From Arthrobacter rhizophilus (GTDB lineage: Bacteria > Actinomycetota > Actinomycetes > Actinomycetales > Micrococcaceae), in assembly GCF_026241105.1 (NCBI RefSeq), contig NZ_JAPFFT010000001.1, positions 248,001-312,000 of the forward strand: a DNA stretch of 64,000 nt, given 5' to 3'. Both the position numbers and the translations under genes were made by a program. Below the pieces are notes generated by a model that worked only from the letters and a program-made list of their open reading frames with translations, was not told the origin of the DNA and did no database searches. Shown here piece after piece: positions 1 through 64,000 of the stretch (position 1 is the stretch's first letter; each line of letters opens with the position of its first letter).

Positions 1-412
1 GACGTTCCGTGTCTGTGTTGAAGCCCCTCATGGCGTCGAAATCCGTGTCGGTGCCGCCGCCAACGCGGCCGAAGGACAGGCGGGTGGCATCAGCGTCGCC
101 ACTGTCGATGAGCAAACCGCCGGTGGTATCTCCGGGGATGGGCGTGTAGGAGGAGTAGCGCCGGCGGGCGAGCTCGATATCCAGCCCCAGATCGTCGATG
201 ATCTGTTTCGGGAGCAGGCTCACGAGATACGAATACCGCGACAGTCGGGCGTCGACTCCTTCAAAGGCCGCGGCAGATACTGCCGCGCCCCCTAGGTGGT
301 CTTCACGCTCGAGCAGAAAGACACTTTTGCCTGCACGCGCCAGATAGGCCGCTGCAGTGAGACCGTTGTGGCCTCCGCCAACAATTACCACGTCGTAAGG
401 AGTCTTGATCAT
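1..412 (-). CDS. NAD(P)/FAD-dependent oxidoreductase, phytoene-dehydrogenase-like (partial, C-terminus cut off)
   Basis: The N-terminal 137 residues are visible; the gene runs off the left edge of the window without a stop. Residues 7-16 carry a Rossmann-type dinucleotide-binding fingerprint ([10 protein letters not shown]), followed about 20 residues later by an acidic end of the second strand (LLERED) and the GGAA motif. This arrangement is typical of the COG1233 family (phytoene desaturase-like and related FAD amine or carotenoid oxidoreductases). The ATG was chosen because the FAD motif begins directly behind it. The substrate cannot be told from the fragment. The family is fairly sure, the function is not. 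Confidence 0.8.
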
Positions 413-575
413 GGCCAAACGGTAGGCAGACAGCTCGATTTTCTAGTACATAAGGTGGCGACTCGTAAGAGATTTGTGTCCTTAGGCCTTGAAAATATGT
501 GACTAGCATCACCATAGACCGAATATCCCCGTTTTGTTACTTTCGCTCGGTTCAGGGACAGCCCGGCCCGGAAAG

Positions 576-878
576 TCAGAGCCGCAGGGCTGCCGTCAGC
601 TGCGCGGTGTCGTGCCGGAACCGATGGCGGCCCAGCAAGAACGCGACAGCTGCGGCCGCCGCAGTGCCCAGAATGATGGGCAAGACCCACGGGATCCAGG
701 TCACACCGGGCTGGTAGCCAAAGCCGAGCTGGATGAAGACCATCCAACTCAGCATGGCGGCAGCTACCGAAACACAGGCGGGGACGGCGATTCCGTACGT
801 GCCACGATGTTTGTCATTTCCCCAAACAATGAAGCCTGAACCGAGAGTGGCTAGCGCCACGATGACAAGTGAGAGCAT
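576..878 (-). CDS. small integral membrane protein, function unknown
   Basis: A 100-residue protein with three to four hydrophobic stretches (about residues 1-18, 28-50 and 60-82) and a short basic C-terminal tail rich in Arg and His (LLGRHRFRH). I do not recognise a named family. It lies downstream of the DUF3107 gene on the same strand with a 36-base gap, so it may be read together with it. The basic tail after the last helix suggests the C-terminus is cytoplasmic. Coding is supported by regular GC-rich third positions and by a fit between neighbours without overlap. Confidence 0.65.
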   Translation of the reverse strand: MLSLVIVALATLGSGFIVWGNDKHRGTYGIAVPACVSVAAAMLSWMVFIQLGFGYQPGVTWIPWVLPIILGTAAAAAVAFLLGRHRFRHDTAQLTAALRL

Positions 879-914
879 GCGGACTCCTGGCTCGCTGGTG
901 TTCTGAGATAAAGC

Positions 915-1139
915 TTAGAGGGCGCCGAAACCGACCCTGCGGACTTCCTCAGCCCCGATCTCAACGTAGCCGAGGACGTTGCCGGGCACGATGACCTGGC
1001 GGCCTTTCTCGTCGGTGAGCCGAAGGTCCGTGCCATTGGCAATGGCGTCGCTCACGATCTTGGCAACAGCCTCGGCATCCAGAGCGGATTCAAGCGCGAT
1101 CTCACGGCCAACGTTCTGAATGCCGATCTTTACTTCCAC
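915..1139 (-). CDS. DUF3107 family protein
   Basis: A 74-residue soluble protein that begins MEVKIGIQNVGREI and ends near VRRVGFGAL. Length and sequence fit the actinobacterial DUF3107 family (Rv3208A/TB9.4 in M. tuberculosis, recalled), whose role is unknown. It lies 50 bases downstream of a TetR-type regulator gene on the same strand, the same pairing as in mycobacteria. No catalytic motif is visible. The start is the ATG that gives the full family N-terminus. Confidence 0.88.
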   Translation of the reverse strand: MEVKIGIQNVGREIALESALDAEAVAKIVSDAIANGTDLRLTDEKGRQVIVPGNVLGYVEIGAEEVRRVGFGAL

Positions 1140-1189
1140 AGCAGGGCCTCCCAGCCAATCAAGAAATTACTCAGTCCTCTATTTGTAGC

Positions 1190-1846
1190 CTAGGACTCTT
1201 TGGGGAAGCGACTGATTCCGCGCCAAGCTAAACGGTAGATCAGGTCGCTGGCGACATCGAGGTCCAAATCGCCATCGGTTTCCAGCCAATAGCGGGCGCT
1301 GACCTGCGCCATTCCTGCCAGGCCCCTGCCCAGCAACTGGGCCTCCAGCGGGGGTAGCTTGGTGTCTTCGGCAATCACCTTGGCGACGGCGTCGGCAAAC
1401 GTGCGGTTGAAAGTTTCAAGCCGGGAACTGACGTCGGGGTCATTGATGAGATCGGATTCGAAAACGAGCCGGTGAGCCTGGTCATCTCCCGCGATGAAGC
1501 GGTAGTAGGCACGCATGACGGCCTGGACGCGTTCCTTGTTGTCAGAGGTCGAATTCAGTGCCGTGAGCATCTGGTCCGTGAGCATGGCCAGATGGCTGTC
1601 CAGGAGTGCCATGTACAGCTCCCGCTTCGACGGGAAGTGTTGGTACAGCACAGGCTTGCTGACATGGGCAGTCTCGGCGATTTCGTCCATGGCTGCGCCA
1701 TGGAAGCCGTTGGCAACAAACACTTCCAGGGCGGCGTTCAGGAGTTGGGCCCGGCGTTCATCGCGTGGCAGCCTCGCCGAGCGTGGCGAACCGGTCCGGT
1801 CTTGCTTGACCTGTGCCTCCTGTTTGATACGTGCGCTCTCAGCCAC
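1190..1846 (-). CDS. TetR/AcrR family transcriptional regulator
   Basis: A 218-residue regulator. Residues about 28-75 form the TetR DNA-binding domain: RRAQLLNAALEVF, then a helix-turn-helix ending in VSKPVLYQHFPSKRELY, the typical recognition helix and following aromatic motif. The C-terminal two thirds should be the ligand and dimer domain; no ligand can be inferred. The start is a GTG with AAGGCGG a suitable distance upstream. It is divergent from moeZ, with a palindrome (1883-1894) in the 85-base gap that could be its operator. It is the Rv3208-like gene of this conserved neighbourhood (from memory). Confidence 0.9.
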   Translation of the reverse strand: MAESARIKQEAQVKQDRTGSPRSARLPRDERRAQLLNAALEVFVANGFHGAAMDEIAETAHVSKPVLYQHFPSKRELYMALLDSHLAMLTDQMLTALNSTSDNKERVQAVMRAYYRFIAGDDQAHRLVFESDLINDPDVSSRLETFNRTFADAVAKVIAEDTKLPPLEAQLLGRGLAGMAQVSARYWLETDGDLDLDVASDLIYRLAWRGISRFPKES

Positions 1847-1882
1847 TTGTCTGCCGCCTTTCCTTTGCAGTTATGACCACAA

Positions 1883-1931
1883 TACTGCGCAGTAATATGA
1901 CCGGGCGGCACCGGCAGGCATACTTTGGAGT
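1883..1931 (+). promoter_or_regulatory. palindrome and probable leaderless promoter of moeZ
   Basis: TACTGCGCAGTA at 1883-1894 is a perfect 12-base palindrome between the divergent TetR gene and moeZ, a likely TetR operator. ATGACC (1897-1902) and TACTTT (1921-1926) are 18 bases apart, a fair -35/-10 pair. The -10 ends five bases before the moeZ ATG at 1932, so transcription would start at or next to the start codon. The elements are seen; their use is inferred. Confidence 0.45.
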
Positions 1932-3131
1932 ATGGCCACTACTTTTGCTGCCCAAACGTTGCCGTCCTCACTGCCGCCCCTCGTGGAACCGGCCGGAGAG
2001 CTGACCACCGAAGAGGTAGAACGCTACTCGCGCCACCTCATTATTCCCGAAATCGGGGCGGCCGGTCAGCGTCGGCTCAAGAACGCGAAAGTGCTCGTGA
2101 TAGGTGCCGGTGGATTGGGCTCACCCGCCCTGCTTTACCTGGCCGCAGCCGGGGTCGGGACACTTGGCATTGTGGACGACGACGTCGTCGACCTCAGCAA
2201 CTTGCAGCGCCAGGTCATCCACGGGGTGGCCGACGTTGGCCGGCCGAAGATTGAATCGGCGCGGGACGCCATAAAGGAACTCAACCCGCTCGTGAACGTC
2301 CAACTGCACAATGTGCGCTTGGACTCTTCCAACGCTTTGGAGCTCTTCGCCGGCTACGACCTCATCCTGGACGGCGCGGACAACTTTGCCACCCGGTACT
2401 TGGTGAACGACGCTGCCGCCATTCTCGGCAAACCCTATGTGTGGGGATCCATCTTCCGCTTTGACGGCCAGGTCAGCGTGTTCTGGGAGAAGCACGGCCC
2501 CAGCTACCGCGATCTCTATCCGGAGGCCCCTCCGGCTGGATCTGTCCCGTCCTGCGGCGAAGGCGGCGTGTTCGGCATGCTGTGCGCCGCAGTCGGTTCA
2601 CTCATGGTGACGGAGGCAATCAAGCTGATCACCGGCGTCGGGCGCTCCATGCTGGGGCGGGTAGCGCTCTTTGACGCGCTTGGCGGCAGTTGGCGCGAAA
2701 TCAAGGTTTCCAAGGATCCGGAGGCCGCGCCGATCACCGAATTGACCGACTACGAGGCATTCTGCGGGTTTACCCCTGCGCCTCCAAGTGACTCGATTCG
2801 GACGGTCACGGCCGCCGAGCTCTCCGCCATGCTCGCGGCCCGCGCGGCGGGGGAGCGCGACTTCGAACTGGTGGACGTCCGCGAGATTGGTGAACACGAG
2901 ATTGTGAACATCGACGGCTCGGTGCTCATCCCACAGGGACGGATCCTGGCGGGGGAGGCCTGGACGGAGCTTCCGCAGGACAAAGAGATCGTGTTCCATT
3001 GCAAGGGCGGCACCCGTTCGGCCGCGGTGCTCGCGGCAGCGCAGCGTGCCGGTTACACGCGCGTCAGCCATCTCGACGGCGGGATCCTGGCTTGGGTGCG
3101 CGACGTCGAGCCCGGCAAGCCGGTCTACTGA
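1932..3131 (+). CDS. moeZ: MoeZ-type sulfur-carrier adenylyltransferase/sulfurtransferase
   Basis: A 399-residue two-domain protein. The N-terminal ThiF/E1-like domain (about 25-275) has the nucleotide loop GAGGLGSP and adenylates the C-terminus of ubiquitin-like sulfur carriers such as MoaD, ThiS or CysO. The C-terminal rhodanese domain (about 295-399) carries the persulfide-forming loop CKGGTRS. The paired CxxC zinc ligands of E. coli MoeB are absent, as I recall for actinobacterial MoeZ. A likely PSCGEGG cysteine sits near residue 208. GGAG lies only one base from the ATG, which fits a leaderless transcript better than a normal ribosome binding site. Divergent from a TetR gene. Confidence 0.93.
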   Translation: MATTFAAQTLPSSLPPLVEPAGELTTEEVERYSRHLIIPEIGAAGQRRLKNAKVLVIGAGGLGSPALLYLAAAGVGTLGIVDDDVVDLSNLQRQVIHGVADVGRPKIESARDAIKELNPLVNVQLHNVRLDSSNALELFAGYDLILDGADNFATRYLVNDAAAILGKPYVWGSIFRFDGQVSVFWEKHGPSYRDLYPEAPPAGSVPSCGEGGVFGMLCAAVGSLMVTEAIKLITGVGRSMLGRVALFDALGGSWREIKVSKDPEAAPITELTDYEAFCGFTPAPPSDSIRTVTAAELSAMLAARAAGERDFELVDVREIGEHEIVNIDGSVLIPQGRILAGEAWTELPQDKEIVFHCKGGTRSAAVLAAAQRAGYTRVSHLDGGILAWVRDVEPGKPVY

Positions 3132-3164
3132 CCCGACAGCGTACTGAACACGAAAGGCCCTGAC

Positions 3165-4157
3165 ATGAGCGAGGATTCCATGACAACACCGCAGCACCCG
3201 GTCGGATCGGGATTCGGCCACGGTTCCACGGCATCGGACGTGCTCGCCGGGGTGGACCTCCACGGTAAAACGGCCATCGTCACGGGTGGCTACTCCGGGC
3301 TCGGCCTGGAAACGGTACGGGCATTGTCCGCTGCCGGGGCGCGGGTCACGGTTCCAGCCAGACGGCCCGAGCACGCGAAAGAAGTCCTCGCCTCGGCCGG
3401 TCTGGGGCCGGAACAAGTCTCCGTGGAGGCTTTGGATCTGGCCGACCAGGAAGGAGTGAAGGATTTCGCGGCACGCTTCCTGGCATCGAACCCAACACTG
3501 AACATCCTGATCAACAACGCGGCCATCATGGCTAGCCCGGAGCAGCGCGTGGGCCCGGGTTGGGAATCCCAGTTCGCCACCAACCACCTGGGCCATTTCA
3601 CGCTTCTCAACACGTTGTGGCCCGCGCTGGCGGCTGCCGGCTCGGCCCGCGTCGTGGCCTTGTCCTCCACAGGACACAAACTCTCGCCGATCCGCTTCGA
3701 GGACATCAACTTCGAGACTGGCTACGACAAATGGAAGGCCTACGGCCAGGCAAAGACGGCCAATGCGCTGTTCGCCGTGGAGCTGGACCGCCTGGGCCGG
3801 TCTTTCGGCGTGCGGGCCTTTGCGGTCCATCCCGGAGGCATCATGACCGAGCTGCAGCGCCACCTGCCGCGGGAAGAGATGGTTGCTGCCGGGTGGATGG
3901 ACGCCGAAGGCAACGTCAGGGAGGGTTTCAAGACTCCGGAGCAGGGAGCCGCCACGTCCACGTGGGCAGCCACATCACCGGCGCTGGAGGGCATGGGCGG
4001 GGTGTATTGCGAAGACTGCGATATCGCCAACCCCACGGACCCGGCCTCGCCCCTGGCTCGGTACCAGGGCGTCGACGCGCACGCCGTGGATCCGGAATCT
4101 GCACAACGGTTGTGGGCCGTCTCCGCCGAAATGACGGGCGTCAACGCGTTCGCATAG
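3165..4157 (+). CDS. short-chain dehydrogenase/reductase (SDR), retinol-dehydrogenase-like
   Basis: A 330-residue classical SDR. The cofactor motif TGGYSGLG is at about residues 43-50, NNAA at about 116-119, the catalytic Ser in LSSTGH, and the catalytic pair in YGQAK (Tyr-x3-Lys). Arg residues just after the first glycine loop (PARRPEH) favour NADP(H). The long C-terminal part matches the WWOX/retinol-dehydrogenase-like subgroup; the substrate is unknown. ATG 3165 has AAAGG about 8 bases upstream; ATG 3180 is a second possible start. It stands alone, 33 bases after moeZ, and faces hemA convergently. Confidence 0.88.
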   Translation: MSEDSMTTPQHPVGSGFGHGSTASDVLAGVDLHGKTAIVTGGYSGLGLETVRALSAAGARVTVPARRPEHAKEVLASAGLGPEQVSVEALDLADQEGVKDFAARFLASNPTLNILINNAAIMASPEQRVGPGWESQFATNHLGHFTLLNTLWPALAAAGSARVVALSSTGHKLSPIRFEDINFETGYDKWKAYGQAKTANALFAVELDRLGRSFGVRAFAVHPGGIMTELQRHLPREEMVAAGWMDAEGNVREGFKTPEQGAATSTWAATSPALEGMGGVYCEDCDIANPTDPASPLARYQGVDAHAVDPESAQRLWAVSAEMTGVNAFA

Positions 4158-4213
4158 GAACCCGCGGTTCGCGAACCACCACCACGAGGGACATGCTCAT
4201 TCGCGGTTATTGC

Positions 4214-4242
4214 CACTGGACATAACCCTGTTATGTCCAGTG
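4214..4242. terminator. 13-bp inverted repeat between convergent SDR and hemA genes
   Basis: CACTGGACATAAC and its exact reverse complement flank a 3-base loop. It sits in the 151-base gap between the convergent SDR and hemA stops, which suits a shared bidirectional terminator. It has no T-run on either side and a very short loop, so a protein-binding palindrome is the alternative. Confidence 0.5.
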
Positions 4243-4308
4243 CTAGCGATCATGGCAGAGCATGCTCCAAGTGAAGCGAACCGCCGGGGGCGGGCGGCGT
4301 CGCGTGTG

Positions 4309-5637
4309 CTACGCGCTTTCAGCCTGCTGAGGTGCCTGTTGGTGGTCCACAGGGCATTCAGCTGCCGGAGCCGCGGCAACAGGCTGCTCCACCTGGATGC
4401 CGTACAGCGCCTCGAGTGCGGCCACGTACTCGTCCTGCTGGCCGTTGGCAGCAAGTTCCCGAGCGCGGACCGTGGGGATATGCAGCAATTGCTTGACCAT
4501 GCGGCGGAGGGCGAACTCCACTTCTTCGGCCGCAGCGGTGCAGCCATGCCGTGCCCGGACTTTCTCCATTTCGGCGTCGAGGACGCTCATGGTGTGGCGG
4601 CGGAGCGCCACAATGGCCGAGTCAACAGAGCGGGCCTCCCGCTCTTGTTCGAAGGCCGCTGCTGCGCCGGACACGATAGTGCTCGCTTGTGCAAGCGACT
4701 CCGCCTGCTCCTGCGGTGCTGCCAAGCGGACGGATTCGAGCGTCAGGAGCTCGACGCCGTCGAGCTCGCCCACTGCGGGGTCGAAATCGTGGGTGAGCGC
4801 GAGATCGATCGCAATGAGCGTTTGAGGGGACAATGCGCGGACCCGGGCAAGCTCCGCGGCCTCGACGCGCGTGTCCGATCCGCTGCAGCCGATCATGACG
4901 TCCGCAGCGGCGACGGCGGCAGGAAGGGTCTCGGCGTCGAGCGCGGTTCCGCCGCGGGTCGCCACGAAAGCCTCGGCCCGGCCGGAGGACGAATAGACCG
5001 ACACATCGGTGCAGCCCCGCTCGCGAAGAAGTGACATGGTGGCTCCGGCGTAGGCGCCGGTTCCGAAGACTACGACCTTCTTGGTGCTCCAGTCGGCGTT
5101 CTCCGAGAGATCCGTGGCGAGGTCCAGGGCAACGGAAACGATCGACAGGCCACGCGAACCGAGGGCAGTCTGGGCCCCGACGTCCTTGGCGGTCTTGGAA
5201 GCGGCCTGGAACAGCCGGACAAGTCCTGAACTTGCGGTTCCTTCATGCTGGGCAGTGATGAGGGCGCGGCGCACCTGTCCAGCGATTTCGCGTTCGCCCA
5301 CGACGGCGGAGTCCAGTCCGGCGCTCACGGCAAAGAGGTGCCTGCTGACCTCCGGCCCGGTGCGGGTGCTGAAGGCGCGTGAGACGAGTTGCTCGTTGAG
5401 TCCGCTCAAGCCACTGATCTGCGTGACGAGCGCCGAGCGCGCGGCTTCGAGGTTCTCGACATGCGGCGTTTCACCATAGATTTCGTAGCGGTTGCAAGTG
5501 GCCAGGACCACGGCGCCGGAGACAAGTTGGGAGTCGGCCAAAGCGGACGAGGCAACCTCGGATGAACCGTTGCTCAACTGAGCGACGGTTTCAAGGTCGA
5601 TGTCGGCGTGTGTAGCCACCAATGAGAAAAGAACCAC
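4309..5637 (-). CDS. hemA: glutamyl-tRNA reductase
   Basis: First committed enzyme of C5 tetrapyrrole synthesis: NADPH-dependent reduction of glutamyl-tRNA to glutamate-1-semialdehyde. 442 residues. The catalytic Cys lies in [12 protein letters not shown] (about residue 50), the family signature in [12 protein letters not shown], and the NADPH loop in GTGAYAG. The C-terminal dimer helix region ends in a variable Ala/Pro/Glu-rich tail. I chose the GTG at 5637 because the protein then starts [14 protein letters not shown] and because a good promoter (TTGTTC/TATGAT) ends just upstream; the ATG at 5700 would lie above that promoter. Divergent from hemE, so both heme transcripts start from one region. 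Confidence 0.93.
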
Positions 5638-5646
5638 AGCAAAGCA

Positions 5647-5677
5647 ATCATAGCTTTTTCGGCGCCATGTAGAACAA
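5647..5677 (-). promoter_or_regulatory. probable hemA promoter
   Basis: On the minus strand TTGTTC (5677-5672) and TATGAT (5652-5647) are separated by 19 bases. The predicted start of transcription is only about 3 bases before the GTG at 5637, so hemA mRNA would have almost no leader. Confidence 0.4.
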
Positions 5678-5722
5678 CGCACGGCAGTGGTTCTCCGCAC
5701 TGCTTGGAGTGACGCCCGCCAC

Positions 5723-5739
5723 GTCCCATGGTGTGGGAC
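5723..5739. promoter_or_regulatory. 6-5-6 dyad between hemA and hemE
   Basis: GTCCCA and TGGGAC separated by five bases, in the 148-base divergent promoter region of the heme genes. Its position makes it a candidate operator for joint control. No regulator gene sits next to it. Confidence 0.35.
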
Positions 5740-5785
5740 AGGCTGTCGTTATCTTTTGGGCCCGATCTTCGGCACAATCGAAGGC

Positions 5786-6928
5786 ATGACTTCCAGTTCT
5801 GCACTGCCCCACTCCGTGTCGGCCAACTCTGTGTCGGCCGACGGCGCTTCCGGCATCGTCGCCTCAAGCCTTGACGCAAACCACCCGCTCATGGATGGCC
5901 GCACCGCAGACTCGCCCCTCATCCAGGCCTATCGTGGCGGCAAGCCGTCCCGTCGCCCGGTGTGGTTCATGCGCCAGGCCGGCCGATCGTTGCCGGAATA
6001 CCTGAAGGTCCGTGAAGGCGTTGCGATGCTGGACTCGTGCCTGCGTCCCGAGCTCGCCTCGGAGATCACGTTGCAGCCTGTCCGCCGCCACGACGTTGAT
6101 GCAGCGATCTTCTTCTCCGACATTGTCATTCCCCTCAAGCTGGCGGGAGTTGGTGTAGACATCGTGCCCGGCGTCGGGCCCGTCCTGGACAAGCCCGTCC
6201 GCACCGCGGCCGACGTCGCCGCGCTGCCGCAGCTGACGTGGGAAGCCCTTGAACCGATTCGCGAAGCCGTACGCCTCACGGTGGCGGAACTAGGTGCCAC
6301 ACCGCTGATCGGCTTCGCGGGTGCACCGTTCACTCTCGCTGCGTACATGGTGGAAGGCAAGCCGTCCCGGGACCACCTCGGTCCGCGCACCATGATGCAC
6401 GCCGATCCGGAGACCTGGACCGCCCTGGCCAATTGGGCCGCGGATGCTTCCGGAATGTTCCTTCGCGCCCAACTGGAAGCCGGTGCGTCTGCCGGGCAGC
6501 TGTTCGACTCCTGGGCAGGCTCCCTAGGGCTGGCTGACTACACCAAGTACGTTGCTCCTGCCTCGGCCCGTGCCCTTGACCACGTTCGCCACCTCGGCGC
6601 GCCGCTGGTCCACTTCGGCACGGGAACGTCCGAGTTACTTGTCGCCATGCGCGACGTCGGAGTGGACGTTGTGGGCGTGGATTACCGGCTGCCGTTGGAC
6701 GAAGCGAACCGACGCCTGGGCGGCACCGTCCCTCTGCAGGGCAACATCGACCCGGCGCTCCTTTCCGCGCCGTGGGACGTCCTGGAAGCGCACGTCCGTG
6801 AGGTGATCGCCGCCGGCTCCGCGGCCCCGGGCCACGTACTTAACCTTGGCCATGGCGTGCCGCCGGAGACAGACCCCGCAGTCCTGACCCGGGTTGTGGA
6901 ACTCATCCACTCGATCCCGGCACGGTAG
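5786..6928 (+). CDS. hemE: uroporphyrinogen III decarboxylase
   Basis: Decarboxylates the four acetate side chains of uroporphyrinogen III to give coproporphyrinogen III. 380 residues. The N-terminal signature RRPVWFMRQAGRSLPEY and the catalytic Asp in FFSDIVIPLK are both present, as is the conserved C-terminal NLGHGV...TDP block. The start at ATG 5786 (MTSSSALP) is favoured by GAAGG just upstream; an upstream in-frame ATG would add an unlikely 33-residue Cys/Trp-rich piece. The first 40 residues are a low-complexity Ser/Ala extension before the fold begins. First gene of the hemE-hemL operon; hemY follows after 5 bases. Confidence 0.96.
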   Translation: MTSSSALPHSVSANSVSADGASGIVASSLDANHPLMDGRTADSPLIQAYRGGKPSRRPVWFMRQAGRSLPEYLKVREGVAMLDSCLRPELASEITLQPVRRHDVDAAIFFSDIVIPLKLAGVGVDIVPGVGPVLDKPVRTAADVAALPQLTWEALEPIREAVRLTVAELGATPLIGFAGAPFTLAAYMVEGKPSRDHLGPRTMMHADPETWTALANWAADASGMFLRAQLEAGASAGQLFDSWAGSLGLADYTKYVAPASARALDHVRHLGAPLVHFGTGTSELLVAMRDVGVDVVGVDYRLPLDEANRRLGGTVPLQGNIDPALLSAPWDVLEAHVREVIAAGSAAPGHVLNLGHGVPPETDPAVLTRVVELIHSIPAR

Positions 6929-6933
6929 CCGGA

Positions 6934-8418
6934 ATGCGCGGGGCACACCCAAAGCCCGAACACCCCCTTCCCGAGACATCACAAACCGGGCTGACGGCCG
7001 TCGTCGTGGGCGGCGGTATTTCCGGCCTCCTCGCGGCACGCGGATTGGCCAAAGCGGGAATCACTGTCACGGTGCTCGAAGCGAGCGACGCGTGGGGCGG
7101 TTGCGTGGGAAGCCATACCGTGGCCGGCCTTGAGCTGGACAGCGGCGCCGAGTCCTTCGCCACCCGGTCCACCGCAGTGGCCGATCTCGCCCGCGAACTC
7201 GGGCTCGGTGACAACATCGTCGCTCCACATCCGGGGGGCGCCTGGGTGCAGTTGCCTGACGGCCCGCAGGAGCTCCCCAAGACCGGGGTGCTCGGAATTC
7301 CCGCGAATCCCTGGGACCCGGAAGTCCGCCGCTCCTTGGGTCTCGCCGGTTCCTTGAGGGCCTCTCTTGACCGCTATTTGCCCGCATCAGTGGGTACCTC
7401 GGCCGCGGTCACGAGCGTCTCTGCGTTGGTCCGCGCACGGATGGGCAAGCGGGTGCTCGAACGGCTTGTGGCACCTGTGGTGGGCGGAGTGCACTCTGCC
7501 GATCCCGGACTGCTCGACGTCGACATGGTGGCCCCCGGCCTCCGTGCAGCGTTGCGTGAGCACGGTTCGCTTGCTGCTGCGGTGGCCAGTCAGCGCAAGG
7601 CTGCTTCGGGACAGGCTGCTTCAAAGCAAAACGGAACGGGCGAGGCGAAGGCCGGATCCGCCGTCGGCGGCTTGAAAGGCGGGATGAACACCCTGATCGC
7701 CGCCCTCGTCGCGGAGCTTCGCTCTCAAAGTGTCACCCTGATTTCCGGTGCCCGGGTGGATTCCATCGCCCGCACCGAAAGCGGCTGGCAGGTTTCCACC
7801 GCACACAAAACGTACGACGCCGGGCGGCTGGTGGTGGCGCTGGACGGTCCGGCCGCCGTCGGGCTCCTGGAGAAGGCACTTCCGGAGCTGTCCGGGTTGC
7901 GTCCCGCGGCGGGCCCGCTGGTGAGCTTGGTGACCTTGGTGGTTGACGTGCCCGAACTGGACCGCCGCCCCCGCGGTACCGGGATCCTGGTGGCACCGCA
8001 AACCGCCGGAATCGAGGCAAAGGCCCTGACACATGCCACGGCCAAATGGGACTGGCTGGCCGAAGAAGCGGGCCCGGGCACGCACGTGCTGCGCCTGTCC
8101 TATGGGCGGGGCGAAGGGGCGGACGCCCCTGAATCGGCGGCCGCGCTGGATGACGATGCTCTGTTTGAGGCTGCGCTCCGCGATGCCTCGACGTTGCTGA
8201 CCGTGCCGATTGTCCGCGAAGACGTGCTCGATTGGGACGTGGTCCGCTGGGCGGGTGCCTTGCCGTTCGCCGCGGTCGGTCACAAACAGCGGGTTGCCGA
8301 GGTGCGCCGCGTCTGCTCCGAAGCCGAGGGGCTGGCGATTGTGGGCGGCTGGCTCGCCGGAAACGGCCTGGCTGCGGTAGTTGCCGATACTTCTGCGCAA
8401 ATCGACGCAATATTGTGA
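6934..8418 (+). CDS. hemY: coproporphyrinogen III oxidase (HemY/CgoX type)
   Basis: FAD- and oxygen-dependent oxidation of coproporphyrinogen III to coproporphyrin III, the step used in the coproporphyrin branch found in Actinobacteria and Firmicutes. 494 residues. The FAD fingerprint VVVGGGISGLLAARGLAKAG is at about 22-41, the acidic strand end in VLEASD, and the C-terminal FAD motif in GLAIVGGWLAGNGLAAVV. About 25 residues near position 228 are Ala/Ser/Lys-rich and look like a loop insertion. The assignment as CgoX rather than protoporphyrinogen oxidase rests on the neighbouring hemQ and hemH, and is inference from context. Confidence 0.93.
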   Translation: MRGAHPKPEHPLPETSQTGLTAVVVGGGISGLLAARGLAKAGITVTVLEASDAWGGCVGSHTVAGLELDSGAESFATRSTAVADLARELGLGDNIVAPHPGGAWVQLPDGPQELPKTGVLGIPANPWDPEVRRSLGLAGSLRASLDRYLPASVGTSAAVTSVSALVRARMGKRVLERLVAPVVGGVHSADPGLLDVDMVAPGLRAALREHGSLAAAVASQRKAASGQAASKQNGTGEAKAGSAVGGLKGGMNTLIAALVAELRSQSVTLISGARVDSIARTESGWQVSTAHKTYDAGRLVVALDGPAAVGLLEKALPELSGLRPAAGPLVSLVTLVVDVPELDRRPRGTGILVAPQTAGIEAKALTHATAKWDWLAEEAGPGTHVLRLSYGRGEGADAPESAAALDDDALFEAALRDASTLLTVPIVREDVLDWDVVRWAGALPFAAVGHKQRVAEVRRVCSEAEGLAIVGGWLAGNGLAAVVADTSAQIDAIL

Positions 8419-8457
8419 AATGCACCACTTCTACGTCTTGTAGAAGTGGTGCATTTC
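8417..8457 (+). terminator. perfect 18-bp hairpin between hemY and hemQ
   Basis: Left arm 8417-8434 and right arm 8440-8457 are exact reverse complements with the 5-base loop GTCTT. The left arm starts inside the hemY stop codon and the right arm ends 33 bases before the hemQ ATG. No T-run follows. It could be a partial terminator, an RNase processing or stability element setting hemY:hemQ ratios, or a palindrome for a regulator. Confidence 0.6.
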
Positions 8458-8490
8458 GACTTAGTGGCATCCACGGGGCAGACTTGTACC

Positions 8491-9192
8491 ATGAGCCACA
8501 CTTCTGCCGAATCTGTCACTAAAACTGCCGAATCCGAAGAGCAGTTCTTCACGCTGTGGACCGTCTTCAAGCGGTTGGGCGATGCCCTGCGCAGCGCCGA
8601 TGCCGTCCAGGATTTCGAGCAGCTGGCTGCCAAGCTCGCCGAGGACGGCGTGGTCCTCCGCGGAAGCTACGACGTCTCCGCCATGCGTTCCGACGCCGAC
8701 GTCATGGTGTGGCTCCACGGGGCCAAGCCCGAGGCCCTGCAGCAGGCCGTCCGTGACATCCGCCGCAGCGCGCTATTCGCCGGCACCGAGATTGTCTGGT
8801 CCGCCATGGGCGTCCACCGTGAGGCCGAATTCGCCAAGAACCACGTTCCGGCTTACGCCCGCGGCGTCGAACCCAGCACTTGGCTGTGCGTCTACCCGTT
8901 CGTCCGTTCCTACGAATGGTACATCCTGCCGGCCGAAGAGCGTGGCAAGATGCTGCGCGACCACGGCATGCTGGGCCGCGACTTCCCGCAGGTCATCTCC
9001 AACACTGTGTCCTCCTTCGCCCTGGGCGACTGGGAATGGATCCTCGGCCTGGAAGCTCCCGAGCTTGTTGACCTGGTCGACCTCATGCGCCACCTGCGGG
9101 CCACCGATGCCCGCAACCACGTGCGCGAAGAAATCCCGTTTTACACCGGCCGCCGGATCACCGCCGCGGAGATCGCCGAGGTCCTCGCGTGA
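8491..9192 (+). CDS. hemQ: coproheme decarboxylase / peroxide-dependent heme synthase
   Basis: Last step of the coproporphyrin pathway: HemQ (ChdC) oxidatively decarboxylates coproheme to heme b with peroxide. 233 residues in the chlorite-dismutase fold. Conserved blocks include the VMVWLHG strand, SYEWYILP holding a candidate catalytic Tyr, and KMLRDHGMLGRDFPQV, whose His is the likely proximal heme ligand. ATG 8491 (MSHTSAESV) was chosen over an in-frame start at 8446 that overlaps the hairpin. The gene overlaps the GTG of hemH by 4 bases, so ferrochelatase and decarboxylase are translationally coupled. Confidence 0.95.
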   Translation: MSHTSAESVTKTAESEEQFFTLWTVFKRLGDALRSADAVQDFEQLAAKLAEDGVVLRGSYDVSAMRSDADVMVWLHGAKPEALQQAVRDIRRSALFAGTEIVWSAMGVHREAEFAKNHVPAYARGVEPSTWLCVYPFVRSYEWYILPAEERGKMLRDHGMLGRDFPQVISNTVSSFALGDWEWILGLEAPELVDLVDLMRHLRATDARNHVREEIPFYTGRRITAAEIAEVLA

Positions 9193-10433
9193 GCGGCCGC
9201 CACTCCACCGGGCCAGCCAGCCTCACTGAGGTCAATGACGTCACCGAGGCCGGGCGCATGGCTCCCAAAGAGTACGACGCCGTGCTCCTCGCCTCTTTCG
9301 GCGGTCCCGAAGGCCAGGACGACGTCATTCCCTTCCTTCGCAATGTGACCCGCGGCCGCGGCATCCCCGATGAGCGCCTCGAAGAGGTGTCCCACCACTA
9401 CCGCGCCTTTGGTGGCATCAGCCCCATCAACCAGCACAACAGGGACCTGAAGGCCGCACTCGAAGCAGAGCTTGCCGCCCGAGGCGTCAGCCTTCCGGTG
9501 CTGTGGGGCAACCGCAACTGGGATCCATACATTCCGCAGACGCTCCAGGAAGCCTACGACGCCGGCCACCGCAAGCTGCTCATGGTCACCACAAGCGCCT
9601 ACTCCTGCTACTCCAGCTGCCGCCAGTACCGTGAGGACATCGGCATCGCGCTGACCGAGACCGGCCTTGACGGCAAACTCGAGGTGGACAAGGTCCGCCA
9701 GTACTTCGACCACCCCGGCTTCGTCGAGCCTTTCGTGGAAGGAACCGCGGCGGGGCTCGCAGAGGTACGGTCGAAACTGGCCGCAGCCGGCCTCGAGGAC
9801 GCTCCGATCCACATCCTGTTCGCGACCCACTCCATTCCAACCCGTGACGCCGAAGCCGCCGGGCGTTCGGACGCCGAGCCGCGCGAGTTCGAGCAGGACT
9901 CGGCCTACGTGGCCCAGCACCTGGCGGCAGGCGCCGAGGTGGTTCGTCGGGTTGAAGCCGAATCCGGGCTCACCGCGCCGTGGTCCCTTGTGTATCAGTC
10001 CCGCTCAGGCGCCCCGCATGTTCCCTGGCTTGAGCCGGACATCAACGATGCCCTCGAGGAATTGGCCGGGCAGGGGATCAAAGGTGTTGTCATTGTTCCC
10101 CTCGGCTTCGTCTCTGACCACATGGAAGTGGCGTGGGACCTGGACACCGAGGCACTGGAAACCTGCAAGAACTTCGGGCTAGCCGCCACCCGGGTTCCCA
10201 CCCCGGGTACCCACCGCAAGTTCGTCTCCGGCCTGGCGGACCTCATCTGTGAGCGGACGGTAGCCAACAACATCGCCGATCGCCCGGCCATGACGGGATT
10301 GGGTCCGTGGTACGACGTCTGCCGGCCCGGTTGCTGCGCCAACTTCCGCGGCGAGAAGCCCACGATTGCGGGTGCAGACACCACCGTCGGGACCGGCCAT
10401 GATGCCTACCCCGCAGGAGAAAGCGCGAAATGA
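9189..10433 (+). CDS. hemH: coproporphyrin III ferrochelatase
   Basis: Inserts iron into coproporphyrin III. 414 residues if the GTG at 9189 is used (overlapping the hemQ stop); ATG 9258 would give MAPKEYDAVLLASFGG, closer to the usual family start. The metal-site His lies in FATHSIPTRD and the family signature in LVYQSRSG. The C-terminus has four cysteines: one in LICERT and three in DVCRPGCC. This is the type of cluster that binds [2Fe-2S] in several ferrochelatases, so an iron-sulfur cluster is likely but inferred. Overlaps hemC by 4 bases. Confidence 0.95.
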   Translation: MSGRHSTGPASLTEVNDVTEAGRMAPKEYDAVLLASFGGPEGQDDVIPFLRNVTRGRGIPDERLEEVSHHYRAFGGISPINQHNRDLKAALEAELAARGVSLPVLWGNRNWDPYIPQTLQEAYDAGHRKLLMVTTSAYSCYSSCRQYREDIGIALTETGLDGKLEVDKVRQYFDHPGFVEPFVEGTAAGLAEVRSKLAAAGLEDAPIHILFATHSIPTRDAEAAGRSDAEPREFEQDSAYVAQHLAAGAEVVRRVEAESGLTAPWSLVYQSRSGAPHVPWLEPDINDALEELAGQGIKGVVIVPLGFVSDHMEVAWDLDTEALETCKNFGLAATRVPTPGTHRKFVSGLADLICERTVANNIADRPAMTGLGPWYDVCRPGCCANFRGEKPTIAGADTTVGTGHDAYPAGESAK

Positions 10434-11434
10434 CCGTCCGGATCGGTACCCGCGCGAGCAAACTCGCGCTCACCCAGAGCCAGCAGGCAGCTGACCAGCT
10501 GGCCGCCGTCGGGGGCTTTCCCGTGGAACTGGTGCGCATCAAGACCGAAGGCGATGTCCGGACGGGCTCCCTGTCCCAGATGGGCGGCACTGGCGTGTTC
10601 GTCGCCGCTCTTCGTGACGCGCTGTTGGCGAACGCGTGCGACGTCGCTGTGCACTCCTTGAAGGATCTCCCCACGGGTGCGGCTCCAGGACTCACGATTG
10701 CCGCAACGCCCAAACGCGTCGACGTCCGGGACGCCTTGTGCGCCCGTGACGGGCTCAAGCTGGCGGATCTTCCGGCAGGCGCAAAGGTTGGCACCGGATC
10801 GCCGCGCCGCGCCGCCCAGCTGCGCGCCGCCCGCCCGGATCTCGACGTCGTGGACATCCGCGGCAACGTGGACACCCGGCTGGGCCGCGTTCCGGGGCTC
10901 ACCGGCAACGCAGAAGATGCACCCGGAGACCTCGACGCCGTCGTCCTCGCCGCGGCGGGACTGGAACGGATCAGCAGGCTCGACGTCGTGACTGAATTTT
11001 TCGAAACGGACGTCATGCTTCCCGCGCCGGGGCAGGGCTCGCTCGCGATCGAGTGCCGCGCGGCGGATGCTCCCGGACAGGCCGGCTCGCTCGAGGGTTC
11101 CCAGGGCGCCCAAAGTACCCAAAATGCCCTCGCCCAGGCCCTCGCCGCCCTGAACGACGAGGACACCCGCCTGGCCGTCACCGCGGAGCGCGCCGTATTG
11201 GCCCGACTCGAAGCCGGTTGCGCTGCCCCCGTGGGCGCCTATGCCTACCGCAAGGGCAGCATGCTGTACTTGGAAGCCGTTGTCTGTGCCGTGGATGGGA
11301 GCAAAACCGTACGGGAGAAGAAAGCCACGGACGGCCTCACTGAGGTGGGCGCCACGTTGCTGGGAATCGAAGTCGCTGAGCTCCTGCTTGCTGCGGGTGC
11401 TGCGGACATCGCAGATCTTGCCGCTTCCCGATAA
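10430..11434 (+). CDS. hemC: hydroxymethylbilane synthase (porphobilinogen deaminase)
   Basis: Polymerises four porphobilinogens to the linear hydroxymethylbilane. 334 residues. Recognised by RIGTRASKLALTQSQ at the N-terminus, the substrate-binding block AVHSLKDLPT, GTGSPRRAAQL and RGNVDTRL, the PGQGSLAIECR motif, and the dipyrromethane cofactor Cys in EAGCAAPVGAYA. A short Gly/Ser/Gln-rich insert follows PGQGSLAIECR. Starts at an ATGA overlap with hemH, so it is translationally coupled. hemD follows after 19 bases. Confidence 0.96.
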   Translation: MTVRIGTRASKLALTQSQQAADQLAAVGGFPVELVRIKTEGDVRTGSLSQMGGTGVFVAALRDALLANACDVAVHSLKDLPTGAAPGLTIAATPKRVDVRDALCARDGLKLADLPAGAKVGTGSPRRAAQLRAARPDLDVVDIRGNVDTRLGRVPGLTGNAEDAPGDLDAVVLAAAGLERISRLDVVTEFFETDVMLPAPGQGSLAIECRAADAPGQAGSLEGSQGAQSTQNALAQALAALNDEDTRLAVTAERAVLARLEAGCAAPVGAYAYRKGSMLYLEAVVCAVDGSKTVREKKATDGLTEVGATLLGIEVAELLLAAGAADIADLAASR

Positions 11435-11453
11435 CCGGAGCCAACAGGAGACC

Positions 11454-12347
11454 ATGGGACGGCACAGCGCGGTGAAGTCAGGGGAGACCCGGGCCCTTGA
11501 AGGCGCCCGGGTCCTTGTGACGCGCAGTCCGGACCGTGCAGCGCCGCTCGTCGCTGCCCTGCGGGAAGCTGGCGCCGAACCGCTCCTGCTTCCGTTGATC
11601 GACTTCGAGCGTGCCCGGGACCAGCATTCGCTCGAGGTTGCGTTGGACGCCCTCCGCGCGGGTGCATATGACTGGCTCGTGGTCAGCAGCATTACCACTG
11701 TGCGCGCCCTGAAGGAAAAAGCGGCCGAACGCCGCATGGAGTTGAAGGAACTGATTCCGGACTCGGTCATGGTCGCAACGATTGGCCCTTCGAGCCGACG
11801 AGTCCTCGAAGCGGAGGGCATCCGTGTGGACCTCGCGCCGGAGGATGTCCAGTCTGCCGCAGGACTCGTCGATGTTTGGCCCACAGGCTTTGTCAGTGTG
11901 CTGTTGCCGCAAGCGGACATCGCCGGTGCAGTGTTGGCGGCGGGGATCGAAGCCAAGGGAGCCGTGGTCCAGACCGTCACGGCTTACCACACCGTGGACT
12001 ACCCGGCGGACCCCGAATGCCGGCTTGCGGCTGCCTTGCTCTCGGCGAACGGCTGGCAAGCCGGGACGGCACTGGGTGCCCCGGAGCTCAGTCCGGCAGC
12101 CGCCAAAGCCGAGCTCTCCAGCGGCCGGCTCCACGCCGTCGTCGCCGCCTCGCCCAGTGCAGCGCGCCGCATCCATGCCGCACTTGCACCGCTGGAAGAC
12201 TGCCGCTTCATCGCGATCGGGCGCTCGACGGCGGCAGAGGCTGCCGCTCTCGGCCTCCCGGTTGCCGCAACCGCCAAGGAACCCACACCCGCCGGGATCG
12301 TGGCCGCCCTACGCACTGTATTCGCAAGCGAAAGGAACGAAAGTTGA
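11454..12347 (+). CDS. hemD: uroporphyrinogen III synthase
   Basis: Cyclises hydroxymethylbilane with inversion of ring D. 297 residues with the two-lobed, poorly conserved HemD fold. Visible marks are [20 protein letters not shown] at the start, [13 protein letters not shown] at about residues 77-89, and the late [12 protein letters not shown] and [16 protein letters not shown] blocks that match the second lobe. ATG 11454 has AGGAG 7 bases upstream; the open frame extends further up but overlaps hemC. Identity rests on motif fit plus the invariant hemC-hemD order. Shares a TTGA overlap with hemB. Confidence 0.92.
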
Positions 12348-13324
12348 GCTTTCCAAACCACCGGCCCCGCAGGCTCCGCACCACGCCCGCCATGCGCCGG
12401 ATGACGGCTGAACACCGGCTGGCGCCCGCGGACCTCATCTTGCCGGCCTTTATTCGCGAAGGGCTTAGCAAGCCGGCTCCGATCACTTCCATGCCCGGCG
12501 TCGTGCAGCACACCACGGACTCGCTGAAGCGCGCCGCTGCGGAAGCCGTGGAACTCGGTGTCAGCGGAATCATGCTTTTCGGTGTTCCCGCAGTCCGTGA
12601 TGCCCGCGGCACCGCTTCACTGGATCCGGACGGCGTGCTGAACAAGGCCATCCGCGATGTCCGCTCCGAAGTGGGCGATGACCTGGTGGTCATGGGCGAC
12701 GTGTGCCTGGACGAGTTCACGGACCACGGCCACTGCGGGGTCCTCGACGCCAACGGTTATGTGGACAACGATGCCACCCTGGAGATCTACGCCCAGATGG
12801 CCGTGGCGCAGGCCGAGGCCGGCGCCCATGTCCTGGGACCGTCCGGGATGATGGATGGCCAGATCGCCGTGATTCGCCAGGCCCTGGAAGCTGCCGGACA
12901 CCAGAACACCGCGGTCCTCGCGTACGCGGCGAAGTATGCCTCGGCCTTCTACGGCCCATTCCGCGAGGCCGTGGATTCGCAGCTCAAGGGCGATCGCCGC
13001 ACCTACCAGATGGATGCTGCCAACCGCCGGGAAGCCATCATCGAGGTGGAACTCGACCTCGAAGAGGGCGCGGACATGGTGATGGTCAAGCCGGCCATGA
13101 GCTACCTCGACATTCTGGCCGACGTCGCGGCCATGAGCCCGGTTCCCGTGGCGGCCTACCAAATCTCCGGTGAATACGCCATGATCGAAGCGGCTGCCGC
13201 AAACGGCTGGATCGACCGCCGCGGCGCCATCACAGAATCCGTGCTCGGCATCAAACGGGCCGGCGCCGACATGGTGCTGACGTACTGGGCGTCCGAGCTT
13301 GCCGGCTGGCTCAAGGAGTCCTGA
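12344..13324 (+). CDS. hemB: delta-aminolevulinic acid dehydratase (porphobilinogen synthase)
   Basis: Condenses two 5-aminolevulinates to porphobilinogen. 326 residues from a TTG that overlaps the hemD stop and has GAAAGGAACG upstream; the protein then starts [20 protein letters not shown], the normal HemB start. Schiff-base lysines are in [14 protein letters not shown] and [11 protein letters not shown]. The metal loop reads [15 protein letters not shown]. coli has Cys at all three zinc positions, while here the middle one is Asp, a mixed zinc/magnesium-type site. The stop overlaps the next ATG by one base. Confidence 0.96.
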
Positions 13325-14400
13325 TGACCGAAACCGGTTCCACTCCCACAGCCCCGGTGGGTCCTACGGAGATCCTCCTCGGACTGAACACCTTCGGTGA
13401 CGCCGGGGTGGACGCGGATGGCAACCCGAAACCGCACGCCCAGGTTTTGCGGGAGCTGCTGGTGGAAGCGGAACTGGCGGACGCCGTCGGGCTTCACGCC
13501 TTTGGCGTGGGGGAGCACCACCGCCGCGACTTCGCTGTCTCAGCGCCCGAAGTGTTCCTCGCGGCCGCAGCCGCCCGCACATCACGGATCAGGCTCGGTT
13601 CTGCCGTCACCGTCCTGAGTTCTGATGACCCCATTCGGGTCTTCCAACGCTTCTCCACCGTTGATGCACTCTCCAACGGCCGGGCAGAAGTGATGCTGGG
13701 CCGTGGCTCCTTCGTGGAATCCTTCCCGTTGTTTGGCTTGGACCTGGCAGATTACGAAGTCTTGTTCGAGGAAAAGCTCGATCTCTTCGACAAGGTCCGG
13801 GCGCAAAAGCCCGTGCATTGGGAGGGCCGCACCCGGCCAAATGTCAACGGAATGAGCGTTTTTCCGCCGCTGGAACATCACTTGCTGCCAACGTGGATTG
13901 GTGTGGGGGGAACTCCTGAGTCGGTGCTGCGCTGCGCCCAATACGGCTATCCGATCATCTTCGCAATCATCGGTGGAGAGCCGCGCCGTTTTGCCCCGCT
14001 GGTAAACCTGTACCGCGAGGCAATGGGGAAATACGGACACCCCATGCAGCAGATCGCCACGCACTCGCCCGGCCACGTCGCTCCGACCGACGAGCAAGCC
14101 CGCGAAGAGTTGTTCCCGCACTGGTTAGCGCAGCGCAACCGGATCGGCGCTGAACGGGGTTGGGGCCCGGCCAGCAGGGGCGAGTTCGACGCCATGTGCG
14201 GTCCCGAGGGTGCCCTGTATGTCGGTTCCCCGGAAACCGTCGCCCGGAAAATCGTGCTGCTGAAGCAGAACCTCGGCGTGGACCGTTTTGACCTCAAATA
14301 CAGCAACGGAACCCTGCCCCATGAATCCATGATGCGCTGTATCGAACTCTTCGGCACTGTAGTAGCCCCTCTGGTTAGCGAACTGCTCGCTGTCCCTTGA
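13324..14400 (+). CDS. LLM class flavin-dependent oxidoreductase inside the heme operon
   Basis: A 358-residue luciferase-like monooxygenase-fold protein (F420 or FMN dependent; the cofactor cannot be told). Typical blocks are [49 protein letters not shown] and the late [11 protein letters not shown]. It is locked into the operon: its ATG overlaps the hemB stop and its stop abuts the leader of hemL. Nothing in the sequence ties it to porphyrins chemically; no LLM enzyme is needed in the known pathway. Transcriptional co-membership is strongly suggested by spacing, function is unknown. Confidence 0.9.
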
Positions 14401-14489
14401 ACGCACCTGAACGCGCGCCTAAACCGCCGTTGCCTGAACCGCTCTCGCCGGCGTCTGGACCGCCCCGAATCCCTGAAAGAATGGAAGCC

Positions 14490-15809
14490 ATGACTTCAAA
14501 CACCCCTGTCTCCGACCAGCTGTTCGACCGCGCCCGTTCGCTGATGCCCGGCGGCGTCAACTCCCCGGTGCGCGCATTCGGCTCCGTGGGCGGCAACCCG
14601 AAGTTCATGGTCTCCGCACAGGGTCCCTACCTGACCGATGCGGATGGTCGCGAGTACGTAGACCTCGTATGCTCCTGGGGTCCGGCACTGCTGGGTCACG
14701 CGCACCCGGCCGTGCTCGGAGCCGTCCACGCCGCCGTGGACCGTGGCCTGTCCTTCGGTGCTTCGACGCCGGACGAGGCAAACCTCGCCGCGATCGTCAA
14801 GGAACGCGTCTCCGCCGTCGAGCGAATCCGCATGGTGTCCACGGGTACGGAAGCCACGATGACCGCGGTGCGCTTGGCCCGCGGATTCACTGGACGCAAC
14901 CTGATAGTGAAGTTCGCCGGCTGCTACCACGGCCACCTCGATGGACTCCTCGCCGCCGCGGGCTCGGGCCTCGCGACCATGGCGCTGCCCGGTTCGGCCG
15001 GCGTTACGGAAGCGGCCGCGGCTGAAACGCTCGTCCTTCCATACAACGACCTCGCCGCTGTGGAAGCCGCCTTCGCTGCCCACGGAAACAACATCGCGGC
15101 CGTCATCACTGAGGCTGCTCCTGCCAACATGGGCGTAGTCACGCCGAACGAAGGCTTCAACGCCGGGCTCTCCCGCATCACCCGCGAACACGGCGCTCTC
15201 TTGATCCTGGACGAGGTCCTCACCGGCTTCCGCACCGGCTACGCGGGCTACTGGGGCCTCACGGGCCGCCAGGAAGGCTGGGTGCCGGACCTGCTGACCT
15301 TCGGCAAGGTGATCGGGGGCGGCATGCCGACGGCGGCCCTTGGCGGACGGGGCGACGTGATGGACTACCTTGCGCCCCTTGGCCCGGTGTACCAGGCGGG
15401 TACCTTGTCCGGGAACCCCGTGGCAATGGCCGCCGGCGTCGCGACCCTGACGCACGCTACGCCCGAGGTCTACAGTTTCGTGGATGCCCGCTCGCTGGAA
15501 CTCTCCGCGGCACTTTCATCGGCACTGGACACCGCCGGCGTGGACCACTCGATCCAGCGCGCCGGGAACCTATTCTCCGTGGCCTTTGGTACGTCCGCCA
15601 ACGGCGTCCACAATTACGCCGACGCGCAAGCCCAGGAGGTCTTCCGCTACGCGCCGTTCTTCCACTCCATGCTGGACTCGGGTGTCTACCTGCCGCCGTC
15701 GGTCTTCGAAGCGTGGTTCTTGTCCGCCGCGCACGACGACCCCGCGATGAACCGGATCTTCGACGCGCTGCCGGCCGCAGCCAAGGCAGCCGCGGAGGCG
15801 ACTGCCTGA
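14490..15809 (+). CDS. hemL: glutamate-1-semialdehyde 2,1-aminomutase
   Basis: PLP enzyme that converts glutamate-1-semialdehyde, the HemA product, to 5-aminolevulinate. 439 residues from ATG 14490 ([15 protein letters not shown]) with GAAAGA 9 bases upstream; ATG 14481 or the TTG at 14397 are alternatives. Family marks are [16 protein letters not shown], the aminotransferase class III block [12 protein letters not shown], and the PLP lysine in [14 protein letters not shown]. Last gene of the heme operon, followed by a hairpin. Its product acts second in the pathway although it is encoded last. Confidence 0.96.
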
Positions 15810-15833
15810 CACGCGGCGTTTTCCCGATGTCTT

Positions 15834-15877
15834 GCAGCCTGCTCCGTGCGCCGACCGATGGGCCGGGAGCAGGCTGC
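15834..15877 (+). terminator. terminator-like hairpin after hemL
   Basis: Arms 15834-15845 (GCAGCCTGCTCC) and 15866-15877 are exact complements around a 20-base loop. No T-run. Its position 25 bases behind hemL and before the next gene marks the likely end of the heme transcript. Confidence 0.5.
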
Positions 15878-15902
15878 GGACAATGATCGAATCGACAAGG
15901 CG

Positions 15903-17186
15903 ATGATTCATCTGCTCAAGCCGTCCAGAATTTCACTGCTTGTCCTCATAGCCCTCATAGCCGGGGTGTTTTCCGGCATCGCGCGTTCTGATAGCCCGGA
16001 CCGCGGACTGTTGGCGGGCGGGGATTCACCCCCGACGGCGGGTATTGCGCAGGCCGCTCCGATGCCCGTGTTTTCCACCCCTCCGGCGGAGGGATCGCCG
16101 TCTGCTTCTGTTTCCCCTGCTACGCCTACTGAGTTGCCGCCTCCTCCCCACCCGACGCCGGAGCAACGGCTCGCGGCCTTGACCCTGGAACAGAGGGTGG
16201 GGCAGTTGTTCATGGTGGCAGCCAAGGCCGATGGAGGCGATGCCAGCGCGGTGGCTGAGCTCCTGAACAACCATGTGGGCAACATCTATCTGGCCGGACG
16301 CAGCCAGGCGGGCGTGGCTGCAACGGCATCAGTAGTGGAGAAACTGAAGGCAGGCGTTTCGCCGGCTTCAACCCGTGGGTTGCCGCTTTTCGTCGCGACG
16401 GATCAGGAGGGCGGCTCCGTCCAAGTCCTGAGGGGACCCGGGTTCCTGCCTATTCCCGCCGCCTTGGACCAAGGAAAATCGAGCCCGGAACAATTACGCG
16501 CCGACGCACGGAACTGGGGGTCCGAGCTGCTGCAGGCCGGAGTGAATGTTGACCTGGCACCGGTACTGGATACGGTTCCCAGCCCTGAGTTCGCTCCCTC
16601 GAATAAGCCCATTGGTGCGTTCCAGCGCGAGTACGGCTTCACCCCGGCCTCGGTGTCCGAGCACGGGAACGCGATGGCGGCCGGGCTGCGGGACGCAGGG
16701 GTGGCGCCGGTGGTCAAGCATTTTCCGGGCATGGGACGCGTCAGCTTGAATACCGACGTCAGCGCCAACGTCCGCGACGCCGAAACCACCCGGAAGGATC
16801 CCTACCTCGCTCCATTTAAGGCTGCGATTGACGGAGGGCTCCGGTGGGTCATGATTTCGAACGCCTACTACGACAAGATCGATCCCGACCACATGGCGCC
16901 GTTCTCACCCGTCATCATGCGCACCATGTTGCGTGCAGACGCAGGGTTCACCGGAATCATCGTGTCCGATGACCTGTGCAACGCCGTGCAGCTGTCGCCT
17001 TGGAGCCCCGGGGACAGGGCAACGAATTTCATCGCCGCGGGCGGCACCATGGCTTTGTGCGCAGATACGGCCTCCGTTCGGGTGATGTACGCCCAGGTCC
17101 TGGAACGGGCGAAGACCGATCCTGATTTCCGCAAAACGGTCGATGCCGCGGCCTTGACCGTTCTTCAGGTCAAGGCCGGGCAGTAG
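15903..17186 (+). CDS. glycoside hydrolase family 3 N-terminal domain protein (NagZ-like)
   Basis: A 427-residue exported or membrane-anchored protein: N-terminal hydrophobic segment (LLVLIALIAGVFSGIA), a Pro/Ser/Thr-rich linker (about 35-85), then a GH3 barrel beginning EQRLAALTLEQRVGQLFM. The nucleophile Asp is in GIIVSDDL. The conserved KHFPG block is followed by MGRVSLNTD rather than the HGxxxxDSH of NagZ, so the Asp-His catalytic dyad of beta-N-acetylglucosaminidases is not visible. A role in peptidoglycan or glycan turnover is likely, the exact reaction is uncertain. ATG 15903 gives a clean signal; an in-frame start at 15846 falls in the hemL hairpin. Confidence 0.85.
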   Translation: MIHLLKPSRISLLVLIALIAGVFSGIARSDSPDRGLLAGGDSPPTAGIAQAAPMPVFSTPPAEGSPSASVSPATPTELPPPPHPTPEQRLAALTLEQRVGQLFMVAAKADGGDASAVAELLNNHVGNIYLAGRSQAGVAATASVVEKLKAGVSPASTRGLPLFVATDQEGGSVQVLRGPGFLPIPAALDQGKSSPEQLRADARNWGSELLQAGVNVDLAPVLDTVPSPEFAPSNKPIGAFQREYGFTPASVSEHGNAMAAGLRDAGVAPVVKHFPGMGRVSLNTDVSANVRDAETTRKDPYLAPFKAAIDGGLRWVMISNAYYDKIDPDHMAPFSPVIMRTMLRADAGFTGIIVSDDLCNAVQLSPWSPGDRATNFIAAGGTMALCADTASVRVMYAQVLERAKTDPDFRKTVDAAALTVLQVKAGQ

Positions 17187-17224
17187 GCCGGACGGCAGTA
17201 GGCCGGACGGCAGCAGGCCGGACG
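17180..17224. repeat. three tandem 15-bp repeats over the glycosidase stop codon
   Basis: GCAGTAGGCCGGACG occurs at 17180-17194 and 17195-17209 and, with one change, at 17210-17224. The first copy contains the TAG stop (17184-17186) and the second repeats it. Likely replication slippage. Confidence 0.85.
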
Positions 17225-17227
17225 CGA

Positions 17228-17291
17228 AAATCCCCGGCTTCCAGACGATTCACCACCGCGCGCGGGTGGTTCGTCTGGAAGCCGGGGATTT
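17228..17291. terminator. bidirectional terminator, 21-bp stem
   Basis: Arms 17228-17248 and 17271-17291 are perfect 21-base complements; the loop holds a second inverted repeat (ACCACC/GGTGGT). The outer A and T ends give a U-tract in both directions. It separates the convergent glycosidase and ABC transporter genes. Confidence 0.85.
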
Positions 17292-17302
17292 CTTTGTAAG
17301 GC

Positions 17303-18040
17303 CTAGAGTACGTCCGAAAGGAAGCCCTTCAAACGTTCGGTTCGAGGCTCCGTGAAGAGCTGTTCGGGCGATCCCGACTCCACGACGATGCCCGCATCCA
17401 TGAACGTCACGGTGTCCGACACGTTCCTTGAGAAGCCCATTTCGTGGGTCACCACCACCATGGTCATGCCACCCTTGGCCAGATCGGCCATGAGCGCGAG
17501 CACGCCCTTGACTAGTTCAGGGTCCAGGGCGGAAGTTGCCTCGTCGAAGAACATGACCTCGGGCTTCATGGCCAGCGCGCGGGCAATGGCCACACGCTGC
17601 TGCTGCCCACCGGAGAGATTGGCGGGCCGGGCATCGGCCTTGTGCTTGAGTCCGACGAGGTCCAGCTGTGCCAACGCCTCCTCGCGTGCCTGCTCCTTGG
17701 ACATACCGCGCAGCTTCCGCAAAGCCAGCGTGATATTTTCCGCCACGGTCTTGTGGGGGAACAGGTTGAACTGCTGGAAGACCATGCCGATCCGCCGGCG
17801 CAGTTCATCCGGGTTGTCCTTGAGCACCGAACGGCCATCGAGCAAAATGTCACCCTGCTCGGGTTCGATCAGCCGGTTCATGACCCGCAGGAGCGTGGAT
17901 TTCCCTGAGCCGGAGGGACCGATCACGGAAGCCGTGGTGCCCTTCTCGACATGCAGGTCGATTCCGCGCAGGACATGGTTGGATCCGAACGACAAGTGGA
18001 TGTTCTTCGCGGTCAGCGTTCCGGAAACGAACTCGCTCAT
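17303..18040 (-). CDS. polar amino acid ABC transporter, ATP-binding protein
   Basis: A 245-residue ATPase of the GlnQ/HisP type. Walker A is GPSGSGKS (about 39-46), the Q-loop lies in [12 protein letters not shown], the ABC signature is [17 protein letters not shown], Walker B is [15 protein letters not shown], and the switch His is in VVTHEMGF. It energises import with the two genes upstream (permease and binding protein). It overlaps the permease stop by 4 bases and is the last gene of the unit, 12 bases before the bidirectional terminator. Confidence 0.95.
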
Positions 18041-18801
18041 ACGTGGGCTCCCTTTCCGACGACGGCGGCTACCTCGTCCGGTTCTTTCTTCTCCGGCCGG
18101 CCCGAGCGAAGACGGCGGTCAATCCAGTTCACGAAGTGAGTCAACGGAATGGTCAGCGCCAGATAGAAGATGGCTGCAGCGACATACCCTGAGAGGTTGC
18201 CGCTGCGGGCCGCGGCGTCCTGGCCGATCTGGAAGAGTTCACGTTCAGAAGACATGAGGCCCAGGGTGAAGACAAGGGAAGATTCTTTGATGAGGGCGAT
18301 GAACTGGTTGACAAGCGCCGGCAGGACGCGGCGGACGCCTTGGGGCACGACGACGAGGCGCATCGAGGCGCCGTAGCCGAACCCCAAGGCGCGTGTTGCC
18401 TCAAGCTGGCCTTTGTCAACGCTCTGGATGCCGGACCGGAAGATCTCTCCAATGTAGGCGGCGGACATGAGCGACAGGGCAGCAATACCCATGGGGTACG
18501 GGCTTGAGATTCCGGTCAATTCCCGGACTATCGGGCCGAATCCCAGGCCGATAACGAGGATTGTGAGTACCGCCGGGAGCCCACGGAACACGTCTGTGTA
18601 AACCCGTGCGGCCCACCGTGCCACAGGATTGCGCGAGATGCCCATGAGAGCGAGCACCATGCCGAGCAGAGTCCCGATGACGCCGGAGATGGCGGCCAGC
18701 ACAATGGTGTTAGGCAGGCCGACGGCGAACATCGAAGGCAGGACCTCGCCGATGACCTTCCAGTTGAGGAAGGTCTCGGCGAGCTGGTTCAGGTAATCCA
18801 T
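18037..18801 (-). CDS. polar amino acid ABC transporter, permease
   Basis: A 254-residue inner-membrane permease of the HisM/GlnP type with about five membrane helices. The cytoplasmic EAA loop reads [25 protein letters not shown]'s first part ([12 protein letters not shown]), the contact site for the ATPase. The family start region with repeated glycine and the [13 protein letters not shown] segment are typical. It is the only permease gene present, so it should act as a homodimer. It follows the binding-protein gene by 18 bases and overlaps the ATPase gene. Confidence 0.94.
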
Positions 18802-18819
18802 GTGGCGCCTGTCAGTCGA

Positions 18820-19773
18820 TTACTTCGCGGGAATCTGGACGGCTTTGCTGCCGGGCTTCCAGCCTTCAGGCGTTTGCTCCTTGAGGGTCGGGCGGTCCGT
18901 GTACCACTGCGCGGTGAGCTTGGTCCACGTGCCGTCGGCGATGACGGCATCCAGAGCAGTGTTGAGTGCGTCAACGAGCGGCTTGTTCTCCTTGCCAACT
19001 GCGTAGGCGGTGAAGTTCTGGGTGTTGACCTTCTTCTGGGCGATCGTCGTGCCATCGCCAGCCTTGACCTGGCCCTCGGCCTGCTGAGACGGGGCAACCC
19101 AGGCGTCCACCTGGCCGCTCTTCACATTGGCGTAGACGGTGTTGTAGTCCGGGAAGCGGACAGGCTCCAGCTTGAGCGTGTTGGTCACGAAGTCATCCTG
19201 GACCGTGCCCTGGACAACGCCAATGCGCACTCCCTGCTTGAGGTCGTCGAAGGTCTTCACCTTCGCCCCGTCCTTGGTCACGATGGCCATGTAGCCGAAG
19301 TCGTAGCCATTAGTGAAGGCGACGGTGTCGCGCCGGGCGTCAGTGGTGGAGATCGAAGAGGATCCGACATCGAATTGCTTGGTCTTGACCTGGGCCAGCA
19401 GACCCTGGAACTTCGTCGACACGAACTCCACCTTGAGGCCGAGCTTGGCCGCCATGGCCTTGAGAAGCTCGTTATCGTAGCCCGTGAAGTTGCCGTCCTT
19501 GTCGATGAAGATGTTCGGCGGCGCGTCCGAGAGGGTGCCGACCTTGATCGTGCCGTCCGTAATCAGGCCGAGCTTGGACTTGTCGATCTTGTCCAGCGGC
19601 GTCACGTCCTTGGTGGTGTACTTGTCCAGCGCCTGCTGGTTGCTACCAGCCAGGGCATCGCTCGGCGAGGCGCTGCTGGTGGTGCCCGCTCCGCCGCTGC
19701 AGGCGGCTAGGGAGACAACCAGGGCTGCAGCCACGGGGACAGCAGAGAACCACTTCAGGGCTTTGATTTTCAT
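18820..19773 (-). CDS. amino acid ABC transporter substrate-binding lipoprotein
   Basis: A 317-residue solute-binding protein of the bacterial extracellular family 3. From ATG 19773 it starts MKIKALKWF, with a signal peptide ending in the lipobox SLAAC, so it is a lipoprotein. The binding-fold signature lies at FIDKDGNFTGYDNELLKAMA, followed by the hinge stretch DVGSSSISTTDARRD and IGVVQGTVQDDFV. Specificity for a polar or charged amino acid is inferred from the family. A second ATG 18 bases upstream is possible, but GAAAGTG sits at good spacing for 19773. First gene of the three-gene unit. Confidence 0.93.
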   Translation of the reverse strand: MKIKALKWFSAVPVAAALVVSLAACSGGAGTTSSASPSDALAGSNQQALDKYTTKDVTPLDKIDKSKLGLITDGTIKVGTLSDAPPNIFIDKDGNFTGYDNELLKAMAAKLGLKVEFVSTKFQGLLAQVKTKQFDVGSSSISTTDARRDTVAFTNGYDFGYMAIVTKDGAKVKTFDDLKQGVRIGVVQGTVQDDFVTNTLKLEPVRFPDYNTVYANVKSGQVDAWVAPSQQAEGQVKAGDGTTIAQKKVNTQNFTAYAVGKENKPLVDALNTALDAVIADGTWTKLTAQWYTDRPTLKEQTPEGWKPGSKAVQIPAK

Positions 19774-20116
19774 CAAGCAAATCACTTTCATCGGGGAACA
19801 CGGCGTTCGTATCGAGATGGGCGGGGAACGCGGCCAAAGCAGGTTTGGGCCGCAATATCAGAACTCGACCCGCCAAACTTAATTATGTCATCAGCCTATT
19901 CGACGATGAATTGGCGACAATATGGCGCACCAATCCCAGAAACTCCGAATTAAATTCACAATTGATTCGCAATTACCACTGAAGTGCCGTGCCGTTCCGC
20001 ATGAACAGGGAATTCGTGACTGACGTCCAGCTGGCATTCAGGCAGCAAAGGGCAATGTGACGTGCATCCCATCATTCGGACGCTTGGAGAAGCGTCCAGT
20101 CCGTGGACCTAGGCCT
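19774..20116 (-). promoter_or_regulatory. AT-rich promoter region of the amino acid ABC operon
   Basis: This 343-base gap between the exonuclease stop and the ABC operon holds no gene I can support. About 19870-19980 is much more AT-rich than its surroundings. It contains the short dyads GAATT-A-AATTC and AATTG-ATTCG-CAATT, and on the minus strand a possible TTCATC/CATAAT pair with a 17-base spacer. Promoter and operator function is inferred. Confidence 0.4.
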
Positions 20117-20827
20117 TTAGAAGTCTCCGCGGCTGGCATCTTCCGGGGGAAGCACCGGCCAATTGCCTTCAATGACAGCCGTTGGTTTGGTCTTGCGCAG
20201 GTAGGTCTGGAAATCGGCCGCCTGGGCAGCGGCCCAATCGACCTGGAGGTGGTGCAGCTTGGAAGCGGGCATCTGCAGCTTCGGGAATTTGCCGGCCATG
20301 GCATCCAGGACGCGCAGGGTGGCGAGGGCGTCCGCGGCGGAGGTGTGGGCGTTATCGAGGTTCACGCCGTATTCCTCGCACAAAGCTGTAAGGGTCCGCT
20401 TGCCCTTGCGGTACCGGTCAACCTGCTTGTTCATGACGTAGGGGTCAAGCACAGGGAAGCGGGTCAGTTGCGGCACGCCGTAGCGGGCGGACTCGGCGGC
20501 CAGGACCGTGAAATCATAGCTGGCATTGAACGCGATGATGGGCACGCCGTCGTCGAACAGTTCCTGGAGTGCGGCCGCAACCTCACGTGTGACCTCTGCG
20601 GCCGGACGGCCCTCGGCTCTCGCCTTCTCCGTGGTGATGCCGTGGATTTCACTGGCTTCCAAGGGGATCTCCACGCCAGGGTCCGCCAACCATTCGAGCT
20701 CCTTGATGACGCCGCCATCGTCATCCACGACCGTGACGGAAGCGGTGACGATCCTCGCGGAACGGGAGTTCCGTCCCGTGGTCTCAAGGTCGAACGCGGC
20801 ACGGGGGAGGGTGTTCCAGGAGCTCAT
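20117..20827 (-). CDS. 3'-5' exonuclease, DnaQ-like (DEDD)
   Basis: A 236-residue exonuclease. Exo I is FDLETTGRNSR (Asp and Glu metal ligands, about residues 12-14), exo II is IAFNASYDFTVL (about 97-108), and exo III is AHTSAADALATLRVLDAM, with the His-x4-Asp of the DEDDh subgroup. It resembles stand-alone proofreading-type exonucleases of Actinobacteria rather than a polymerase subunit. It is divergent from the alkyltransferase-like gene with a 90-base gap, which puts it beside other DNA repair genes. Partner and substrate are unknown. Confidence 0.9.
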   Translation of the reverse strand: MSSWNTLPRAAFDLETTGRNSRSARIVTASVTVVDDDGGVIKELEWLADPGVEIPLEASEIHGITTEKARAEGRPAAEVTREVAAALQELFDDGVPIIAFNASYDFTVLAAESARYGVPQLTRFPVLDPYVMNKQVDRYRKGKRTLTALCEEYGVNLDNAHTSAADALATLRVLDAMAGKFPKLQMPASKLHHLQVDWAAAQAADFQTYLRKTKPTAVIEGNWPVLPPEDASRGDF

Positions 20828-20917
20828 GCTTCAACGCTACCGTCGCCCTCCGACAAGAACCGGACCGACACACTCCCTCTGGGACGATGCGGCGGACTAT
20901 GACGATACGCTGGTGGC

Positions 20918-21334
20918 ATGCGGATGGAGTTTGTGACGGCGGTGCTGGCCGTCGTGGATCTCATGCCGCCTGGGGTAGCGGTGTCATATGGGGATGTTGC
21001 CGAGCTTCTAGGCTCCGGTGGTCCCCGGCAGATCGGATCCGTCATGAGCCACCACGGGAGCGCCGTGGCCTGGTGGCGCGTCCTTCGCGCCAGCGGCGAG
21101 GCCCCGCCGGGCCTTGAGGCGGAGGCGCTGCGCCACTACTTGGACGAGGGAACGCCGCTCCACGGCGCCTACGCAGAGTATCTGCGGACTGGCGAGGGCC
21201 GGTGGCGGGTTGACCTCGCCTTGGCCCGGTGGGCTCCGACGGATCAGGATTTCGACAGTATCGATGTGATCTCTGGGCAACTCGAGCGTCAGCTCCATAA
21301 ATTGTCAGTGCCCGATGATGAAATGACTGTGTGA
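20918..21334 (+). CDS. alkyltransferase-like protein (ATL, MGMT family)
   Basis: A 138-residue small MGMT-fold protein. It keeps the DNA-binding part with SYGDVAELLG and PRQIGSVMSHHG. At the alkyl-acceptor position the usual PCHRV is AWWRV (residues 51-55), so the reactive Cys is replaced by Trp. Such ATLs bind O6-alkylguanine and flag it for nucleotide excision repair rather than repairing it directly. It overlaps the adnA-like start by 4 bases, tying it to the helicase-nuclease operon. ATG 20924 is an alternative start. Confidence 0.92.
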   Translation: MRMEFVTAVLAVVDLMPPGVAVSYGDVAELLGSGGPRQIGSVMSHHGSAVAWWRVLRASGEAPPGLEAEALRHYLDEGTPLHGAYAEYLRTGEGRWRVDLALARWAPTDQDFDSIDVISGQLERQLHKLSVPDDEMTV

Positions 21335-24300
21335 GTCCAACACCGTCCCCGCAAGCGACAACACAGCAAGCAACAACACGGCAAACACCGCGGCAGGCCT
21401 CCGCCCGGCTGCGCCTGCTTCCGCCGCGTGAAGTCCATTACGCAGCACCGACGTTGTCCGCTGACCAGGCCGCCGTCGTCGAACTTCCGCTCGGATCCGG
21501 GCCGGTGTTGGTGCCGGGGGCGCCGGGCACCGGGAAGTCCACTGTGCTGGTCGAGGCCGCTGTCCGGCGAGTTCAGCGCGATGGCGTGGATCCCGAACGC
21601 ATCCTGATTCTCGCACCCGGCCGGCAGGCTGCGTCGGCGTTGCGGGACACCTTTACGGGGCGCCTGGACCGCAGTTTGAGTACGACGCCGGCACGGACCT
21701 GGGCGTCATACGCTTTCGATCTGATCCGGCGAGCCAAAGCCGAGGGCGTGCTGCCGCTGCAGCGGCCGCCTAAGTTGCTTTCGGGGCCGGAACAGGACCT
21801 GATCATCAAGGAATTGCTGGAGGGGCACGCCAAACCGGGCTTTGAACTTCCGTGGCCCCAGGATTTGTCTGCGGCGTTGCCGACTCGGGGTTTCCGGCAG
21901 GAGGTCCGTCAGCTTTTTGACCGCATCATTGAATCCGGCCGCACTGCGGAAGACCTGACGGCGCTTGCCTACGAATGCGGCCGGCCGGACTGGATTGCCG
22001 CTGCGGACCTGTATGGGGAGTACCGCGACGTGCTGGATCTGAGGATGCCGGAGGCGTTTGACCCGGCGGGAATCATTACCGCGGCGCGCCAGATCTTTCA
22101 GGATTCGCCCGGATTCCTGGCGGCCGAGCGTGAACGGCTGCAGTTGATCCTCGTGGACGACATCCAAGAGGCAAATCCTGCGGTGTTCGAACTGCTCGCG
22201 GACATCGCAGAGGGCAAGGATGTTCTGGTGACGTCCTCCCCGGACACCGTGGTCCAGGGGTTTCGCGGTGCCCGTCCCGATCTTGTCGCCGAATTGCCCC
22301 AACTGCTCGGGGGCACAGCCCTCGCAGGCCTTGCGGGTACCGTGCGGGAGCTTCCTCTTTGGCACACCCACCGGCACCTCCCCGAGGTCGCGAAAGCGTG
22401 GACGGGCGTGGCCGCGCGTATCTCGCGGCGTGCGGGAGGCCAGTTGGCCCGGCGTCTGGATCCACCGCCTACGCCAGCTGGCCCGCAGCCTGTGGGCCGG
22501 GTGGAAGCGCATGTCCTTCCCTCCGCAGTCCACGAATTGCGCTACGTGGCGCAACGAATCCTTGGAGCTCAGCTCCGTGAGAACCACGAGTTCGCTGACA
22601 TTGCCGTGATTGTGCGAAACGGTGGCCAACTGGCCCAACTGCAACGCTATTTGAGCGGTCAGGGAATTCCTGTCCGTGTGCCTGTCGCGGATTCGGCTGT
22701 CCGCGATGAAGTGGCTGTTCGTCCCCTGCTTGAGGTGTATGGGCTAGTGCTGGATGCCGCCAAGCTGACGCCTGAGTCCGCCGTCTCGCTACTCACGTCG
22801 AGGATCGGCGGGGCTACCGCTATCGAGTTGCGCCGCCTGCGGCAATCCCTGCGCAGGGAGGAACTGCTGGGCGGCGGCGGACGGTCCAGTGACGAGTTGC
22901 TCGTTGAAGCGTTGCTGGAGCCTGGGGCTCTGGGTTCTTTGGGTATCGAGGGCGGCGCGGCACGGCGCTTGGCCCGCATGATCACGGCAGGACGTCTCGC
23001 TTCCGCCGAACCCGGAGCCAACGCTGAAACGGTGTTGTGGGCGTTGTGGCAAGCCACCGGGCTGGCTTCGCGCTGGACGGAAATGGCGCTCGACGGCGGC
23101 GCGGCAGGCGCCCGCGCGGACCGGGACCTTGACGCCATGATGGCTTTGTTCCACACGGCCGAGCGTTATGTTGACCAACTCCCCGGTTCCGGTCCCGAAC
23201 AGTTCCTGGAGTATCTGCTCAGTCAGGAACTCCCCATGGACACCCTTGCCGCCAGGGCGCAGTTGGAGGATGCGGTGGAGCTCATGACGCCGGCCAGCGC
23301 GGCCGGGCGGGAATGGTCCGTGGTCATAGTCGCGGGCCTGCAGGAAGGCGTCTGGCCCAACACCAGGCTCCGGGGTGAGCTCCTCGGAAGTACGTTGTTT
23401 GCCGATGCCATCGAGCACGGGGTTGCACACGCCTTGCAACGGGGCCCCCTCAGCAGGCTGCGGGATATCCGCTATGACGAGCTGCGCAGCTTCTCCACAG
23501 CCGTTTCACGTGCACGCGAAGTCCTCATCTGCACGGCTGTTTCTTCCGAAGATGAGCAGCAATCGGCCTTTCTTGACTACGTGGCGGCCCTTGAGCCGGG
23601 ACAGTACCAACGTGAGTACACGCCAGTAGGCCGGCCCATGACCCTTCGTGCCTTGGTGGCCGAGCTGAGGCAGCGCGTTCAACCGGACGACGTCGCGCTT
23701 GGCCGCCCCGGCGTGGCCGAGGAGGCCGCGGAAGCGGCCCGGGTCCTGGCTCACCTTGCCACGGCAGAGCCTGCGGTGCCGGGCGCACATCCGGATTCCT
23801 GGTGGGGATTGGCGCCGCTCAGCAGCGAGGAACCGGTGGTCCCGCAAGGAGGCACCGTGTTCGTTTCTCCCTCGAAGGTGGAAACCGTACACAAATCGCC
23901 GTTGGATTGGTTTGTCCAGGCTGCGGGTGGCGAACCCGCCACTGACTTTGCCCGTAGCCTTGGCACCTTGGTCCATGCGATTGCCCAGGAGCTGCCCCAT
24001 GCCTCCGGCGCTGAGTACGTTGCGGAACTTGTGCGTCGCTGGCCGACCCTTGGCATGAAGGACAACTGGGAGGGCAGGCTGGACTTCCAGCGTGCAGAAC
24101 AGATGGTCCGGAAGCTCGCCCAATACGTCCTTGTCATGCGGAGCGAAGGCCGAAGCCTGGCCGGGGTGGAAGTAGACTTCGACGTTCCCCTGCCGGAGGT
24201 GCGGCTCGATCCCTCTTCCGAGGATTCCGATGCTGTCCGGAACGCTGTGCTTCGGGGGCAAGTGGATCGCTTGGAAATAGATGCCGAAGGCAGGCTGGTG

Positions 24301-24672
24301 ATTGTTGACCTCAAGACGGGCAAGCGCCAGCCGGGCAAAACCGAACTTGCGAGGCACCCGCAATTGGGCGCGTATCAGGCGGCGGTGCTGCACGGCGGAT
24401 TCGAGGGTCTGCCCGTCCCCGGGCTTGTTCCAGGCGGCGCCGTTCTGGCACAGCTTGGGACCAAGACGAAGACGCCGGCAATCCAAGTGCAGGAACCTCT
24501 GGACCCGGGAGATAACTGGGCACAGGACCTTGTCAGCGAGGCCGCTGTACTCATGGCCGGAGCTACCTTCGAGGCCCGTCACGATCCCTCAAAAGGCAGC
24601 CACGGGGGCCACGGTTGCCGTCTGCCCGATATTTGCCCATTGTGCTCCAGGGGAAAGCAGGTCACCGAATGA
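21331..24672 (+). CDS. adnA: AdnA-like helicase-nuclease subunit (UvrD-type motor plus RecB-type nuclease)
   Basis: A 1113-residue subunit of a double-strand-break resection motor. Walker A is GAPGTGKS (63-70). Motif II reads VDDIQEAN instead of the usual DExQD, and the motif after it reads SPDTVVQGFRGA instead of GDxxQSIYGFRGA, so this motor looks weakened. The C-terminal nuclease domain has VDRLEIDAEG and VIVDLKTGKRQ (the D-x(n)-DxK site). It ends with a Cys group GCRLPDICPLCS, which could be part of an iron-sulfur site (inferred). GTG start overlapping the ATL stop. Pairs with the next gene. Confidence 0.9.
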   Translation: MSPTPSPQATTQQATTRQTPRQASARLRLLPPREVHYAAPTLSADQAAVVELPLGSGPVLVPGAPGTGKSTVLVEAAVRRVQRDGVDPERILILAPGRQAASALRDTFTGRLDRSLSTTPARTWASYAFDLIRRAKAEGVLPLQRPPKLLSGPEQDLIIKELLEGHAKPGFELPWPQDLSAALPTRGFRQEVRQLFDRIIESGRTAEDLTALAYECGRPDWIAAADLYGEYRDVLDLRMPEAFDPAGIITAARQIFQDSPGFLAAERERLQLILVDDIQEANPAVFELLADIAEGKDVLVTSSPDTVVQGFRGARPDLVAELPQLLGGTALAGLAGTVRELPLWHTHRHLPEVAKAWTGVAARISRRAGGQLARRLDPPPTPAGPQPVGRVEAHVLPSAVHELRYVAQRILGAQLRENHEFADIAVIVRNGGQLAQLQRYLSGQGIPVRVPVADSAVRDEVAVRPLLEVYGLVLDAAKLTPESAVSLLTSRIGGATAIELRRLRQSLRREELLGGGGRSSDELLVEALLEPGALGSLGIEGGAARRLARMITAGRLASAEPGANAETVLWALWQATGLASRWTEMALDGGAAGARADRDLDAMMALFHTAERYVDQLPGSGPEQFLEYLLSQELPMDTLAARAQLEDAVELMTPASAAGREWSVVIVAGLQEGVWPNTRLRGELLGSTLFADAIEHGVAHALQRGPLSRLRDIRYDELRSFSTAVSRAREVLICTAVSSEDEQQSAFLDYVAALEPGQYQREYTPVGRPMTLRALVAELRQRVQPDDVALGRPGVAEEAAEAARVLAHLATAEPAVPGAHPDSWWGLAPLSSEEPVVPQGGTVFVSPSKVETVHKSPLDWFVQAAGGEPATDFARSLGTLVHAIAQELPHASGAEYVAELVRRWPTLGMKDNWEGRLDFQRAEQMVRKLAQYVLVMRSEGRSLAGVEVDFDVPLPEVRLDPSSEDSDAVRNAVLRGQVDRLEIDAEGRLVIVDLKTGKRQPGKTELARHPQLGAYQAAVLHGGFEGLPVPGLVPGGAVLAQLGTKTKTPAIQVQEPLDPGDNWAQDLVSEAAVLMAGATFEARHDPSKGSHGGHGCRLPDICPLCSRGKQVTE

Positions 24673-27600
24673 CCGTCCAAACACTCGCCGGTATCGAGGC
24701 TGAAGAGACTGCCGAAGATGCCCCGGCGCTGCCCGAACCTCGATTCTCGCCCGGCGAATTGGCCGATATCCTCGGCGAACGGAACCGTCCGACGGAAGAG
24801 CAGTCCCGCATTATCGCGTCCCCGTTGACCCCACGGCTGGTAATCGCCGGCGCGGGATCCGGGAAGACTGCAACCATGGCGGATCGCGTTGTATGGCTCG
24901 TGGCCAACGGGTGGGTCCGCCCCGAAGAAGTCCTAGGCGTCACCTTCACCCGCAAAGCCGCAGGGGAGCTGGCAAGCCGTATCCGCGCCAAATTGGCAAC
25001 ACTGCAACGCATAGCGTCGTCGGATAGCGGGCATTACGGTTTCCCGGAGGGTGTTGCAGGCTCCGACGAACTTGAACCCAAGGTGTCCACCTACCACTCC
25101 TACGCCAGCGGGATTGTGGCCGACTACGGCCTTCGCCTGGGAATCGAACGCGATGTGGTGCTGCTGGGAGGCGCCCAGGCCTGGCAGCTTGCCAGTGAGG
25201 TGGTTGAAGCGTACGACGGCGATTACGAGCACTTCACAGCTGCCAAGTCCACGTTGGTGAATGCCGTGATGCAGTTGGCGGGCGAGTGCGCCGAGCATTT
25301 GCGGGAACCCGCCGAAGTTCAGCGCTGGTTGATGGAGCGGGTGTCCGAGTTCGCTCACTTGCCTTATGTGGACGGGGCGAAAAAGAACCCCACCCAAGCC
25401 GCCGGCGATCTCGGTGCCATGTTGCGTACCAGGGCCAGCGTTGCGGACATGGTGGAGCGTTACCAAATGGCCAAGAGGAACCGGGGGGTCCTGGACTTCG
25501 GCGACCTCGTAGCGCTCGCGGCCAAGATCGCCCAGGACATACCCTTGGCTGCCTCTACCGAGCGGGCCCGCTACAAGGTGGTGCTGCTTGATGAATTCCA
25601 GGACACCTCGCACGCCCAGCTGGTCCTGTTCTCCCGTCTGTTCGGGGGAGGACATGCCGTCACGGCGGTGGGGGACCCCAACCAGTCAATCTATGGGTTC
25701 AGGGGTGCCTCGGCAGGCCAGTTGTTCCACTTCGTGCAGGAATTCCCCGTCCGCGTGGAGGACAGCTTCGGAACCGCTTCCTTTGCCACTGCCCCCACTT
25801 CATACCTCACAACCGCGTGGCGGAATGGACGCAACATCCTGGCCGCGGCCAACGTCATTTCCGCGCCGCTCAACAAGGCAACCCGGCTCAACGGCGCAAC
25901 CCAGTCCGACAAGGCGGCCGCGATTGACGGTGCCCCGGGTGCAAAGGCCACAGACAGCTCTGTGGCAGTACCTCCGTTGCAGCCGAGCCCAGCGGCTGTG
26001 GACGGCAGCGTCGTGCTCGGGCGCTTTGCCACAGACGAGGGCGAGGCCGTTGCGATTGCCCGGGACGTCCACCGCTACCGGCGCACAGTCTTTGAAACTT
26101 CGGCCGACGGTACGCCAGTTTCTCCCACCATGGCAGTACTCTGCCGCCGTCGGGCGCAGATGGAGTGCTTGCGGCGTGAATTCGAGGTCCAAGGGATCCC
26201 GTACGAAATAGTCGGCCTCGGCGGGCTGCTCGACACCCCTGAAGTAGTGGACCTCGTGGCTGCGCTCCGGGTCCTGGCCGATCCTGGCCGTTCCGATGCC
26301 CTGATGCGTTTGCTGGCAGGAGCCCGGTGGCGCATCGGTACGGCCGACCTCATGGCATTCCGCGACTGGTCGCAGTTCCTGGCCCGACGGCGCTCCCAAG
26401 GCCGTGCCGGAGAGGGAGGCGCGGCGGACCACGCAGCGGACGAAAGCCCGGCGGAGACCGTCGTGGAAGGCGATATCACGGACGCCGCGAGCCTTGTGGA
26501 GGCTCTGGACTTCTTGCCACGACCGGGATGGACCTCACGCCACGGCCGCTCCCTCAGCGCCCCGGCTTTGGATCGTCTCGGCCGCTTGTCTGCGGAACTT
26601 CGGAACCTCCGTGGGTTCATTGGGGATGATCTCACCACCCTCCTTGGCGAGGTGGAGCGTGCGATGCTGCTGGACATTGAGGTCGCAGCGAAGCCCGGCA
26701 CGAGTATCCATCAGGCTCGCCGGAACCTGGACGCATTCCACGACGCGGCTGCGAGTTTCCTACACACTTCTCAGCGCGTGGATGTGTTGGCCTTCCTGGG
26801 CTGGCTTGAAGCCGCCGCAGCGGAAGAGGGCGGCCTGGACATGGCCGACGCCGAGGTGAACCACGAGGCTGTGCAACTGCTGACGGTCCACGCCTCCAAA
26901 GGGTTGGAATGGGACGTTGTCTTTGTGCCCGGGCTCAACGCCGGGGCCTTCCCGAGCAGCCGCGACTCGCGATGGAGCAGCGGCACCGCAGCCCTGCCAT
27001 GGCCCCTCCGCGGAGATCGGGCCGACCTCCCGCAATGGGATCTGGACCAACCGGACCAGAAAGGCTGGCTGGATGCCGAAAAGGACTTCAAATCAGAGGT
27101 TCAGCACCATGGCGAGGCTGAAGAACGGCGACTCGCCTACGTTGCCTACACGCGTGCAAAGTTCGTCTTGTGGGCATCGAGCGCCGCATGGAACGGTTCC
27201 CGGGCAGGGATTGCAGAGACGTCTCCGTTCCTTGCTGAGTTGGCATGTCTGGCTGACCAGGTAAGCGACGACCCCCTTGGAGGATCCGCAGCTGTCATTC
27301 ACCCGCAGTCGCTCAGTGAAGACGCACTGCCCACTGAGAGCCCCCTGACGGTCGGCACGGAAGTGGCGCTCTTCCCCTATGACCCGCTCGAAGGTCCCAG
27401 CGACCCTCGCACGGCAGAACGGCTCCGGTTGGTGCCGGGCAGGAGGGCTGCCATGGAGGCCGCGGCAACCCGGGTCAGGGAAGCCATTGAGGGGCTCCGG
27501 GCGGATTCGGTGATCGTCATCGAGGCCCCGTTGGCTAGTGCTCCGTCCCGCCCGTCCGTTCAACCGCTCCGCGGCGCGGCCGCGGGCTGGGCGGCCGAGG

Positions 27601-28256
27601 CAAGGCTGTTGTTGGAACGGCAGTTGCGACGGAAACCGGTCCAGGACGTCCATTTGCCGGGGCATATCTCGGCATCCATGTTCGTCGATCTTGGAGACGA
27701 TCCTGCTGCCGTTCTGGCCCAGCTCCGGCGGCCCGTGCCGCGGCAGCCTGGGATCTCGGCCCGCAAGGGCACCGCATTCCATTCATGGGTGGAGGAGTAC
27801 TTCGGAACCACCGGCATGCTGGACCTCGACGAGGCACCCGGTTCTGACTCGCACATCGACGAGGCCTATGGTCTTGATGACATGGTGGCAACATTTGTCA
27901 CGTCCGAATGGGCACATCGTGCCCCTGCTTTCGTCGAGGTCCCGGTGGAGACACGGATTGGAGACGTGGTTGTGCGTGGCCGGATCGACGCCGTTTTTCA
28001 GGGGGCGGACGGTACATGGGAACTGGTGGACTGGAAGACGGGCAAGCGACCGGCCGGCCGGCAGCTTAAGACCCGCGCCGTGCAGCTTGCCGTGTATCGG
28101 CTGGCGTGGGCACGCCTCAAGGGCGTGCCGTTGGAGCGGGTCAGCGCAGCGTTTTACTACGTAGCCGATGACGCCGTTGTGAGGCCCCACGATTTGGGCA
28201 CGGTGGCTGAACTGGAGAACATCATCGTTTCCGCGCTAGGCAGCCAAGACCGTTAG
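24669..28256 (+). CDS. adnB: AdnB-like helicase-nuclease subunit
   Basis: A 1195-residue second subunit with an intact motor. Walker A is GAGSGKT (61-67), motif II is LLDEFQDTSHAQ, motif III is GDPNQSIYGFRGAS, and the late helicase motifs include LTVHASKGLEWDVVFVPG and LAYVAYTRAK. The C-terminal nuclease domain has GRIDAVFQGADG and LVDWKTGKRP. With AdnA it should form the heterodimer that resects DNA ends in Actinobacteria. Two Ala/Gly-rich inserts (about residues 415-450 and 590-620) look like surface loops. ATGA overlap with adnA. The stop lies in a tandem repeat. Confidence 0.92.
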   Translation: MTVQTLAGIEAEETAEDAPALPEPRFSPGELADILGERNRPTEEQSRIIASPLTPRLVIAGAGSGKTATMADRVVWLVANGWVRPEEVLGVTFTRKAAGELASRIRAKLATLQRIASSDSGHYGFPEGVAGSDELEPKVSTYHSYASGIVADYGLRLGIERDVVLLGGAQAWQLASEVVEAYDGDYEHFTAAKSTLVNAVMQLAGECAEHLREPAEVQRWLMERVSEFAHLPYVDGAKKNPTQAAGDLGAMLRTRASVADMVERYQMAKRNRGVLDFGDLVALAAKIAQDIPLAASTERARYKVVLLDEFQDTSHAQLVLFSRLFGGGHAVTAVGDPNQSIYGFRGASAGQLFHFVQEFPVRVEDSFGTASFATAPTSYLTTAWRNGRNILAAANVISAPLNKATRLNGATQSDKAAAIDGAPGAKATDSSVAVPPLQPSPAAVDGSVVLGRFATDEGEAVAIARDVHRYRRTVFETSADGTPVSPTMAVLCRRRAQMECLRREFEVQGIPYEIVGLGGLLDTPEVVDLVAALRVLADPGRSDALMRLLAGARWRIGTADLMAFRDWSQFLARRRSQGRAGEGGAADHAADESPAETVVEGDITDAASLVEALDFLPRPGWTSRHGRSLSAPALDRLGRLSAELRNLRGFIGDDLTTLLGEVERAMLLDIEVAAKPGTSIHQARRNLDAFHDAAASFLHTSQRVDVLAFLGWLEAAAAEEGGLDMADAEVNHEAVQLLTVHASKGLEWDVVFVPGLNAGAFPSSRDSRWSSGTAALPWPLRGDRADLPQWDLDQPDQKGWLDAEKDFKSEVQHHGEAEERRLAYVAYTRAKFVLWASSAAWNGSRAGIAETSPFLAELACLADQVSDDPLGGSAAVIHPQSLSEDALPTESPLTVGTEVALFPYDPLEGPSDPRTAERLRLVPGRRAAMEAAATRVREAIEGLRADSVIVIEAPLASAPSRPSVQPLRGAAAGWAAEARLLLERQLRRKPVQDVHLPGHISASMFVDLGDDPAAVLAQLRRPVPRQPGISARKGTAFHSWVEEYFGTTGMLDLDEAPGSDSHIDEAYGLDDMVATFVTSEWAHRAPAFVEVPVETRIGDVVVRGRIDAVFQGADGTWELVDWKTGKRPAGRQLKTRAVQLAVYRLAWARLKGVPLERVSAAFYYVADDAVVRPHDLGTVAELENIIVSALGSQDR

Positions 28257-28288
28257 GCAGCAAAGACCGTTAGGCAGCAAAGACCGCG
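28238..28288. repeat. three tandem 17-bp repeats over the adnB stop codon
   Basis: Copies at 28238-28254 (AGGCAGCCAAGACCGTT), 28255-28271 (one change) and 28272-28288 (further changes at the end). The adnB TAG straddles the join of copies 1 and 2 and its TAG string recurs one copy later. Confidence 0.85.
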
Positions 28289-28304
28289 CTGCCGTGAAAA
28301 CCGA

Positions 28305-29579
28305 CTAGCGGTCCTTGGCGTCCTGCAAAGGAGCGGGCTCCACTATCTGGAGGGCCTTCGTCGAGGTGTCGTCCGATTCGGACAGCGCCTCCGGCGTCGA
28401 GCCGGTCCTGTTGCCTGAAACCACCACGAAGTCTGAAGCGGCCTCGTCTCCGGCAGCATCATCCAGTGTGACCTTGTCCACAGGGGCTTCGTCCAAGGGC
28501 TGAGCAGTGACTGGTGGCGTCGTGGCGGATGTTTCCGGCTCCTTCGTTTGAACCGCTTCCGGGATGGCTGTCACGCTCACCGCGGGCTTCGCCGGGCCGT
28601 CGTCCGAAGCGGCAAGCTCCGCAGCTGCGGCCTCGGCCTCCTCGGCCGCCAGTGCGTTTTGTTCATCAATGTCGTCGGCGAGGGATCTGAGCATGCCCTC
28701 GGCCTCGTCCGTCATTTCACTGTGCCCCGCCGCCATGGCCTTGACGAGATACTGGGCCAGGGCGAATTCGGCGAGGAGTGCCGAGCGACGCAGCAGGTGT
28801 CCGTCCGGCGTGTCCCGTCGGGCTTCCGTGTAGTGCCGTAGGACGGACTCTACAAACCTCTGTTCGTTTGACGCCACGAGCCAGGCGAAGTCATCGGCCG
28901 GATCGCCGATGCGCAGATCGGTCCACCCCGTCAGGGCGGTGACGCTGTCGCCGTCGATCAGCAGATTGTCTTCATGGAGATCGCCGTGGACCACGCACGG
29001 ATTGAAGCGCCACAGCGCCACGTCCTCGAGTGCGTGCTCCCAACGACGAAGCAGGGAGGGCGGAATCTTGCCCGTGGTGGCGGCCTGGTCTAACTCATTC
29101 AGCTTGCGCTGGCGGAATTCGTTCGCCGTGTAACTGGGAAGATCGGCGTTGTTGACGAGCGATTGGGGGAGGTCGTGGACCGCTGCCAGTGCCGTGCCGA
29201 TCTCCTTGGCCAATGCATCATTGCAGCCGGACAGCTCTTCGATGCTGCGCGTGGCCCCGGCCAAGTGGGCATAGACAAAAGTGCTCAGCGCCCCTTGGCG
29301 CACCGTTCCGGCCACTGTGGGCATCAGAAAGGGCAGCTCGGCCCGGATCGCCGGGGCAAAGGCCCGCAGGATCATGAATTCGGTCTCCAGCCGGGCGCTG
29401 GCTTCCGGATGGCGCGGTGAACGGACGCGCCAACGCTTGCCCTCCGAGTCCAGCAGAAGCGCCGAATCGAAATCGGCAGCATCATCCGGGGCGGAGGCGG
29501 CAGCCGTCGGCGTCAGGCCGGGCACCGCCGCAGTTGCTACAGCGGCCAGTTCGAACGGTGTTCTTCTCACGTATTCCAA
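28305..29579 (-). CDS. aminoglycoside phosphotransferase-like protein with degenerate metal site and acidic tail
   Basis: A 424-residue APH/choline-kinase-fold protein. The catalytic loop VVHGDLHEDNLL (196-207) is intact. The following metal-binding motif, normally IDW, reads TGWTD (217-221), so the Mg-binding Asp is Gly. Then comes the conserved RIGDPADDFAWL. Residues about 300-424 form a low-complexity Ala/Glu/Thr/Pro-rich tail, probably unstructured. It sits on the opposite strand between adnB and nudC. A resistance role is not supported; it may be a pseudo-kinase or a small-molecule kinase with an altered site. Confidence 0.8.
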   Translation of the reverse strand: MEYVRRTPFELAAVATAAVPGLTPTAAASAPDDAADFDSALLLDSEGKRWRVRSPRHPEASARLETEFMILRAFAPAIRAELPFLMPTVAGTVRQGALSTFVYAHLAGATRSIEELSGCNDALAKEIGTALAAVHDLPQSLVNNADLPSYTANEFRQRKLNELDQAATTGKIPPSLLRRWEHALEDVALWRFNPCVVHGDLHEDNLLIDGDSVTALTGWTDLRIGDPADDFAWLVASNEQRFVESVLRHYTEARRDTPDGHLLRRSALLAEFALAQYLVKAMAAGHSEMTDEAEGMLRSLADDIDEQNALAAEEAEAAAAELAASDDGPAKPAVSVTAIPEAVQTKEPETSATTPPVTAQPLDEAPVDKVTLDDAAGDEAASDFVVVSGNRTGSTPEALSESDDTSTKALQIVEPAPLQDAKDR

Positions 29580-29714
29580 GGTAGATTGACTGGCGCCTAT
29601 GGGAGCGATGCAGTGCGGCGAGTCTTGAGATCCGCGTGAAAACTGCGTTCAGGGAGTGCGCCTCCAAGATGGATGCAAATGTCATTTGTCGGTGCGAGTC
29701 AGTACGGTAGGTAC

Positions 29715-30701
29715 ATGAGTTTCACCGAGTTCCCGGCACCGGCAAACCACCTAATCGATACCGTTCTTCCGGTGCGTCCTGCCTTGGTGGATCGGGGATC
29801 GGCCGAGCGCATGACGCCAGGCATGCTTGACGAAGTGATCTCTTCGGGCGGTGCCAAGGCCATGGTGCTGTCGCATCGCCAAGCTCTCGCTGTGGGTGAC
29901 AAGCTGTGGCTGGGCGATGCTGCGCCGCTCTTTGAAAGCCTCCAGGCGGCCGGAGGACCGCTCACTGCCATTTATCTCGGCCGGACACTTGCCCCTTCCT
30001 CTGTCCCGGAGCGAACACCGATCGTCCTCTTCGTGCCCGGCGAGCCGGCCGCCCCCGGAACTGCGGGACTTCCGGCCGAGGGCACCTGGACGGGGTTTCG
30101 GGAGATCGCTGCCCGCCTCGATGCCACGGAAACCGCTTTGTTCGTTGAGGCCAGCGCCATTTCCAATTGGCATGCCACCCACACACATTGCCCGCAATGC
30201 GGTACCCCTACCGTCATCGAGGCCGGGGGCTGGGTGCGTCGATGCCCACGGGACAATTCGGAACACTATCCGCGGACGGATCCGGCCATCATCGTCACGG
30301 TCGTCGGCTCCGACGGCAGGCTGCTTCTGGGAGGGGGCGGGCCTGTAGACGCGAAGAACTACTCCACCCTGGCTGGCTTCGTTGAGCCGGGAGAGTCGCT
30401 TGAACAGGCCGTGGTGCGGGAAATCGGGGAAGAGGTCGGTGTGCGGGTCACCGCTTGCCAGTACCTTGGTTCCCAGTCGTGGCCGTTTCCGGCCTCGCTC
30501 ATGCTTGGGTTTACGGCAACAACGGACGACGTCGAAGCCCGGCCCGACGGCGTCGAGGTCACCCGGGCGCGCTGGTTCAGCCGTCCGGAACTCCAGGCCG
30601 CTGTGCTCAGCGGCGAGATTACGATCTCCACGCGGCTCTCGATTGCGCGTTCCCTGATCGAGCACTGGTACGGCGGCGTCATCGAGGACCTCCAGCCGTG
30701 A
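29715..30701 (+). CDS. nudC: NAD(+)/NADH diphosphatase NudC-type
   Basis: A 328-residue Nudix hydrolase that cleaves NAD(H) to NMN(H) and AMP and, in E. coli, removes NAD caps from RNA. The zinc region has CPQC and a single further Cys in RRCPRDNSEHYPRTDP, so the fourth Cys of the E. coli site is Asp here. The Nudix box spans GFVEPGESLEQAVVREIGEE and the NudC signature is SQSWPFPAS. ATG 29715 (MSFTEFPAP) is preceded by GGTAGG; an upstream ATG at 29673 is less likely. The stop overlaps the uvrD2 GTG by 4 bases. Confidence 0.94.
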   Translation: MSFTEFPAPANHLIDTVLPVRPALVDRGSAERMTPGMLDEVISSGGAKAMVLSHRQALAVGDKLWLGDAAPLFESLQAAGGPLTAIYLGRTLAPSSVPERTPIVLFVPGEPAAPGTAGLPAEGTWTGFREIAARLDATETALFVEASAISNWHATHTHCPQCGTPTVIEAGGWVRRCPRDNSEHYPRTDPAIIVTVVGSDGRLLLGGGGPVDAKNYSTLAGFVEPGESLEQAVVREIGEEVGVRVTACQYLGSQSWPFPASLMLGFTATTDDVEARPDGVEVTRARWFSRPELQAAVLSGEITISTRLSIARSLIEHWYGGVIEDLQP

Positions 30702-32830
30702 CGGAGGCTATTCCAAGCGACACCGTTTCTCTCGAGGACCGGATACTCGGCGGCCTTGACGCCGAGCAGCGGGAAGTCGCCAGCAACCTCAACGGGCCCA
30801 TGTGTGTCCTTGCCGGAGCCGGAACAGGGAAAACCCGGGCCATCACGCACCGCATCGCATACGGCGTCCATTCCGGTGTCTACAGCCCACAGCGACTCTT
30901 GGCCGTCACGTTCACTTCCCGCGCCGCCGCCGAAATGCGCAGCCGGCTGCGGGATCTCGGCGTCGGGAACGTCCAAGCGCGCACTTTTCACGCCGCCGCG
31001 CTAAGGCAATTGCAGTTCTTCTGGCCCCAAGCGATCGGCGGTGTCCTGCCAAACTTGCTTGACCACAAAGCCAACATCATCGCCGAAGCCGCACGTCGCC
31101 TCCGGCTCAGTACCGATCGAGCCTCCCTCCGTGACCTTGCGGCCGAGATCGAATGGGCCAAGGTCTCCATGCTGACGCCGGCAAACTACCTTGAAAACGC
31201 CCAGGGACGCGGCACCCCGGGCGGCTTCGACCTCACCGCCGTCGCGCGGGTCTTCCAGTCCTACGAGGACGTGAAGACGGACCGGAACGTCATCGACTTC
31301 GAGGACGTCCTGTTGATAACGGTCGGCATCCTGCAGGAAGACCCGAAAGTAGCGGCCACGGTCCGCGAGCAGTACCGGCATTTCGTGGTGGACGAATACC
31401 AGGACGTTTCCCCGCTGCAACAGCGGCTCTTGGAGCTCTGGCTTGGTGGACGCGACGAACTCTGCGTGGTGGGCGACGCCAGCCAGACCATTTACTCCTT
31501 CACGGGGGCCTCCCCGAAGCATCTCCTTGGCTTCAAGGGGCAGTACCCCTCGGCCTCAGTCGTGAAGCTGGTCCGTGACTATCGCTCCACGCCGCAGGTG
31601 GTGAAGCTGGCCAATGATCTCCTCGGATCCCGGCGGAGCGGTGGAACGGTAGCCGATGCTGCTTGGGCAAAGCCACTGCAGCTGGTGGCGCAGCGTCCAA
31701 CTGGACCCGAGCCACGGTTCATGGAATGCCCGGATGACGAGGCAGAGGCCGCGGTGGTCGCCGGCCGGATTCGGGAGCTGATCGACGCCGGCACCAAGGC
31801 GAGCGAGATCGCTGTGCTTTTCCGCACCAACGGGCAGTCGGAAGCCTACGAACAAGCCCTCGCTTCGGCGGGCATCGGTTACCAGCTTCGGGGCGGTGAG
31901 CGCTTCTTCGCGCGCAAGGAAGTCCGGGATGCCATCCTTCAGTTGCGCGCTGCCACGCGGGCAGTGGCCGAGGAGTCCACCAAAGAACCCCTCGGCCAGT
32001 TGGTCCGGGACATCGTGGCCTCGCTCGGCTACACGGATGCCGCCCCCCACAGCGGCGGGGCCCTGCGCGAACGCTGGGAGTCGCTGGCAGCTCTGGTGGC
32101 GCTCGCGGACGAACTTGCCATCAGCCGTGGGCCGGAATTCACGCTGATGGAATTCGTCAACGAACTCCAGGAACGTTCAGTGGCCCAGCACGCCCCGACG
32201 GTCCAAGGCGTGACCCTCGCTTCACTCCACGCGGCAAAGGGTCTGGAGTGGGATGCCGTGTTCCTGGTGGGCTTGAGTGAGGGCCTCATGCCGATTTCCT
32301 TCGCCGACACCCCCGAGAGCGTAGACGAGGAACGCCGCCTGCTCTACGTCGGGATCACCCGGGCACGCGAACACTTGACGCTTTCCTGGTCCACGGCCCG
32401 CACCCCTGGAGGCCGGGCCAACCGCAAGCCTTCGCGCTTCCTCGACGGGCTGCGCCCGGATTCGGTGCTCGGAGCCAGCGCCCGCAGCCGCGCCATCCCG
32501 CGGCGCAAAGCGGCAGCACCGGCGTCGTGCAGGGTCTGCGGAACCATGCTCGCCACCGGCGCTGAACGCAAAGTGGGTCGCTGCAGCCAGTGCCCGCCCA
32601 CGTATGAGGAACAGACCTTTGAGGCTTTACGGCAATGGCGCAAGGACGAAGCATTGAGCAACGAGGTTCCCGCCTATGTGGTCTTCACCGACGCCACGTT
32701 GACTGCCATCGCCGAGGCTCGGCCTGCCTCGCTTGAGGAACTGGCGAAGCTAGCTGGTGTGGGTCCTTCCAAGCTGGAAAAGTATGGCGAAGCCGTGCTG
32801 GCGGTCTTGGTCGAGAACGGGTCTGCCTAG
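30698..32830 (+). CDS. uvrD2: ATP-dependent DNA helicase UvrD2
   Basis: A 710-residue superfamily 1A helicase. Walker A is GAGTGKT (40-46), motif II is VDEYQDVSPLQQ, motif III is GDASQTIYSFTGA, and motif V is LASLHAAKGLEWDAVFLVGL. After the motor comes a four-Cys motif (CRVC and CSQC, 14 residues between the pairs) and then an HRDC domain (about 640-710, AKLAGVGPSKLEKYGEAVLAVL). This architecture is that of actinobacterial UvrD2. The GTG at 30698 overlaps the nudC stop. The next gene overlaps its stop by one base. Confidence 0.95.
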   Translation: MTEAIPSDTVSLEDRILGGLDAEQREVASNLNGPMCVLAGAGTGKTRAITHRIAYGVHSGVYSPQRLLAVTFTSRAAAEMRSRLRDLGVGNVQARTFHAAALRQLQFFWPQAIGGVLPNLLDHKANIIAEAARRLRLSTDRASLRDLAAEIEWAKVSMLTPANYLENAQGRGTPGGFDLTAVARVFQSYEDVKTDRNVIDFEDVLLITVGILQEDPKVAATVREQYRHFVVDEYQDVSPLQQRLLELWLGGRDELCVVGDASQTIYSFTGASPKHLLGFKGQYPSASVVKLVRDYRSTPQVVKLANDLLGSRRSGGTVADAAWAKPLQLVAQRPTGPEPRFMECPDDEAEAAVVAGRIRELIDAGTKASEIAVLFRTNGQSEAYEQALASAGIGYQLRGGERFFARKEVRDAILQLRAATRAVAEESTKEPLGQLVRDIVASLGYTDAAPHSGGALRERWESLAALVALADELAISRGPEFTLMEFVNELQERSVAQHAPTVQGVTLASLHAAKGLEWDAVFLVGLSEGLMPISFADTPESVDEERRLLYVGITRAREHLTLSWSTARTPGGRANRKPSRFLDGLRPDSVLGASARSRAIPRRKAAAPASCRVCGTMLATGAERKVGRCSQCPPTYEEQTFEALRQWRKDEALSNEVPAYVVFTDATLTAIAEARPASLEELAKLAGVGPSKLEKYGEAVLAVLVENGSA

Positions 32831-33465
32831 TGCCGCGGGTCGCGGGCCAGCCCGCTTTGCCGCTGACCACCGACGACGGTGCGCCCGTCGTCGTTCGACG
32901 TTCGGCACGCCGCCGCCGAACTGTGGCGGCTTTCTGGGAGGACGGGAACGCAATTGTTGCGATCCCTGCCCACTTCACGAAGGCGCAAGAGAGCGAATGG
33001 GTCCGGCGGATGCTGGACAAGCTCAAACGCCAGGGGGAGAGGCGGACCCAAGGTGCCGGCAGGAGGCGTCCTGCCAGCGATGCCGCCCTCGCCGGTCATG
33101 CCTCGGAGCTGTCATCAAAGTATCTGGGCGGTCGTGCAATCCCGACGTCGGTCCGCTGGGTCAGCAACCAGAAGTCACGGTGGGGATCAGCTACTCCGGC
33201 GGACGGGACCATCCGGTTGTCGGACAAGCTCCGGGCCATGCCGCAGTGGGTGATCGACTACGTGTTGCTCCACGAACTCGCGCATCTTCTGGTGGCCGGA
33301 CATAACGCCGCGTTTTGGCGATTGTTGGAGGCATACCCCGAGACGCAGCGGGCCAAAGCCTTCCTGGAGGGCGTCGCCTTTGCGACGTCGCGGGGGCTCG
33401 GCCCTGGTGACAATGGCGCCGACGCACCAGCCCGGGACTGGGACGTCGAGGCTGACGCCGACTAA
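32830..33465 (+). CDS. YgjP/DUF45-type M48 family metallopeptidase
   Basis: A 211-residue protein of the YgjP-like metal-dependent hydrolase group. The central region has SNQKSRWGSATPADG, then the zinc motif LLHELAHLLVAGHNAAFW (HExxH with a downstream His). The N-terminus is basic and the C-terminus acidic and variable. The true substrate of the family is not known. GTG start overlapping the uvrD2 stop by one base, so it is the last gene of the nudC-uvrD2 unit, followed by a strong hairpin. Confidence 0.9.
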   Translation: MPRVAGQPALPLTTDDGAPVVVRRSARRRRTVAAFWEDGNAIVAIPAHFTKAQESEWVRRMLDKLKRQGERRTQGAGRRRPASDAALAGHASELSSKYLGGRAIPTSVRWVSNQKSRWGSATPADGTIRLSDKLRAMPQWVIDYVLLHELAHLLVAGHNAAFWRLLEAYPETQRAKAFLEGVAFATSRGLGPGDNGADAPARDWDVEADAD

Positions 33466-33479
33466 ATGCTGCTGGGAGC

Positions 33480-33506
33480 GGCGCGGCTCCTTTATGGAGC
33501 CGCGCC
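33480..33506. terminator. bidirectional hairpin terminator
   Basis: GGCGCGGCTCC (33480-33490), loop TTTAT, and its exact complement (33496-33506). It lies between the convergent YgjP-like and DUF2342 genes. Confidence 0.7.
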
Positions 33507-33523
33507 TTAAGGCAGGGCCGCGG

Positions 33524-34957
33524 TTAGGCCTTGGGTCCACCAGGTTCCGGGTTGTCGCCCGAGGTGTCTTCCTCATCAGACTCCTGAGCCTCCGGGCCGT
33601 TCTCGTCCGGGGTGTCGTAGCCACCCTCAAGGAGCTTCTGCAGGGCGTCGTCCACCTCGGTATCGCTGGCTTCGGCCAGGCGGCGCCGTTCGGTGAAGCC
33701 CGTGGGATCGTCCAGGTCGTGGGCTGTGGGGAGCAAATCGGGGTGCTGCCAGATGGCATCGCGGCCGGCGATTCCACGTTCGTCCTTCAGCGCAGCCCAC
33801 AACGTGGCGGCCTCGCGCAGGCGCCGCGGGCGCAGTTCCAGTCCCACCAGTGAGGAGAACGCGTGTTCCGCGGGTCCTCCTGTGGCGCGGCGTCGACGCA
33901 CCGTTTCGCGGAGTGCGACGGCGGAGGGCAGCACTTTCTCGGTGGCAGCGGCGGTGAGTTCGTCCACCCAGCCTTCAACAAGTGCCAGGGCCGTCTCGAG
34001 TTTCTCCAGGGCCGCCGCTTGTTCGGGTGTGCGCTCGGGCGTGAACACGCCTTGAGACAGGGCTTCTTGGATGCCCTCGGGATTGCCCGGGTCGAGATCG
34101 CGGGCGAGGTCTTCGACGCGCGACATGTCAATGTGGATGCCGCGGGCATAGGCCTCGATGGCGCCGAGGAGGTGGCCCCTCAGCCAAGGAACCTGCACGA
34201 ACAGGCGTGCATGCGCGGCTTCGCGGACGGCGAGGAACAGCCGGACGTCATTCTCAGGGATACTTAGGCCTTCGCCGAATTTGGCCACATTGGCCGGTAG
34301 CAAGGCCATTTCGAGATCGGCGAGCGGAACACCGATGTCGGTGGAACTGACCACCTCGGCGGACAGGGCGCCGATGGCCTGGCCAAGCTGCATGCCGAAG
34401 ATCGCGCCGCCCATGTTCTGCAACATGGAGGAGGTGCCACCCATCATGGCCTTCATTTCTTCCGGCATCTGCTGGGTCAGTGCGTCCGAGAGCGCATTGG
34501 CGATGCTGTTGGCCACCGGCTCGGTGAGCCGTTTCCAGGTGGCCAGGGTGGCTTCCACCCATTCGGCGCGGGACCAGGCGCGGCCAATCAGGCCAGTTGC
34601 TTGAAGGTCAGTGACCGGATCCAGCCAGAGTTCCGCTAGGCGCAGGGCCTCGTCGACTTCACGGGCCTGCACGGCATTCACCGACGGATCCGTGCCGGCG
34701 GCGGCAACGCGGCGGGCGTTCTCGTGGGCGAGCTGCCAATTGACAGGGCCCTCGGAAGTGGAGCTCATCATGGCCTGCACTTGGGCAAACATTTGCTGCA
34801 GCATATTGGGGTCGTTCGGCAGCCCGGCGGCCTTCGCCAATTCGGCGGGGTCGATGTTGCCCATGCCTTGCCCGCCCATCAGGTTCTTCAGCATTTCTGC
34901 CAGAGGGTCCTGGGGTGAATCGTCTCCGTTGGAGGGGGTGTTGGGGTTGGAGGTCAT
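33524..34957 (-). CDS. DUF2342 zincin-like protein
   Basis: A 477-residue protein of the DUF2342/Zincin_2 family (Rv3195-like, recalled). Blocks seen are NLMGGQGMGNIDPAELAKAAG near the start (split by a Met/Gly-rich stretch), GGAIFGMQLGQAIGAL, LPANVAKFGEGL and REAAHARLFVQVPWLRGHLL, ending in an acidic tail. The family is annotated as a zinc-dependent metalloprotease, but I see no clear HExxH; EAAH near residue 248 is the nearest thing. Divergent from the PDZ protease gene with a 214-base gap. Function is unknown. Confidence 0.88.
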   Translation of the reverse strand: MTSNPNTPSNGDDSPQDPLAEMLKNLMGGQGMGNIDPAELAKAAGLPNDPNMLQQMFAQVQAMMSSTSEGPVNWQLAHENARRVAAAGTDPSVNAVQAREVDEALRLAELWLDPVTDLQATGLIGRAWSRAEWVEATLATWKRLTEPVANSIANALSDALTQQMPEEMKAMMGGTSSMLQNMGGAIFGMQLGQAIGALSAEVVSSTDIGVPLADLEMALLPANVAKFGEGLSIPENDVRLFLAVREAAHARLFVQVPWLRGHLLGAIEAYARGIHIDMSRVEDLARDLDPGNPEGIQEALSQGVFTPERTPEQAAALEKLETALALVEGWVDELTAAATEKVLPSAVALRETVRRRRATGGPAEHAFSSLVGLELRPRRLREAATLWAALKDERGIAGRDAIWQHPDLLPTAHDLDDPTGFTERRRLAEASDTEVDDALQKLLEGGYDTPDENGPEAQESDEEDTSGDNPEPGGPKA

Positions 34958-35171
34958 GGTGCCGCCGATCGTCGATGTGACTGGTGATCACTTTCAAGGT
35001 ACCGCGATGCCCGGGGGCTGTCTGCCTCAGGAACGCGTCGTTCGCTCTAGGCAAAGCACGTCCGGTGGGCACAGCGTCGTAGGGTGGATCGTTGGTATGT
35101 TTACTGGCCTCCACCCTGAGGGGCCGCAACGGTAGCGTCGGGCACAAGTTCCTGCGCGGAGAGGTCTTTCA

Positions 35172-36386
35172 TTGACTAGTTTGCCGAGCCCCGGAGCGTC
35201 CGGGGAACCCGGACAGCCTCTCGGCCCCCCCTTCCCGCAAGACGCCCCGACGTCGCCTGCCCCTTCCCCGGCGCAGGAAGCTGAATCGCGGGAGCCGGAG
35301 CAGGAACAGCCTCACGCGCCTGAACGGGCGCGGCGGCGTGACGGACGGTACTTCGCGATGCTGGTCTCCGGCGCTCTGACCATCGTGTTGGGAGTGGCCG
35401 CCGCTGCCCTCCCCGTTCCTTACGTGGTGGAATCGCCGGGGCCAACGTTCAACACCCTGGGCACGGACCACAACAAACCGGTCATTAGCATCACGGGCCA
35501 CGAGACCTTCCCCGCCAAAGGAAATCTCGATCTGACCACCGTGTTCATCAACGGTGGCCCCAACGGGCCAGTGAGCATTTTCGAGGCGTTCCAGGCCTGG
35601 TTGGACGGTTCCAAAGCCGTGTACCCCGAAGAGTTGCTCTATCCCAAGGGCGTCACCAAGCAGCAATCCGAACAGGAAAGCGCGCTCGCCATGACAACCT
35701 CTCAAGAGAATGCGGTTGCCTCTGCGCTCCAGGAAGAGAACATTCCGTACCAGCAGAAACTTGAAGTCGCGGGGTTGTCCGACGGCTCGGCCTCCGCAGG
35801 CAAACTCCAAACCGGAGACGTTTTCACCTCGATCAACGGCAAGGCCATTACGTCCCTCAACGTCGTCCAAACCGCACTGGCCGATGGTGCGGGCGCGCCA
35901 GCCGCCGTCGTCGTCGATCGCAAGGGCACTCCGGTGACCGTAAACATTACGCCGGGCAAGAGTTCAAACGGCCGCTACATCCTCGGAGTGATGCTCCAGT
36001 ACAAGTTCACCTTCCCGTTCGATGTCAAGATCTCCTTGGACCAGGTAGGCGGACCAAGTGCCGGCATGATGTTTGCCCTGGGCATCATTGACAGCATCAC
36101 TCCCGGCGACCTGACGGGTGGCAAGCATGTGGCCGGCACCGGCACCATTTCGCCCGACGGCGCCGTGGGACCTATCGGCGGAATCGCCCAGAAAATGCGG
36201 GGAGCCCGTAACGGAGGCGCCACCCTTTTCCTCGCACCGGCAGCCAATTGCGACGAAGTCGTAGGGCATATTCCGGATGGCCTGCAAGTAGTCAAAGTGG
36301 AGACCCTGGCGGATGCGAAGTCGGCCGTGGAACGACTCGCCTCCGGACAGGACATGTCCCGTCTTCCGACGTGCTCCAACAACTAG
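35172..36386 (+). CDS. PDZ-domain Lon-like (S16) membrane protease
   Basis: A 404-residue membrane-anchored protease. Residues 1-55 are Pro/Glu-rich and cytoplasmic, then one helix (FAMLVSGALTIVLGVAAAAL), an outside region with a PDZ domain (about 200-270), and a C-terminal S16 Lon domain. The catalytic Ser is in GGPSAGMM and a Lys 45 residues later in GIAQKMRG, close to the Ser-Lys spacing of Lon. No ATPase domain is present. The TTG start has GGAGAGG about 7 bases upstream. It matches Rv3194c in the same neighbourhood (from memory). Confidence 0.92.
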   Translation: MTSLPSPGASGEPGQPLGPPFPQDAPTSPAPSPAQEAESREPEQEQPHAPERARRRDGRYFAMLVSGALTIVLGVAAAALPVPYVVESPGPTFNTLGTDHNKPVISITGHETFPAKGNLDLTTVFINGGPNGPVSIFEAFQAWLDGSKAVYPEELLYPKGVTKQQSEQESALAMTTSQENAVASALQEENIPYQQKLEVAGLSDGSASAGKLQTGDVFTSINGKAITSLNVVQTALADGAGAPAAVVVDRKGTPVTVNITPGKSSNGRYILGVMLQYKFTFPFDVKISLDQVGGPSAGMMFALGIIDSITPGDLTGGKHVAGTGTISPDGAVGPIGGIAQKMRGARNGGATLFLAPAANCDEVVGHIPDGLQVVKVETLADAKSAVERLASGQDMSRLPTCSNN

Positions 36387-36519
36387 ACTGACGATGGAAC
36401 TTAGCTCCACCGCCACTCGTGGCACATATGACGGCCTCCGCCATCAGCACCAGGCACCGGGGCCGACGAACACGCGCACTGATGACAATTAACTGACGAC
36501 CAGCTATGAGGTACCGAGT

Positions 36520-39510
36520 TTGTCCCGTCCAGCCAGCACCAACCCGCCCGGAAGACCGCCGCTGAGACGGGGTGCCCTGACTCCTACCCTGATCGTCGTG
36601 GCGATCGTCGTGGTGGGATTCATCTTCTTTGCCAATGTGTGGACTGACGTCCTCTGGTATCAGCAGTTGGGCTTCTTCGAAGTGTATTTCCGGGAGAATC
36701 TTGCCCGGATCCTCGTCTTCCTGGCCGGCTTCGCCCTGATGTTCGTCGCAGTCTTCTACGCGATCCGCGTCGCTTACCACGCGCGGCCCGTCTATGCCCC
36801 GGACTCCGAGGCCAGGGACAACATGAACCGGTACCAGGCCCAGCTTGAACCTGTGCGCCGCGTGGTCATGATCGGCATCCCCGTCCTCTTCGGACTCTTC
36901 GCCGGAAGCGCTGCTGCGAGCCAATGGCAGAAAGTGCTCTTGTTCTTCAACCAGGTGCCGTTCGGCCAGACTGACCCGCAGTTCGGCCTGGACATCAGCT
37001 TCTACCTCATGACTTTGCCGTTCCTTGGATTCGTCACGGGTTTCCTTATGAGCGTTGTGGTGGTTGCCGGAATCGCCGGGATCCTGACGCACTACCTCTA
37101 CGGCAGCATCAGGCTCATGGAACGCGGCATCTTCACGAGCCGCGCGGCACAGATCCACCTGGCCTTGACCGGCGCCATCTTCTTGCTGCTACTTGGAGCC
37201 AACTTCTGGCTGGACGTCTACAGCACCGTCCAAAACAACGGCGGACACTGGGCGGGCGCCCTTTACACCGATGTCAACGCTGTGATCCCCACGAAGACAA
37301 TCCTGGCCGTTGCCGCTGGCCTCGTGGCCATCCTCTTCATCGTGGCCGCTGTGATCGGCCGCTGGCGCCTTCCTGTCATCGGCACCGCGATGCTCATTAT
37401 CACGTCAATCCTGGCCGGTGGCGTCTACCCGTGGGTCATTCAGCAGTTCCAAGTCCGCCCGTCGGAGCAGACACTGGAAAACAAGTACATCGACCGCAAC
37501 ATTGCGATGACCCGTGCCGCCTACGGTTTGGACCAGATCAAGGTTTCCCCTTACAACGCCACGACGGCCGCCAAGAGCGGGGCTCTTGCCAAGGACGCGC
37601 AGACGGCTGCCAATATCCGGTTGCTGGACCCGAACCTGGTCTCTTCCGCGTTCTCCCAGTTGGAGCAATACCGTCCGTATTACCAGTTCCCCAAGGCCCT
37701 GAACGTTGACAGGTACACGGTTGACGGCAAGACCCAGGACACCGTTATTGCCGTCCGTGAATTGAACCAGGACGGGTTGAACGCCAGCCAACAAACCTGG
37801 GTCAACCGGCATATCGTCTACACACACGGTTATGGGGTAGTGGCCGCCAAAGGCAACACCTTCACGGTTGACGGCAAGCCCGACTTCCTGCTTTCCGGCA
37901 TTCCGTCCACGGGTACGCTCGGCAGCGACACGAGTTACCAGCCCCGTATCTATTTCGGTGAAGATTCGCCGGACTACTCGGTGGTCGGCGCCCCGGACGG
38001 TGCTGCGCACCGTGAACAGGACCGTCCTGCCGGCAAGGACACCTCGACCGAAACGCAGTACACGTTCGCGGGCAACGGTGGCCCGAATGTGGGTAACTGG
38101 TTCAACCGCCTCCTGTACTCCATCAAGTTCCAGTCTTCGGATCTGCTGCTGTCTGACGGCGTCAACGAGAAGTCCCAGATCCTCTATGACCGCACCCCGC
38201 GTGAACGCGTGGAAAAGGTTGCTCCCTACCTGACCGTGGACGGCAGCGCCTATCCGGCAGTGGTCGATGGCCGTGTGAAGTGGATCGTGGACGGTTACAC
38301 CACCAGCCAGTACTTCCCTTACTCCCAGCAGCAGCAGCTGCAGAACGCTACGGCTGACTCGCAAACCACCTCCGGACGTACAGCAGCCTTGCCGAACAGC
38401 ACCGTCAACTACATCAGGAACTCGGTCAAGGCAACTGTTGACGCCTACGACGGATCGGTGACCCTGTACGCCTGGGATGACCAGGACCCCATCCTGAAGG
38501 CCTGGGAAAAGATCTTCCCGACCACCATCAAGCCGTACTCGGAAATGTCGGGGCAGCTGATGAGCCACGTTCGCTACCCTGAGGACCTGTTCAAGGTTCA
38601 GCGTGAGCTGCTTGGGCGTTACCACGTGACCAATGCGGACAACTTCTACCAGAACAACGATGCGTGGAGCGTTCCGAACGATCCCACGGTCACCGATGCC
38701 GTCAAACAGCCACCGTTCTACATGTCTCTGCAAATGCCCGACCAGACCAAGCCTGCGTTCCAACTGACCTCGTCCTTTATCCCGCAGGTTGTCAACGGGG
38801 CCGCTCGGAATATCCTGTATGGCTTCCTGGCAGCAGATTCCGACGCAGGTGGCCAGAAGGGGGTGAAGGCTGACACGTACGGGCAGTTGCGCTTGCTGCA
38901 GTTGCCCACGGACACCCAAGTCCCGGGACCTGGCCAGGCCCAGAACAAGTTCAACTCCGATCCTGAAGTTTCGCGGGAACTCAACCTGCTGAGACAAGGC
39001 GCCTCGGATGTGCTCAACGGCAACCTTTTGACATTGCCGGTGGGCGGAGGCCTGCTCTATGTCCAGCCGGTGTATCTGAAATCGACGGGTGAGACGTCAT
39101 ATCCGACGCTTCAAAGGGTGCTGGTGGCCTTTGGTGACAAGGTCGGCTTTGCGCCGACGCTCGACGCCGCGTTGAAGATCCTGTTCGGGGGCGACTCCGG
39201 GGCTTCCGCTGGGGACTCGGCCAACAACGGCCAGACTCCCACCACGCCGGGGGCTAGCACTCCACCTGCCGCGGCAGATGCCCAGGCCCAGCTGAAGGCC
39301 GCGCTGGATGAAGCCAACAAGGCAATCCAGGACGGCCAGGCTGCGTTGGCCAAGGGTGACTTCGCCGGCTACGGCGCACAGCAGAACATTCTGTCCGCCG
39401 CACTGAAGAAGGCGCTCGACGCCGAGTCGCGGCTCGGTGTCACGCCGGCGCCTTCGGCCAGCGCGACGCCGTCACCGACGTCCACGTCGTCGCCCTCGCC
39501 GAGCAAGTAG
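36520..39510 (+). CDS. UPF0182 family large membrane protein
   Basis: A 996-residue protein with about seven membrane helices in the first 310 residues, then a large outside domain (about 320-910) and a low-complexity C-terminus rich in Ala, Ser, Thr and Pro. Recognisable blocks include [20 protein letters not shown] near the start, [18 protein letters not shown], and LRYPEDLF-like text ([20 protein letters not shown]). The family is widespread in Actinobacteria and has no known function. TTG start with GAGGT six bases upstream. It follows the PDZ protease by 133 bases, the same order as Rv3194c-Rv3193c. Confidence 0.92.
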
Positions 39511-39558
39511 GTAGTTCTCCAGCTGGCTGATATCGGCCTAGCTGGGGAGCATTACAGG

Positions 39559-39598
39559 ACCGGGCCAGCCCAGACCAGGGCTGGCCCGGTTTTCTTTT
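39559..39598 (+). terminator. intrinsic terminator after the UPF0182 gene
   Basis: ACCGGGCCAGCCC (39559-39571), loop of six, exact complement (39578-39590), then TTTCTTTT. A standard stem plus U-tract. Confidence 0.88.
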
Positions 39599-39710
39599 GG
39601 CCCGGTGACCTGGCCGGTTGTTCCGGCGACCTGACCGCGGTGCTCAGGCCGTTTTGGGGCCAGGGGCGGGCTGCCGGCGGATGGGGGAGACGGAGGTCAC
39701 GTCGTTTGGA

Positions 39711-39740
39711 TTTGGCCTGACATTCACCGGCAGGTAAAGT
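39711..39740 (+). promoter_or_regulatory. probable promoter of the first tRNA-fMet gene
   Basis: TTTGGC (39711-39716) and TAAAGT (39735-39740) with an 18-base spacer; the tRNA begins 11 bases after the -10. The second tRNA copy has a similar TAGAGT at 39966-39971 at almost the same distance. Confidence 0.45.
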
Positions 39741-39751
39741 AGTTCTTGCGA

Positions 39752-39825
39752 CGCGGGGTGGAGCAGTTCGGTAGCTCGCTGGGCTCATAACCCAGAGGTC
39801 ACAGGTTCAAATCCTGTCCCCGCAA
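39752..39825 (+). tRNA. initiator tRNA-fMet (CAT), copy 1
   Basis: 74 bases that fold as a cloverleaf. The acceptor arm CGCGGGG pairs with CCCCGCA, leaving the C1-A72 mismatch that marks initiator tRNAs. The anticodon stem is GGG/CCC (three G-C pairs, another initiator mark) around the loop CTCATAA with anticodon CAT. TTCAAAT is the T-loop. No CCA is encoded here (CTG follows), so the end must be added by nucleotidyltransferase. A terminator follows at 39837. Confidence 0.96.
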
Positions 39826-39836
39826 CTGGAGAAAAG

Positions 39837-39873
39837 GATCCGGCACAGTAGAAATACTGTGCCGGATCTTTTT
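39837..39873 (+). terminator. intrinsic terminator after tRNA copy 1
   Basis: GATCCGGCACAGTA, loop GAAA, exact complement, then TTTTTG. A 14-bp stem with U-tract. Confidence 0.92.
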
Positions 39874-39982
39874 GTTTTCCATCGCTTTCGTGGGTGGAAA
39901 GCGGAGTATTCCCCAACGTGCCCCAGCCCACACCTGAGTGGTCAGAGGCGCCCCTGAATGTGCGGTAGAGTTGATTTTGCGA

Positions 39983-40056
39983 CGCGGGGTGGAGCAGTTC
40001 GGTAGCTCGCTGGGCTCATAACCCAGAGGTCACAGGTTCAAATCCTGTCCCCGCAA
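39983..40056 (+). tRNA. initiator tRNA-fMet (CAT), copy 2
   Basis: Identical over all 74 bases to the copy 231 bases upstream, including the C1-A72 mismatch and the three G-C pairs of the anticodon stem. Unlike copy 1, the CCA end is encoded (40057-40059). It has its own promoter-like -10 and its own terminator, so the two copies are separate transcription units. The upstream TGCGA just before the tRNA is also shared by both copies. Confidence 0.96.
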
Positions 40057-40070
40057 CCAAGTACACGAAG

Positions 40071-40098
40071 GAGTCCACCCGACAGGGTGGGCTCTTTT
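40071..40098 (+). terminator. intrinsic terminator after tRNA copy 2
   Basis: GAGTCCACCC, loop GACA, GGGTGGGCTC (one G-T wobble), then TTTTG. Confidence 0.85.
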
Positions 40099-40160
40099 GT
40101 TTTGCCCCGTTGGCTGCGGTCCTGGGCGGCTATGCCAGTTGAACCATTCGCAGCGGCTTA

Positions 40161-40268
40161 CACCTAGACGGGTGGAGAACCACACCTAGATTGCCGAAAA
40201 ATGCACCTATTTTGGGTAAAACTGCACGGGGATTGGCCCTTTCCACCACCTAGAGACGAAACACAGGG
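40161..40268. repeat. phased direct-repeat array, five elements at 21-22 bp
   Basis: CACCTAGA starts at 40161, 40183 and 40247; CACCTATT starts at 40204 and a weaker CACGGGGA at 40225. The intervals are 22, 21, 21 and 22 bases, two helical turns. The second and third units agree at 15 of 21 positions. The array lies just upstream of a small membrane-protein gene (40303), so it may be a cooperative regulator-binding site. Confidence 0.7.
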
Positions 40269-40302
40269 CTATTTTCTTGGTGGGGGAAGAGGAGGGACCT
40301 CA

Positions 40303-40602
40303 ATGAACAAGACATCGAAAATAGTCGGCGCAGCCCTGGGAGGAGCGGCTGGTGGATGGGCCCTGGCGTTCATTCTGTGCGTGGCCACGAGTGTGATCGC
40401 CATTTCGGCGGGCGCCCCGGCGACCCTGCCAGGTCTGTTCATGGCGAACGCCGGAACCGAAAACGGGGCATTGGCTTTGGAATTCCAGCCCAACTTCACC
40501 GGAATGGTCGTGGTCATAGCGTTGTCGATGTTTGTCAGCGTGATGGTGGCCGTGCGAAGCAGCAACGCATCCCCCGGACCCTCAGGAAACTGCGCGAACT
40601 AG
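40303..40602 (+). CDS. small membrane protein, function unknown
   Basis: A 99-residue protein with two hydrophobic segments (about 7-33, rich in Gly and Ala, and 66-86) joined by a polar loop that carries Asn and Glu (NAGTENGALALEFQPNF). I do not recognise the family. A strong GAGGAGGGA lies 7 bases before the ATG, which decides the start against an in-frame ATG at 40201 inside the repeat array. No neighbour on the same strand is close enough to suggest an operon. Confidence 0.7.
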   Translation: MNKTSKIVGAALGGAAGGWALAFILCVATSVIAISAGAPATLPGLFMANAGTENGALALEFQPNFTGMVVVIALSMFVSVMVAVRSSNASPGPSGNCAN

Positions 40603-40700
40603 CACATGCTTCAAGCATTGACAGTCCAGCTCCTGGAGGACGAAACTTGGGCCGAATGGCCCGTTCATCTGACGCAAAGGGCCGGCCAGGGAGGTTCCTG

Positions 40701-41072
40701 ATGATCAATGCAACGATGGTCGTCGCGACAGTTCCGGTGACGGATCTGGAACGGGCGAAGGAATTCTATGGCCGCATCTTGGGGCTGACTTTCCTCTGGG
40801 AAACTCCCATAGGCGTCCGGTACCGTTGCGGGTCGGTCAGTGAGATCTCTATCTTCAAACGTCCGCCTACCGCTACCGAGCACACCCTGGCCCACTTCGA
40901 AGTGGATGACATCGAGGCCGTGGTCCAGGACCTGGCCGCCAAGGGCGTCGAGTTCCTCGACTACACAGAGGGCCCCCTTGCCACGACAGGACACATCGCC
41001 CAGCTCGGACCCGCACGTGGAGCTTGGTTCCGTGACCCCGACGGGAACACTCTCGGTCTTCGCCAGGGTTAG
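40701..41072 (+). CDS. VOC family (glyoxalase/bleomycin-resistance-like) protein
   Basis: A 123-residue single vicinal-oxygen-chelate domain. Family marks are VPVTDLERAKEFYGRILGL at the start, HFEVDDIEAVVQDLAAKGVEF in the middle and WFRDPDGNTLGL near the end. The last Glu metal ligand common in VOC enzymes is not obvious (GNTLGLRQG), and the metal and substrate cannot be inferred. ATG 40701 has GGGAGG 6 bases upstream. It stands between two unrelated units. Confidence 0.88.
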   Translation: MINATMVVATVPVTDLERAKEFYGRILGLTFLWETPIGVRYRCGSVSEISIFKRPPTATEHTLAHFEVDDIEAVVQDLAAKGVEFLDYTEGPLATTGHIAQLGPARGAWFRDPDGNTLGLRQG

Positions 41073-41193
41073 GCCGGTCCCTTCCGGATCCTGATACCCA
41101 CCGCTGGACCGCATCGCGATGCGCAGCGCGCGAACCCCAGTTCCCGCAAGAATCAATAGGAGATCCAAGTATTCTTTCCATCGCTGCATGGTA

Positions 41194-41215
41194 AATACTA
41201 GGAGTTCCTAGTATT
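41194..41215. promoter_or_regulatory. 10-2-10 palindrome upstream of etfB
   Basis: AATACTAGGA and TCCTAGTATT, exact complements around GT, 44 bases before the etfB ATG. TAGTAT inside the right arm could be a -10, so a bound repressor would block transcription. The regulator is not in the window as far as I can tell. Confidence 0.55.
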
Positions 41216-41258
41216 CTCGATTCCAGGCGTCAGCCATTTGCATCGAGGGAGCTTTTGA

Positions 41259-42026
41259 ATGAAGATCGTCGTGCTCGTCAAACAAGTGCCGGACACGGCG
41301 GAAGAACGGAAGCTGGACCTCGCTACGGGGCAGCTCGGCCGTGAGTCCGCCGACAACGTGATTGATGAAATCAACGAACGCGCCCTCGAGTCAGCGTTGC
41401 GCATCAAGGACGCCAACAAGGGCACCGAAGTGGTGGCAATGACCATGGGACCGGACGAGGCCTCCCAGGCATTGCGCAAAGCTCTTTCCATGGGCGCGGA
41501 TTCAGCGGTACACATCCTGGATGATTCCCTCGAAGGCGCCGACACGGGGCGCACCGCCGCGACACTTGCGGCCGCCTTGCGGTCCACAGGTTTTGACGTG
41601 GTGCTGGCCGGCAACGAATCCACGGATGGCCGCGCCGGCGTCGTGCCCGCCATGGTGGCGGAGCACCTCCAGTTGCCTCTGCTGGGATCGTTGATCTCCG
41701 CAGAGATCGCCGACGGCGCGGTAAGCGGCGTTCGCCAGGGCGACGGCGGAACACTTAACGTCCATGCGGGGCTGCCTGCCATTCTCACAGTGACCGAACG
41801 CTTCCCTGAAGCCCGGTTTCCCAACTTCAAAGGCATCCTGACAGCGAAGCGCAAACCAGTTGCCACGCTGTCCGTCTCCGCACTCGAAGTCCCGGCAAGC
41901 GCGAGCCGCACCGTGGTGGTCTCGACTGTCGAACGGCCACCGCGCGCAGCCGGAAGAAAACTCATCGATGACGGGACGGCAGCCAATGAGCTGGCTGAGT
42001 TCCTCGTTGTGAATCGCCTGGTCTGA
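41259..42026 (+). CDS. etfB: electron transfer flavoprotein, beta subunit (first pair)
   Basis: A 255-residue ETF beta subunit. It starts MKIVVLVKQVPDTAEERKLD and carries the family stretches NVIDEINERALESALRIKD and VVAMTMGP, and the late RFPNFKGILTAKRKP that matches the EtfB signature. With EtfA it binds FAD and AMP and takes electrons from acyl-CoA or related dehydrogenases. GAGGGAG lies upstream of the ATG. etfA follows after 13 bases. A second, distinct etfBA pair lies 9 kb away. Confidence 0.95.
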   Translation: MKIVVLVKQVPDTAEERKLDLATGQLGRESADNVIDEINERALESALRIKDANKGTEVVAMTMGPDEASQALRKALSMGADSAVHILDDSLEGADTGRTAATLAAALRSTGFDVVLAGNESTDGRAGVVPAMVAEHLQLPLLGSLISAEIADGAVSGVRQGDGGTLNVHAGLPAILTVTERFPEARFPNFKGILTAKRKPVATLSVSALEVPASASRTVVVSTVERPPRAAGRKLIDDGTAANELAEFLVVNRLV

Positions 42027-42039
42027 GGGAGGAACAGAA

Positions 42040-43011
42040 ATGTCGAACGTTTTGGCACTCATCGAAATTTCCCACCGTGGCGAGATTGCCGCCTCATCCC
42101 GCGGGCTGTTGGTAGCCGCTGCCACGCTGGGCTCGCCGATCGCCGTCGTGGTCTCATCGGAGCCTCTAGCGGACGACGACGTCGCGCGGCTGGGTGAGCT
42201 GGGCGCGGCAAGGATCTACTCGGCTGTGACACCGGCCGCTGGGACCGTTCTGGTGGCCCCTGCAGTCGATGCGCTGAGCCGGGCGGTAGAGGCTTATGAG
42301 CCTGCGGCCGTGCTTACCACGAACACCGCGGATGGCCGCGAAGCCGCCGCCCGGCTTGCCGTGCGGACGGGCGGCAGTGTGCTCGCCGACGTCGTGCAGG
42401 TGCGCACTGACAACGGAACCGTTGTCGCCCAGCATTCAGTCTTTGGCGGGGCTTACACCGTTGAGTCCGCGGTGGACGGCGGGCTGCCCATCCTCACCAT
42501 TCGACAAGGTGCGATCGAAGGCCAGGCTCCAGCAACCACGGCGGATGTCAGCACCGCGGTCATGGAAGCCACCACGGCGGGTGCCGCTGTCATCGACCGG
42601 TTCAACGATGATCCCGTTGTCTCCGCCCGTCCGGAGCTTCGCAGTGCCGCAACCGTGGTCTCCGGAGGACGCGGCCTGGGCTCGCCCGAGAACTTTGTGC
42701 TGGTTGAACAGTTGGCCGACGCTCTGGGTGCGGCGATCGGCGCGTCACGGGCCGCCGTCGACGCCGGGTACATCGCCCAGACGGCCCAAGTTGGCCAGAC
42801 CGGCGTCAGTGTGTCCCCGCAGCTGTACGTTGCTTTGGGAATATCCGGAGCCATCCAGCACCGCGCAGGCATGCAGACCGCCAAGACCATTGTGGCCATC
42901 AATAAAGACGAGGACGCGCCCATTTTTGACGTGGCCGACTTCGGAATCGTGGGCGATATTTTCACCGTTGTTCCGAAACTCGTCGAGGCCATCAAAGCCC
43001 GATCCAATTGA
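42040..43011 (+). CDS. etfA: electron transfer flavoprotein, alpha subunit (first pair)
   Basis: A 323-residue ETF alpha subunit. The N-terminal alpha/beta domain is variable. The C-terminal FAD domain has VVSGGRGLGSPENF, GASRAAVDAGY, the QTGVSVSPQLYVALGISGAIQH block and TIVAINKDEDAPIFDVADFG, all typical FAD contacts. It forms the heterodimer with the preceding etfB. A 13-bp hairpin follows 5 bases behind the stop, which ends the etfBA unit. Confidence 0.95.
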   Translation: MSNVLALIEISHRGEIAASSRGLLVAAATLGSPIAVVVSSEPLADDDVARLGELGAARIYSAVTPAAGTVLVAPAVDALSRAVEAYEPAAVLTTNTADGREAAARLAVRTGGSVLADVVQVRTDNGTVVAQHSVFGGAYTVESAVDGGLPILTIRQGAIEGQAPATTADVSTAVMEATTAGAAVIDRFNDDPVVSARPELRSAATVVSGGRGLGSPENFVLVEQLADALGAAIGASRAAVDAGYIAQTAQVGQTGVSVSPQLYVALGISGAIQHRAGMQTAKTIVAINKDEDAPIFDVADFGIVGDIFTVVPKLVEAIKARSN

Positions 43012-43016
43012 TGGCG

Positions 43017-43052
43017 TAACAGGCTTTGGCCGCTTCAGTCCAAAGCCTGTTA
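43017..43052 (+). terminator. 13-bp hairpin after etfA
   Basis: TAACAGGCTTTGG (43017-43029), loop of ten, exact complement (43040-43052). No T-run follows. Confidence 0.6.
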
Positions 43053-43101
43053 GCTTGATGCGTCCGTGATTGCAAAGTTCATCCGAGAGGTGTCTGAGAA
43101 G

Positions 43102-44034
43102 ATGTCCACCCCCGCGAAAAAGTCGACAACAGCCAAAAGCAAGTGGTCCCAACCCGTCTGGGTGGTGCCCGGTGTGCTGATCGTGCTTTTGCTCATTGTC
43201 TTGGTGGCCAAATGGTTGACGGGCACGTCGAGTGTGCAATCGTTCCTGCACGACTACCCGGGCGCTTCCAATCTCCCGGAGAGCGCCCCTGTAGGATTCC
43301 CGGCCTGGCTCGGGTGGCAGCATTTCCTGAACGTCTTCTTCATCGTGCTCATCGTCCGCTCCGGTTGGCAGGTTCGCACAGCCAAGCGGCCACCGGCCCA
43401 GTGGACCCGCAACAACACCGGCCTGATCCGGACCAAGAACGCGCCTACCAAGATCAGCTTGGACCTTTGGTTCCACCTGACGCTGGATGCGCTGTGGGTG
43501 CTGAACGGGATTGTCTTCATTATCGTGATTTTCGCTACCGGGCAATGGATGCGGATCATTCCCACGAGCTGGGATGTGTTCCCGAACGCAATTTCCGCCG
43601 CGCTCCAGTACGCATCCTTGAACTGGCCTACCGAGGACGGCTGGGTCAACTACAACGCGCTGCAGTTGCTGACCTACTTCGTCACGGTCTTCATCGCCGC
43701 CCCGTTGGCCATCATCACCGGCCTGCGCACATCCTCCGCATGGCCGAAGAAGTCCGGCACGGTGAACAAGGTGTATCCCATCGAGCTTGCCCGCGCCGTG
43801 CATTTCCCGGTGATGGTGTACTTCGTGCTTTTCACCATCGTGCATGTCACCTTGGTCCTCGCCACCGGGGCGCTGCGCAACCTGAACCACATGTACGGCG
43901 GCAGCGACGACATCAACTGGGTTGGTTTCGGCATTTTCGCCGCGTCCCTCCTGGTGATTGTGGGCGCTTGGTTCCTCGCCAGGCCGCTGTTCCTGCGTCC
44001 GATCGCTTCGCTGATGGGGAAAGTCAGCAAGTAA
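43102..44034 (+). CDS. cytochrome b-type (b561/Ni-hydrogenase-like) membrane protein
   Basis: A 310-residue integral membrane protein with about five helices: VLIVLLLIVLVAKWL, HFLNVFFIVLIVRSGWQ, LDALWVLNGIVFIIVIF, LLTYFVTVFIAAPLAIITG and VMVYFVLFTIVHVTLVLATG, plus a last one near the end. His residues in or near several helices (WQHFLN, WFHLTLD, ARAVHFPVMV, IVHVTL) are candidates for b-heme ligands. The neighbourhood of etfBA and an acyl-CoA dehydrogenase suggests a route for electrons to the membrane, which is inference. ATG 43102 was chosen; GTG 43066 is an alternative. Confidence 0.82.
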   Translation: MSTPAKKSTTAKSKWSQPVWVVPGVLIVLLLIVLVAKWLTGTSSVQSFLHDYPGASNLPESAPVGFPAWLGWQHFLNVFFIVLIVRSGWQVRTAKRPPAQWTRNNTGLIRTKNAPTKISLDLWFHLTLDALWVLNGIVFIIVIFATGQWMRIIPTSWDVFPNAISAALQYASLNWPTEDGWVNYNALQLLTYFVTVFIAAPLAIITGLRTSSAWPKKSGTVNKVYPIELARAVHFPVMVYFVLFTIVHVTLVLATGALRNLNHMYGGSDDINWVGFGIFAASLLVIVGAWFLARPLFLRPIASLMGKVSK

Positions 44035-44083
44035 ACCGCTGCCAATAGCCGAAAAACTGGGAAGAACTGCAAAAGGAGTGCCA

Positions 44084-45220
44084 ATGTTTGAGCTCACGGA
44101 AGACCAGCAAGCGGTGGTGGAGATGGTGCGCGACTTCGCCAAAACTGCCATTGCCCCGCACGCCGCCGAATGGGACGAGACCAAACACTTCCCGGTGGAC
44201 GTCCTTCGGGAAGCGGGCACCCTTGGCATGGGAGGCATTTATGTCCGGGAAGAGTTCGGCGGTTCGGGGCTCACGCGCACGGATGCTGCCCTGATCTTTG
44301 AGGAACTCTCCAAAGCAGACCCCACCATCGCCGCGTACATCTCCATCCACAACATGGTGGTCTGGATGATCGACGCTTTCGGCAACGATGAGCAGCGGGC
44401 CCAATGGGTCCCGCAGCTTGCGTCCATGGAAGCCCTGGGCAGCTATTGCCTCACTGAGCCGGGAGCAGGCTCCGACGCCGCGGCGCTGAGCACCAAAGCA
44501 GTGCTCGACGGCGACAGTTACGTTCTTAACGGCACCAAACAGTTCATTTCGGGCGCCGGTGCTTCCAGCATCTATGTGGTCATGGCCCGGACTGCGGACA
44601 CGGGAAGCCAAGGAATCACCGCAATCGTGGTACCCGCGGACGCACCGGGCCTGTCTTTCGGGCCGAACGAAAAGAAAATGGGATGGAATGCCCAGCCCAC
44701 CCGCCAGGTCATCTTCGAAGACGTGCGGGTTCCCGTGGCCAACCGCCTTGGGGAGGAAGGCAGCGGCTTCGGCATCGCCATGAAGGGCCTCAACGGGGGC
44801 CGGGTCAATATGGGCGCCTGTTCCGTGGGCGGCGGCCAGGCGGCGCTGGACAAGTCCATCGCCTACCTCAAGTCACGCTCGGCATTCGGTGGGCCACTCA
44901 TCAACCAGCAATCCCTCTTGTTTGATATCGCAGACATGGACACCGAACTCGAAACTGCCAGGACGCTGATCCTCCGCGCCGCTGACGCCTTGGACCGTGG
45001 CGCCCCGGACACGGTGAGGTTGTGCGCGATGGCCAAGCGCGTCGCCACGGATGCCGGTTTCAACGTGGCAAACAAGGCCATCCAGCTGCATGGCGGCTAC
45101 GGATACTTGTCCGAATATGGGCTGGAGAAGATTGCCAGGGACCTGCGTGTCCACCAGATCCTGGAAGGCAGCAATGAAATCATGCGGCTAATCGTCGGGC
45201 GGCTTGCCGTCGGGGCCTAA
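44084..45220 (+). CDS. acyl-CoA dehydrogenase family protein
   Basis: A 378-residue flavoenzyme. It has the N-terminal helical domain, the FAD-contact block YCLTEPGAGSDAAAL, and the C-terminal signature block QLHGGYGYLSEYGLEKIARD. The likely base Glu is in EGSNEIMRL, at the position used by short and medium-chain enzymes. It passes electrons to ETF, encoded just upstream. The substrate could be a fatty acyl-CoA or a branched acyl-CoA such as isobutyryl-CoA; the sequence alone does not settle it. AAAAGGAG lies 5 bases before the ATG. A strong palindromic terminator follows. Confidence 0.94.
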   Translation: MFELTEDQQAVVEMVRDFAKTAIAPHAAEWDETKHFPVDVLREAGTLGMGGIYVREEFGGSGLTRTDAALIFEELSKADPTIAAYISIHNMVVWMIDAFGNDEQRAQWVPQLASMEALGSYCLTEPGAGSDAAALSTKAVLDGDSYVLNGTKQFISGAGASSIYVVMARTADTGSQGITAIVVPADAPGLSFGPNEKKMGWNAQPTRQVIFEDVRVPVANRLGEEGSGFGIAMKGLNGGRVNMGACSVGGGQAALDKSIAYLKSRSAFGGPLINQQSLLFDIADMDTELETARTLILRAADALDRGAPDTVRLCAMAKRVATDAGFNVANKAIQLHGGYGYLSEYGLEKIARDLRVHQILEGSNEIMRLIVGRLAVGA

Positions 45221-45236
45221 AGCACGCAGCAAGTAC

Positions 45237-45270
45237 GAATGGCCGGACCTCCATGGAGGTCCGGCCATTC
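45237..45270. terminator. bidirectional terminator, perfect 34-base palindrome
   Basis: The 17-base arms 45237-45253 and 45254-45270 are exact complements (GAATGGCCGGACCTCCA). It serves the convergent acyl-CoA dehydrogenase and pspA genes. Confidence 0.8.
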
Positions 45271-45281
45271 TGTTGGTTGGA

Positions 45282-46070
45282 TCAGAGCTTGTCGAAGTCG
45301 GCTTCGTCCACCGTGTCATCTGCCGGAGCGGTAGCGCCTGCGCTGATCGCAGCCTTCGAACCGCCGGACTTCAAGGCTGCCAAGCGAGCCTCGATTTCAG
45401 TCTGCTCGCCGAGGTCCTCAAGCTGGTTGAACTGTGCGTCCAGGCTGGAAGCTGCAAGCTCCTGCTGGCCGAGTACTTTGGCCTCTTCGCGGCGGATCTT
45501 CTCTTCGAAGCGGCCAACCTCGCTGGTGGGGTCCATGATGTCGATGCTCTTGAGGGCGTCGTGCACCTGGGTCTGAGCAGCAACCGTCTTGGAGCGTGCG
45601 ATCAGCTCGTTGCGCTTGCTGGTGAGTTCGTTGAGCTTGCCCTTCATCTGGTCCAGGCCGCTCTTGAGCTTGTCCACGACTTCCGACTGGGAGGAGATGT
45701 TGGGCTCGGCGGCCTTGGCTTGGTTCTCGGCCGACATCTGGCGTTGGATGGCCACCTTGGCAAGGTTGTCGAACTTCACAGCGTCGGCCGGGTTACCAGT
45801 GGCACGGTACTCGTCCGCCTTGCGGGAGGCTGCAAGGGCTTTGTTGCCCCAGTCCTGGGCGTTCTTAGTGTCCTCGTTGTAGTCGGCCTGGAGCATGCGG
45901 AGGTTGCCGATGGTCTGCGCCACGGCGGACTCGGCCTCGGCGATGTTGTTCGAGTAGTCGCGGACCATCTGGTCCAGCATCTTCTGCGGGTCCTCAGCTT
46001 GGTCGAGCAAGGCATTGATGTTCGCCTTGGCGAGCTGCGCGATCCGCCCGAAAATGGACTGCTTAACCAT
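45282..46070 (-). CDS. pspA: PspA/IM30 (ESCRT-III-like) family protein
   Basis: A 262-residue, almost wholly helical coiled-coil protein that should coat and protect the inner membrane under stress. Blocks include IFGRIAQLAKANINALLDQAEDP at the start, MLDQMVRDYSNNIAEAESAVA, and the long charged helices with KLKSGLDQMKGKLNEL and FEEKIRREEAKVLG. The C-terminus is acidic (DDTVDEADFDKL). It lies 100 bases behind the TPM-domain gene on the same strand, so the two may work and be transcribed together. Confidence 0.94.
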   Translation of the reverse strand: MVKQSIFGRIAQLAKANINALLDQAEDPQKMLDQMVRDYSNNIAEAESAVAQTIGNLRMLQADYNEDTKNAQDWGNKALAASRKADEYRATGNPADAVKFDNLAKVAIQRQMSAENQAKAAEPNISSQSEVVDKLKSGLDQMKGKLNELTSKRNELIARSKTVAAQTQVHDALKSIDIMDPTSEVGRFEEKIRREEAKVLGQQELAASSLDAQFNQLEDLGEQTEIEARLAALKSGGSKAAISAGATAPADDTVDEADFDKL

Positions 46071-46170
46071 GGTGTTGCCTTTCGTCCTGCTCAGTGGTGC
46101 CCACTGAATCCAGTGATCAGTTCTTGTACCGCTCTACGCAGGGGACTGGCCCCCACCTAGCCTTCGTGAG

Positions 46171-48225
46171 CTAGAAGCTCCCGTCTCCGCCGCCGTCGCC
46201 GCCCCAGCCTCCACCGCCGCCGTCGCCGCCGAAGAAGCCTCCGCTTCCACCACCGTCGCCTCCACCGCCGAAGAAACCTCCGCCGCCTCCGTCGCCGTTA
46301 TTCCCACCGCCCCAGCCGCCTCCGCCGCCGTGGAGGATGGAGTTGATGAGGATGCCGCCGAGAATCGCTCCGCCGAGGCCGCCACCGCTGCCTCCACCGC
46401 CGAACATGCCGCCACGGCCGTAACCTTGGTTGGCAAAGCCGCCGAATTGATCGACGTCGGACTGCGCCAGTTGCGCGGCTTGTGCCGCCAGCGCCTGGGC
46501 CTGCTGAGCATACGTCAGCGCGGTGACCGGGTCATTGCGCGAAATGGACAGGGCGTAGTCGAGATTCCGTTGGGCTTCGGCCAATCGGGTACGGGCCTCG
46601 GGGCCAACGCCGCCGCGCCGCGCCGCGATGTAGTCCGAGGTTGCGCTGATCTGGGACTGAGCAGCCATGATGGTCTGCTGAAGCGAGGCTTGTGCGCGCC
46701 GCGCCTGTTCCTGCTGATCGCGGATTCCCGAGAGGGACTGGTCCAAGGCCTGGTGTGCCCTCTCCACCCGGTCCAAGGTGGCTAGGGGATCGATCTTGCC
46801 GCCTTGGATTTCTGCCTTGACCTGAGCCAGCGCGGCTTCGACTCCGGCCACCGGACCGGCCAGTTCCGGGTGCTCGCCGGACTGGATCATCGCTTTGGCT
46901 TGTGCGAGGTCCTGGCTTGTCTCCGCCACCGCACCCTCTAGCGAATTCCGTGCTTCGTCGAGGCTGCCCGCTACCTTGGAAATCGCACCGATCAGCACGT
47001 TGGTCTGGTGCAGGCCTTCTTCCGCGGCGCGGACCGCCACTGCGGCAAGGCTGCTTTCACCTGCCGCCAGCTTTTCCTGGGCTGTACTTGTTGCGTTCTG
47101 AACGAAGGCAAGGCGGTCCTTGGCCTGCGTAATGTTGTCGCTCACGTGGCCGAGCGCACTGTCTGCGTACTTTTCGCGCAGGCCGTTGAGGGATTCCTCG
47201 GCACTGCTGATCTTCGCCTCCGCTTCGTTGGCGCCGGCAGCAACGGCTGCCAAAGCCTGGGGAGCGTTCTTCTCAAGCTCACGCAGGGAGTCGAAATCGG
47301 CCTTCTGCTCACGCAACGACTCAAGGGCGGCCTCCGAGCGTCGGATGATTTCGCCGAGCCAACTACGCTGCTGCTCTTCGGTGTCCGGGATCTGGTCATC
47401 GAGCTGTTGCTGCAGCTTAAAGGATTCGGTCATGTGGTTTTTTGAATCCAGCAAGGCCTTGGTGAAGTTCCCGACGGCGGCGTCGCCGTATTGCGCTTGC
47501 GCGAAGCCGAGTTCCTGCTCGCTGGACTTGATGGTGTCATCTGCTTCGATGAGCAGGGATCCAGCTTTGCGCCGCAATTCCGCGATACTCAGGGAGGCAA
47601 GGGGATCCAGCTGACCTCCCTGCGGGCCGTAGCTCGCACTGGATGCCGGGCTCTTCTTGCGGCGGTTGCGGAAGTACAAGTACGTTCCAACGCCCCCAGC
47701 CGCAACCACGCCCGCACCGATGAGTACCGCAGTGCCCGCGCCGGAATTCTGGGTGTCGCCGATGGCCTTGGCGGCATCAATCGCTGCTTGGTCGTAGTTC
47801 TTCTTGCCCTGCACAAGGTTTGCAAGGACAGCGTTTTTGAGGATGTCGTCGCGCTGGGAATCAGTGATCTTGCTGCCAGGTCCACGGGTGATGTTTACTT
47901 TGCCCTCGTCCGTGGCGACGGCCAGCAGGACGTCGGTCGATCCGAAGGACTTCTTCTTTGCCACCGCGTTGCCCCAATCGGTGGGCGTGGCCGGGTTGGT
48001 GAAGGTCTTTTCAGTGACGACATACAGATTGAACTGGTGTTCGTTGTAGAGGGACTTGATTGCGTTTTGAACCGCAGTCTTGTCGCGAAGGACGCCGGCG
48101 TCGTCAGTGATGTTCTGGCCGGACGGGATAGTCACCGGGTCAGCGGCCCAGGCCGCTGCGGCCGGGAGGGCCAGCATTCCAGCCAGGCCGATGACGGCGA
48201 GTACACGTTTCAACATTGACCGCAT
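46171..48225 (-). CDS. TPM-domain membrane protein with coiled-coil and Gly-rich tail
   Basis: A 684-residue protein. A signal peptide (residues 1-28, ending AAAAWAAD) is followed by a TPM_phosphatase-like domain (about 30-155, ITDDAGVLRDK and VLLAVATDEGKVN) on the outside, one membrane helix (AVLIGAGVVAAGGVGTYLYF), then a long helical coiled coil inside (about 210-600) and a Gly/Asp-rich tail of about 75 residues with GGG repeats. The ATG has AAGGG 7 bases upstream. Placed before pspA, it looks like a membrane sensor or anchor for the PspA coat, which is inference. Confidence 0.9.
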   Translation of the reverse strand: MRSMLKRVLAVIGLAGMLALPAAAAWAADPVTIPSGQNITDDAGVLRDKTAVQNAIKSLYNEHQFNLYVVTEKTFTNPATPTDWGNAVAKKKSFGSTDVLLAVATDEGKVNITRGPGSKITDSQRDDILKNAVLANLVQGKKNYDQAAIDAAKAIGDTQNSGAGTAVLIGAGVVAAGGVGTYLYFRNRRKKSPASSASYGPQGGQLDPLASLSIAELRRKAGSLLIEADDTIKSSEQELGFAQAQYGDAAVGNFTKALLDSKNHMTESFKLQQQLDDQIPDTEEQQRSWLGEIIRRSEAALESLREQKADFDSLRELEKNAPQALAAVAAGANEAEAKISSAEESLNGLREKYADSALGHVSDNITQAKDRLAFVQNATSTAQEKLAAGESSLAAVAVRAAEEGLHQTNVLIGAISKVAGSLDEARNSLEGAVAETSQDLAQAKAMIQSGEHPELAGPVAGVEAALAQVKAEIQGGKIDPLATLDRVERAHQALDQSLSGIRDQQEQARRAQASLQQTIMAAQSQISATSDYIAARRGGVGPEARTRLAEAQRNLDYALSISRNDPVTALTYAQQAQALAAQAAQLAQSDVDQFGGFANQGYGRGGMFGGGGSGGGLGGAILGGILINSILHGGGGGWGGGNNGDGGGGGFFGGGGDGGGSGGFFGGDGGGGGWGGDGGGDGSF

Positions 48226-48555
48226 GGCAACCCTTCAGCACGTCTGCGATTGGTCCGGGCCGGACCAATCGAAACAGAATGCATCAGCGCCCCCACGCAT
48301 GGTTGTCAAGCCGCAGGTCGCTGTGGCAATTCCACTTGATTCTATGGTGCACCTTTTGGAGCGTCCACAGCGGTAAATATGCCGCCAGCGAAACGGGGAG
48401 AGATCTGCCCTGCCCCGGCGTTGAAGGGGCTAGCCGGGGCCACTCGGGGCACACGTCCGTTCCGAGGACGGCGTTCAGCAAGCTCCCAGCGAACGTCGAC
48501 TCTTGATTCAGCAAGAGCGACGATAGTTAAGGGGACGAGGAAGAAAGGAAGTCCC
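48226..48555. other. divergent intergenic region, TPM gene / htrA gene
   Basis: 330 bases with no gene I can support. Beyond the palindrome at 48247-48271 it must hold the promoters of both units. TTGATT (48503-48508) and TAGTTA (48524-48529) lie on the htrA side, but a 15-base spacer makes them a weak pair. AAAGGAAG (48545-48552) is the htrA ribosome binding site. Confidence 0.4.
48247..48271. promoter_or_regulatory. 25-base palindrome upstream of the TPM/pspA genes
   Basis: CGATTGGTCCGG, one central G, and the exact complement CCGGACCAATCG. It lies 21 bases before the TPM ATG (minus strand). It is either an operator or a 5' leader hairpin next to the ribosome binding site. Confidence 0.55.
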
Positions 48556-50277
48556 ATGACGGAGAACCCATCACAGGGCGCCGTGCCTGAGAACAATGGC
48601 CCCGAGAACCATGGTCCTGAGGGCAACGGCAAGGCGGAGGGGGACAAGCAAGCAAGCTCCCAGCCTACGGCGCCGCTGCCGGCATACCAGCCGGGTCAGG
48701 ATTTCACAGCGCAGACCGAACACACAGCGCAGACCGAACACACAGCGCAGACCCCGGCACCTTGGGCCCAGGGCCCGGCCGAAAACGCCACCGAACAGAT
48801 CCAGGCGCAGCACAGTGCGCCTCAAAACAGTGCGCCTCAAAACAGTGCGCCTCAAAACGGCGCTCCCCAAAACAACCCGCCACAGCACGGCGCCCCCCAG
48901 CACAGCGCGGCGCCGCAGCACGCGGAACCCCAGCGCCCGGGCTACCCCGCAGGCCAGGGGCACCCATATCCGCAGCACCAGCCTTTCTACGGTGGACCGA
49001 ATCCGGCGCAGCACTATCCCACCCAGCAGTTCCCGCCGGCGGCCCACCCGGGCGGTCCAGCGGCCGGCCCTAAGCGCAAGCCAGTCTTCGGCGTCGGGAC
49101 CCTGGTGGCCAGCATCCTGGCGGCAGGGCTCGTGGGCGGCGGAGTGGTGGCCGCCAGTGATCAGCTGTTCGGCAGCCGGACCCAGATCGCGGCCAGCAGC
49201 AGCCAGACGGGAACGGTGATCGTCAACAACAAGGACGACGTCAACGCCATCACGGCAGCAGCAGCCAAGGCTTCGCCAAGCGTCGTGACCATCATGGCCT
49301 CCAGTGGAAGCCAAGGCGGCACGGGTTCCGGCATCATCCTCGATGATCAGGGACACATCCTGACCAACACCCACGTGGTGACCCTCGACGGCGCCAGCGC
49401 CAACGCCGCGATTGAAGTGCGGTTAAGTGATGGACGCGTCATGAAGGCGACGGTCGTGGGTACGGACCCGCTGTCGGACCTCGCGGTCATCAAGGTGGAC
49501 AACGCTTCGGGCCTGGTGCCGGCTACGCTCGGTGACTCGAGCAAGATCAACGTTGGGGACAACGCCGTCGCTATTGGCGCCCCCCTCGGCCTGCCGGGCA
49601 CCGTCACTGATGGCATCGTGTCCACGCTCAACCGCACCATCAGTGTGGCGTCCTCGGCCGTTCCCAACGGCGGCTCTGACAGCTCGCAGGGCGGCGGCCA
49701 GGGCGGATTCCAGTTCGCTCCTCCAGGCGGTGGCCAAAGCCAGCGCAGTGCGGGCCAGGGCACCGTTTCGCTCAACGTGATCCAGACCGATGCGGCCATC
49801 AACCCGGGCAACTCCGGTGGGGCCCTGGTCAACGCCAAGGGTGAGATCATCGGCGTCAACGTGGCGATCGCCTCGGCCGGCAGCAACAGTTCCTCGTCTT
49901 CGTCGAGCGGCAACATCGGTGTGGGCTTCAGCATCCCCATCAACAACGCCAAGCGTGTTGCTGATGAAATCATCAAGTCGGGCAAGGCCAGCCATGGGCA
50001 GTTCGGCGTCAGCGTGCAGCCCAAGTCGGCCACAGGAAGCACCTCCGGGTTCTCGGTAGGCGCGCAGGTGGCAAGCGTGACCGCGGGCTCCGCTGCCGAG
50101 AAGGCAGGTATCAAGGTGGGTGACGTCGTGACCAAGTTCGCAGGGATGGACGTCAACGATCCCGAACAGCTCACCGCGGCTGTCCGCGAGCAGCCGGCAG
50201 GTGCAACGGTCAAGGTGACCATCCAGCGCGGCGGCCAGTCGCAGGAGCTCGATGTGACCCTGGACGCCGCACAGTAG
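48556..50277 (+). CDS. HtrA/DegP-like membrane-anchored serine protease with PDZ domain
   Basis: A 573-residue trypsin-like protease. The first 175 residues are cytoplasmic and low in complexity (Gln, Pro, Asn and Ala, with peptide repeats APQNS and TAQTEH). One helix follows (about 179-200, LVASILAAGLVGGGVVAAS). The protease domain has the His in LTNTHVV (about 273), the Asp in LSDLAVIKV (about 307) and the Ser in NPGNSGGALV (about 419). A C-terminal PDZ domain covers about 490-573. It acts outside the membrane on misfolded proteins. Divergent from the TPM-pspA unit, another stress system. ATG 48556 has AAAGGAAG upstream. Confidence 0.95.
   Translation: MTENPSQGAVPENNGPENHGPEGNGKAEGDKQASSQPTAPLPAYQPGQDFTAQTEHTAQTEHTAQTPAPWAQGPAENATEQIQAQHSAPQNSAPQNSAPQNGAPQNNPPQHGAPQHSAAPQHAEPQRPGYPAGQGHPYPQHQPFYGGPNPAQHYPTQQFPPAAHPGGPAAGPKRKPVFGVGTLVASILAAGLVGGGVVAASDQLFGSRTQIAASSSQTGTVIVNNKDDVNAITAAAAKASPSVVTIMASSGSQGGTGSGIILDDQGHILTNTHVVTLDGASANAAIEVRLSDGRVMKATVVGTDPLSDLAVIKVDNASGLVPATLGDSSKINVGDNAVAIGAPLGLPGTVTDGIVSTLNRTISVASSAVPNGGSDSSQGGGQGGFQFAPPGGGQSQRSAGQGTVSLNVIQTDAAINPGNSGGALVNAKGEIIGVNVAIASAGSNSSSSSSSGNIGVGFSIPINNAKRVADEIIKSGKASHGQFGVSVQPKSATGSTSGFSVGAQVASVTAGSAAEKAGIKVGDVVTKFAGMDVNDPEQLTAAVREQPAGATVKVTIQRGGQSQELDVTLDAAQ
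48705..48753 (+). repeat. 18-bp in-frame tandem repeat in htrA
   Basis: CACAGCGCAGACCGAACA at 48705-48722 and 48723-48740, then 13 bases of a third copy. It codes for repeated TAQTEH. The unit is a multiple of three, so copy-number change keeps the frame. Confidence 0.9.
48813..48872 (+). repeat. 15-bp in-frame tandem repeat in htrA
   Basis: CAGTGCGCCTCAAAA three times exactly (48813-48857), then a degenerate fourth copy. It codes for repeated SAPQN in the cytoplasmic N-terminus. Confidence 0.92.
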
Positions 50278-50306
50278 CCTTCCATCGGGCAAAAGGTTAG
50301 TAATCG

Positions 50307-50347
50307 ACGACTGCGGGCGGCACCACAACGGTGCCGCCCGCAGTCGT
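50307..50347 (+). terminator. 18-bp hairpin after htrA
   Basis: Arms 50307-50324 and 50330-50347 are exact complements (ACGACTGCGGGCGGCACC) around ACAAC. No T-run follows. It lies 30 bases behind the htrA stop. Confidence 0.7.
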
Positions 50348-50533
50348 GTGCTTAGCCCGGCAAACGCGGGCGATCCATGAAACAGGAGTTAACGCGGGTA
50401 CGCGGCGTTGCCCGACTTGTCCCGCAATATGCTTAGCTAGGACGAGCCCTTACGCTGGGCACTCTTGGCCATGCCGCCAGCTGCTGGCCATCCCCGAGTA
50501 TGGAAGGCTGCCTCGAACACAGTGGGAGACACA

Positions 50534-51334
50534 TTGAAGATTGTTGTTCTGGTCAAGCACGTCCCGGACGCGCAGTTCGACCGACACCTCACCGGCCCAG
50601 GCAACACGACGGACCGCGACGAGAGCATCCTCTCCGAACTGGACGAGTATGCGCTTGAAGCAGCCCTGCAGCTCAGCGAGGCCCGCGGAGGTGCGAAGGC
50701 GGGCAACGAGGTCATCGCCTTGAGCATGGGTCCCGCCGGCGCCGTGAACGCCATCAAGAAGTCCTTGCAGATCGGAGCCTCATCGGGTGCGCATTTGAGC
50801 GATGATGCTTTGGCCGGTTCCGATGCGGCCGCCACCTCGCTGGCCCTCGCCGCGGCAATCCGGTATCTCGGCGCAGACGCGCCCGTGGACCTTGTCCTGA
50901 CGGGCATGGCCTCGACCGACGGCGAAACGTCCTTGGTTCCCGCCCAGATCGCCGAGCGGCTCGGGCTTCCGCAGGTCACGTTTGCTTCCTCCCTTGAAGT
51001 CAACGGCGAACGCGTAGTCGCCCGCCGTGACGGCGACGCCCATGCGGACACCGTCGAGGCAACCTTGCCGGCTTTGGTATCCGTGACCGACCAGATCAAC
51101 GAGCCCCGGTACCCCAATTTCAAGGGCATCCTTGCCGCCAAGAAGAAAAAAATCACGCCACTCACCCTGGCCGACATCGGCGTCGATGCCGCCCAGGTAG
51201 GCGCCGCGGGTTCGCTGACCGCCGTCGAGACCGCAGAAGCGCGTCCGCCGCGCTCAGCGGGCACCATCATCACTGACGAAGGCGACGCCGGCATCAAGCT
51301 GGTTGAGTTCCTGGCCGCCCAGAAGCTGCTCTAA
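50534..51334 (+). CDS. etfB: electron transfer flavoprotein, beta subunit (second pair)
   Basis: A 266-residue ETF beta subunit, a paralogue of the one at 41.3 kb. From the TTG at 50534 it starts LKIVVLVKHVPDAQFDRHL; GGGAG lies five bases upstream, and this matches the family start. An in-frame ATG at 50465 would add 23 unlikely residues. Blocks shared with the first copy are ELDEYALEAALQL, VIALSMGPAG, RYPNFKGILAAKKKKI and RPPRSAGTIITDEG. etfA follows after 15 bases. This copy has the more usual FixA/EtfB spacing. Confidence 0.94.
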   Translation: MKIVVLVKHVPDAQFDRHLTGPGNTTDRDESILSELDEYALEAALQLSEARGGAKAGNEVIALSMGPAGAVNAIKKSLQIGASSGAHLSDDALAGSDAAATSLALAAAIRYLGADAPVDLVLTGMASTDGETSLVPAQIAERLGLPQVTFASSLEVNGERVVARRDGDAHADTVEATLPALVSVTDQINEPRYPNFKGILAAKKKKITPLTLADIGVDAAQVGAAGSLTAVETAEARPPRSAGTIITDEGDAGIKLVEFLAAQKLL

Positions 51335-51349
51335 GAGGATTCCAGACAC

Positions 51350-52303
51350 ATGGCAAAAGCACTTGTATTCATTGACAACCCGGGATCGGCGCTCAAGAAG
51401 AGCAGCCTCGAACTCCTGACGATCGCCCGTTCCCTCGGGGAAGCGGCAGTCGCGTTCAACGGTGAACTGCACGACGACGTCGCCGCCGCCTTGGGGGCGC
51501 ACGGAGCCTCAGTTCTCTACCGGCCATCCACTACGGACCTGGACGACTACCTCGTCGCGCCGAAAGCCGCATACCTTGCCGCGGCTGTTGCCGCCTCCGG
51601 AGCCGAAACTGTCCTGCTGGAGAACACGGCGGACGGTAAGGAAATCGCAGCCCGCCTTGGCGTGAAGCTCAACGCCGGTGTCATCACCGATGTTGTGGGC
51701 GTCGACGCCGATGGCACGGCCCACAAGTCGGTCCTGGCGGGTTCGTACACCACCACGGCCAAGGCTCGGACGGCCGTCGCCGTGCTCACGGTCAAGCCCA
51801 ACAGTGTTGACGTCGAGGCCCCGGCCGCGGCAAGCACTCCTGAAGCCGTCACTATCGACGTCCCGGCCGACGCCACGGCGAACGCCGCACGGATCACCGG
51901 GCGCGCCGAAAAGCCTGCCAGTGGCCGTCCCGAGCTCACTGAAGCCCGGATTGTGGTTGCGGGCGGCCGCGGCGTCGATGGCGACTTCGGTCCCTTGGAA
52001 GAACTGGCCGACGCGCTGGGCGGTGCACTCGGGGCTTCCCGTGCCGCTACGGATGCAGGCTGGATCGGCCATGACTACCAAGTAGGCCAAACGGGCAAGA
52101 CCGTTTCCCCGCAGCTTTACATCTCGGCAGGCATCTCAGGTGCCATCCAGCAGAAGGCCGGCATGCAGACCTCCAAGGTGATCGTCGCGATCAACAAGGA
52201 TGCGGAATCGCCGATTTTCGAAATCGCGGACTTTGGCATCATCGGCGACCTCTTCAAGGTTGTTCCGCAGGCCACCGAAGAGATCAAAAAGCGGAAAGGC
52301 TGA
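51350..52303 (+). CDS. etfA: electron transfer flavoprotein, alpha subunit (second pair)
   Basis: A 317-residue ETF alpha subunit, a paralogue of the one at 42.0 kb. The FAD domain has [23 protein letters not shown]'s first part ([13 protein letters not shown]), [31 protein letters not shown] and [20 protein letters not shown]. It forms a heterodimer with the preceding etfB. The PIG-L deacetylase gene starts 5 bases behind its stop, so the three genes are likely one transcript. Confidence 0.95.
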
Positions 52304-52308
52304 TCCCT

Positions 52309-53088
52309 TTGTCTTCTGACGCTACGTCAACAAAGAGCCCGTTCAACGCCTCCACGGAGCGCGTTGAGCGGGTGCTTTGTTTTACCGCCCACCCGGACGA
52401 CATCGACTTTGGTGCGGCCGGCACCATCGCTGCCTGGACCGCCGCCGGCGTCGAAGTCAGTTACTGCATCATGACCGACGGCGATGCCGGGGGGTTCGAT
52501 CCAGCCCACCGCGAAGAAATCATTGCCATGCGCGCGGAGGAGCAGAGACAAGCCGCGGCCCTCGTCGGAGTGACGGACCTGCACTACCTCCACGGGCGTG
52601 ATGGCTACCTCGAACCGACGCATGAAGTCATCAGGCAAGTGGTGAAGTTGATCCGCGAAATCCGTCCCGACGTCGTCCTGGCGATGCACCCGGAACGCAA
52701 CTGGGACCGGATCCAGAAAAGCCACCCGGACCACCTTGCTGTGGGGGAAATCGTGACCCGGGCCGTGTACCCCGCGGTTGAAAACCCGTTCGCTTACCCG
52801 GAACTCGCGGAGGCCGGACTCGAGGCCTACAAGTTGCCGTGGCTATGGCTGTTTGCCGGTCCGGAAACCCGTGAGAACTATTTCGTGGACGTCACAGGAC
52901 ACGTTGACGCCAAGCTCGCCGCGATCCGGATCCATGCGAGCCAGCATCCTGACTTGGAAGGTATGGAACGCGCTGTCCGGGGCATGTTGGAGCGGAATGC
53001 CTCGCGCGCCGGGATGGTGGCCGGACGGGGCGCCGAGGCGTTCCACGTAGTGGAAGTCAACGGCTCCGGAACCATCGCCGGTTTCTGA
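52309..53088 (+). CDS. PIG-L/LmbE family deacetylase
   Basis: A 259-residue zinc-dependent N-acetylglucosamine-type deacetylase. The zinc motif AHPDD is at about residues 28-32 and the third ligand region is [10 protein letters not shown]. The family includes MshB and Mca of mycothiol metabolism, but the sequence does not show which substrate is used. The TTG start has GGAAAGG 9 bases upstream and lies 5 bases behind etfA. A mycothiol or detoxification link is plausible in an actinobacterium but is inference. Confidence 0.9.
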
Positions 53089-53128
53089 AATTGCTGATGT
53101 GTAACCTGTGTCATATGCTTAGTCTCGT

Positions 53129-53143
53129 TTAAATCATATTTAA
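53129..53143. promoter_or_regulatory. 6-3-6 AT-rich dyad upstream of gntK
   Basis: TTAAAT-CAT-ATTTAA lies 20 bases before the gntK ATG and next to its ribosome binding site GAGGAAGG, in the most AT-rich stretch nearby. A candidate operator for gluconate control. Confidence 0.45.
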
Positions 53144-53162
53144 TTGAGGAAGGCAGACTTTG

Positions 53163-53708
53163 ATGGCGAAGACTGCACAACAACCGGTATTGGTGATCAT
53201 GGGCGTCTCCGGTTCCGGTAAATCGACAGTGGCCGGCGTATTGGCCGGCCGCCTGGGTTGGGACCTCGCCGAAGGCGACGACCTGCACCCCGAAGCGAAT
53301 GTGGCAAAGATGCAGGCAGGGCACGCACTCAGCGATGAGGACCGTTGGCCGTGGCTGGACATCATTGCCGATTGGATCAAGGAGCGCACAGCGGTTGGAA
53401 AGCCGGGCATCATCACGTGCTCGGCGTTGAAGAAGCGTTACCGTGATGTCCTTCGCGGCGAGGGAGTCGTGTTCGTCTTCCTCCAAGGAAGCAAGGACAA
53501 GATTTCCGATCGGCTGGCTTCGCGCCACGGCCACTTCATGCCTCCCTCGTTGCTGGAATCACAGTTCGATGCACTTGAGGCGCCCACCGAGGAGGAGAAC
53601 CACATCTCGCTGTGCGTTTCCGCTTCTCCGGCTGAAGAAGCTGACGAAATCATCGAACGGCTCGGCCTTGAGGCACAGCCGGCACACACAACTGGAGATG
53701 CAGCGTGA
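53163..53708 (+). CDS. gntK: gluconokinase
   Basis: Phosphorylates gluconate to 6-phosphogluconate. 181 residues. Walker A is GVSGSGKS (about 16-23), followed by EGDDLHPEANVAKM, the substrate loop, and ITCSALKKRYRDVLRG; FLQGSKDKISDRLASRHGHF is the late signature. Family length is normal. GAGGAAGG lies 9 bases before ATG 53163; a TTG three bases upstream is also in frame. It overlaps the permease GTG by 4 bases. No GntR-type regulator is adjacent. Confidence 0.95.
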   Translation: MAKTAQQPVLVIMGVSGSGKSTVAGVLAGRLGWDLAEGDDLHPEANVAKMQAGHALSDEDRWPWLDIIADWIKERTAVGKPGIITCSALKKRYRDVLRGEGVVFVFLQGSKDKISDRLASRHGHFMPPSLLESQFDALEAPTEEENHISLCVSASPAEEADEIIERLGLEAQPAHTTGDAA

Positions 53709-55078
53709 ACTGGACCGGGCACGATACCCAACTCCTCGTGGTCGCGGCCATCGGCATTGCGCTGATCGTCCTGCTGATCGCCAAATTCAAGGTTCATCCC
53801 TTCCTGTCTCTGGTGCTCGGCTCGGCCTTCGTCGGCCTTGCATCCGGAGTGGAACTGGCCAAGGTCATCAGCAACTTCGAAGACGGCGTGGGTGGTGTCC
53901 TCAAAGAGGTCGGCATCCTGATTGCACTCGGCGCCATGCTGGGCAAGCTCCTGGCTGACTCCGGCGGCGCAAACCGTGTGGTGGACACCCTCCTGGAGAA
54001 GGCCAGCGGCAACAAGGTGGTCTGGATGATCACCTTGGTCGCAGTCATCATCGGCCTTCCGATGTTCTTCGAGATTGGTCTCGTCCTGCTCCTGCCGGTG
54101 ATCGTCCTGGTCACCCAACGCTCGCAGATGAAGCTCATGCGCATCGCCATCCCGGCCTTGGCTGGCCTGTCCGTGTTGCACGGTCTGGTGCCGCCGCACC
54201 CAGGGCCACTGATCGCCATCAGCGCGGTGAAGGCTGAACTGGGCACCACCTTGGCACTGGGACTCTTGGTCGCCATTCCCACAGTCATCATTTGTGGTCC
54301 GCTGTTTTCCCGGTTGGCCGCGCGCTGGGTTCCCGTGGATGCTCCCGCGGTGGCCGGCGGCGTCGACACCAAGCACGCCGTCGATCTCAGCGAAGTCAAG
54401 CGTCAGCCGACCTTCATCGTCACGTTGTTGACCATCATCTTCCCGGTGGTGCTCATGCTCCTGAAGGCCGTGGCAGACATCGTCTGGCCCGACGCCGCCC
54501 ATGCTCCGATGATCCGTACGGTCCTGGACTTCGTGGGCCAGCCGCTCGCGGCCATGACCCTGGCAGTACTCGCCGCCATGGTGACTTTCGGATACGCCGT
54601 CGGATTCACCGGCACCAAGATCACGGCCAAACTCGGCGACAGCCTCGGACCGATCGCCGCGATCCTCCTGATCGTGGGCGCCGGCGGTGGCTTCAAGCAG
54701 ACCCTGATCGGTGCCGGCGTCGGTGACGCGGTCAAGAAATGGGCCGAGGGCGCCAACATGTCCGTGCTGGTCCTGGGATTCATTGTGGCTGTGGCGCTCC
54801 GCCTGGCGACGGGCTCGGCGACAGTTGCCACTGTGACCGCCGCCGGCATCGTGGCTCCATTGGCGAGCAGCCTGAGCCCGACGCACGCGGCACTCCTTGC
54901 CCTGGCCATCGGTGCAGGTTCGCTCTTCCTGTCCCACGTCAACGACGCCGGTTTCTGGCTCGTGAAGGAGCTCTTCGGCCTGACGGTCGGGCAGACGTTC
55001 AAGACGTGGTCGGTGATGGAGACGCTTATCTCGGTGGTCGGCTTCACCTTCATCATGGTGCTCTCGCTGATCATTTAG
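53705..55078 (+). CDS. gntP: gluconate:H+ symporter, GntP family
   Basis: A 457-residue permease with about 12-14 membrane helices. GntP marks include FKVHPFLSLVLGSAFVGLASG near the start (split by a helix turn), the motif GLPMFFEIGLVLLLP, GLVPPHPGPLIA, and the late LSHVNDAGFWLVKELFGL. It supplies gluconate for the kinase encoded just upstream; the GTG start overlaps the kinase stop. A hairpin follows 30 bases behind the stop. Confidence 0.95.
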   Translation: MNWTGHDTQLLVVAAIGIALIVLLIAKFKVHPFLSLVLGSAFVGLASGVELAKVISNFEDGVGGVLKEVGILIALGAMLGKLLADSGGANRVVDTLLEKASGNKVVWMITLVAVIIGLPMFFEIGLVLLLPVIVLVTQRSQMKLMRIAIPALAGLSVLHGLVPPHPGPLIAISAVKAELGTTLALGLLVAIPTVIICGPLFSRLAARWVPVDAPAVAGGVDTKHAVDLSEVKRQPTFIVTLLTIIFPVVLMLLKAVADIVWPDAAHAPMIRTVLDFVGQPLAAMTLAVLAAMVTFGYAVGFTGTKITAKLGDSLGPIAAILLIVGAGGGFKQTLIGAGVGDAVKKWAEGANMSVLVLGFIVAVALRLATGSATVATVTAAGIVAPLASSLSPTHAALLALAIGAGSLFLSHVNDAGFWLVKELFGLTVGQTFKTWSVMETLISVVGFTFIMVLSLII

Positions 55079-55107
55079 CGGGACTACACAGAGCGGTAAG
55101 TACGACG

Positions 55108-55142
55108 GCGGCCCGGCTCCCCACACGGGGGAGGCGGGCCGC
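55108..55142. terminator. hairpin between gntP and the MerR gene
   Basis: A 15-bp stem with one mismatch (55108-55122 with 55128-55142) and a 5-base loop between the convergent gntP and MerR-family genes. Confidence 0.7.
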
Positions 55143-55165
55143 AGTCGCGCTTTCAGCGGGAAGCC

Positions 55166-55930
55166 TTAGCTAAGTCTTTCGGCGGCGTAGATTTTGATGC
55201 CTTCCAGCAGATAGGGTGCCAAGCCGACCCGGACCTTGTCGTAATTAGCGGTGAACCGGGGGTCCTCCACATACATCCGGCCCAGGCCTAGATAGGATTC
55301 GGCGTTCGGTGTCCAACTGGCGCAGATCCACTTGTAGTGGCGGTCCACGGCGGCCTGGACCGCCGGGTGGGCCGCTGGAAGGGCGGCGTCGAAGCAGCGG
55401 GCGAGTTCCTGGTTCAGGGCCGCGTACTCCTCCATGAACGCCTGTTTCCGGGCCGGTGTCATTGCCGAGTGGCGGGCCTTGCTGTCGTCGACGGCCCGGT
55501 CGCCCCAGCGATCGCGCGCTTCGGCTTCGTAGGGGTTGTTGTCGAAATCCTTGAAGATATTCTCCGCGGTCATGGTTTCTCCTTGACGTAGTGCTGCGAT
55601 AGTGGCGTCGACCGTCCGGGACATCCGGTCCAGGCGGTCCCGCTCAGCCAGCAGCCAGTTCCTGTGTACGGCAAGCGCCTCCGCAGGATCGGCTTGGCCA
55701 TCCAGAACTTCGCCGATGGTCTCGAGCCCAAGGCCAAGTTCACGAAGCAGGAGAATGCGCTGCAGGCGCAGCAGCTCGGGCTGCCCGTAGTACCGGTAGC
55801 CGTTGTGCCCGGTACTACGGGCAGGCTCCAATAGTCCGAGCTGGTCGTAGTGCCGCAAGGTCCGTGAGGAAACTTTGCTGGCTTTGGCCACTTCGGAAAT
55901 GGTCCACGTATCGGCTTTGTCCTGCTTCAT
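55166..55930 (-). CDS. MerR family regulator with TipAS effector domain
   Basis: A 254-residue TipA-L-like regulator. The MerR DNA-binding domain (about 9-78) has WTISEVAKASKVSSRTLRHYDQLGLL and the winged part ending GYRYYGQPELLRLQRI. A dimerisation helix follows, and residues about 115-254 form the TipAS antibiotic-recognition domain (MTPARKQAFMEEYAALNQEL and HYKWICASWTPNAESYLGLG). No Cys is placed like the thiopeptide-reactive residue of Streptomyces TipA as far as I can see, apart from those at RCFDAA and WICASW. The promoter at 55937-55967 is of MerR type, pointing to autoregulation. Confidence 0.92.
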   Translation of the reverse strand: MKQDKADTWTISEVAKASKVSSRTLRHYDQLGLLEPARSTGHNGYRYYGQPELLRLQRILLLRELGLGLETIGEVLDGQADPAEALAVHRNWLLAERDRLDRMSRTVDATIAALRQGETMTAENIFKDFDNNPYEAEARDRWGDRAVDDSKARHSAMTPARKQAFMEEYAALNQELARCFDAALPAAHPAVQAAVDRHYKWICASWTPNAESYLGLGRMYVEDPRFTANYDKVRVGLAPYLLEGIKIYAAERLS

Positions 55931-55936
55931 ATATCC

Positions 55937-55967
55937 AGCGTAGAAGTTGACGCTACGTCAAGGTCAA
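55937..55967 (-). promoter_or_regulatory. MerR-type promoter with 19-bp spacer and central dyad
   Basis: On the minus strand TTGACC (55967-55962) and TACGCT (55942-55937) are exactly 19 bases apart. The spacer holds the 6-3-6 dyad TTGACG-TAG-CGTCAA (55961-55947). This over-long spacer with a dyad is the hallmark of promoters activated by MerR proteins. The -10 ends six bases before the ATG, so the transcript is probably leaderless. Confidence 0.8.
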
Positions 55968-55976
55968 GCCCTGTTG

Positions 55977-56003
55977 CTGGACGGGCTGGACGGGCTGGAC
56001 GGG
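55977..56003. repeat. three tandem 9-bp repeats
   Basis: TGGACGGGC occurs twice, followed by TGGACGGGT, in the gap behind the rskA stop. Confidence 0.75.
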
Positions 56004-56022
56004 TCAGCGGCGAAGCCTCTCC

Positions 56023-56895
56023 CTATAACGTGAGAGGTGCTGCCGCAACGGTGGGGAGCGTCGGTTTCTTCGAGCCGCCCACGGGTTCCACGGTGATCCC
56101 GATGGCTGCCGCGCTGGAAATGCCCGAGACCACCGCCGGATGGCTCAGGGCTTCGGCGTCCATGAGTCCCTGGGATACGGGGTCGGAGCCGTCCTTGGGA
56201 ATGAGCCACATCTGATAGACCTTGCCCGCGGGGGGAGCGGGAACTCCGTTCATGCGGACCACCACAGCGTTCTTCGTGCTGGAAATGGACACGGTGGCAG
56301 TGCCGCCGCCGTTGACGTTGACGGTAGCTTGCCGGACATCGCCGGCCTGCAGGACCTGGTTCACGGGATCGTTCTGCCCGGCTACATAGACGCCTACGCC
56401 CACCCCGCCAAGGGCAATCACCGCAGCAGCCGCGGCGGCCGCCACCCAACCGCGGACGCCGCCGAAACGTCGCCGATCCCGTCGGTTCCGGGCTGCGGCG
56501 AGGTCCACGACGTCGGGGGCAACGTGCATTATTGTGGGGCCAGCCGACGCTTCGGGAGCCGGCGACGGCGCGGATGCCACGCGTGGTTGTTGGGGGAGCT
56601 GCCGCAGAATGTCCTGCAAGAGCCCAGGCCGCGGTTCGGCCTCGTCGGCGAAGGAGGTGGCGAGGGTTTCGCGTGACTGCCTGACCCGGTCAAGGAACGC
56701 TGAGCGTTCAGGCGCGGTGGCAATGTAGTTGTCGATTTCCGCGCGCTCGGCGTCGCTCAGCGCGTCGAGGGCATAGATCTCGGCAAGCTCCAAGACGCGG
56801 CCTTCGGCAAGATCAATGGCTATATCGGTGGCGAACATCTTGCGGAGGTAACCTTCCTTCCCGAAGTTCTGCTTGTTGTCATCGTGTTCGGTCAT
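56023..56895 (-). CDS. rskA: anti-sigma factor, RskA-like
   Basis: A 290-residue membrane anti-sigma factor. The N-terminal cytoplasmic part (about 30-130) has EIYALDALSDAERAEIDNYI, the sigma-binding region. One helix follows (about 155-178, GWVAAAAAAAVIALGGVGVGVYVA). The outer RskA domain (about 185-290) has VYQMWLIPKDGSDPVSQG and SIGITVEP-like text near the end. It should hold SigK inactive until proteolysed. It starts one base behind the sigma factor stop. A start at MFATDIAIDL is possible. Confidence 0.92.
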   Translation of the reverse strand: MTEHDDNKQNFGKEGYLRKMFATDIAIDLAEGRVLELAEIYALDALSDAERAEIDNYIATAPERSAFLDRVRQSRETLATSFADEAEPRPGLLQDILRQLPQQPRVASAPSPAPEASAGPTIMHVAPDVVDLAAARNRRDRRRFGGVRGWVAAAAAAAVIALGGVGVGVYVAGQNDPVNQVLQAGDVRQATVNVNGGGTATVSISSTKNAVVVRMNGVPAPPAGKVYQMWLIPKDGSDPVSQGLMDAEALSHPAVVSGISSAAAIGITVEPVGGSKKPTLPTVAAAPLTL

Positions 56896-56896
56896 G

Positions 56897-57562
56897 TCAG
56901 CTCACCCCCAGGCAAGTCTTGAGTCGGAGAAGTCCATCGCGGATGCGGGACTTGATGGTCGGAATCGCGGCACCGAGTTGTTCGGCGACTTCCCGATAGG
57001 TGAGCCCGCCATAGTAGGCGAGCCGCACGGATTCCAATTGCGTTTCCGTAAGGGTGCCAAGGCAACGGGTGACTGCTTCGGCCTCAAGCCGGCTGCTGGC
57101 TTCTTCTTCCACTGAATCGTGGTCAAGGAGTTGGCTCGCTGCGCCATACTTCGCTTCGCGGTCCGTGGCCGACTGGGCCGAACGGACGCGGTCGATCGCC
57201 CGCCTGTGGGTGATGGTCATGAGCCAGGCGAGCGGACTGCCCGCCTCGGGATTGAATTTGGCCGCGTTCTGCCAGACCTGGATGAAAACTTCCTGGGTGG
57301 TATCTTCGCTCAAGCCCGCATCTACCAAGACGCGCTTGGCCATCCCGAAGACCCGCCGCGCGGTGAGCCGGTAGAACTCGCTGAAGGCGGCCCGGTCGCC
57401 GTCGGCCATCAACCCCAGCAATTCCGCAAGCTGCGCATTGGAGCCGGCTATCAGGCCGGGGGCCTCGGGGCCTCGCACATTCGGTGTATCCATCACCGTC
57501 CAGCATAGATTGCTCGTGACCCCGGCAGTACCAGAAGCACTGCGAGTCTTGAGAGTAGTCAC
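56897..57562 (-). CDS. sigK: ECF sigma factor, SigK-like
   Basis: A 221-residue ECF sigma factor. Region 2 has DRAAFSEFYRLTARRVFGMAKR's first part and the -10 helix WLMTITHRRAIDRVRSA. Region 4 has LAYYGGLTYREVAEQLG and TIKSRIRDGLLRLK, the -35 recognition helix. Pairing with an RskA-like gene supports the SigK name. GTG 57562 has GGAAGGGG upstream; ATG 57493 (MDTPNVRGP) would give 198 residues, also normal for the family. The upstream gene trmL is on the same strand with a 162-base gap. Confidence 0.92.
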   Translation of the reverse strand: MTTLKTRSASGTAGVTSNLCWTVMDTPNVRGPEAPGLIAGSNAQLAELLGLMADGDRAAFSEFYRLTARRVFGMAKRVLVDAGLSEDTTQEVFIQVWQNAAKFNPEAGSPLAWLMTITHRRAIDRVRSAQSATDREAKYGAASQLLDHDSVEEEASSRLEAEAVTRCLGTLTETQLESVRLAYYGGLTYREVAEQLGAAIPTIKSRIRDGLLRLKTCLGVS

Positions 57563-57724
57563 CTGAGCCCCTTCCGCGACCGTCGCTTCACCGGCCCCTT
57601 GCTTCGCAGGCCAGATGCCTGCCAGGCTGTTGGTGCCTGCATAGGGTGTTCGGCGCAGCGGGAGCTTTGGATGGGTGATCCGCCGAGGTGACCTTGCGGA
57701 TATCTGGGCCGCTAGGTCAGCCCG

Positions 57725-58192
57725 CTAGAGCTTCGCGCCCGCAAAACCGTGTTGGCGCCAGGCCTCGTACACGGCGATCGAGGCGGCATTGGCCAGGTTC
57801 AGGGAGCGAAGCGATGGCAGCATCGGGAGCCGAACGCGGGCCGTGACGTGCGGGTCCTCTTTCAGCCACTGCGGAAGCCCGACGGATTCCGGGCCGAACA
57901 GCAGCACGTCGCCTTCCTGGTAGGCAATGTCCGCATAGGAGGCTTCGCCGTCGGACGTGAATGCGAAAACGCGATCGGGTTGCAAGGCCGCCCACGCCGC
58001 CTCGATGTCCTTATGCACCGTGACCACCGCGAGGTCGTGGTAGTCGAGCCCCGCCCGGCGCAACTTCGCGTCGGAGAAGTCGAAGCCCAGCGGCTCCACC
58101 AAGTGGAGCTCCGCGCCGGTGATGGCGGCGAGCCGGATAGCGTTGCCCGTGTTGCCCGGGATTTCAGGAGTATGGAAGAGGATGCGGAACAC
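57725..58192 (-). CDS. trmL: tRNA (cytidine(34)-2'-O)-methyltransferase
   Basis: A 155-residue SPOUT methyltransferase that methylates the wobble base ribose of tRNA-Leu species in E. coli. Marks are FHTPEIPGNTGNAIRLAA at the start, the knot region VLLFGPESVGLPQWL, and the late LPMLPSLRSLNLANAASI. Length is that of the minimal TrmL/YibK family. It lies 39 bases behind the J-domain gene on the same strand. Confidence 0.95.
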   Translation of the reverse strand: MFRILFHTPEIPGNTGNAIRLAAITGAELHLVEPLGFDFSDAKLRRAGLDYHDLAVVTVHKDIEAAWAALQPDRVFAFTSDGEASYADIAYQEGDVLLFGPESVGLPQWLKEDPHVTARVRLPMLPSLRSLNLANAASIAVYEAWRQHGFAGAKL

Positions 58193-58231
58193 GTACCAAT
58201 CCTAGCCAGCGGAAGTGCCCGCTTGGACAGC

Positions 58232-59191
58232 TCAGTGCATGCCGCGCAGCAGCCGGGCGAGCACCGGGATCACCACGGTGTTGGGCACGGGGCCCGAACC
58301 CAGGAACTGCTTGAGGCCGCGGGCCAGCCCGGAAGCGTTGACGATCTGGACTGAACCGAAATCTCCGTCCGTTCGCCGGTAGTGGTCGATGACTGGTTCG
58401 TGCGGGCTGCCGTCCGGGCTGTGGACTACCACCCAGCCCGTCACATTCAATTCCGGGAAGATCTCCTGCATGTGGCGCACGATCAGCTCGAGTCGCGGCG
58501 GTGGCACCGAACGGCCGCCGTGCTTGAGCGCCAACCCGTCCCAGGCATAGGCGCCCTTGGGAAGCAGCATGGAGCCGATCAACGCCAGGCGGTATCCGGC
58601 AAGCAGGGCGTGATCGATGTGGCTGTCGTCCGAGGGGGAGCGGAGACCGTTGATGAGGCGGGCCGAGGGGATGGCGGGCAGGATCTGGCGGCTGATGAGC
58701 TGGACTGTCCGCATTTCGCGCTGAATGCGGGCTTCGGCGCCGAAGATTCCACGCTTCCGGGGAATCCCGTGGATCTGCAGGGCGGCCTCGCCCTTGGAGA
58801 TGAGGGGAACCTCGTGTGGATCATCGAAGGGCGGGACATAGACGGGGGCGTCGCCGGCGGTGTTGCGCGGGGCATTCGGCCTGTGGACCCCGGCGGTGGT
58901 GCGGGTTTCCCCTCCGGGAGCGCCGGCCCCGCCGTAGTTCGGTCTTTGCGCCGGATAGGGGGTTGCCCTGCCGGAAGCGCCGCTCGCGTAGCGGCGGTCG
59001 TACTCCGCGCGTCGTTTGGGATCAATCAGGGTCTCGTACGCGAGCGTGACCTGCCGAAAGACTTCAGGATCCCCGCCATGGTCCGGGTGGGCGTTCCTCG
59101 CAGCCTTTCGGTAGGCCACTTTGATCTCCTTGTCCGTCGCAGTGACGGGGACCCGGAGGACCTGATAGTGGGAACTGCTGCCCTCAGCCAA
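58232..59191 (-). CDS. J-domain (DnaJ-like) protein
   Basis: A 319-residue protein with an N-terminal J domain (about 7-70): YQVLRVPVTATDKEIKVAYRK's core, the HPD motif in NAHPDHGG, and YETLIDPKRRAEYDR. A Gly/Pro/Arg-rich linker follows (about 72-125). The C-terminal half (about 130-319) is a separate domain I do not recognise, with GIFGAEARIQREMRTVQ and LPKGAYAWDGLAL. It should recruit an Hsp70 to an unknown client. It is not the classical DnaJ, since no zinc finger is present. Confidence 0.88.
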   Translation of the reverse strand: MAEGSSSHYQVLRVPVTATDKEIKVAYRKAARNAHPDHGGDPEVFRQVTLAYETLIDPKRRAEYDRRYASGASGRATPYPAQRPNYGGAGAPGGETRTTAGVHRPNAPRNTAGDAPVYVPPFDDPHEVPLISKGEAALQIHGIPRKRGIFGAEARIQREMRTVQLISRQILPAIPSARLINGLRSPSDDSHIDHALLAGYRLALIGSMLLPKGAYAWDGLALKHGGRSVPPPRLELIVRHMQEIFPELNVTGWVVVHSPDGSPHEPVIDHYRRTDGDFGSVQIVNASGLARGLKQFLGSGPVPNTVVIPVLARLLRGMH

Positions 59192-59330
59192 CCATGGGCC
59201 TTTCTCTGGAAATTCTGAAGTTTCCCGCCGTCCCGGTGCGGAGTAGCGATCTTGGCAAGTCTAGCCAGCCATCCATGAGAACGACGGCGCCCCGGGCTTT
59301 AGTTCCCGGGGTCCCGCGCGTGCCGGTGGC

Positions 59331-60308
59331 ATGATTCATGCTGTGAACTCCCCGGCCGGCGCCAATAGTCCCCTTGACCTACCAGGCACGGGTCCTGAGC
59401 GGCCGCGTGACGCTCCCCGCCGAAGGATCGTCCTGGCGGTGAATCCGGCTGCAGCATTTGGCCGGCACTCCCTTGCGGGGGACGAAGCCGAGCGCTGCCT
59501 CCGCGCCGCCGGCCTCGACGTCGTCGTTCTTCGGCGCAACAGCATGGACGCTCTGCGGGAAGCGGTAGACGAAGCCCTTCACACGGGCACCGATGCCTTG
59601 GTGGTGGTGGGCGGCGACGGCATGGTCCATTTGGGGGTCAACTCACTCGGTGGGACCGGGCTTCCGCTCGGGATCGTTCCCGTGGGCACCGGAAACGACG
59701 TAGCCCGGATGCTTGGGCTGCCTTTGCAGGATGTTGCGGGGTCGTGCGCCCGCGTGATCTCGGCGCTCGCCGACGGCGGGCGGGTGCTCGACGCAGGCCG
59801 CATCACCGCAGGCGGACGGACCACGTGGTTTGCCGGGGCTGTGTCCGCCGGCTTCGACGCCGCCGTCAACGAACGGGCCAACTCCTGGCGGTGGCCCCGC
59901 GGCTCGTTTCGTTACACGCTGGCGATGCTCCGGGAGTTGGGTTCGTTCCGGGCCATCAACTACACCGTGACGGCCGACGGCGTGACATCGAGGGAGGGTG
60001 CCATGTTGATTTCGGTGGCCAACGCTCAGTCGATCGGCGGTGGGATGCGCATCGTCCCGGACGCCGCGCCCGACGACGGGTTGCTCGATCTGTTTGTCGT
60101 CAAGCCTCTGTCCCGGCTGGCCTTCCTTGCGGTCTTCCCGAAGGTCTTCTCCGGCCGCCATACCTCGCATCCGGCCGTGGAAATCCGCCGGGTCCGCTCA
60201 GTGCGCCTTGCGGCCCACAACGTGGTGGCCTACGCCGACGGTGAGCGGATCGGCCTCCTTCCCTTGGACATCGACGTGGTTCCGGGCGCCCTGCGGGTGT
60301 TGGCCTGA
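59331..60308 (+). CDS. diacylglycerol kinase-like lipid kinase
   Basis: A 325-residue protein of the DagK/YegS family, which phosphorylates diacylglycerol or related lipids with ATP. Marks are VLAVNPAAAFGRHS at the start, ALVVVGGDGMVHLGVN (GGDG nucleotide site), GIVPVGTGNDVARMLGLP and the late DDGLLDLFVVKPLSR. ATG 59331 is used; GTG 59343 is possible. It ends 9 bases from the convergent DoxX gene, with no hairpin in between. Confidence 0.92.
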   Translation: MIHAVNSPAGANSPLDLPGTGPERPRDAPRRRIVLAVNPAAAFGRHSLAGDEAERCLRAAGLDVVVLRRNSMDALREAVDEALHTGTDALVVVGGDGMVHLGVNSLGGTGLPLGIVPVGTGNDVARMLGLPLQDVAGSCARVISALADGGRVLDAGRITAGGRTTWFAGAVSAGFDAAVNERANSWRWPRGSFRYTLAMLRELGSFRAINYTVTADGVTSREGAMLISVANAQSIGGGMRIVPDAAPDDGLLDLFVVKPLSRLAFLAVFPKVFSGRHTSHPAVEIRRVRSVRLAAHNVVAYADGERIGLLPLDIDVVPGALRVLA

Positions 60309-60317
60309 GCAGGCCGT

Positions 60318-60737
60318 TCAGCGACGCGAGGCTACGGCCAAGCGGTTGAGCGCGAGTGCGGCCACCAGCAGCCCGAAGTCGCGGAGTGCGACGTCGAAGA
60401 AGTTGCCGAGCACCAGCAGGTTCACGATGATACCCAGAAGCCATACGGCTACCAGGAGCGAGCCAAAGCGCGGGCGGACCGCTACCGCAATACCGGCCAC
60501 AATCTCTACGACGCCCACGATGTACATGAATGTCTGGGCAGGGATCGGCACCACCGAGGTGGCCACGGGGGCCAGGTAGATCGTCCAGTGGGTAAGCAGA
60601 TTGGTGAACTTGTCCAGGCCGAAAATGATCGGCGCCACGGTGAACACGGTCCGGAGGAGCAGGAATGCCTGCCGCTGTGGATCCATGGACGTGAGTGATC
60701 CGGTTTTCGCTCGGGTTGCGGATGATGCAGTGTTCAT
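60318..60737 (-). CDS. DoxX family membrane protein
   Basis: A 139-residue protein with four membrane helices, beginning with a polar 20-residue stretch and then AFLLLRTVFTVAPIIFGLDKF, the DoxX start block. Other helices are in FMYIVGVVEIVAGIAVAV and LLVAVWLLGIIVNLLVLG. Functions in the family range from quinone and thiol redox chemistry to unknown. ATG 60737 has AGAGG upstream; the open frame extends over the intergenic operator, so longer starts are unlikely. Divergent from a Cys-rich regulator that probably controls it. Confidence 0.88.
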   Translation of the reverse strand: MNTASSATRAKTGSLTSMDPQRQAFLLLRTVFTVAPIIFGLDKFTNLLTHWTIYLAPVATSVVPIPAQTFMYIVGVVEIVAGIAVAVRPRFGSLLVAVWLLGIIVNLLVLGNFFDVALRDFGLLVAALALNRLAVASRR

Positions 60738-60747
60738 GATGGCCTCT

Positions 60748-60826
60748 TCTAAAAGTAGATAGCTTGATTTTAGAATGTTCGGAGGAATTAAGCAACGAGT
60801 GTTGTTTTTAGAGTTAAGCTGGATCC
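60748..60826. promoter_or_regulatory. divergent promoter/operator region, DoxX gene and SufR-like regulator
   Basis: For the DoxX gene, TTGCTT (60795-60790) and TAAAAT (60772-60767) are 17 bases apart on the minus strand. TCTAAAA (60748-60754) and TTTTAGA (60768-60774) form an inverted repeat over that -10, and TTTTAGA recurs at 60806-60812. CAAC-GAGT-GTTG (60793-60804) is a perfect dyad over the DoxX -35 and close to the start of the regulator gene. Confidence 0.65.
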
Positions 60827-61492
60827 ATGACCGGACTTCCCTGGCTGCGTCGACTCTCGGCCCTCGCATCGCTCGACGACGGCAACCGCCGCCGCTTGTA
60901 TGAACACGTCTGCGGTGCCAACCGCGCGGTGAGCCGCGACGACGCCGCGATGGCTCTCGGACTTCCCCGGAGCACCGCCTCCTTCCACCTGGACCGGCTG
61001 GTCCGGGACGGGCTCCTGAGCGTTGAATTCCGCAAACTCGGTGGCAAGGTTGGGCCAGGTTCCGGGCGCCCCGCGAAGCTCTACGCCCCGGTCATTGAAG
61101 AGATCGGCGCCTCGGTTCCGGAGCGCCACTATGACCTCGCCGGGGAAGTGATGGCCTCGGCCATCCAGGATCTGATGGCCGAGGGAGGTTCCCCCCGTGA
61201 GGTACTCCTCGGAACTGCTTATGCGCGGGGCCGCGAGGCCGGAAGCGCCGAGCCGCAATTCCTGGACCTTCTCGCGAGCCACGGCTATCGCCCGGAAGCT
61301 GACGACGACGGTGGGTACTCCCTGGTCAATTGCCCGTTCCACCGGCTGGCCGAAAGCCACACGAACGTCGTCTGCGCCATGAACGGCGCCTTCCTGAGCG
61401 GAGCGGCGGCCGCGTGCGGAATTGCCGAGGACCGGATCGCCGATGACAACCGCGAAGGCCATTGCTGCGCCAGGATCCGCCCCGCGGTTTGA
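60827..61492 (+). CDS. SufR-like winged-helix regulator with C-terminal cysteines
   Basis: A 221-residue regulator. The N-terminal winged helix-turn-helix (about 17-90) has VSRDDAAMALGLPRSTASFHLDRLV and the wing GSGRPAKLY. The C-terminal domain has cysteines at 169 (NCPFH), 183 (VVC), 197 and 213-214 (HCCARI), spaced 13, 13 and 15-16 residues apart. This resembles the CX12-14 pattern I recall for the iron-sulfur sensor SufR. It should bind the dyad in its own divergent promoter. The next gene but on the same strand is a cysteine desulfurase, which fits a role in iron-sulfur or redox sensing. The cofactor is inferred. Confidence 0.85.
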   Translation: MTGLPWLRRLSALASLDDGNRRRLYEHVCGANRAVSRDDAAMALGLPRSTASFHLDRLVRDGLLSVEFRKLGGKVGPGSGRPAKLYAPVIEEIGASVPERHYDLAGEVMASAIQDLMAEGGSPREVLLGTAYARGREAGSAEPQFLDLLASHGYRPEADDDGGYSLVNCPFHRLAESHTNVVCAMNGAFLSGAAAACGIAEDRIADDNREGHCCARIRPAV

Positions 61493-61560
61493 GGAGTCGG
61501 ATTGAGCAGCCGCCTTCCCCTGGCAAAGCCTGAATCCCGCTCCGTCGATAGACTTGGGTA

Positions 61561-62829
61561 GTGCCTGTTTATCTGGACCATGCCGCCACCACGCCCATTG
61601 CCGCCGTCGCCCTCAGTGCAATGACGCGCGAACTGGCGCGGACTGGGAACCCCTCGTCGCTGCACTCTTCGGGGCGCCGTGCCCGGCGAACGGTGGAAGA
61701 AGCGCGCGAGGCCATTGCCGCCGCTGCCGGGGCGCATCCTTCCGAGCTCATCTTCACGTCCGGAGGTACCGAGGCCGACAACCTCGCAGTCAAGGGCCTG
61801 TACTGGGCCCGCCACGACGAAGACGGCCGCCGCAAGCGGATCCTTTGCTCCGCCGTCGAGCACCATGCCGTGCAGGACACCGTCGAGTGGCTTGAACGGC
61901 ACGAAGGAGCCGAAGCAGTCTGGCTCCCTGTCGATTCCCAAGGCGTGGTGCGGCTCGACGCTGTCCGGACAGAGATCGAACGCGATCCGGAATCGGTGGC
62001 CTTGGTGACCGTCATGTGGGCAAACAATGAGGTCGGGAGTATCCAGCCGGTCAGGGAGATCGTGGAACTCGCTGCAGGTCACGGCATTCCCGTGCACTCG
62101 GACGCCGTCCAGGCTTTCGGCTCGATCCCCCTGGGTTTCCGCGAATCGGGGCTCGCCGCGATGTCGGCGTCGAGCCACAAAATCGGCGGCCCAGTGGGCG
62201 TGGGCGCCCTGTTCCTCGGGCGGTCCACCAAGGTCACGCCCGTTCAGCACGGGGGAGGGCAGGAACGCGACGTCCGCTCGGGAACACTGGATACAGCGTC
62301 GATCGCGGCGTTCGCCGCCGCGGCGGAGTCAGCTGCCCAGAACCTGCCCGCGGAGCGCGAGCGAATCGGTGCTTTGCGCGACCGGATCATTGACGGAGTC
62401 CAGGCGGCCATTCCCGAGGCAGTGTTGCGCGGAGCGCCTGGAGACGCCCGGCTTCCGGGCAACGCGCACTTCACCTTCCCGGGATGTGAGGGCGATTCCT
62501 TGCTGTTCCTGCTGGACCTCGCGGGTATTGAGTCCTCCACGGGATCCGCCTGTACCGCAGGCGTCCCCAGGCCTTCGCACGTCTTGCTTGCCATGGGGCT
62601 GGATGAGGACACCGCGCGGGGCGCGCAGCGATTCAGCCTGGGGCATTCCTCGAACGATGCCGACGTCGACTCGTTGCTCAGCGCGCTGCCCGGCGCGTAC
62701 GCCCGGGCGAGGTTGGCCGGAATGGCCGGGCATGAGTCCAGTATCCAGACCGCGGCGACGGTGGCCCGCGGCTATGTCGGCGACTCTGCCAGGGGCCCAG
62801 CAGGAGATCAGGCTTCCGGCAACAACTGA
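61561..62829 (+). CDS. cysteine desulfurase, NifS/IscS family
   Basis: A 422-residue PLP enzyme that takes sulfur from cysteine as a persulfide for iron-sulfur clusters or thiolated tRNA. It starts PVYLDHAATTPI from a GTG. Marks are FTSGGTEADNLAVKG, the PLP lysine in SASSHKIGGPVGVG, and the catalytic Cys in STGSACTAGVPRPSH, a short loop typical of the IscS-like class. The C-terminal 40 residues are extra and low in complexity. No ribosome binding site is clear; TAGACT lies six bases before the GTG, so the mRNA may be leaderless. Its 3' end overlaps the convergent reductase by 22 bases. Confidence 0.93.
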   Translation: MPVYLDHAATTPIAAVALSAMTRELARTGNPSSLHSSGRRARRTVEEAREAIAAAAGAHPSELIFTSGGTEADNLAVKGLYWARHDEDGRRKRILCSAVEHHAVQDTVEWLERHEGAEAVWLPVDSQGVVRLDAVRTEIERDPESVALVTVMWANNEVGSIQPVREIVELAAGHGIPVHSDAVQAFGSIPLGFRESGLAAMSASSHKIGGPVGVGALFLGRSTKVTPVQHGGGQERDVRSGTLDTASIAAFAAAAESAAQNLPAERERIGALRDRIIDGVQAAIPEAVLRGAPGDARLPGNAHFTFPGCEGDSLLFLLDLAGIESSTGSACTAGVPRPSHVLLAMGLDEDTARGAQRFSLGHSSNDADVDSLLSALPGAYARARLAGMAGHESSIQTAATVARGYVGDSARGPAGDQASGNN

Positions 62830-64000
62830 TCCAACGGCACCGCAGGGTCAACCAAGCGGTCGGTGTCGACGCGGACCCGCCCGGCAATCAACGCCTTGAT
62901 GGGCTTCTGGACGCGTTGCTGGTTGACGCTCATACCGGCCACCACGGCACTGTCCCGCAGCCAGAAGGCAATGAAGCTGTTCTCCTCCATCGAGCCGCGG
63001 ATGACGGGCGCCGAACCCGCCGCCAGCGTGGGATATCCCCAGTACTCCATCGAGACGTCGAACTGGTCCGTGTAGAAATACGGGACCACGTCCAGCATCG
63101 CGTCCTGCCCCAGCATCGCTTTGGCCGCGACCTTGCCGCCGTTGAGGGCGTTGGACCAGTGCTCGCTGCGGTGGTGCTCGCCAGTGAAGGGGTGGAGGGC
63201 ATTGGCAACGTCTCCCGCCGCAAAGACATCGGGACTGCTGGTCCGGAGCGAAGAATCGACCACGATTCCATTCCGGATTTCCAGCCCCATGGCTTCGGCC
63301 AGGGCGGTGTCCGGAACAACGCCCACGGCCACCACCAACAGGTCGGCTGGAAGGACCTCGCCGGAGTTGGTGACAACCGCCTGTGCCTTGCCGTCACGTC
63401 CCCTGATCTCCGCTGCGCTCGCGGGGAGCCGGAACTGGACGCCGTGCTTTTCGTGCAGGTTGCGGAAGAAGCCACCCAGCTCGGGTCCGATGGCCAGGCT
63501 CAGTGGCACGTCCTCCAATCCCAGCAGGGTCACCGCGTTGCCGTAGCTCCTGGCGGCCGCGGCAAGCTCCATGCCGATCCAGCCAGAGCCGACCATCACC
63601 ACGTTCCTTCCGCCGACTGACAGCCCTTCCTTGAGTTTGCGCGAATCGTTGAAAGTCCGGAACGTCGTGACGCCGGCCAGTTCGGAACCGGGGAGGGGGA
63701 TGTGCCGCGGTTGCGCTCCCGTGGCAATGAGTAGCCGGCTGAACTCGAGTTGCGTCCCTGAATCCAGCTGCAGGGTGTGGGTGGCAGGATCGGCGGCAAT
63801 GGCCGCCTCGCCGAGGAGGAGTTCGACGCCGTTCTCCTGGTACCAGCCGGCCGCCAGCACCGGGACGGCGTCCTCGTCTGCCTTTCCCAAGAGAAACTCC
63901 TTGGAAAGCGGAGGACGCAGATAGGGCTGCTCATCCTCGGCGCAAACCACCGTGATCCTGCCTTCGAATCCTTCTGAGCGTAGGGTTTTGGCGGCGGTGG
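62808..64000 (-). CDS. FAD-dependent ferredoxin-reductase-like oxidoreductase (partial, N-terminus cut off)
   Basis: 397 residues are visible and the frame stays open to the right edge, so the first FAD motif is missing. The visible start reads KTLRSEGFEGRITVVCAEDE, then PYLRPPLSKEFLLGK, a family block. LLIATGAQPRHIPLPG is the ATG motif, VVMVGSGWIGMELAAAARSYG the NAD-binding fingerprint, and VFAAGDVANA the second FAD contact. The C-terminal domain is of the ferredoxin/rubredoxin reductase type. The partner protein is not visible. Its 3' end overlaps the cysteine desulfurase gene on the other strand. Confidence 0.92.
   Translation of the reverse strand, partial: TAAKTLRSEGFEGRITVVCAEDEQPYLRPPLSKEFLLGKADEDAVPVLAAGWYQENGVELLLGEAAIAADPATHTLQLDSGTQLEFSRLLIATGAQPRHIPLPGSELAGVTTFRTFNDSRKLKEGLSVGGRNVVMVGSGWIGMELAAAARSYGNAVTLLGLEDVPLSLAIGPELGGFFRNLHEKHGVQFRLPASAAEIRGRDGKAQAVVTNSGEVLPADLLVVAVGVVPDTALAEAMGLEIRNGIVVDSSLRTSSPDVFAAGDVANALHPFTGEHHRSEHWSNALNGGKVAAKAMLGQDAMLDVVPYFYTDQFDVSMEYWGYPTLAAGSAPVIRGSMEENSFIAFWLRDSAVVAGMSVNQQRVQKPIKALIAGRVRVDTDRLVDPAVPLDQLLPEA

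Follow-up and report, generated by a model that had tools for sequence, protein, structure and literature searches.

Genes and features of the locus

The window, a stretch of 64,000 nucleotides, corresponds to C11:248001-312000 of a 4.8-Mb genome. Near and just past its end lie five genes, in the order doxX (minus strand), a regulator (plus), a cysteine desulfurase (plus), an FAD ferredoxin reductase (minus) and mnmA (plus). Among named relatives, the regulator is closest to those of Arthrobacter strains, the best being that of Arthrobacter sp. AZCC_0090 (95%). The features of concern are as follows.

60318-60737, minus strand: doxX, 139 aa, divergent proposed target gene with a sub-threshold PF07681 match
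60747-60775: candidate operator O1, TTCTAAAA-N13-TTTTAGAA, covering the -10 of doxX and some sequence downstream of it
60767-60795, minus strand: predicted doxX promoter, from consensus matching
60784-60813: candidate operator O2, a weaker dyad that overlaps the doxX -35 and stops 13 bp short of the start codon of the regulator
60793-60804: CAAC-GAGT-GTTG palindrome, lying in O2 and regarded as a chance occurrence
60827-61492, plus strand: regulator, 221 aa, with an N-terminal ArsR/MarR-type winged helix and a C-terminal cysteine domain
61561-62829, plus strand: cysteine desulfurase (NifS/IscS-like), a neighbour probably outside the regulon
62808-64000 within the window, minus strand, start codon at 64046 past the window end: ferredoxin (FAD) reductase, second proposed target
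64109-64137 (contig C11:312109-312137): candidate operator O3, ATCTAAAACTGATAGTTTTGACTTTAGAA, with 2 mismatches, 109 bp past the window end
64256, plus strand, past the window end: start of mnmA, the next gene after the reductase

Gene assignments vary in strength. The doxX product scores 19.9 bits against PF07681 (E 0.0012), under the cut-off of 23.6, and the desulfurase, which the initial annotation had rightly placed after the regulator, scores under every equivalog cut-off listed. Matches of the reductase to Pyr_redox_2 and Reductase_C are above cut-off; its best-scoring models are aromatic-dioxygenase ferredoxin reductases, with HcaD at 320 bits, below the cut-off of 450.

A conserved dyad at the doxX promoter

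Consensus matching predicts a minus-strand doxX promoter with a -35 element TTGCTT (plus-strand positions 60790-60795), a 17-bp spacer and a -10 element TAAAAT (60767-60772). An earlier reading of the sequence had drawn attention to two elements here: a CAAC...GTTG palindrome overlapping the -35, and TCTAAAA/TTTTAGA repeats over the -10. Both lie where they were described, the palindrome, CAACGAGTGTTG, at 60793-60804 and the repeat, TCTAAAAGTAGATAGCTTGATTTTAGA, at 60748-60774.

The palindrome had been likened to a SufR-type operator, and this likeness did not survive comparison. CAAC-N4-GTTG occurs once in the window against 0.87 expected, and at least once in 62 of 100 shuffles; among the 69 orthologous promoter regions of the genus it is found in two. 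The SufR operator, given as CAAC-N6-GTTG in PMC13421787, occurs in none of the 69 orthologous upstream regions. For its chance-level occurrence and absent conservation we reject CAAC-GAGT-GTTG as the operator, and we judge it a chance feature within the larger conserved O2, in which the kept letters are not its own.

The repeat at the -10 behaves otherwise. In its own genome O1 is the sole such repeat (exact pattern, spacer 10-16), and of 101 genomes of the genus 71 contain the exact TCTAAAA/TTTTAGA repeat, whereas its reversed control is found in 0 of 101. Its occurrence also follows that of the regulator: exact O1 is found in none of the 17 genus genomes that lack a strong match to the regulator (10 have no match, 7 have matches near 1e-4 only), as against 71 of the 84 others.

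Orthologous loci from the genus (n=69) permit a closer comparison with doxX; 91 of the 101 genomes had a match, and the matches beyond these 69 were split, partial, weak (~1e-4) or left out. Intact, divergent doxX is present in 59 of these loci and absent from eight; the gene is broken in one (L008) and 5'-truncated in another (L027). O1 accompanies 58 of the 59 intact genes, the remaining locus (L037) carrying one change, and is found neither in the eight doxX-less loci nor in L027. O2 is retained in all eight doxX-less loci, with conserved columns in evidence. At L008:1296-1417 (minus strand) doxX is reduced to a broken remnant, and only half of O1 but all of O2 is kept. Among named relatives (n=80), O1 at up to 2 mismatches is present in 70/70 loci with a divergent doxX match and 0/10 without; one of the 70, L083, has a doxX remnant only and comes from a genome of the same species as L008. 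These operator-target counts, like those for O3 below, are raw, with kinship ignored. Judged by such comparison, O1 and doxX are gained and lost together across the named relatives, and the conserved element at doxX is O1, not CAAC-GAGT-GTTG.

The predicted promoter within these dyads is itself well kept. All 58 loci with O1 have the -10 TAAAAT; the -35 varies among TTGCTT, TTGATT, TTGTTT and TTGCTA, and the best spacer by consensus matching is 17 in 48 of the 58, 18 in seven and 16 in three. The -35 sits in the left part of O2. The right halves of O2 and O1 are the same, TTG(A/T)TTTTAGA, and some dozen relatives have an almost complete dyad at O2, TCTATAATCAAGAGATCTTGACTTTGGA. The earlier proposal of operators over the divergent doxX promoter is therefore upheld at the level of candidate sites, with O1 and O2 covering the -10 and -35 and conserved across the genus.

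A candidate operator before the ferredoxin reductase

The same comparisons point to a second proposed target, absent from the initial annotation: the ferredoxin reductase, with an operator of its own past the window end. O3 lies ~60 bp upstream of the reductase, between it and mnmA, and the predicted reductase promoter (-35 TTGACC, 17 bp, -10 TAAAGT) is placed in O3 as the doxX promoter is placed in its operator. A genome scan at up to 3 mismatches returned three sites, all on contig C11: O1 (0 mismatches), O3 (2) and one more (3). Since a reversed control returned four, the scan alone proves nothing, and O3 rests on its conservation.

That conservation is extensive. The reductase was found in 61 of the 80 named genus loci, beside mnmA, and O3 is present at up to 4 of 16 mismatches in all 61 (46 at up to 2 and 60 at up to 3); for each of the 61, a match of this quality arose in 0 of 200 letter shuffles. 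Fifteen of the 19 loci without the reductase have mnmA, and the best upstream match there has 8-10 mismatches in every case. O3 is thus missing before mnmA wherever the reductase is missing, from which we conclude that it belongs to the reductase; an assignment of O3 to mnmA is rejected on the same ground.

Losses of the two proposed targets complement one another. All 10 named loci without doxX keep the reductase together with O3, which would account for their keeping the regulator, and all 19 loci without a detected reductase keep doxX. O3 and the reductase are, on this sequence comparison, gained and lost together in the named relatives, so that each of the two proposed target genes has a one-to-one link to a site of its own.

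Further exact sites in genus genomes may mark additional targets. Among the extra ones listed, the reductase accounts for four (G030, G033, G034, G083). Five more are situated upstream of a membrane protein of 158 aa (G002, G018, G036, G082, G088), and one, in G059, has no recognised gene beside it. The 158-aa membrane protein has weak DUF1440/DUF6789 Pfam matches (loci L227, L228, L231, L233, L236, L130). It lies directly behind doxX in L130 and has no match in the window's own genome.

Domains and cysteines of the regulator

The N-terminus of the regulator matches HTH_20 at 31.8 bits (cut-off 27), and residues 5-93/94 of its predicted model match ArsR/CadC/CzrA chains, for example 6j05_A (Z 12.2, rmsd 1.9, 80 aligned). 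Sequence searches among solved structures gave no full-length relative. A fold search with the full-length model returned the winged helix only, and the C-terminal part was therefore modelled separately (pLDDT 92.9, pTM 0.89). Its top matches are TRAPP subunits, MopR-type sensor domains and H-NOX, all of them weak: the best TRAPP matches reach a Foldseek E of 0.24 and a Z of 8.8 (rmsd 3.2 over 121), and MopR and PoxR give Z values of 7.7 and 7.1.

Cysteines occur at positions 29, 169, 183, 197, 213 and 214. Conservation was followed in the genus orthologs and in a class-level set of 67 loci (L160-L226), taken from relatives listed at E <= 1e-20; the genus alignment, A1, covers 66 of the 69 loci, with L015, L038 and L058 left out for alternative start choice. 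C169, C183, C213 and C214 are invariant in 69/69 genus and 67/67 class loci, and N168, P170, F171 and N186 are likewise invariant in all 67 class loci. C197 is kept in 51 of the 69 genus orthologs and is mostly leucine in the class. The evenly spaced cysteines reported earlier are thus present, but their evenness is partly fortuitous, C197 being poorly kept. As a set, the four invariant residues are compatible with a site for an iron-sulfur cluster or a metal.

Relation to SufR, ArnR and phenol sensors

The regulator had been called SufR-like, and in one sense this is apt. Its profile aligns with that of the genome's suf-linked SufR over 202 columns (probability 96.6), from which shared ancestry follows, and the three cysteines of the suf-linked protein align with C169, C183 and C214. 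Identity with SufR is another matter. The regulator is not listed for TIGR02702, the NCBIfam SufR model, at E <= 1; the suf-linked gene, run as a control, scores 76.3 bits (E 2.6e-21), itself under the cut-off of 178.8. The genome's two SUFBD matches lie on contig C22, where a distinct SufR-like gene sits next to sufB; the regulator lies on C11 and is not linked to suf. Cysteine spacing is 13/28 in the suf-linked protein and, as published, in SufR Rv1460, as against 14/30-31 in the regulator. One review gives the ligands of Synechocystis SufR as C164/C171/C206, which fits neither 13/28 nor 14/30 spacing. Synechocystis SufR is described as having a divergent target and autoregulation, and this arrangement is the one proposed here (further sources: PMC6034842, PMC10436651, PMC2744654).

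Could the regulator nonetheless be SufR itself, acting on CAAC...GTTG boxes to control sulfur or iron-sulfur genes, the adjacent desulfurase included? Besides the profile match, this reading can draw on the desulfurase, which adjoins the regulator in 76 of the 80 genus loci. It must contend with the separate SufR gene beside sufB, the missing TIGR02702 match, the absence of the SufR operator at the regulator locus and the near or complete lack of either box form among the orthologs, and with the lack of any desulfurase match around the 67 class-level regulators; we regard it as very remote. The desulfurase is probably a neighbour rather than a target, no candidate operator having been found before it and no linkage outside the genus.

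Another parallel is offered by ArnR of Corynebacterium glutamicum (Cgl1185), a [4Fe-4S] repressor released by nitric oxide, as described in PMC12343034. ArnR is represented here by its published residue numbers: its cysteines, C179/C193/C223, are spaced by 14 and 30, and C169/C183/C213 of the regulator have the same spacing. The two proteins have an N-terminal winged helix in common. The nearest fold of the ArnR sensor is given as TRAPPC3 (PMC12343034), and TRAPP is matched, weakly, by the C-terminal model of the regulator. ArnR is reported to have bound a 30-bp promoter fragment, and the class-level dyad of the regulator loci is also 30 wide. No SufR or ArnR structure appears in the fold-match lists, which excludes nothing.

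The parallel has its limits. The regulator has a fourth invariant cysteine, forming a CC pair, whereas PMC12343034 describes no fourth conserved cysteine in ArnR. The genes repressed by ArnR are narKGHJI and hmp, and its own gene is a neighbour of nar; the regulator is linked to doxX and the ferredoxin reductase, and narI of this genome is on another contig, C9. In three distant genomes only (G357, G287 and G373) narI, the nitrate reductase gamma subunit gene, and the regulator are arranged tail to tail with ~90 bp between them, in the following pairs.

G357:C1:1059320-1060696: regulator and narI
G287:C1:4477793-4479170: regulator and narI
G373:C12:340223-341606: regulator and narI

Neither the regulator nor doxX was found beside narI at the 30 other narI loci scanned, so the regulator-nar link is thin.

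Phenol sensors of the V4R kind, MopR and PoxR, present a further comparison, their predicted C-terminal fold being similar to that modelled for the regulator. The remaining parts of these proteins and their DNA sites are not known to be related to those of the regulator. Even so, the model is about as close to the MopR and PoxR domains as to TRAPP, and the models that fit the reductase best are those of ferredoxin reductases from aromatic-dioxygenase systems. Both points suit a version of events in which the same repressor acts at the same operators, but its cysteines bind zinc or work as thiols, and it is the V4R-like domain that senses a phenol, a quinone or another electrophile. Zinc is also reported in ArnR preparations (PMC12343034). 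The cysteines speak the other way: their spacing is that of ArnR and three of them align with those of the suf-linked SufR, and both kinds of protein hold [4Fe-4S] clusters. The extra CC pair is diagnostic neither way. We consider a zinc or thiol sensor unlikely, if a serious contender.

Distribution across Actinomycetes

At E <= 1e-20 the regulator has relatives in 87 of the 296 genomes of the class, and in 46 of the 114 genera. Profile search found doxX in 28 of the 67 class loci. A fixed dyad width of 29 failed at this level; widths of 27-32 were then allowed and pointed to 30. A TTCTA...TAGAA dyad matching 9 or more of the 10 core letters was found in 20 of the 28 doxX loci, against 7 of 560 letter shuffles; all 20 such dyads are 30 wide, and they lie between doxX and the regulator; by this measure the other eight loci have no good dyad. 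Inner arm pairs match within the dyad in 43 of 80 cases against 31.2 expected, and 6 of 5000 permutations did as well, a comparison that related sequences inflate. Of 27 loci from another family, 21 carry doxX and 23 show a best dyad of at least 9/10, the latter count standing without a shuffle control.

Gene order was read in 45 of the 67 class loci, and the divergent operons of 12 chosen loci were surveyed for folE. The gene is present in eight of these 12 (L169, L172, L174, L176, L177, L181, L189, L194), seven of which also have the reductase. That of L174 encodes a GTP cyclohydrolase I scoring 193.5 bits against TIGR00063, above cut-off. The order is doxX, folE, reductase in L177 and L181, and doxX then reductase in L183, L192 and L193; in L168, doxX and the reductase lie downstream of the regulator on the same strand. 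A search for additional operator targets in the larger class loci turned up little beyond the sites already known.

A proposed cysteine-based switch

Taken together, these observations lead us to favour an ArnR/SufR-like dimeric autorepressor that has its own operator, senses through an iron-sulfur cluster and controls doxX and the reductase. We regard this as probable, though well short of certain; the sites, their target links and the invariant cysteines come directly from the alignments, and DNA binding, repressive sign, cofactor and signal are what we infer. In such a mechanism the C-terminal V4R/TRAPP-like domain would hold the cluster on C169, C183 and C213 or C214, and the cluster-loaded dimer would bind the dyad with half-site CTTGAYNTTAGAA (TTCTA...TAGAA, 29-30 bp). 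The repressor would cover the doxX -10 at O1, the -35 of doxX together with the promoter region of the repressor gene itself at O2, and the reductase -10 at O3. Loss or nitrosylation of the cluster, by nitric oxide or oxidants, would release it, and DoxX, the reductase and the repressor itself would then rise together.

The sign of control deserves separate comment. Iron-sulfur regulators of both signs exist, and position alone is no proof of sign; the regulator might therefore use the same sites to activate doxX and the reductase, or exert both signs according to cluster state. Yet O1 and O3 sit over -10 elements and the bases downstream, and O2 over a -35, all of them repressor positions. 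ArnR and SufR, moreover, are described as repressors. Activation strikes us as quite improbable.

DoxX proteins, though common, are little understood. With a dedicated cysteine sensor recurring beside doxX and the reductase, and a candidate operator recognisable from sequence, it may become possible to learn under what conditions DoxX is made and for what reason. For such work the locus supplies an exact candidate DNA site together with natural cases of loss, and it would widen the known range of ArnR/SufR-type sensors to many Actinomycetes. More tentatively still, these regulators may stand alongside SufR and ArnR as a third branch of winged-helix sensors with a cysteine cluster, spread across the Actinomycetes: a nitric-oxide or oxidant switch with the operator code TTCTA-N20-TAGAA, turning on DoxX, the ferredoxin reductase and, in some lineages, GTP cyclohydrolase. 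We find this broader proposal plausible but could readily see it fail; if it is true, DoxX gains a defined stress role. A search of the open-licence PMC literature found no paper joining DoxX with the regulator, folE or the reductase.

Elsewhere in the window, two neighbouring open reading frames at 56023-57562 (minus strand) look like genes for a sigma factor of the ECF type and the anti-sigma factor belonging to it.
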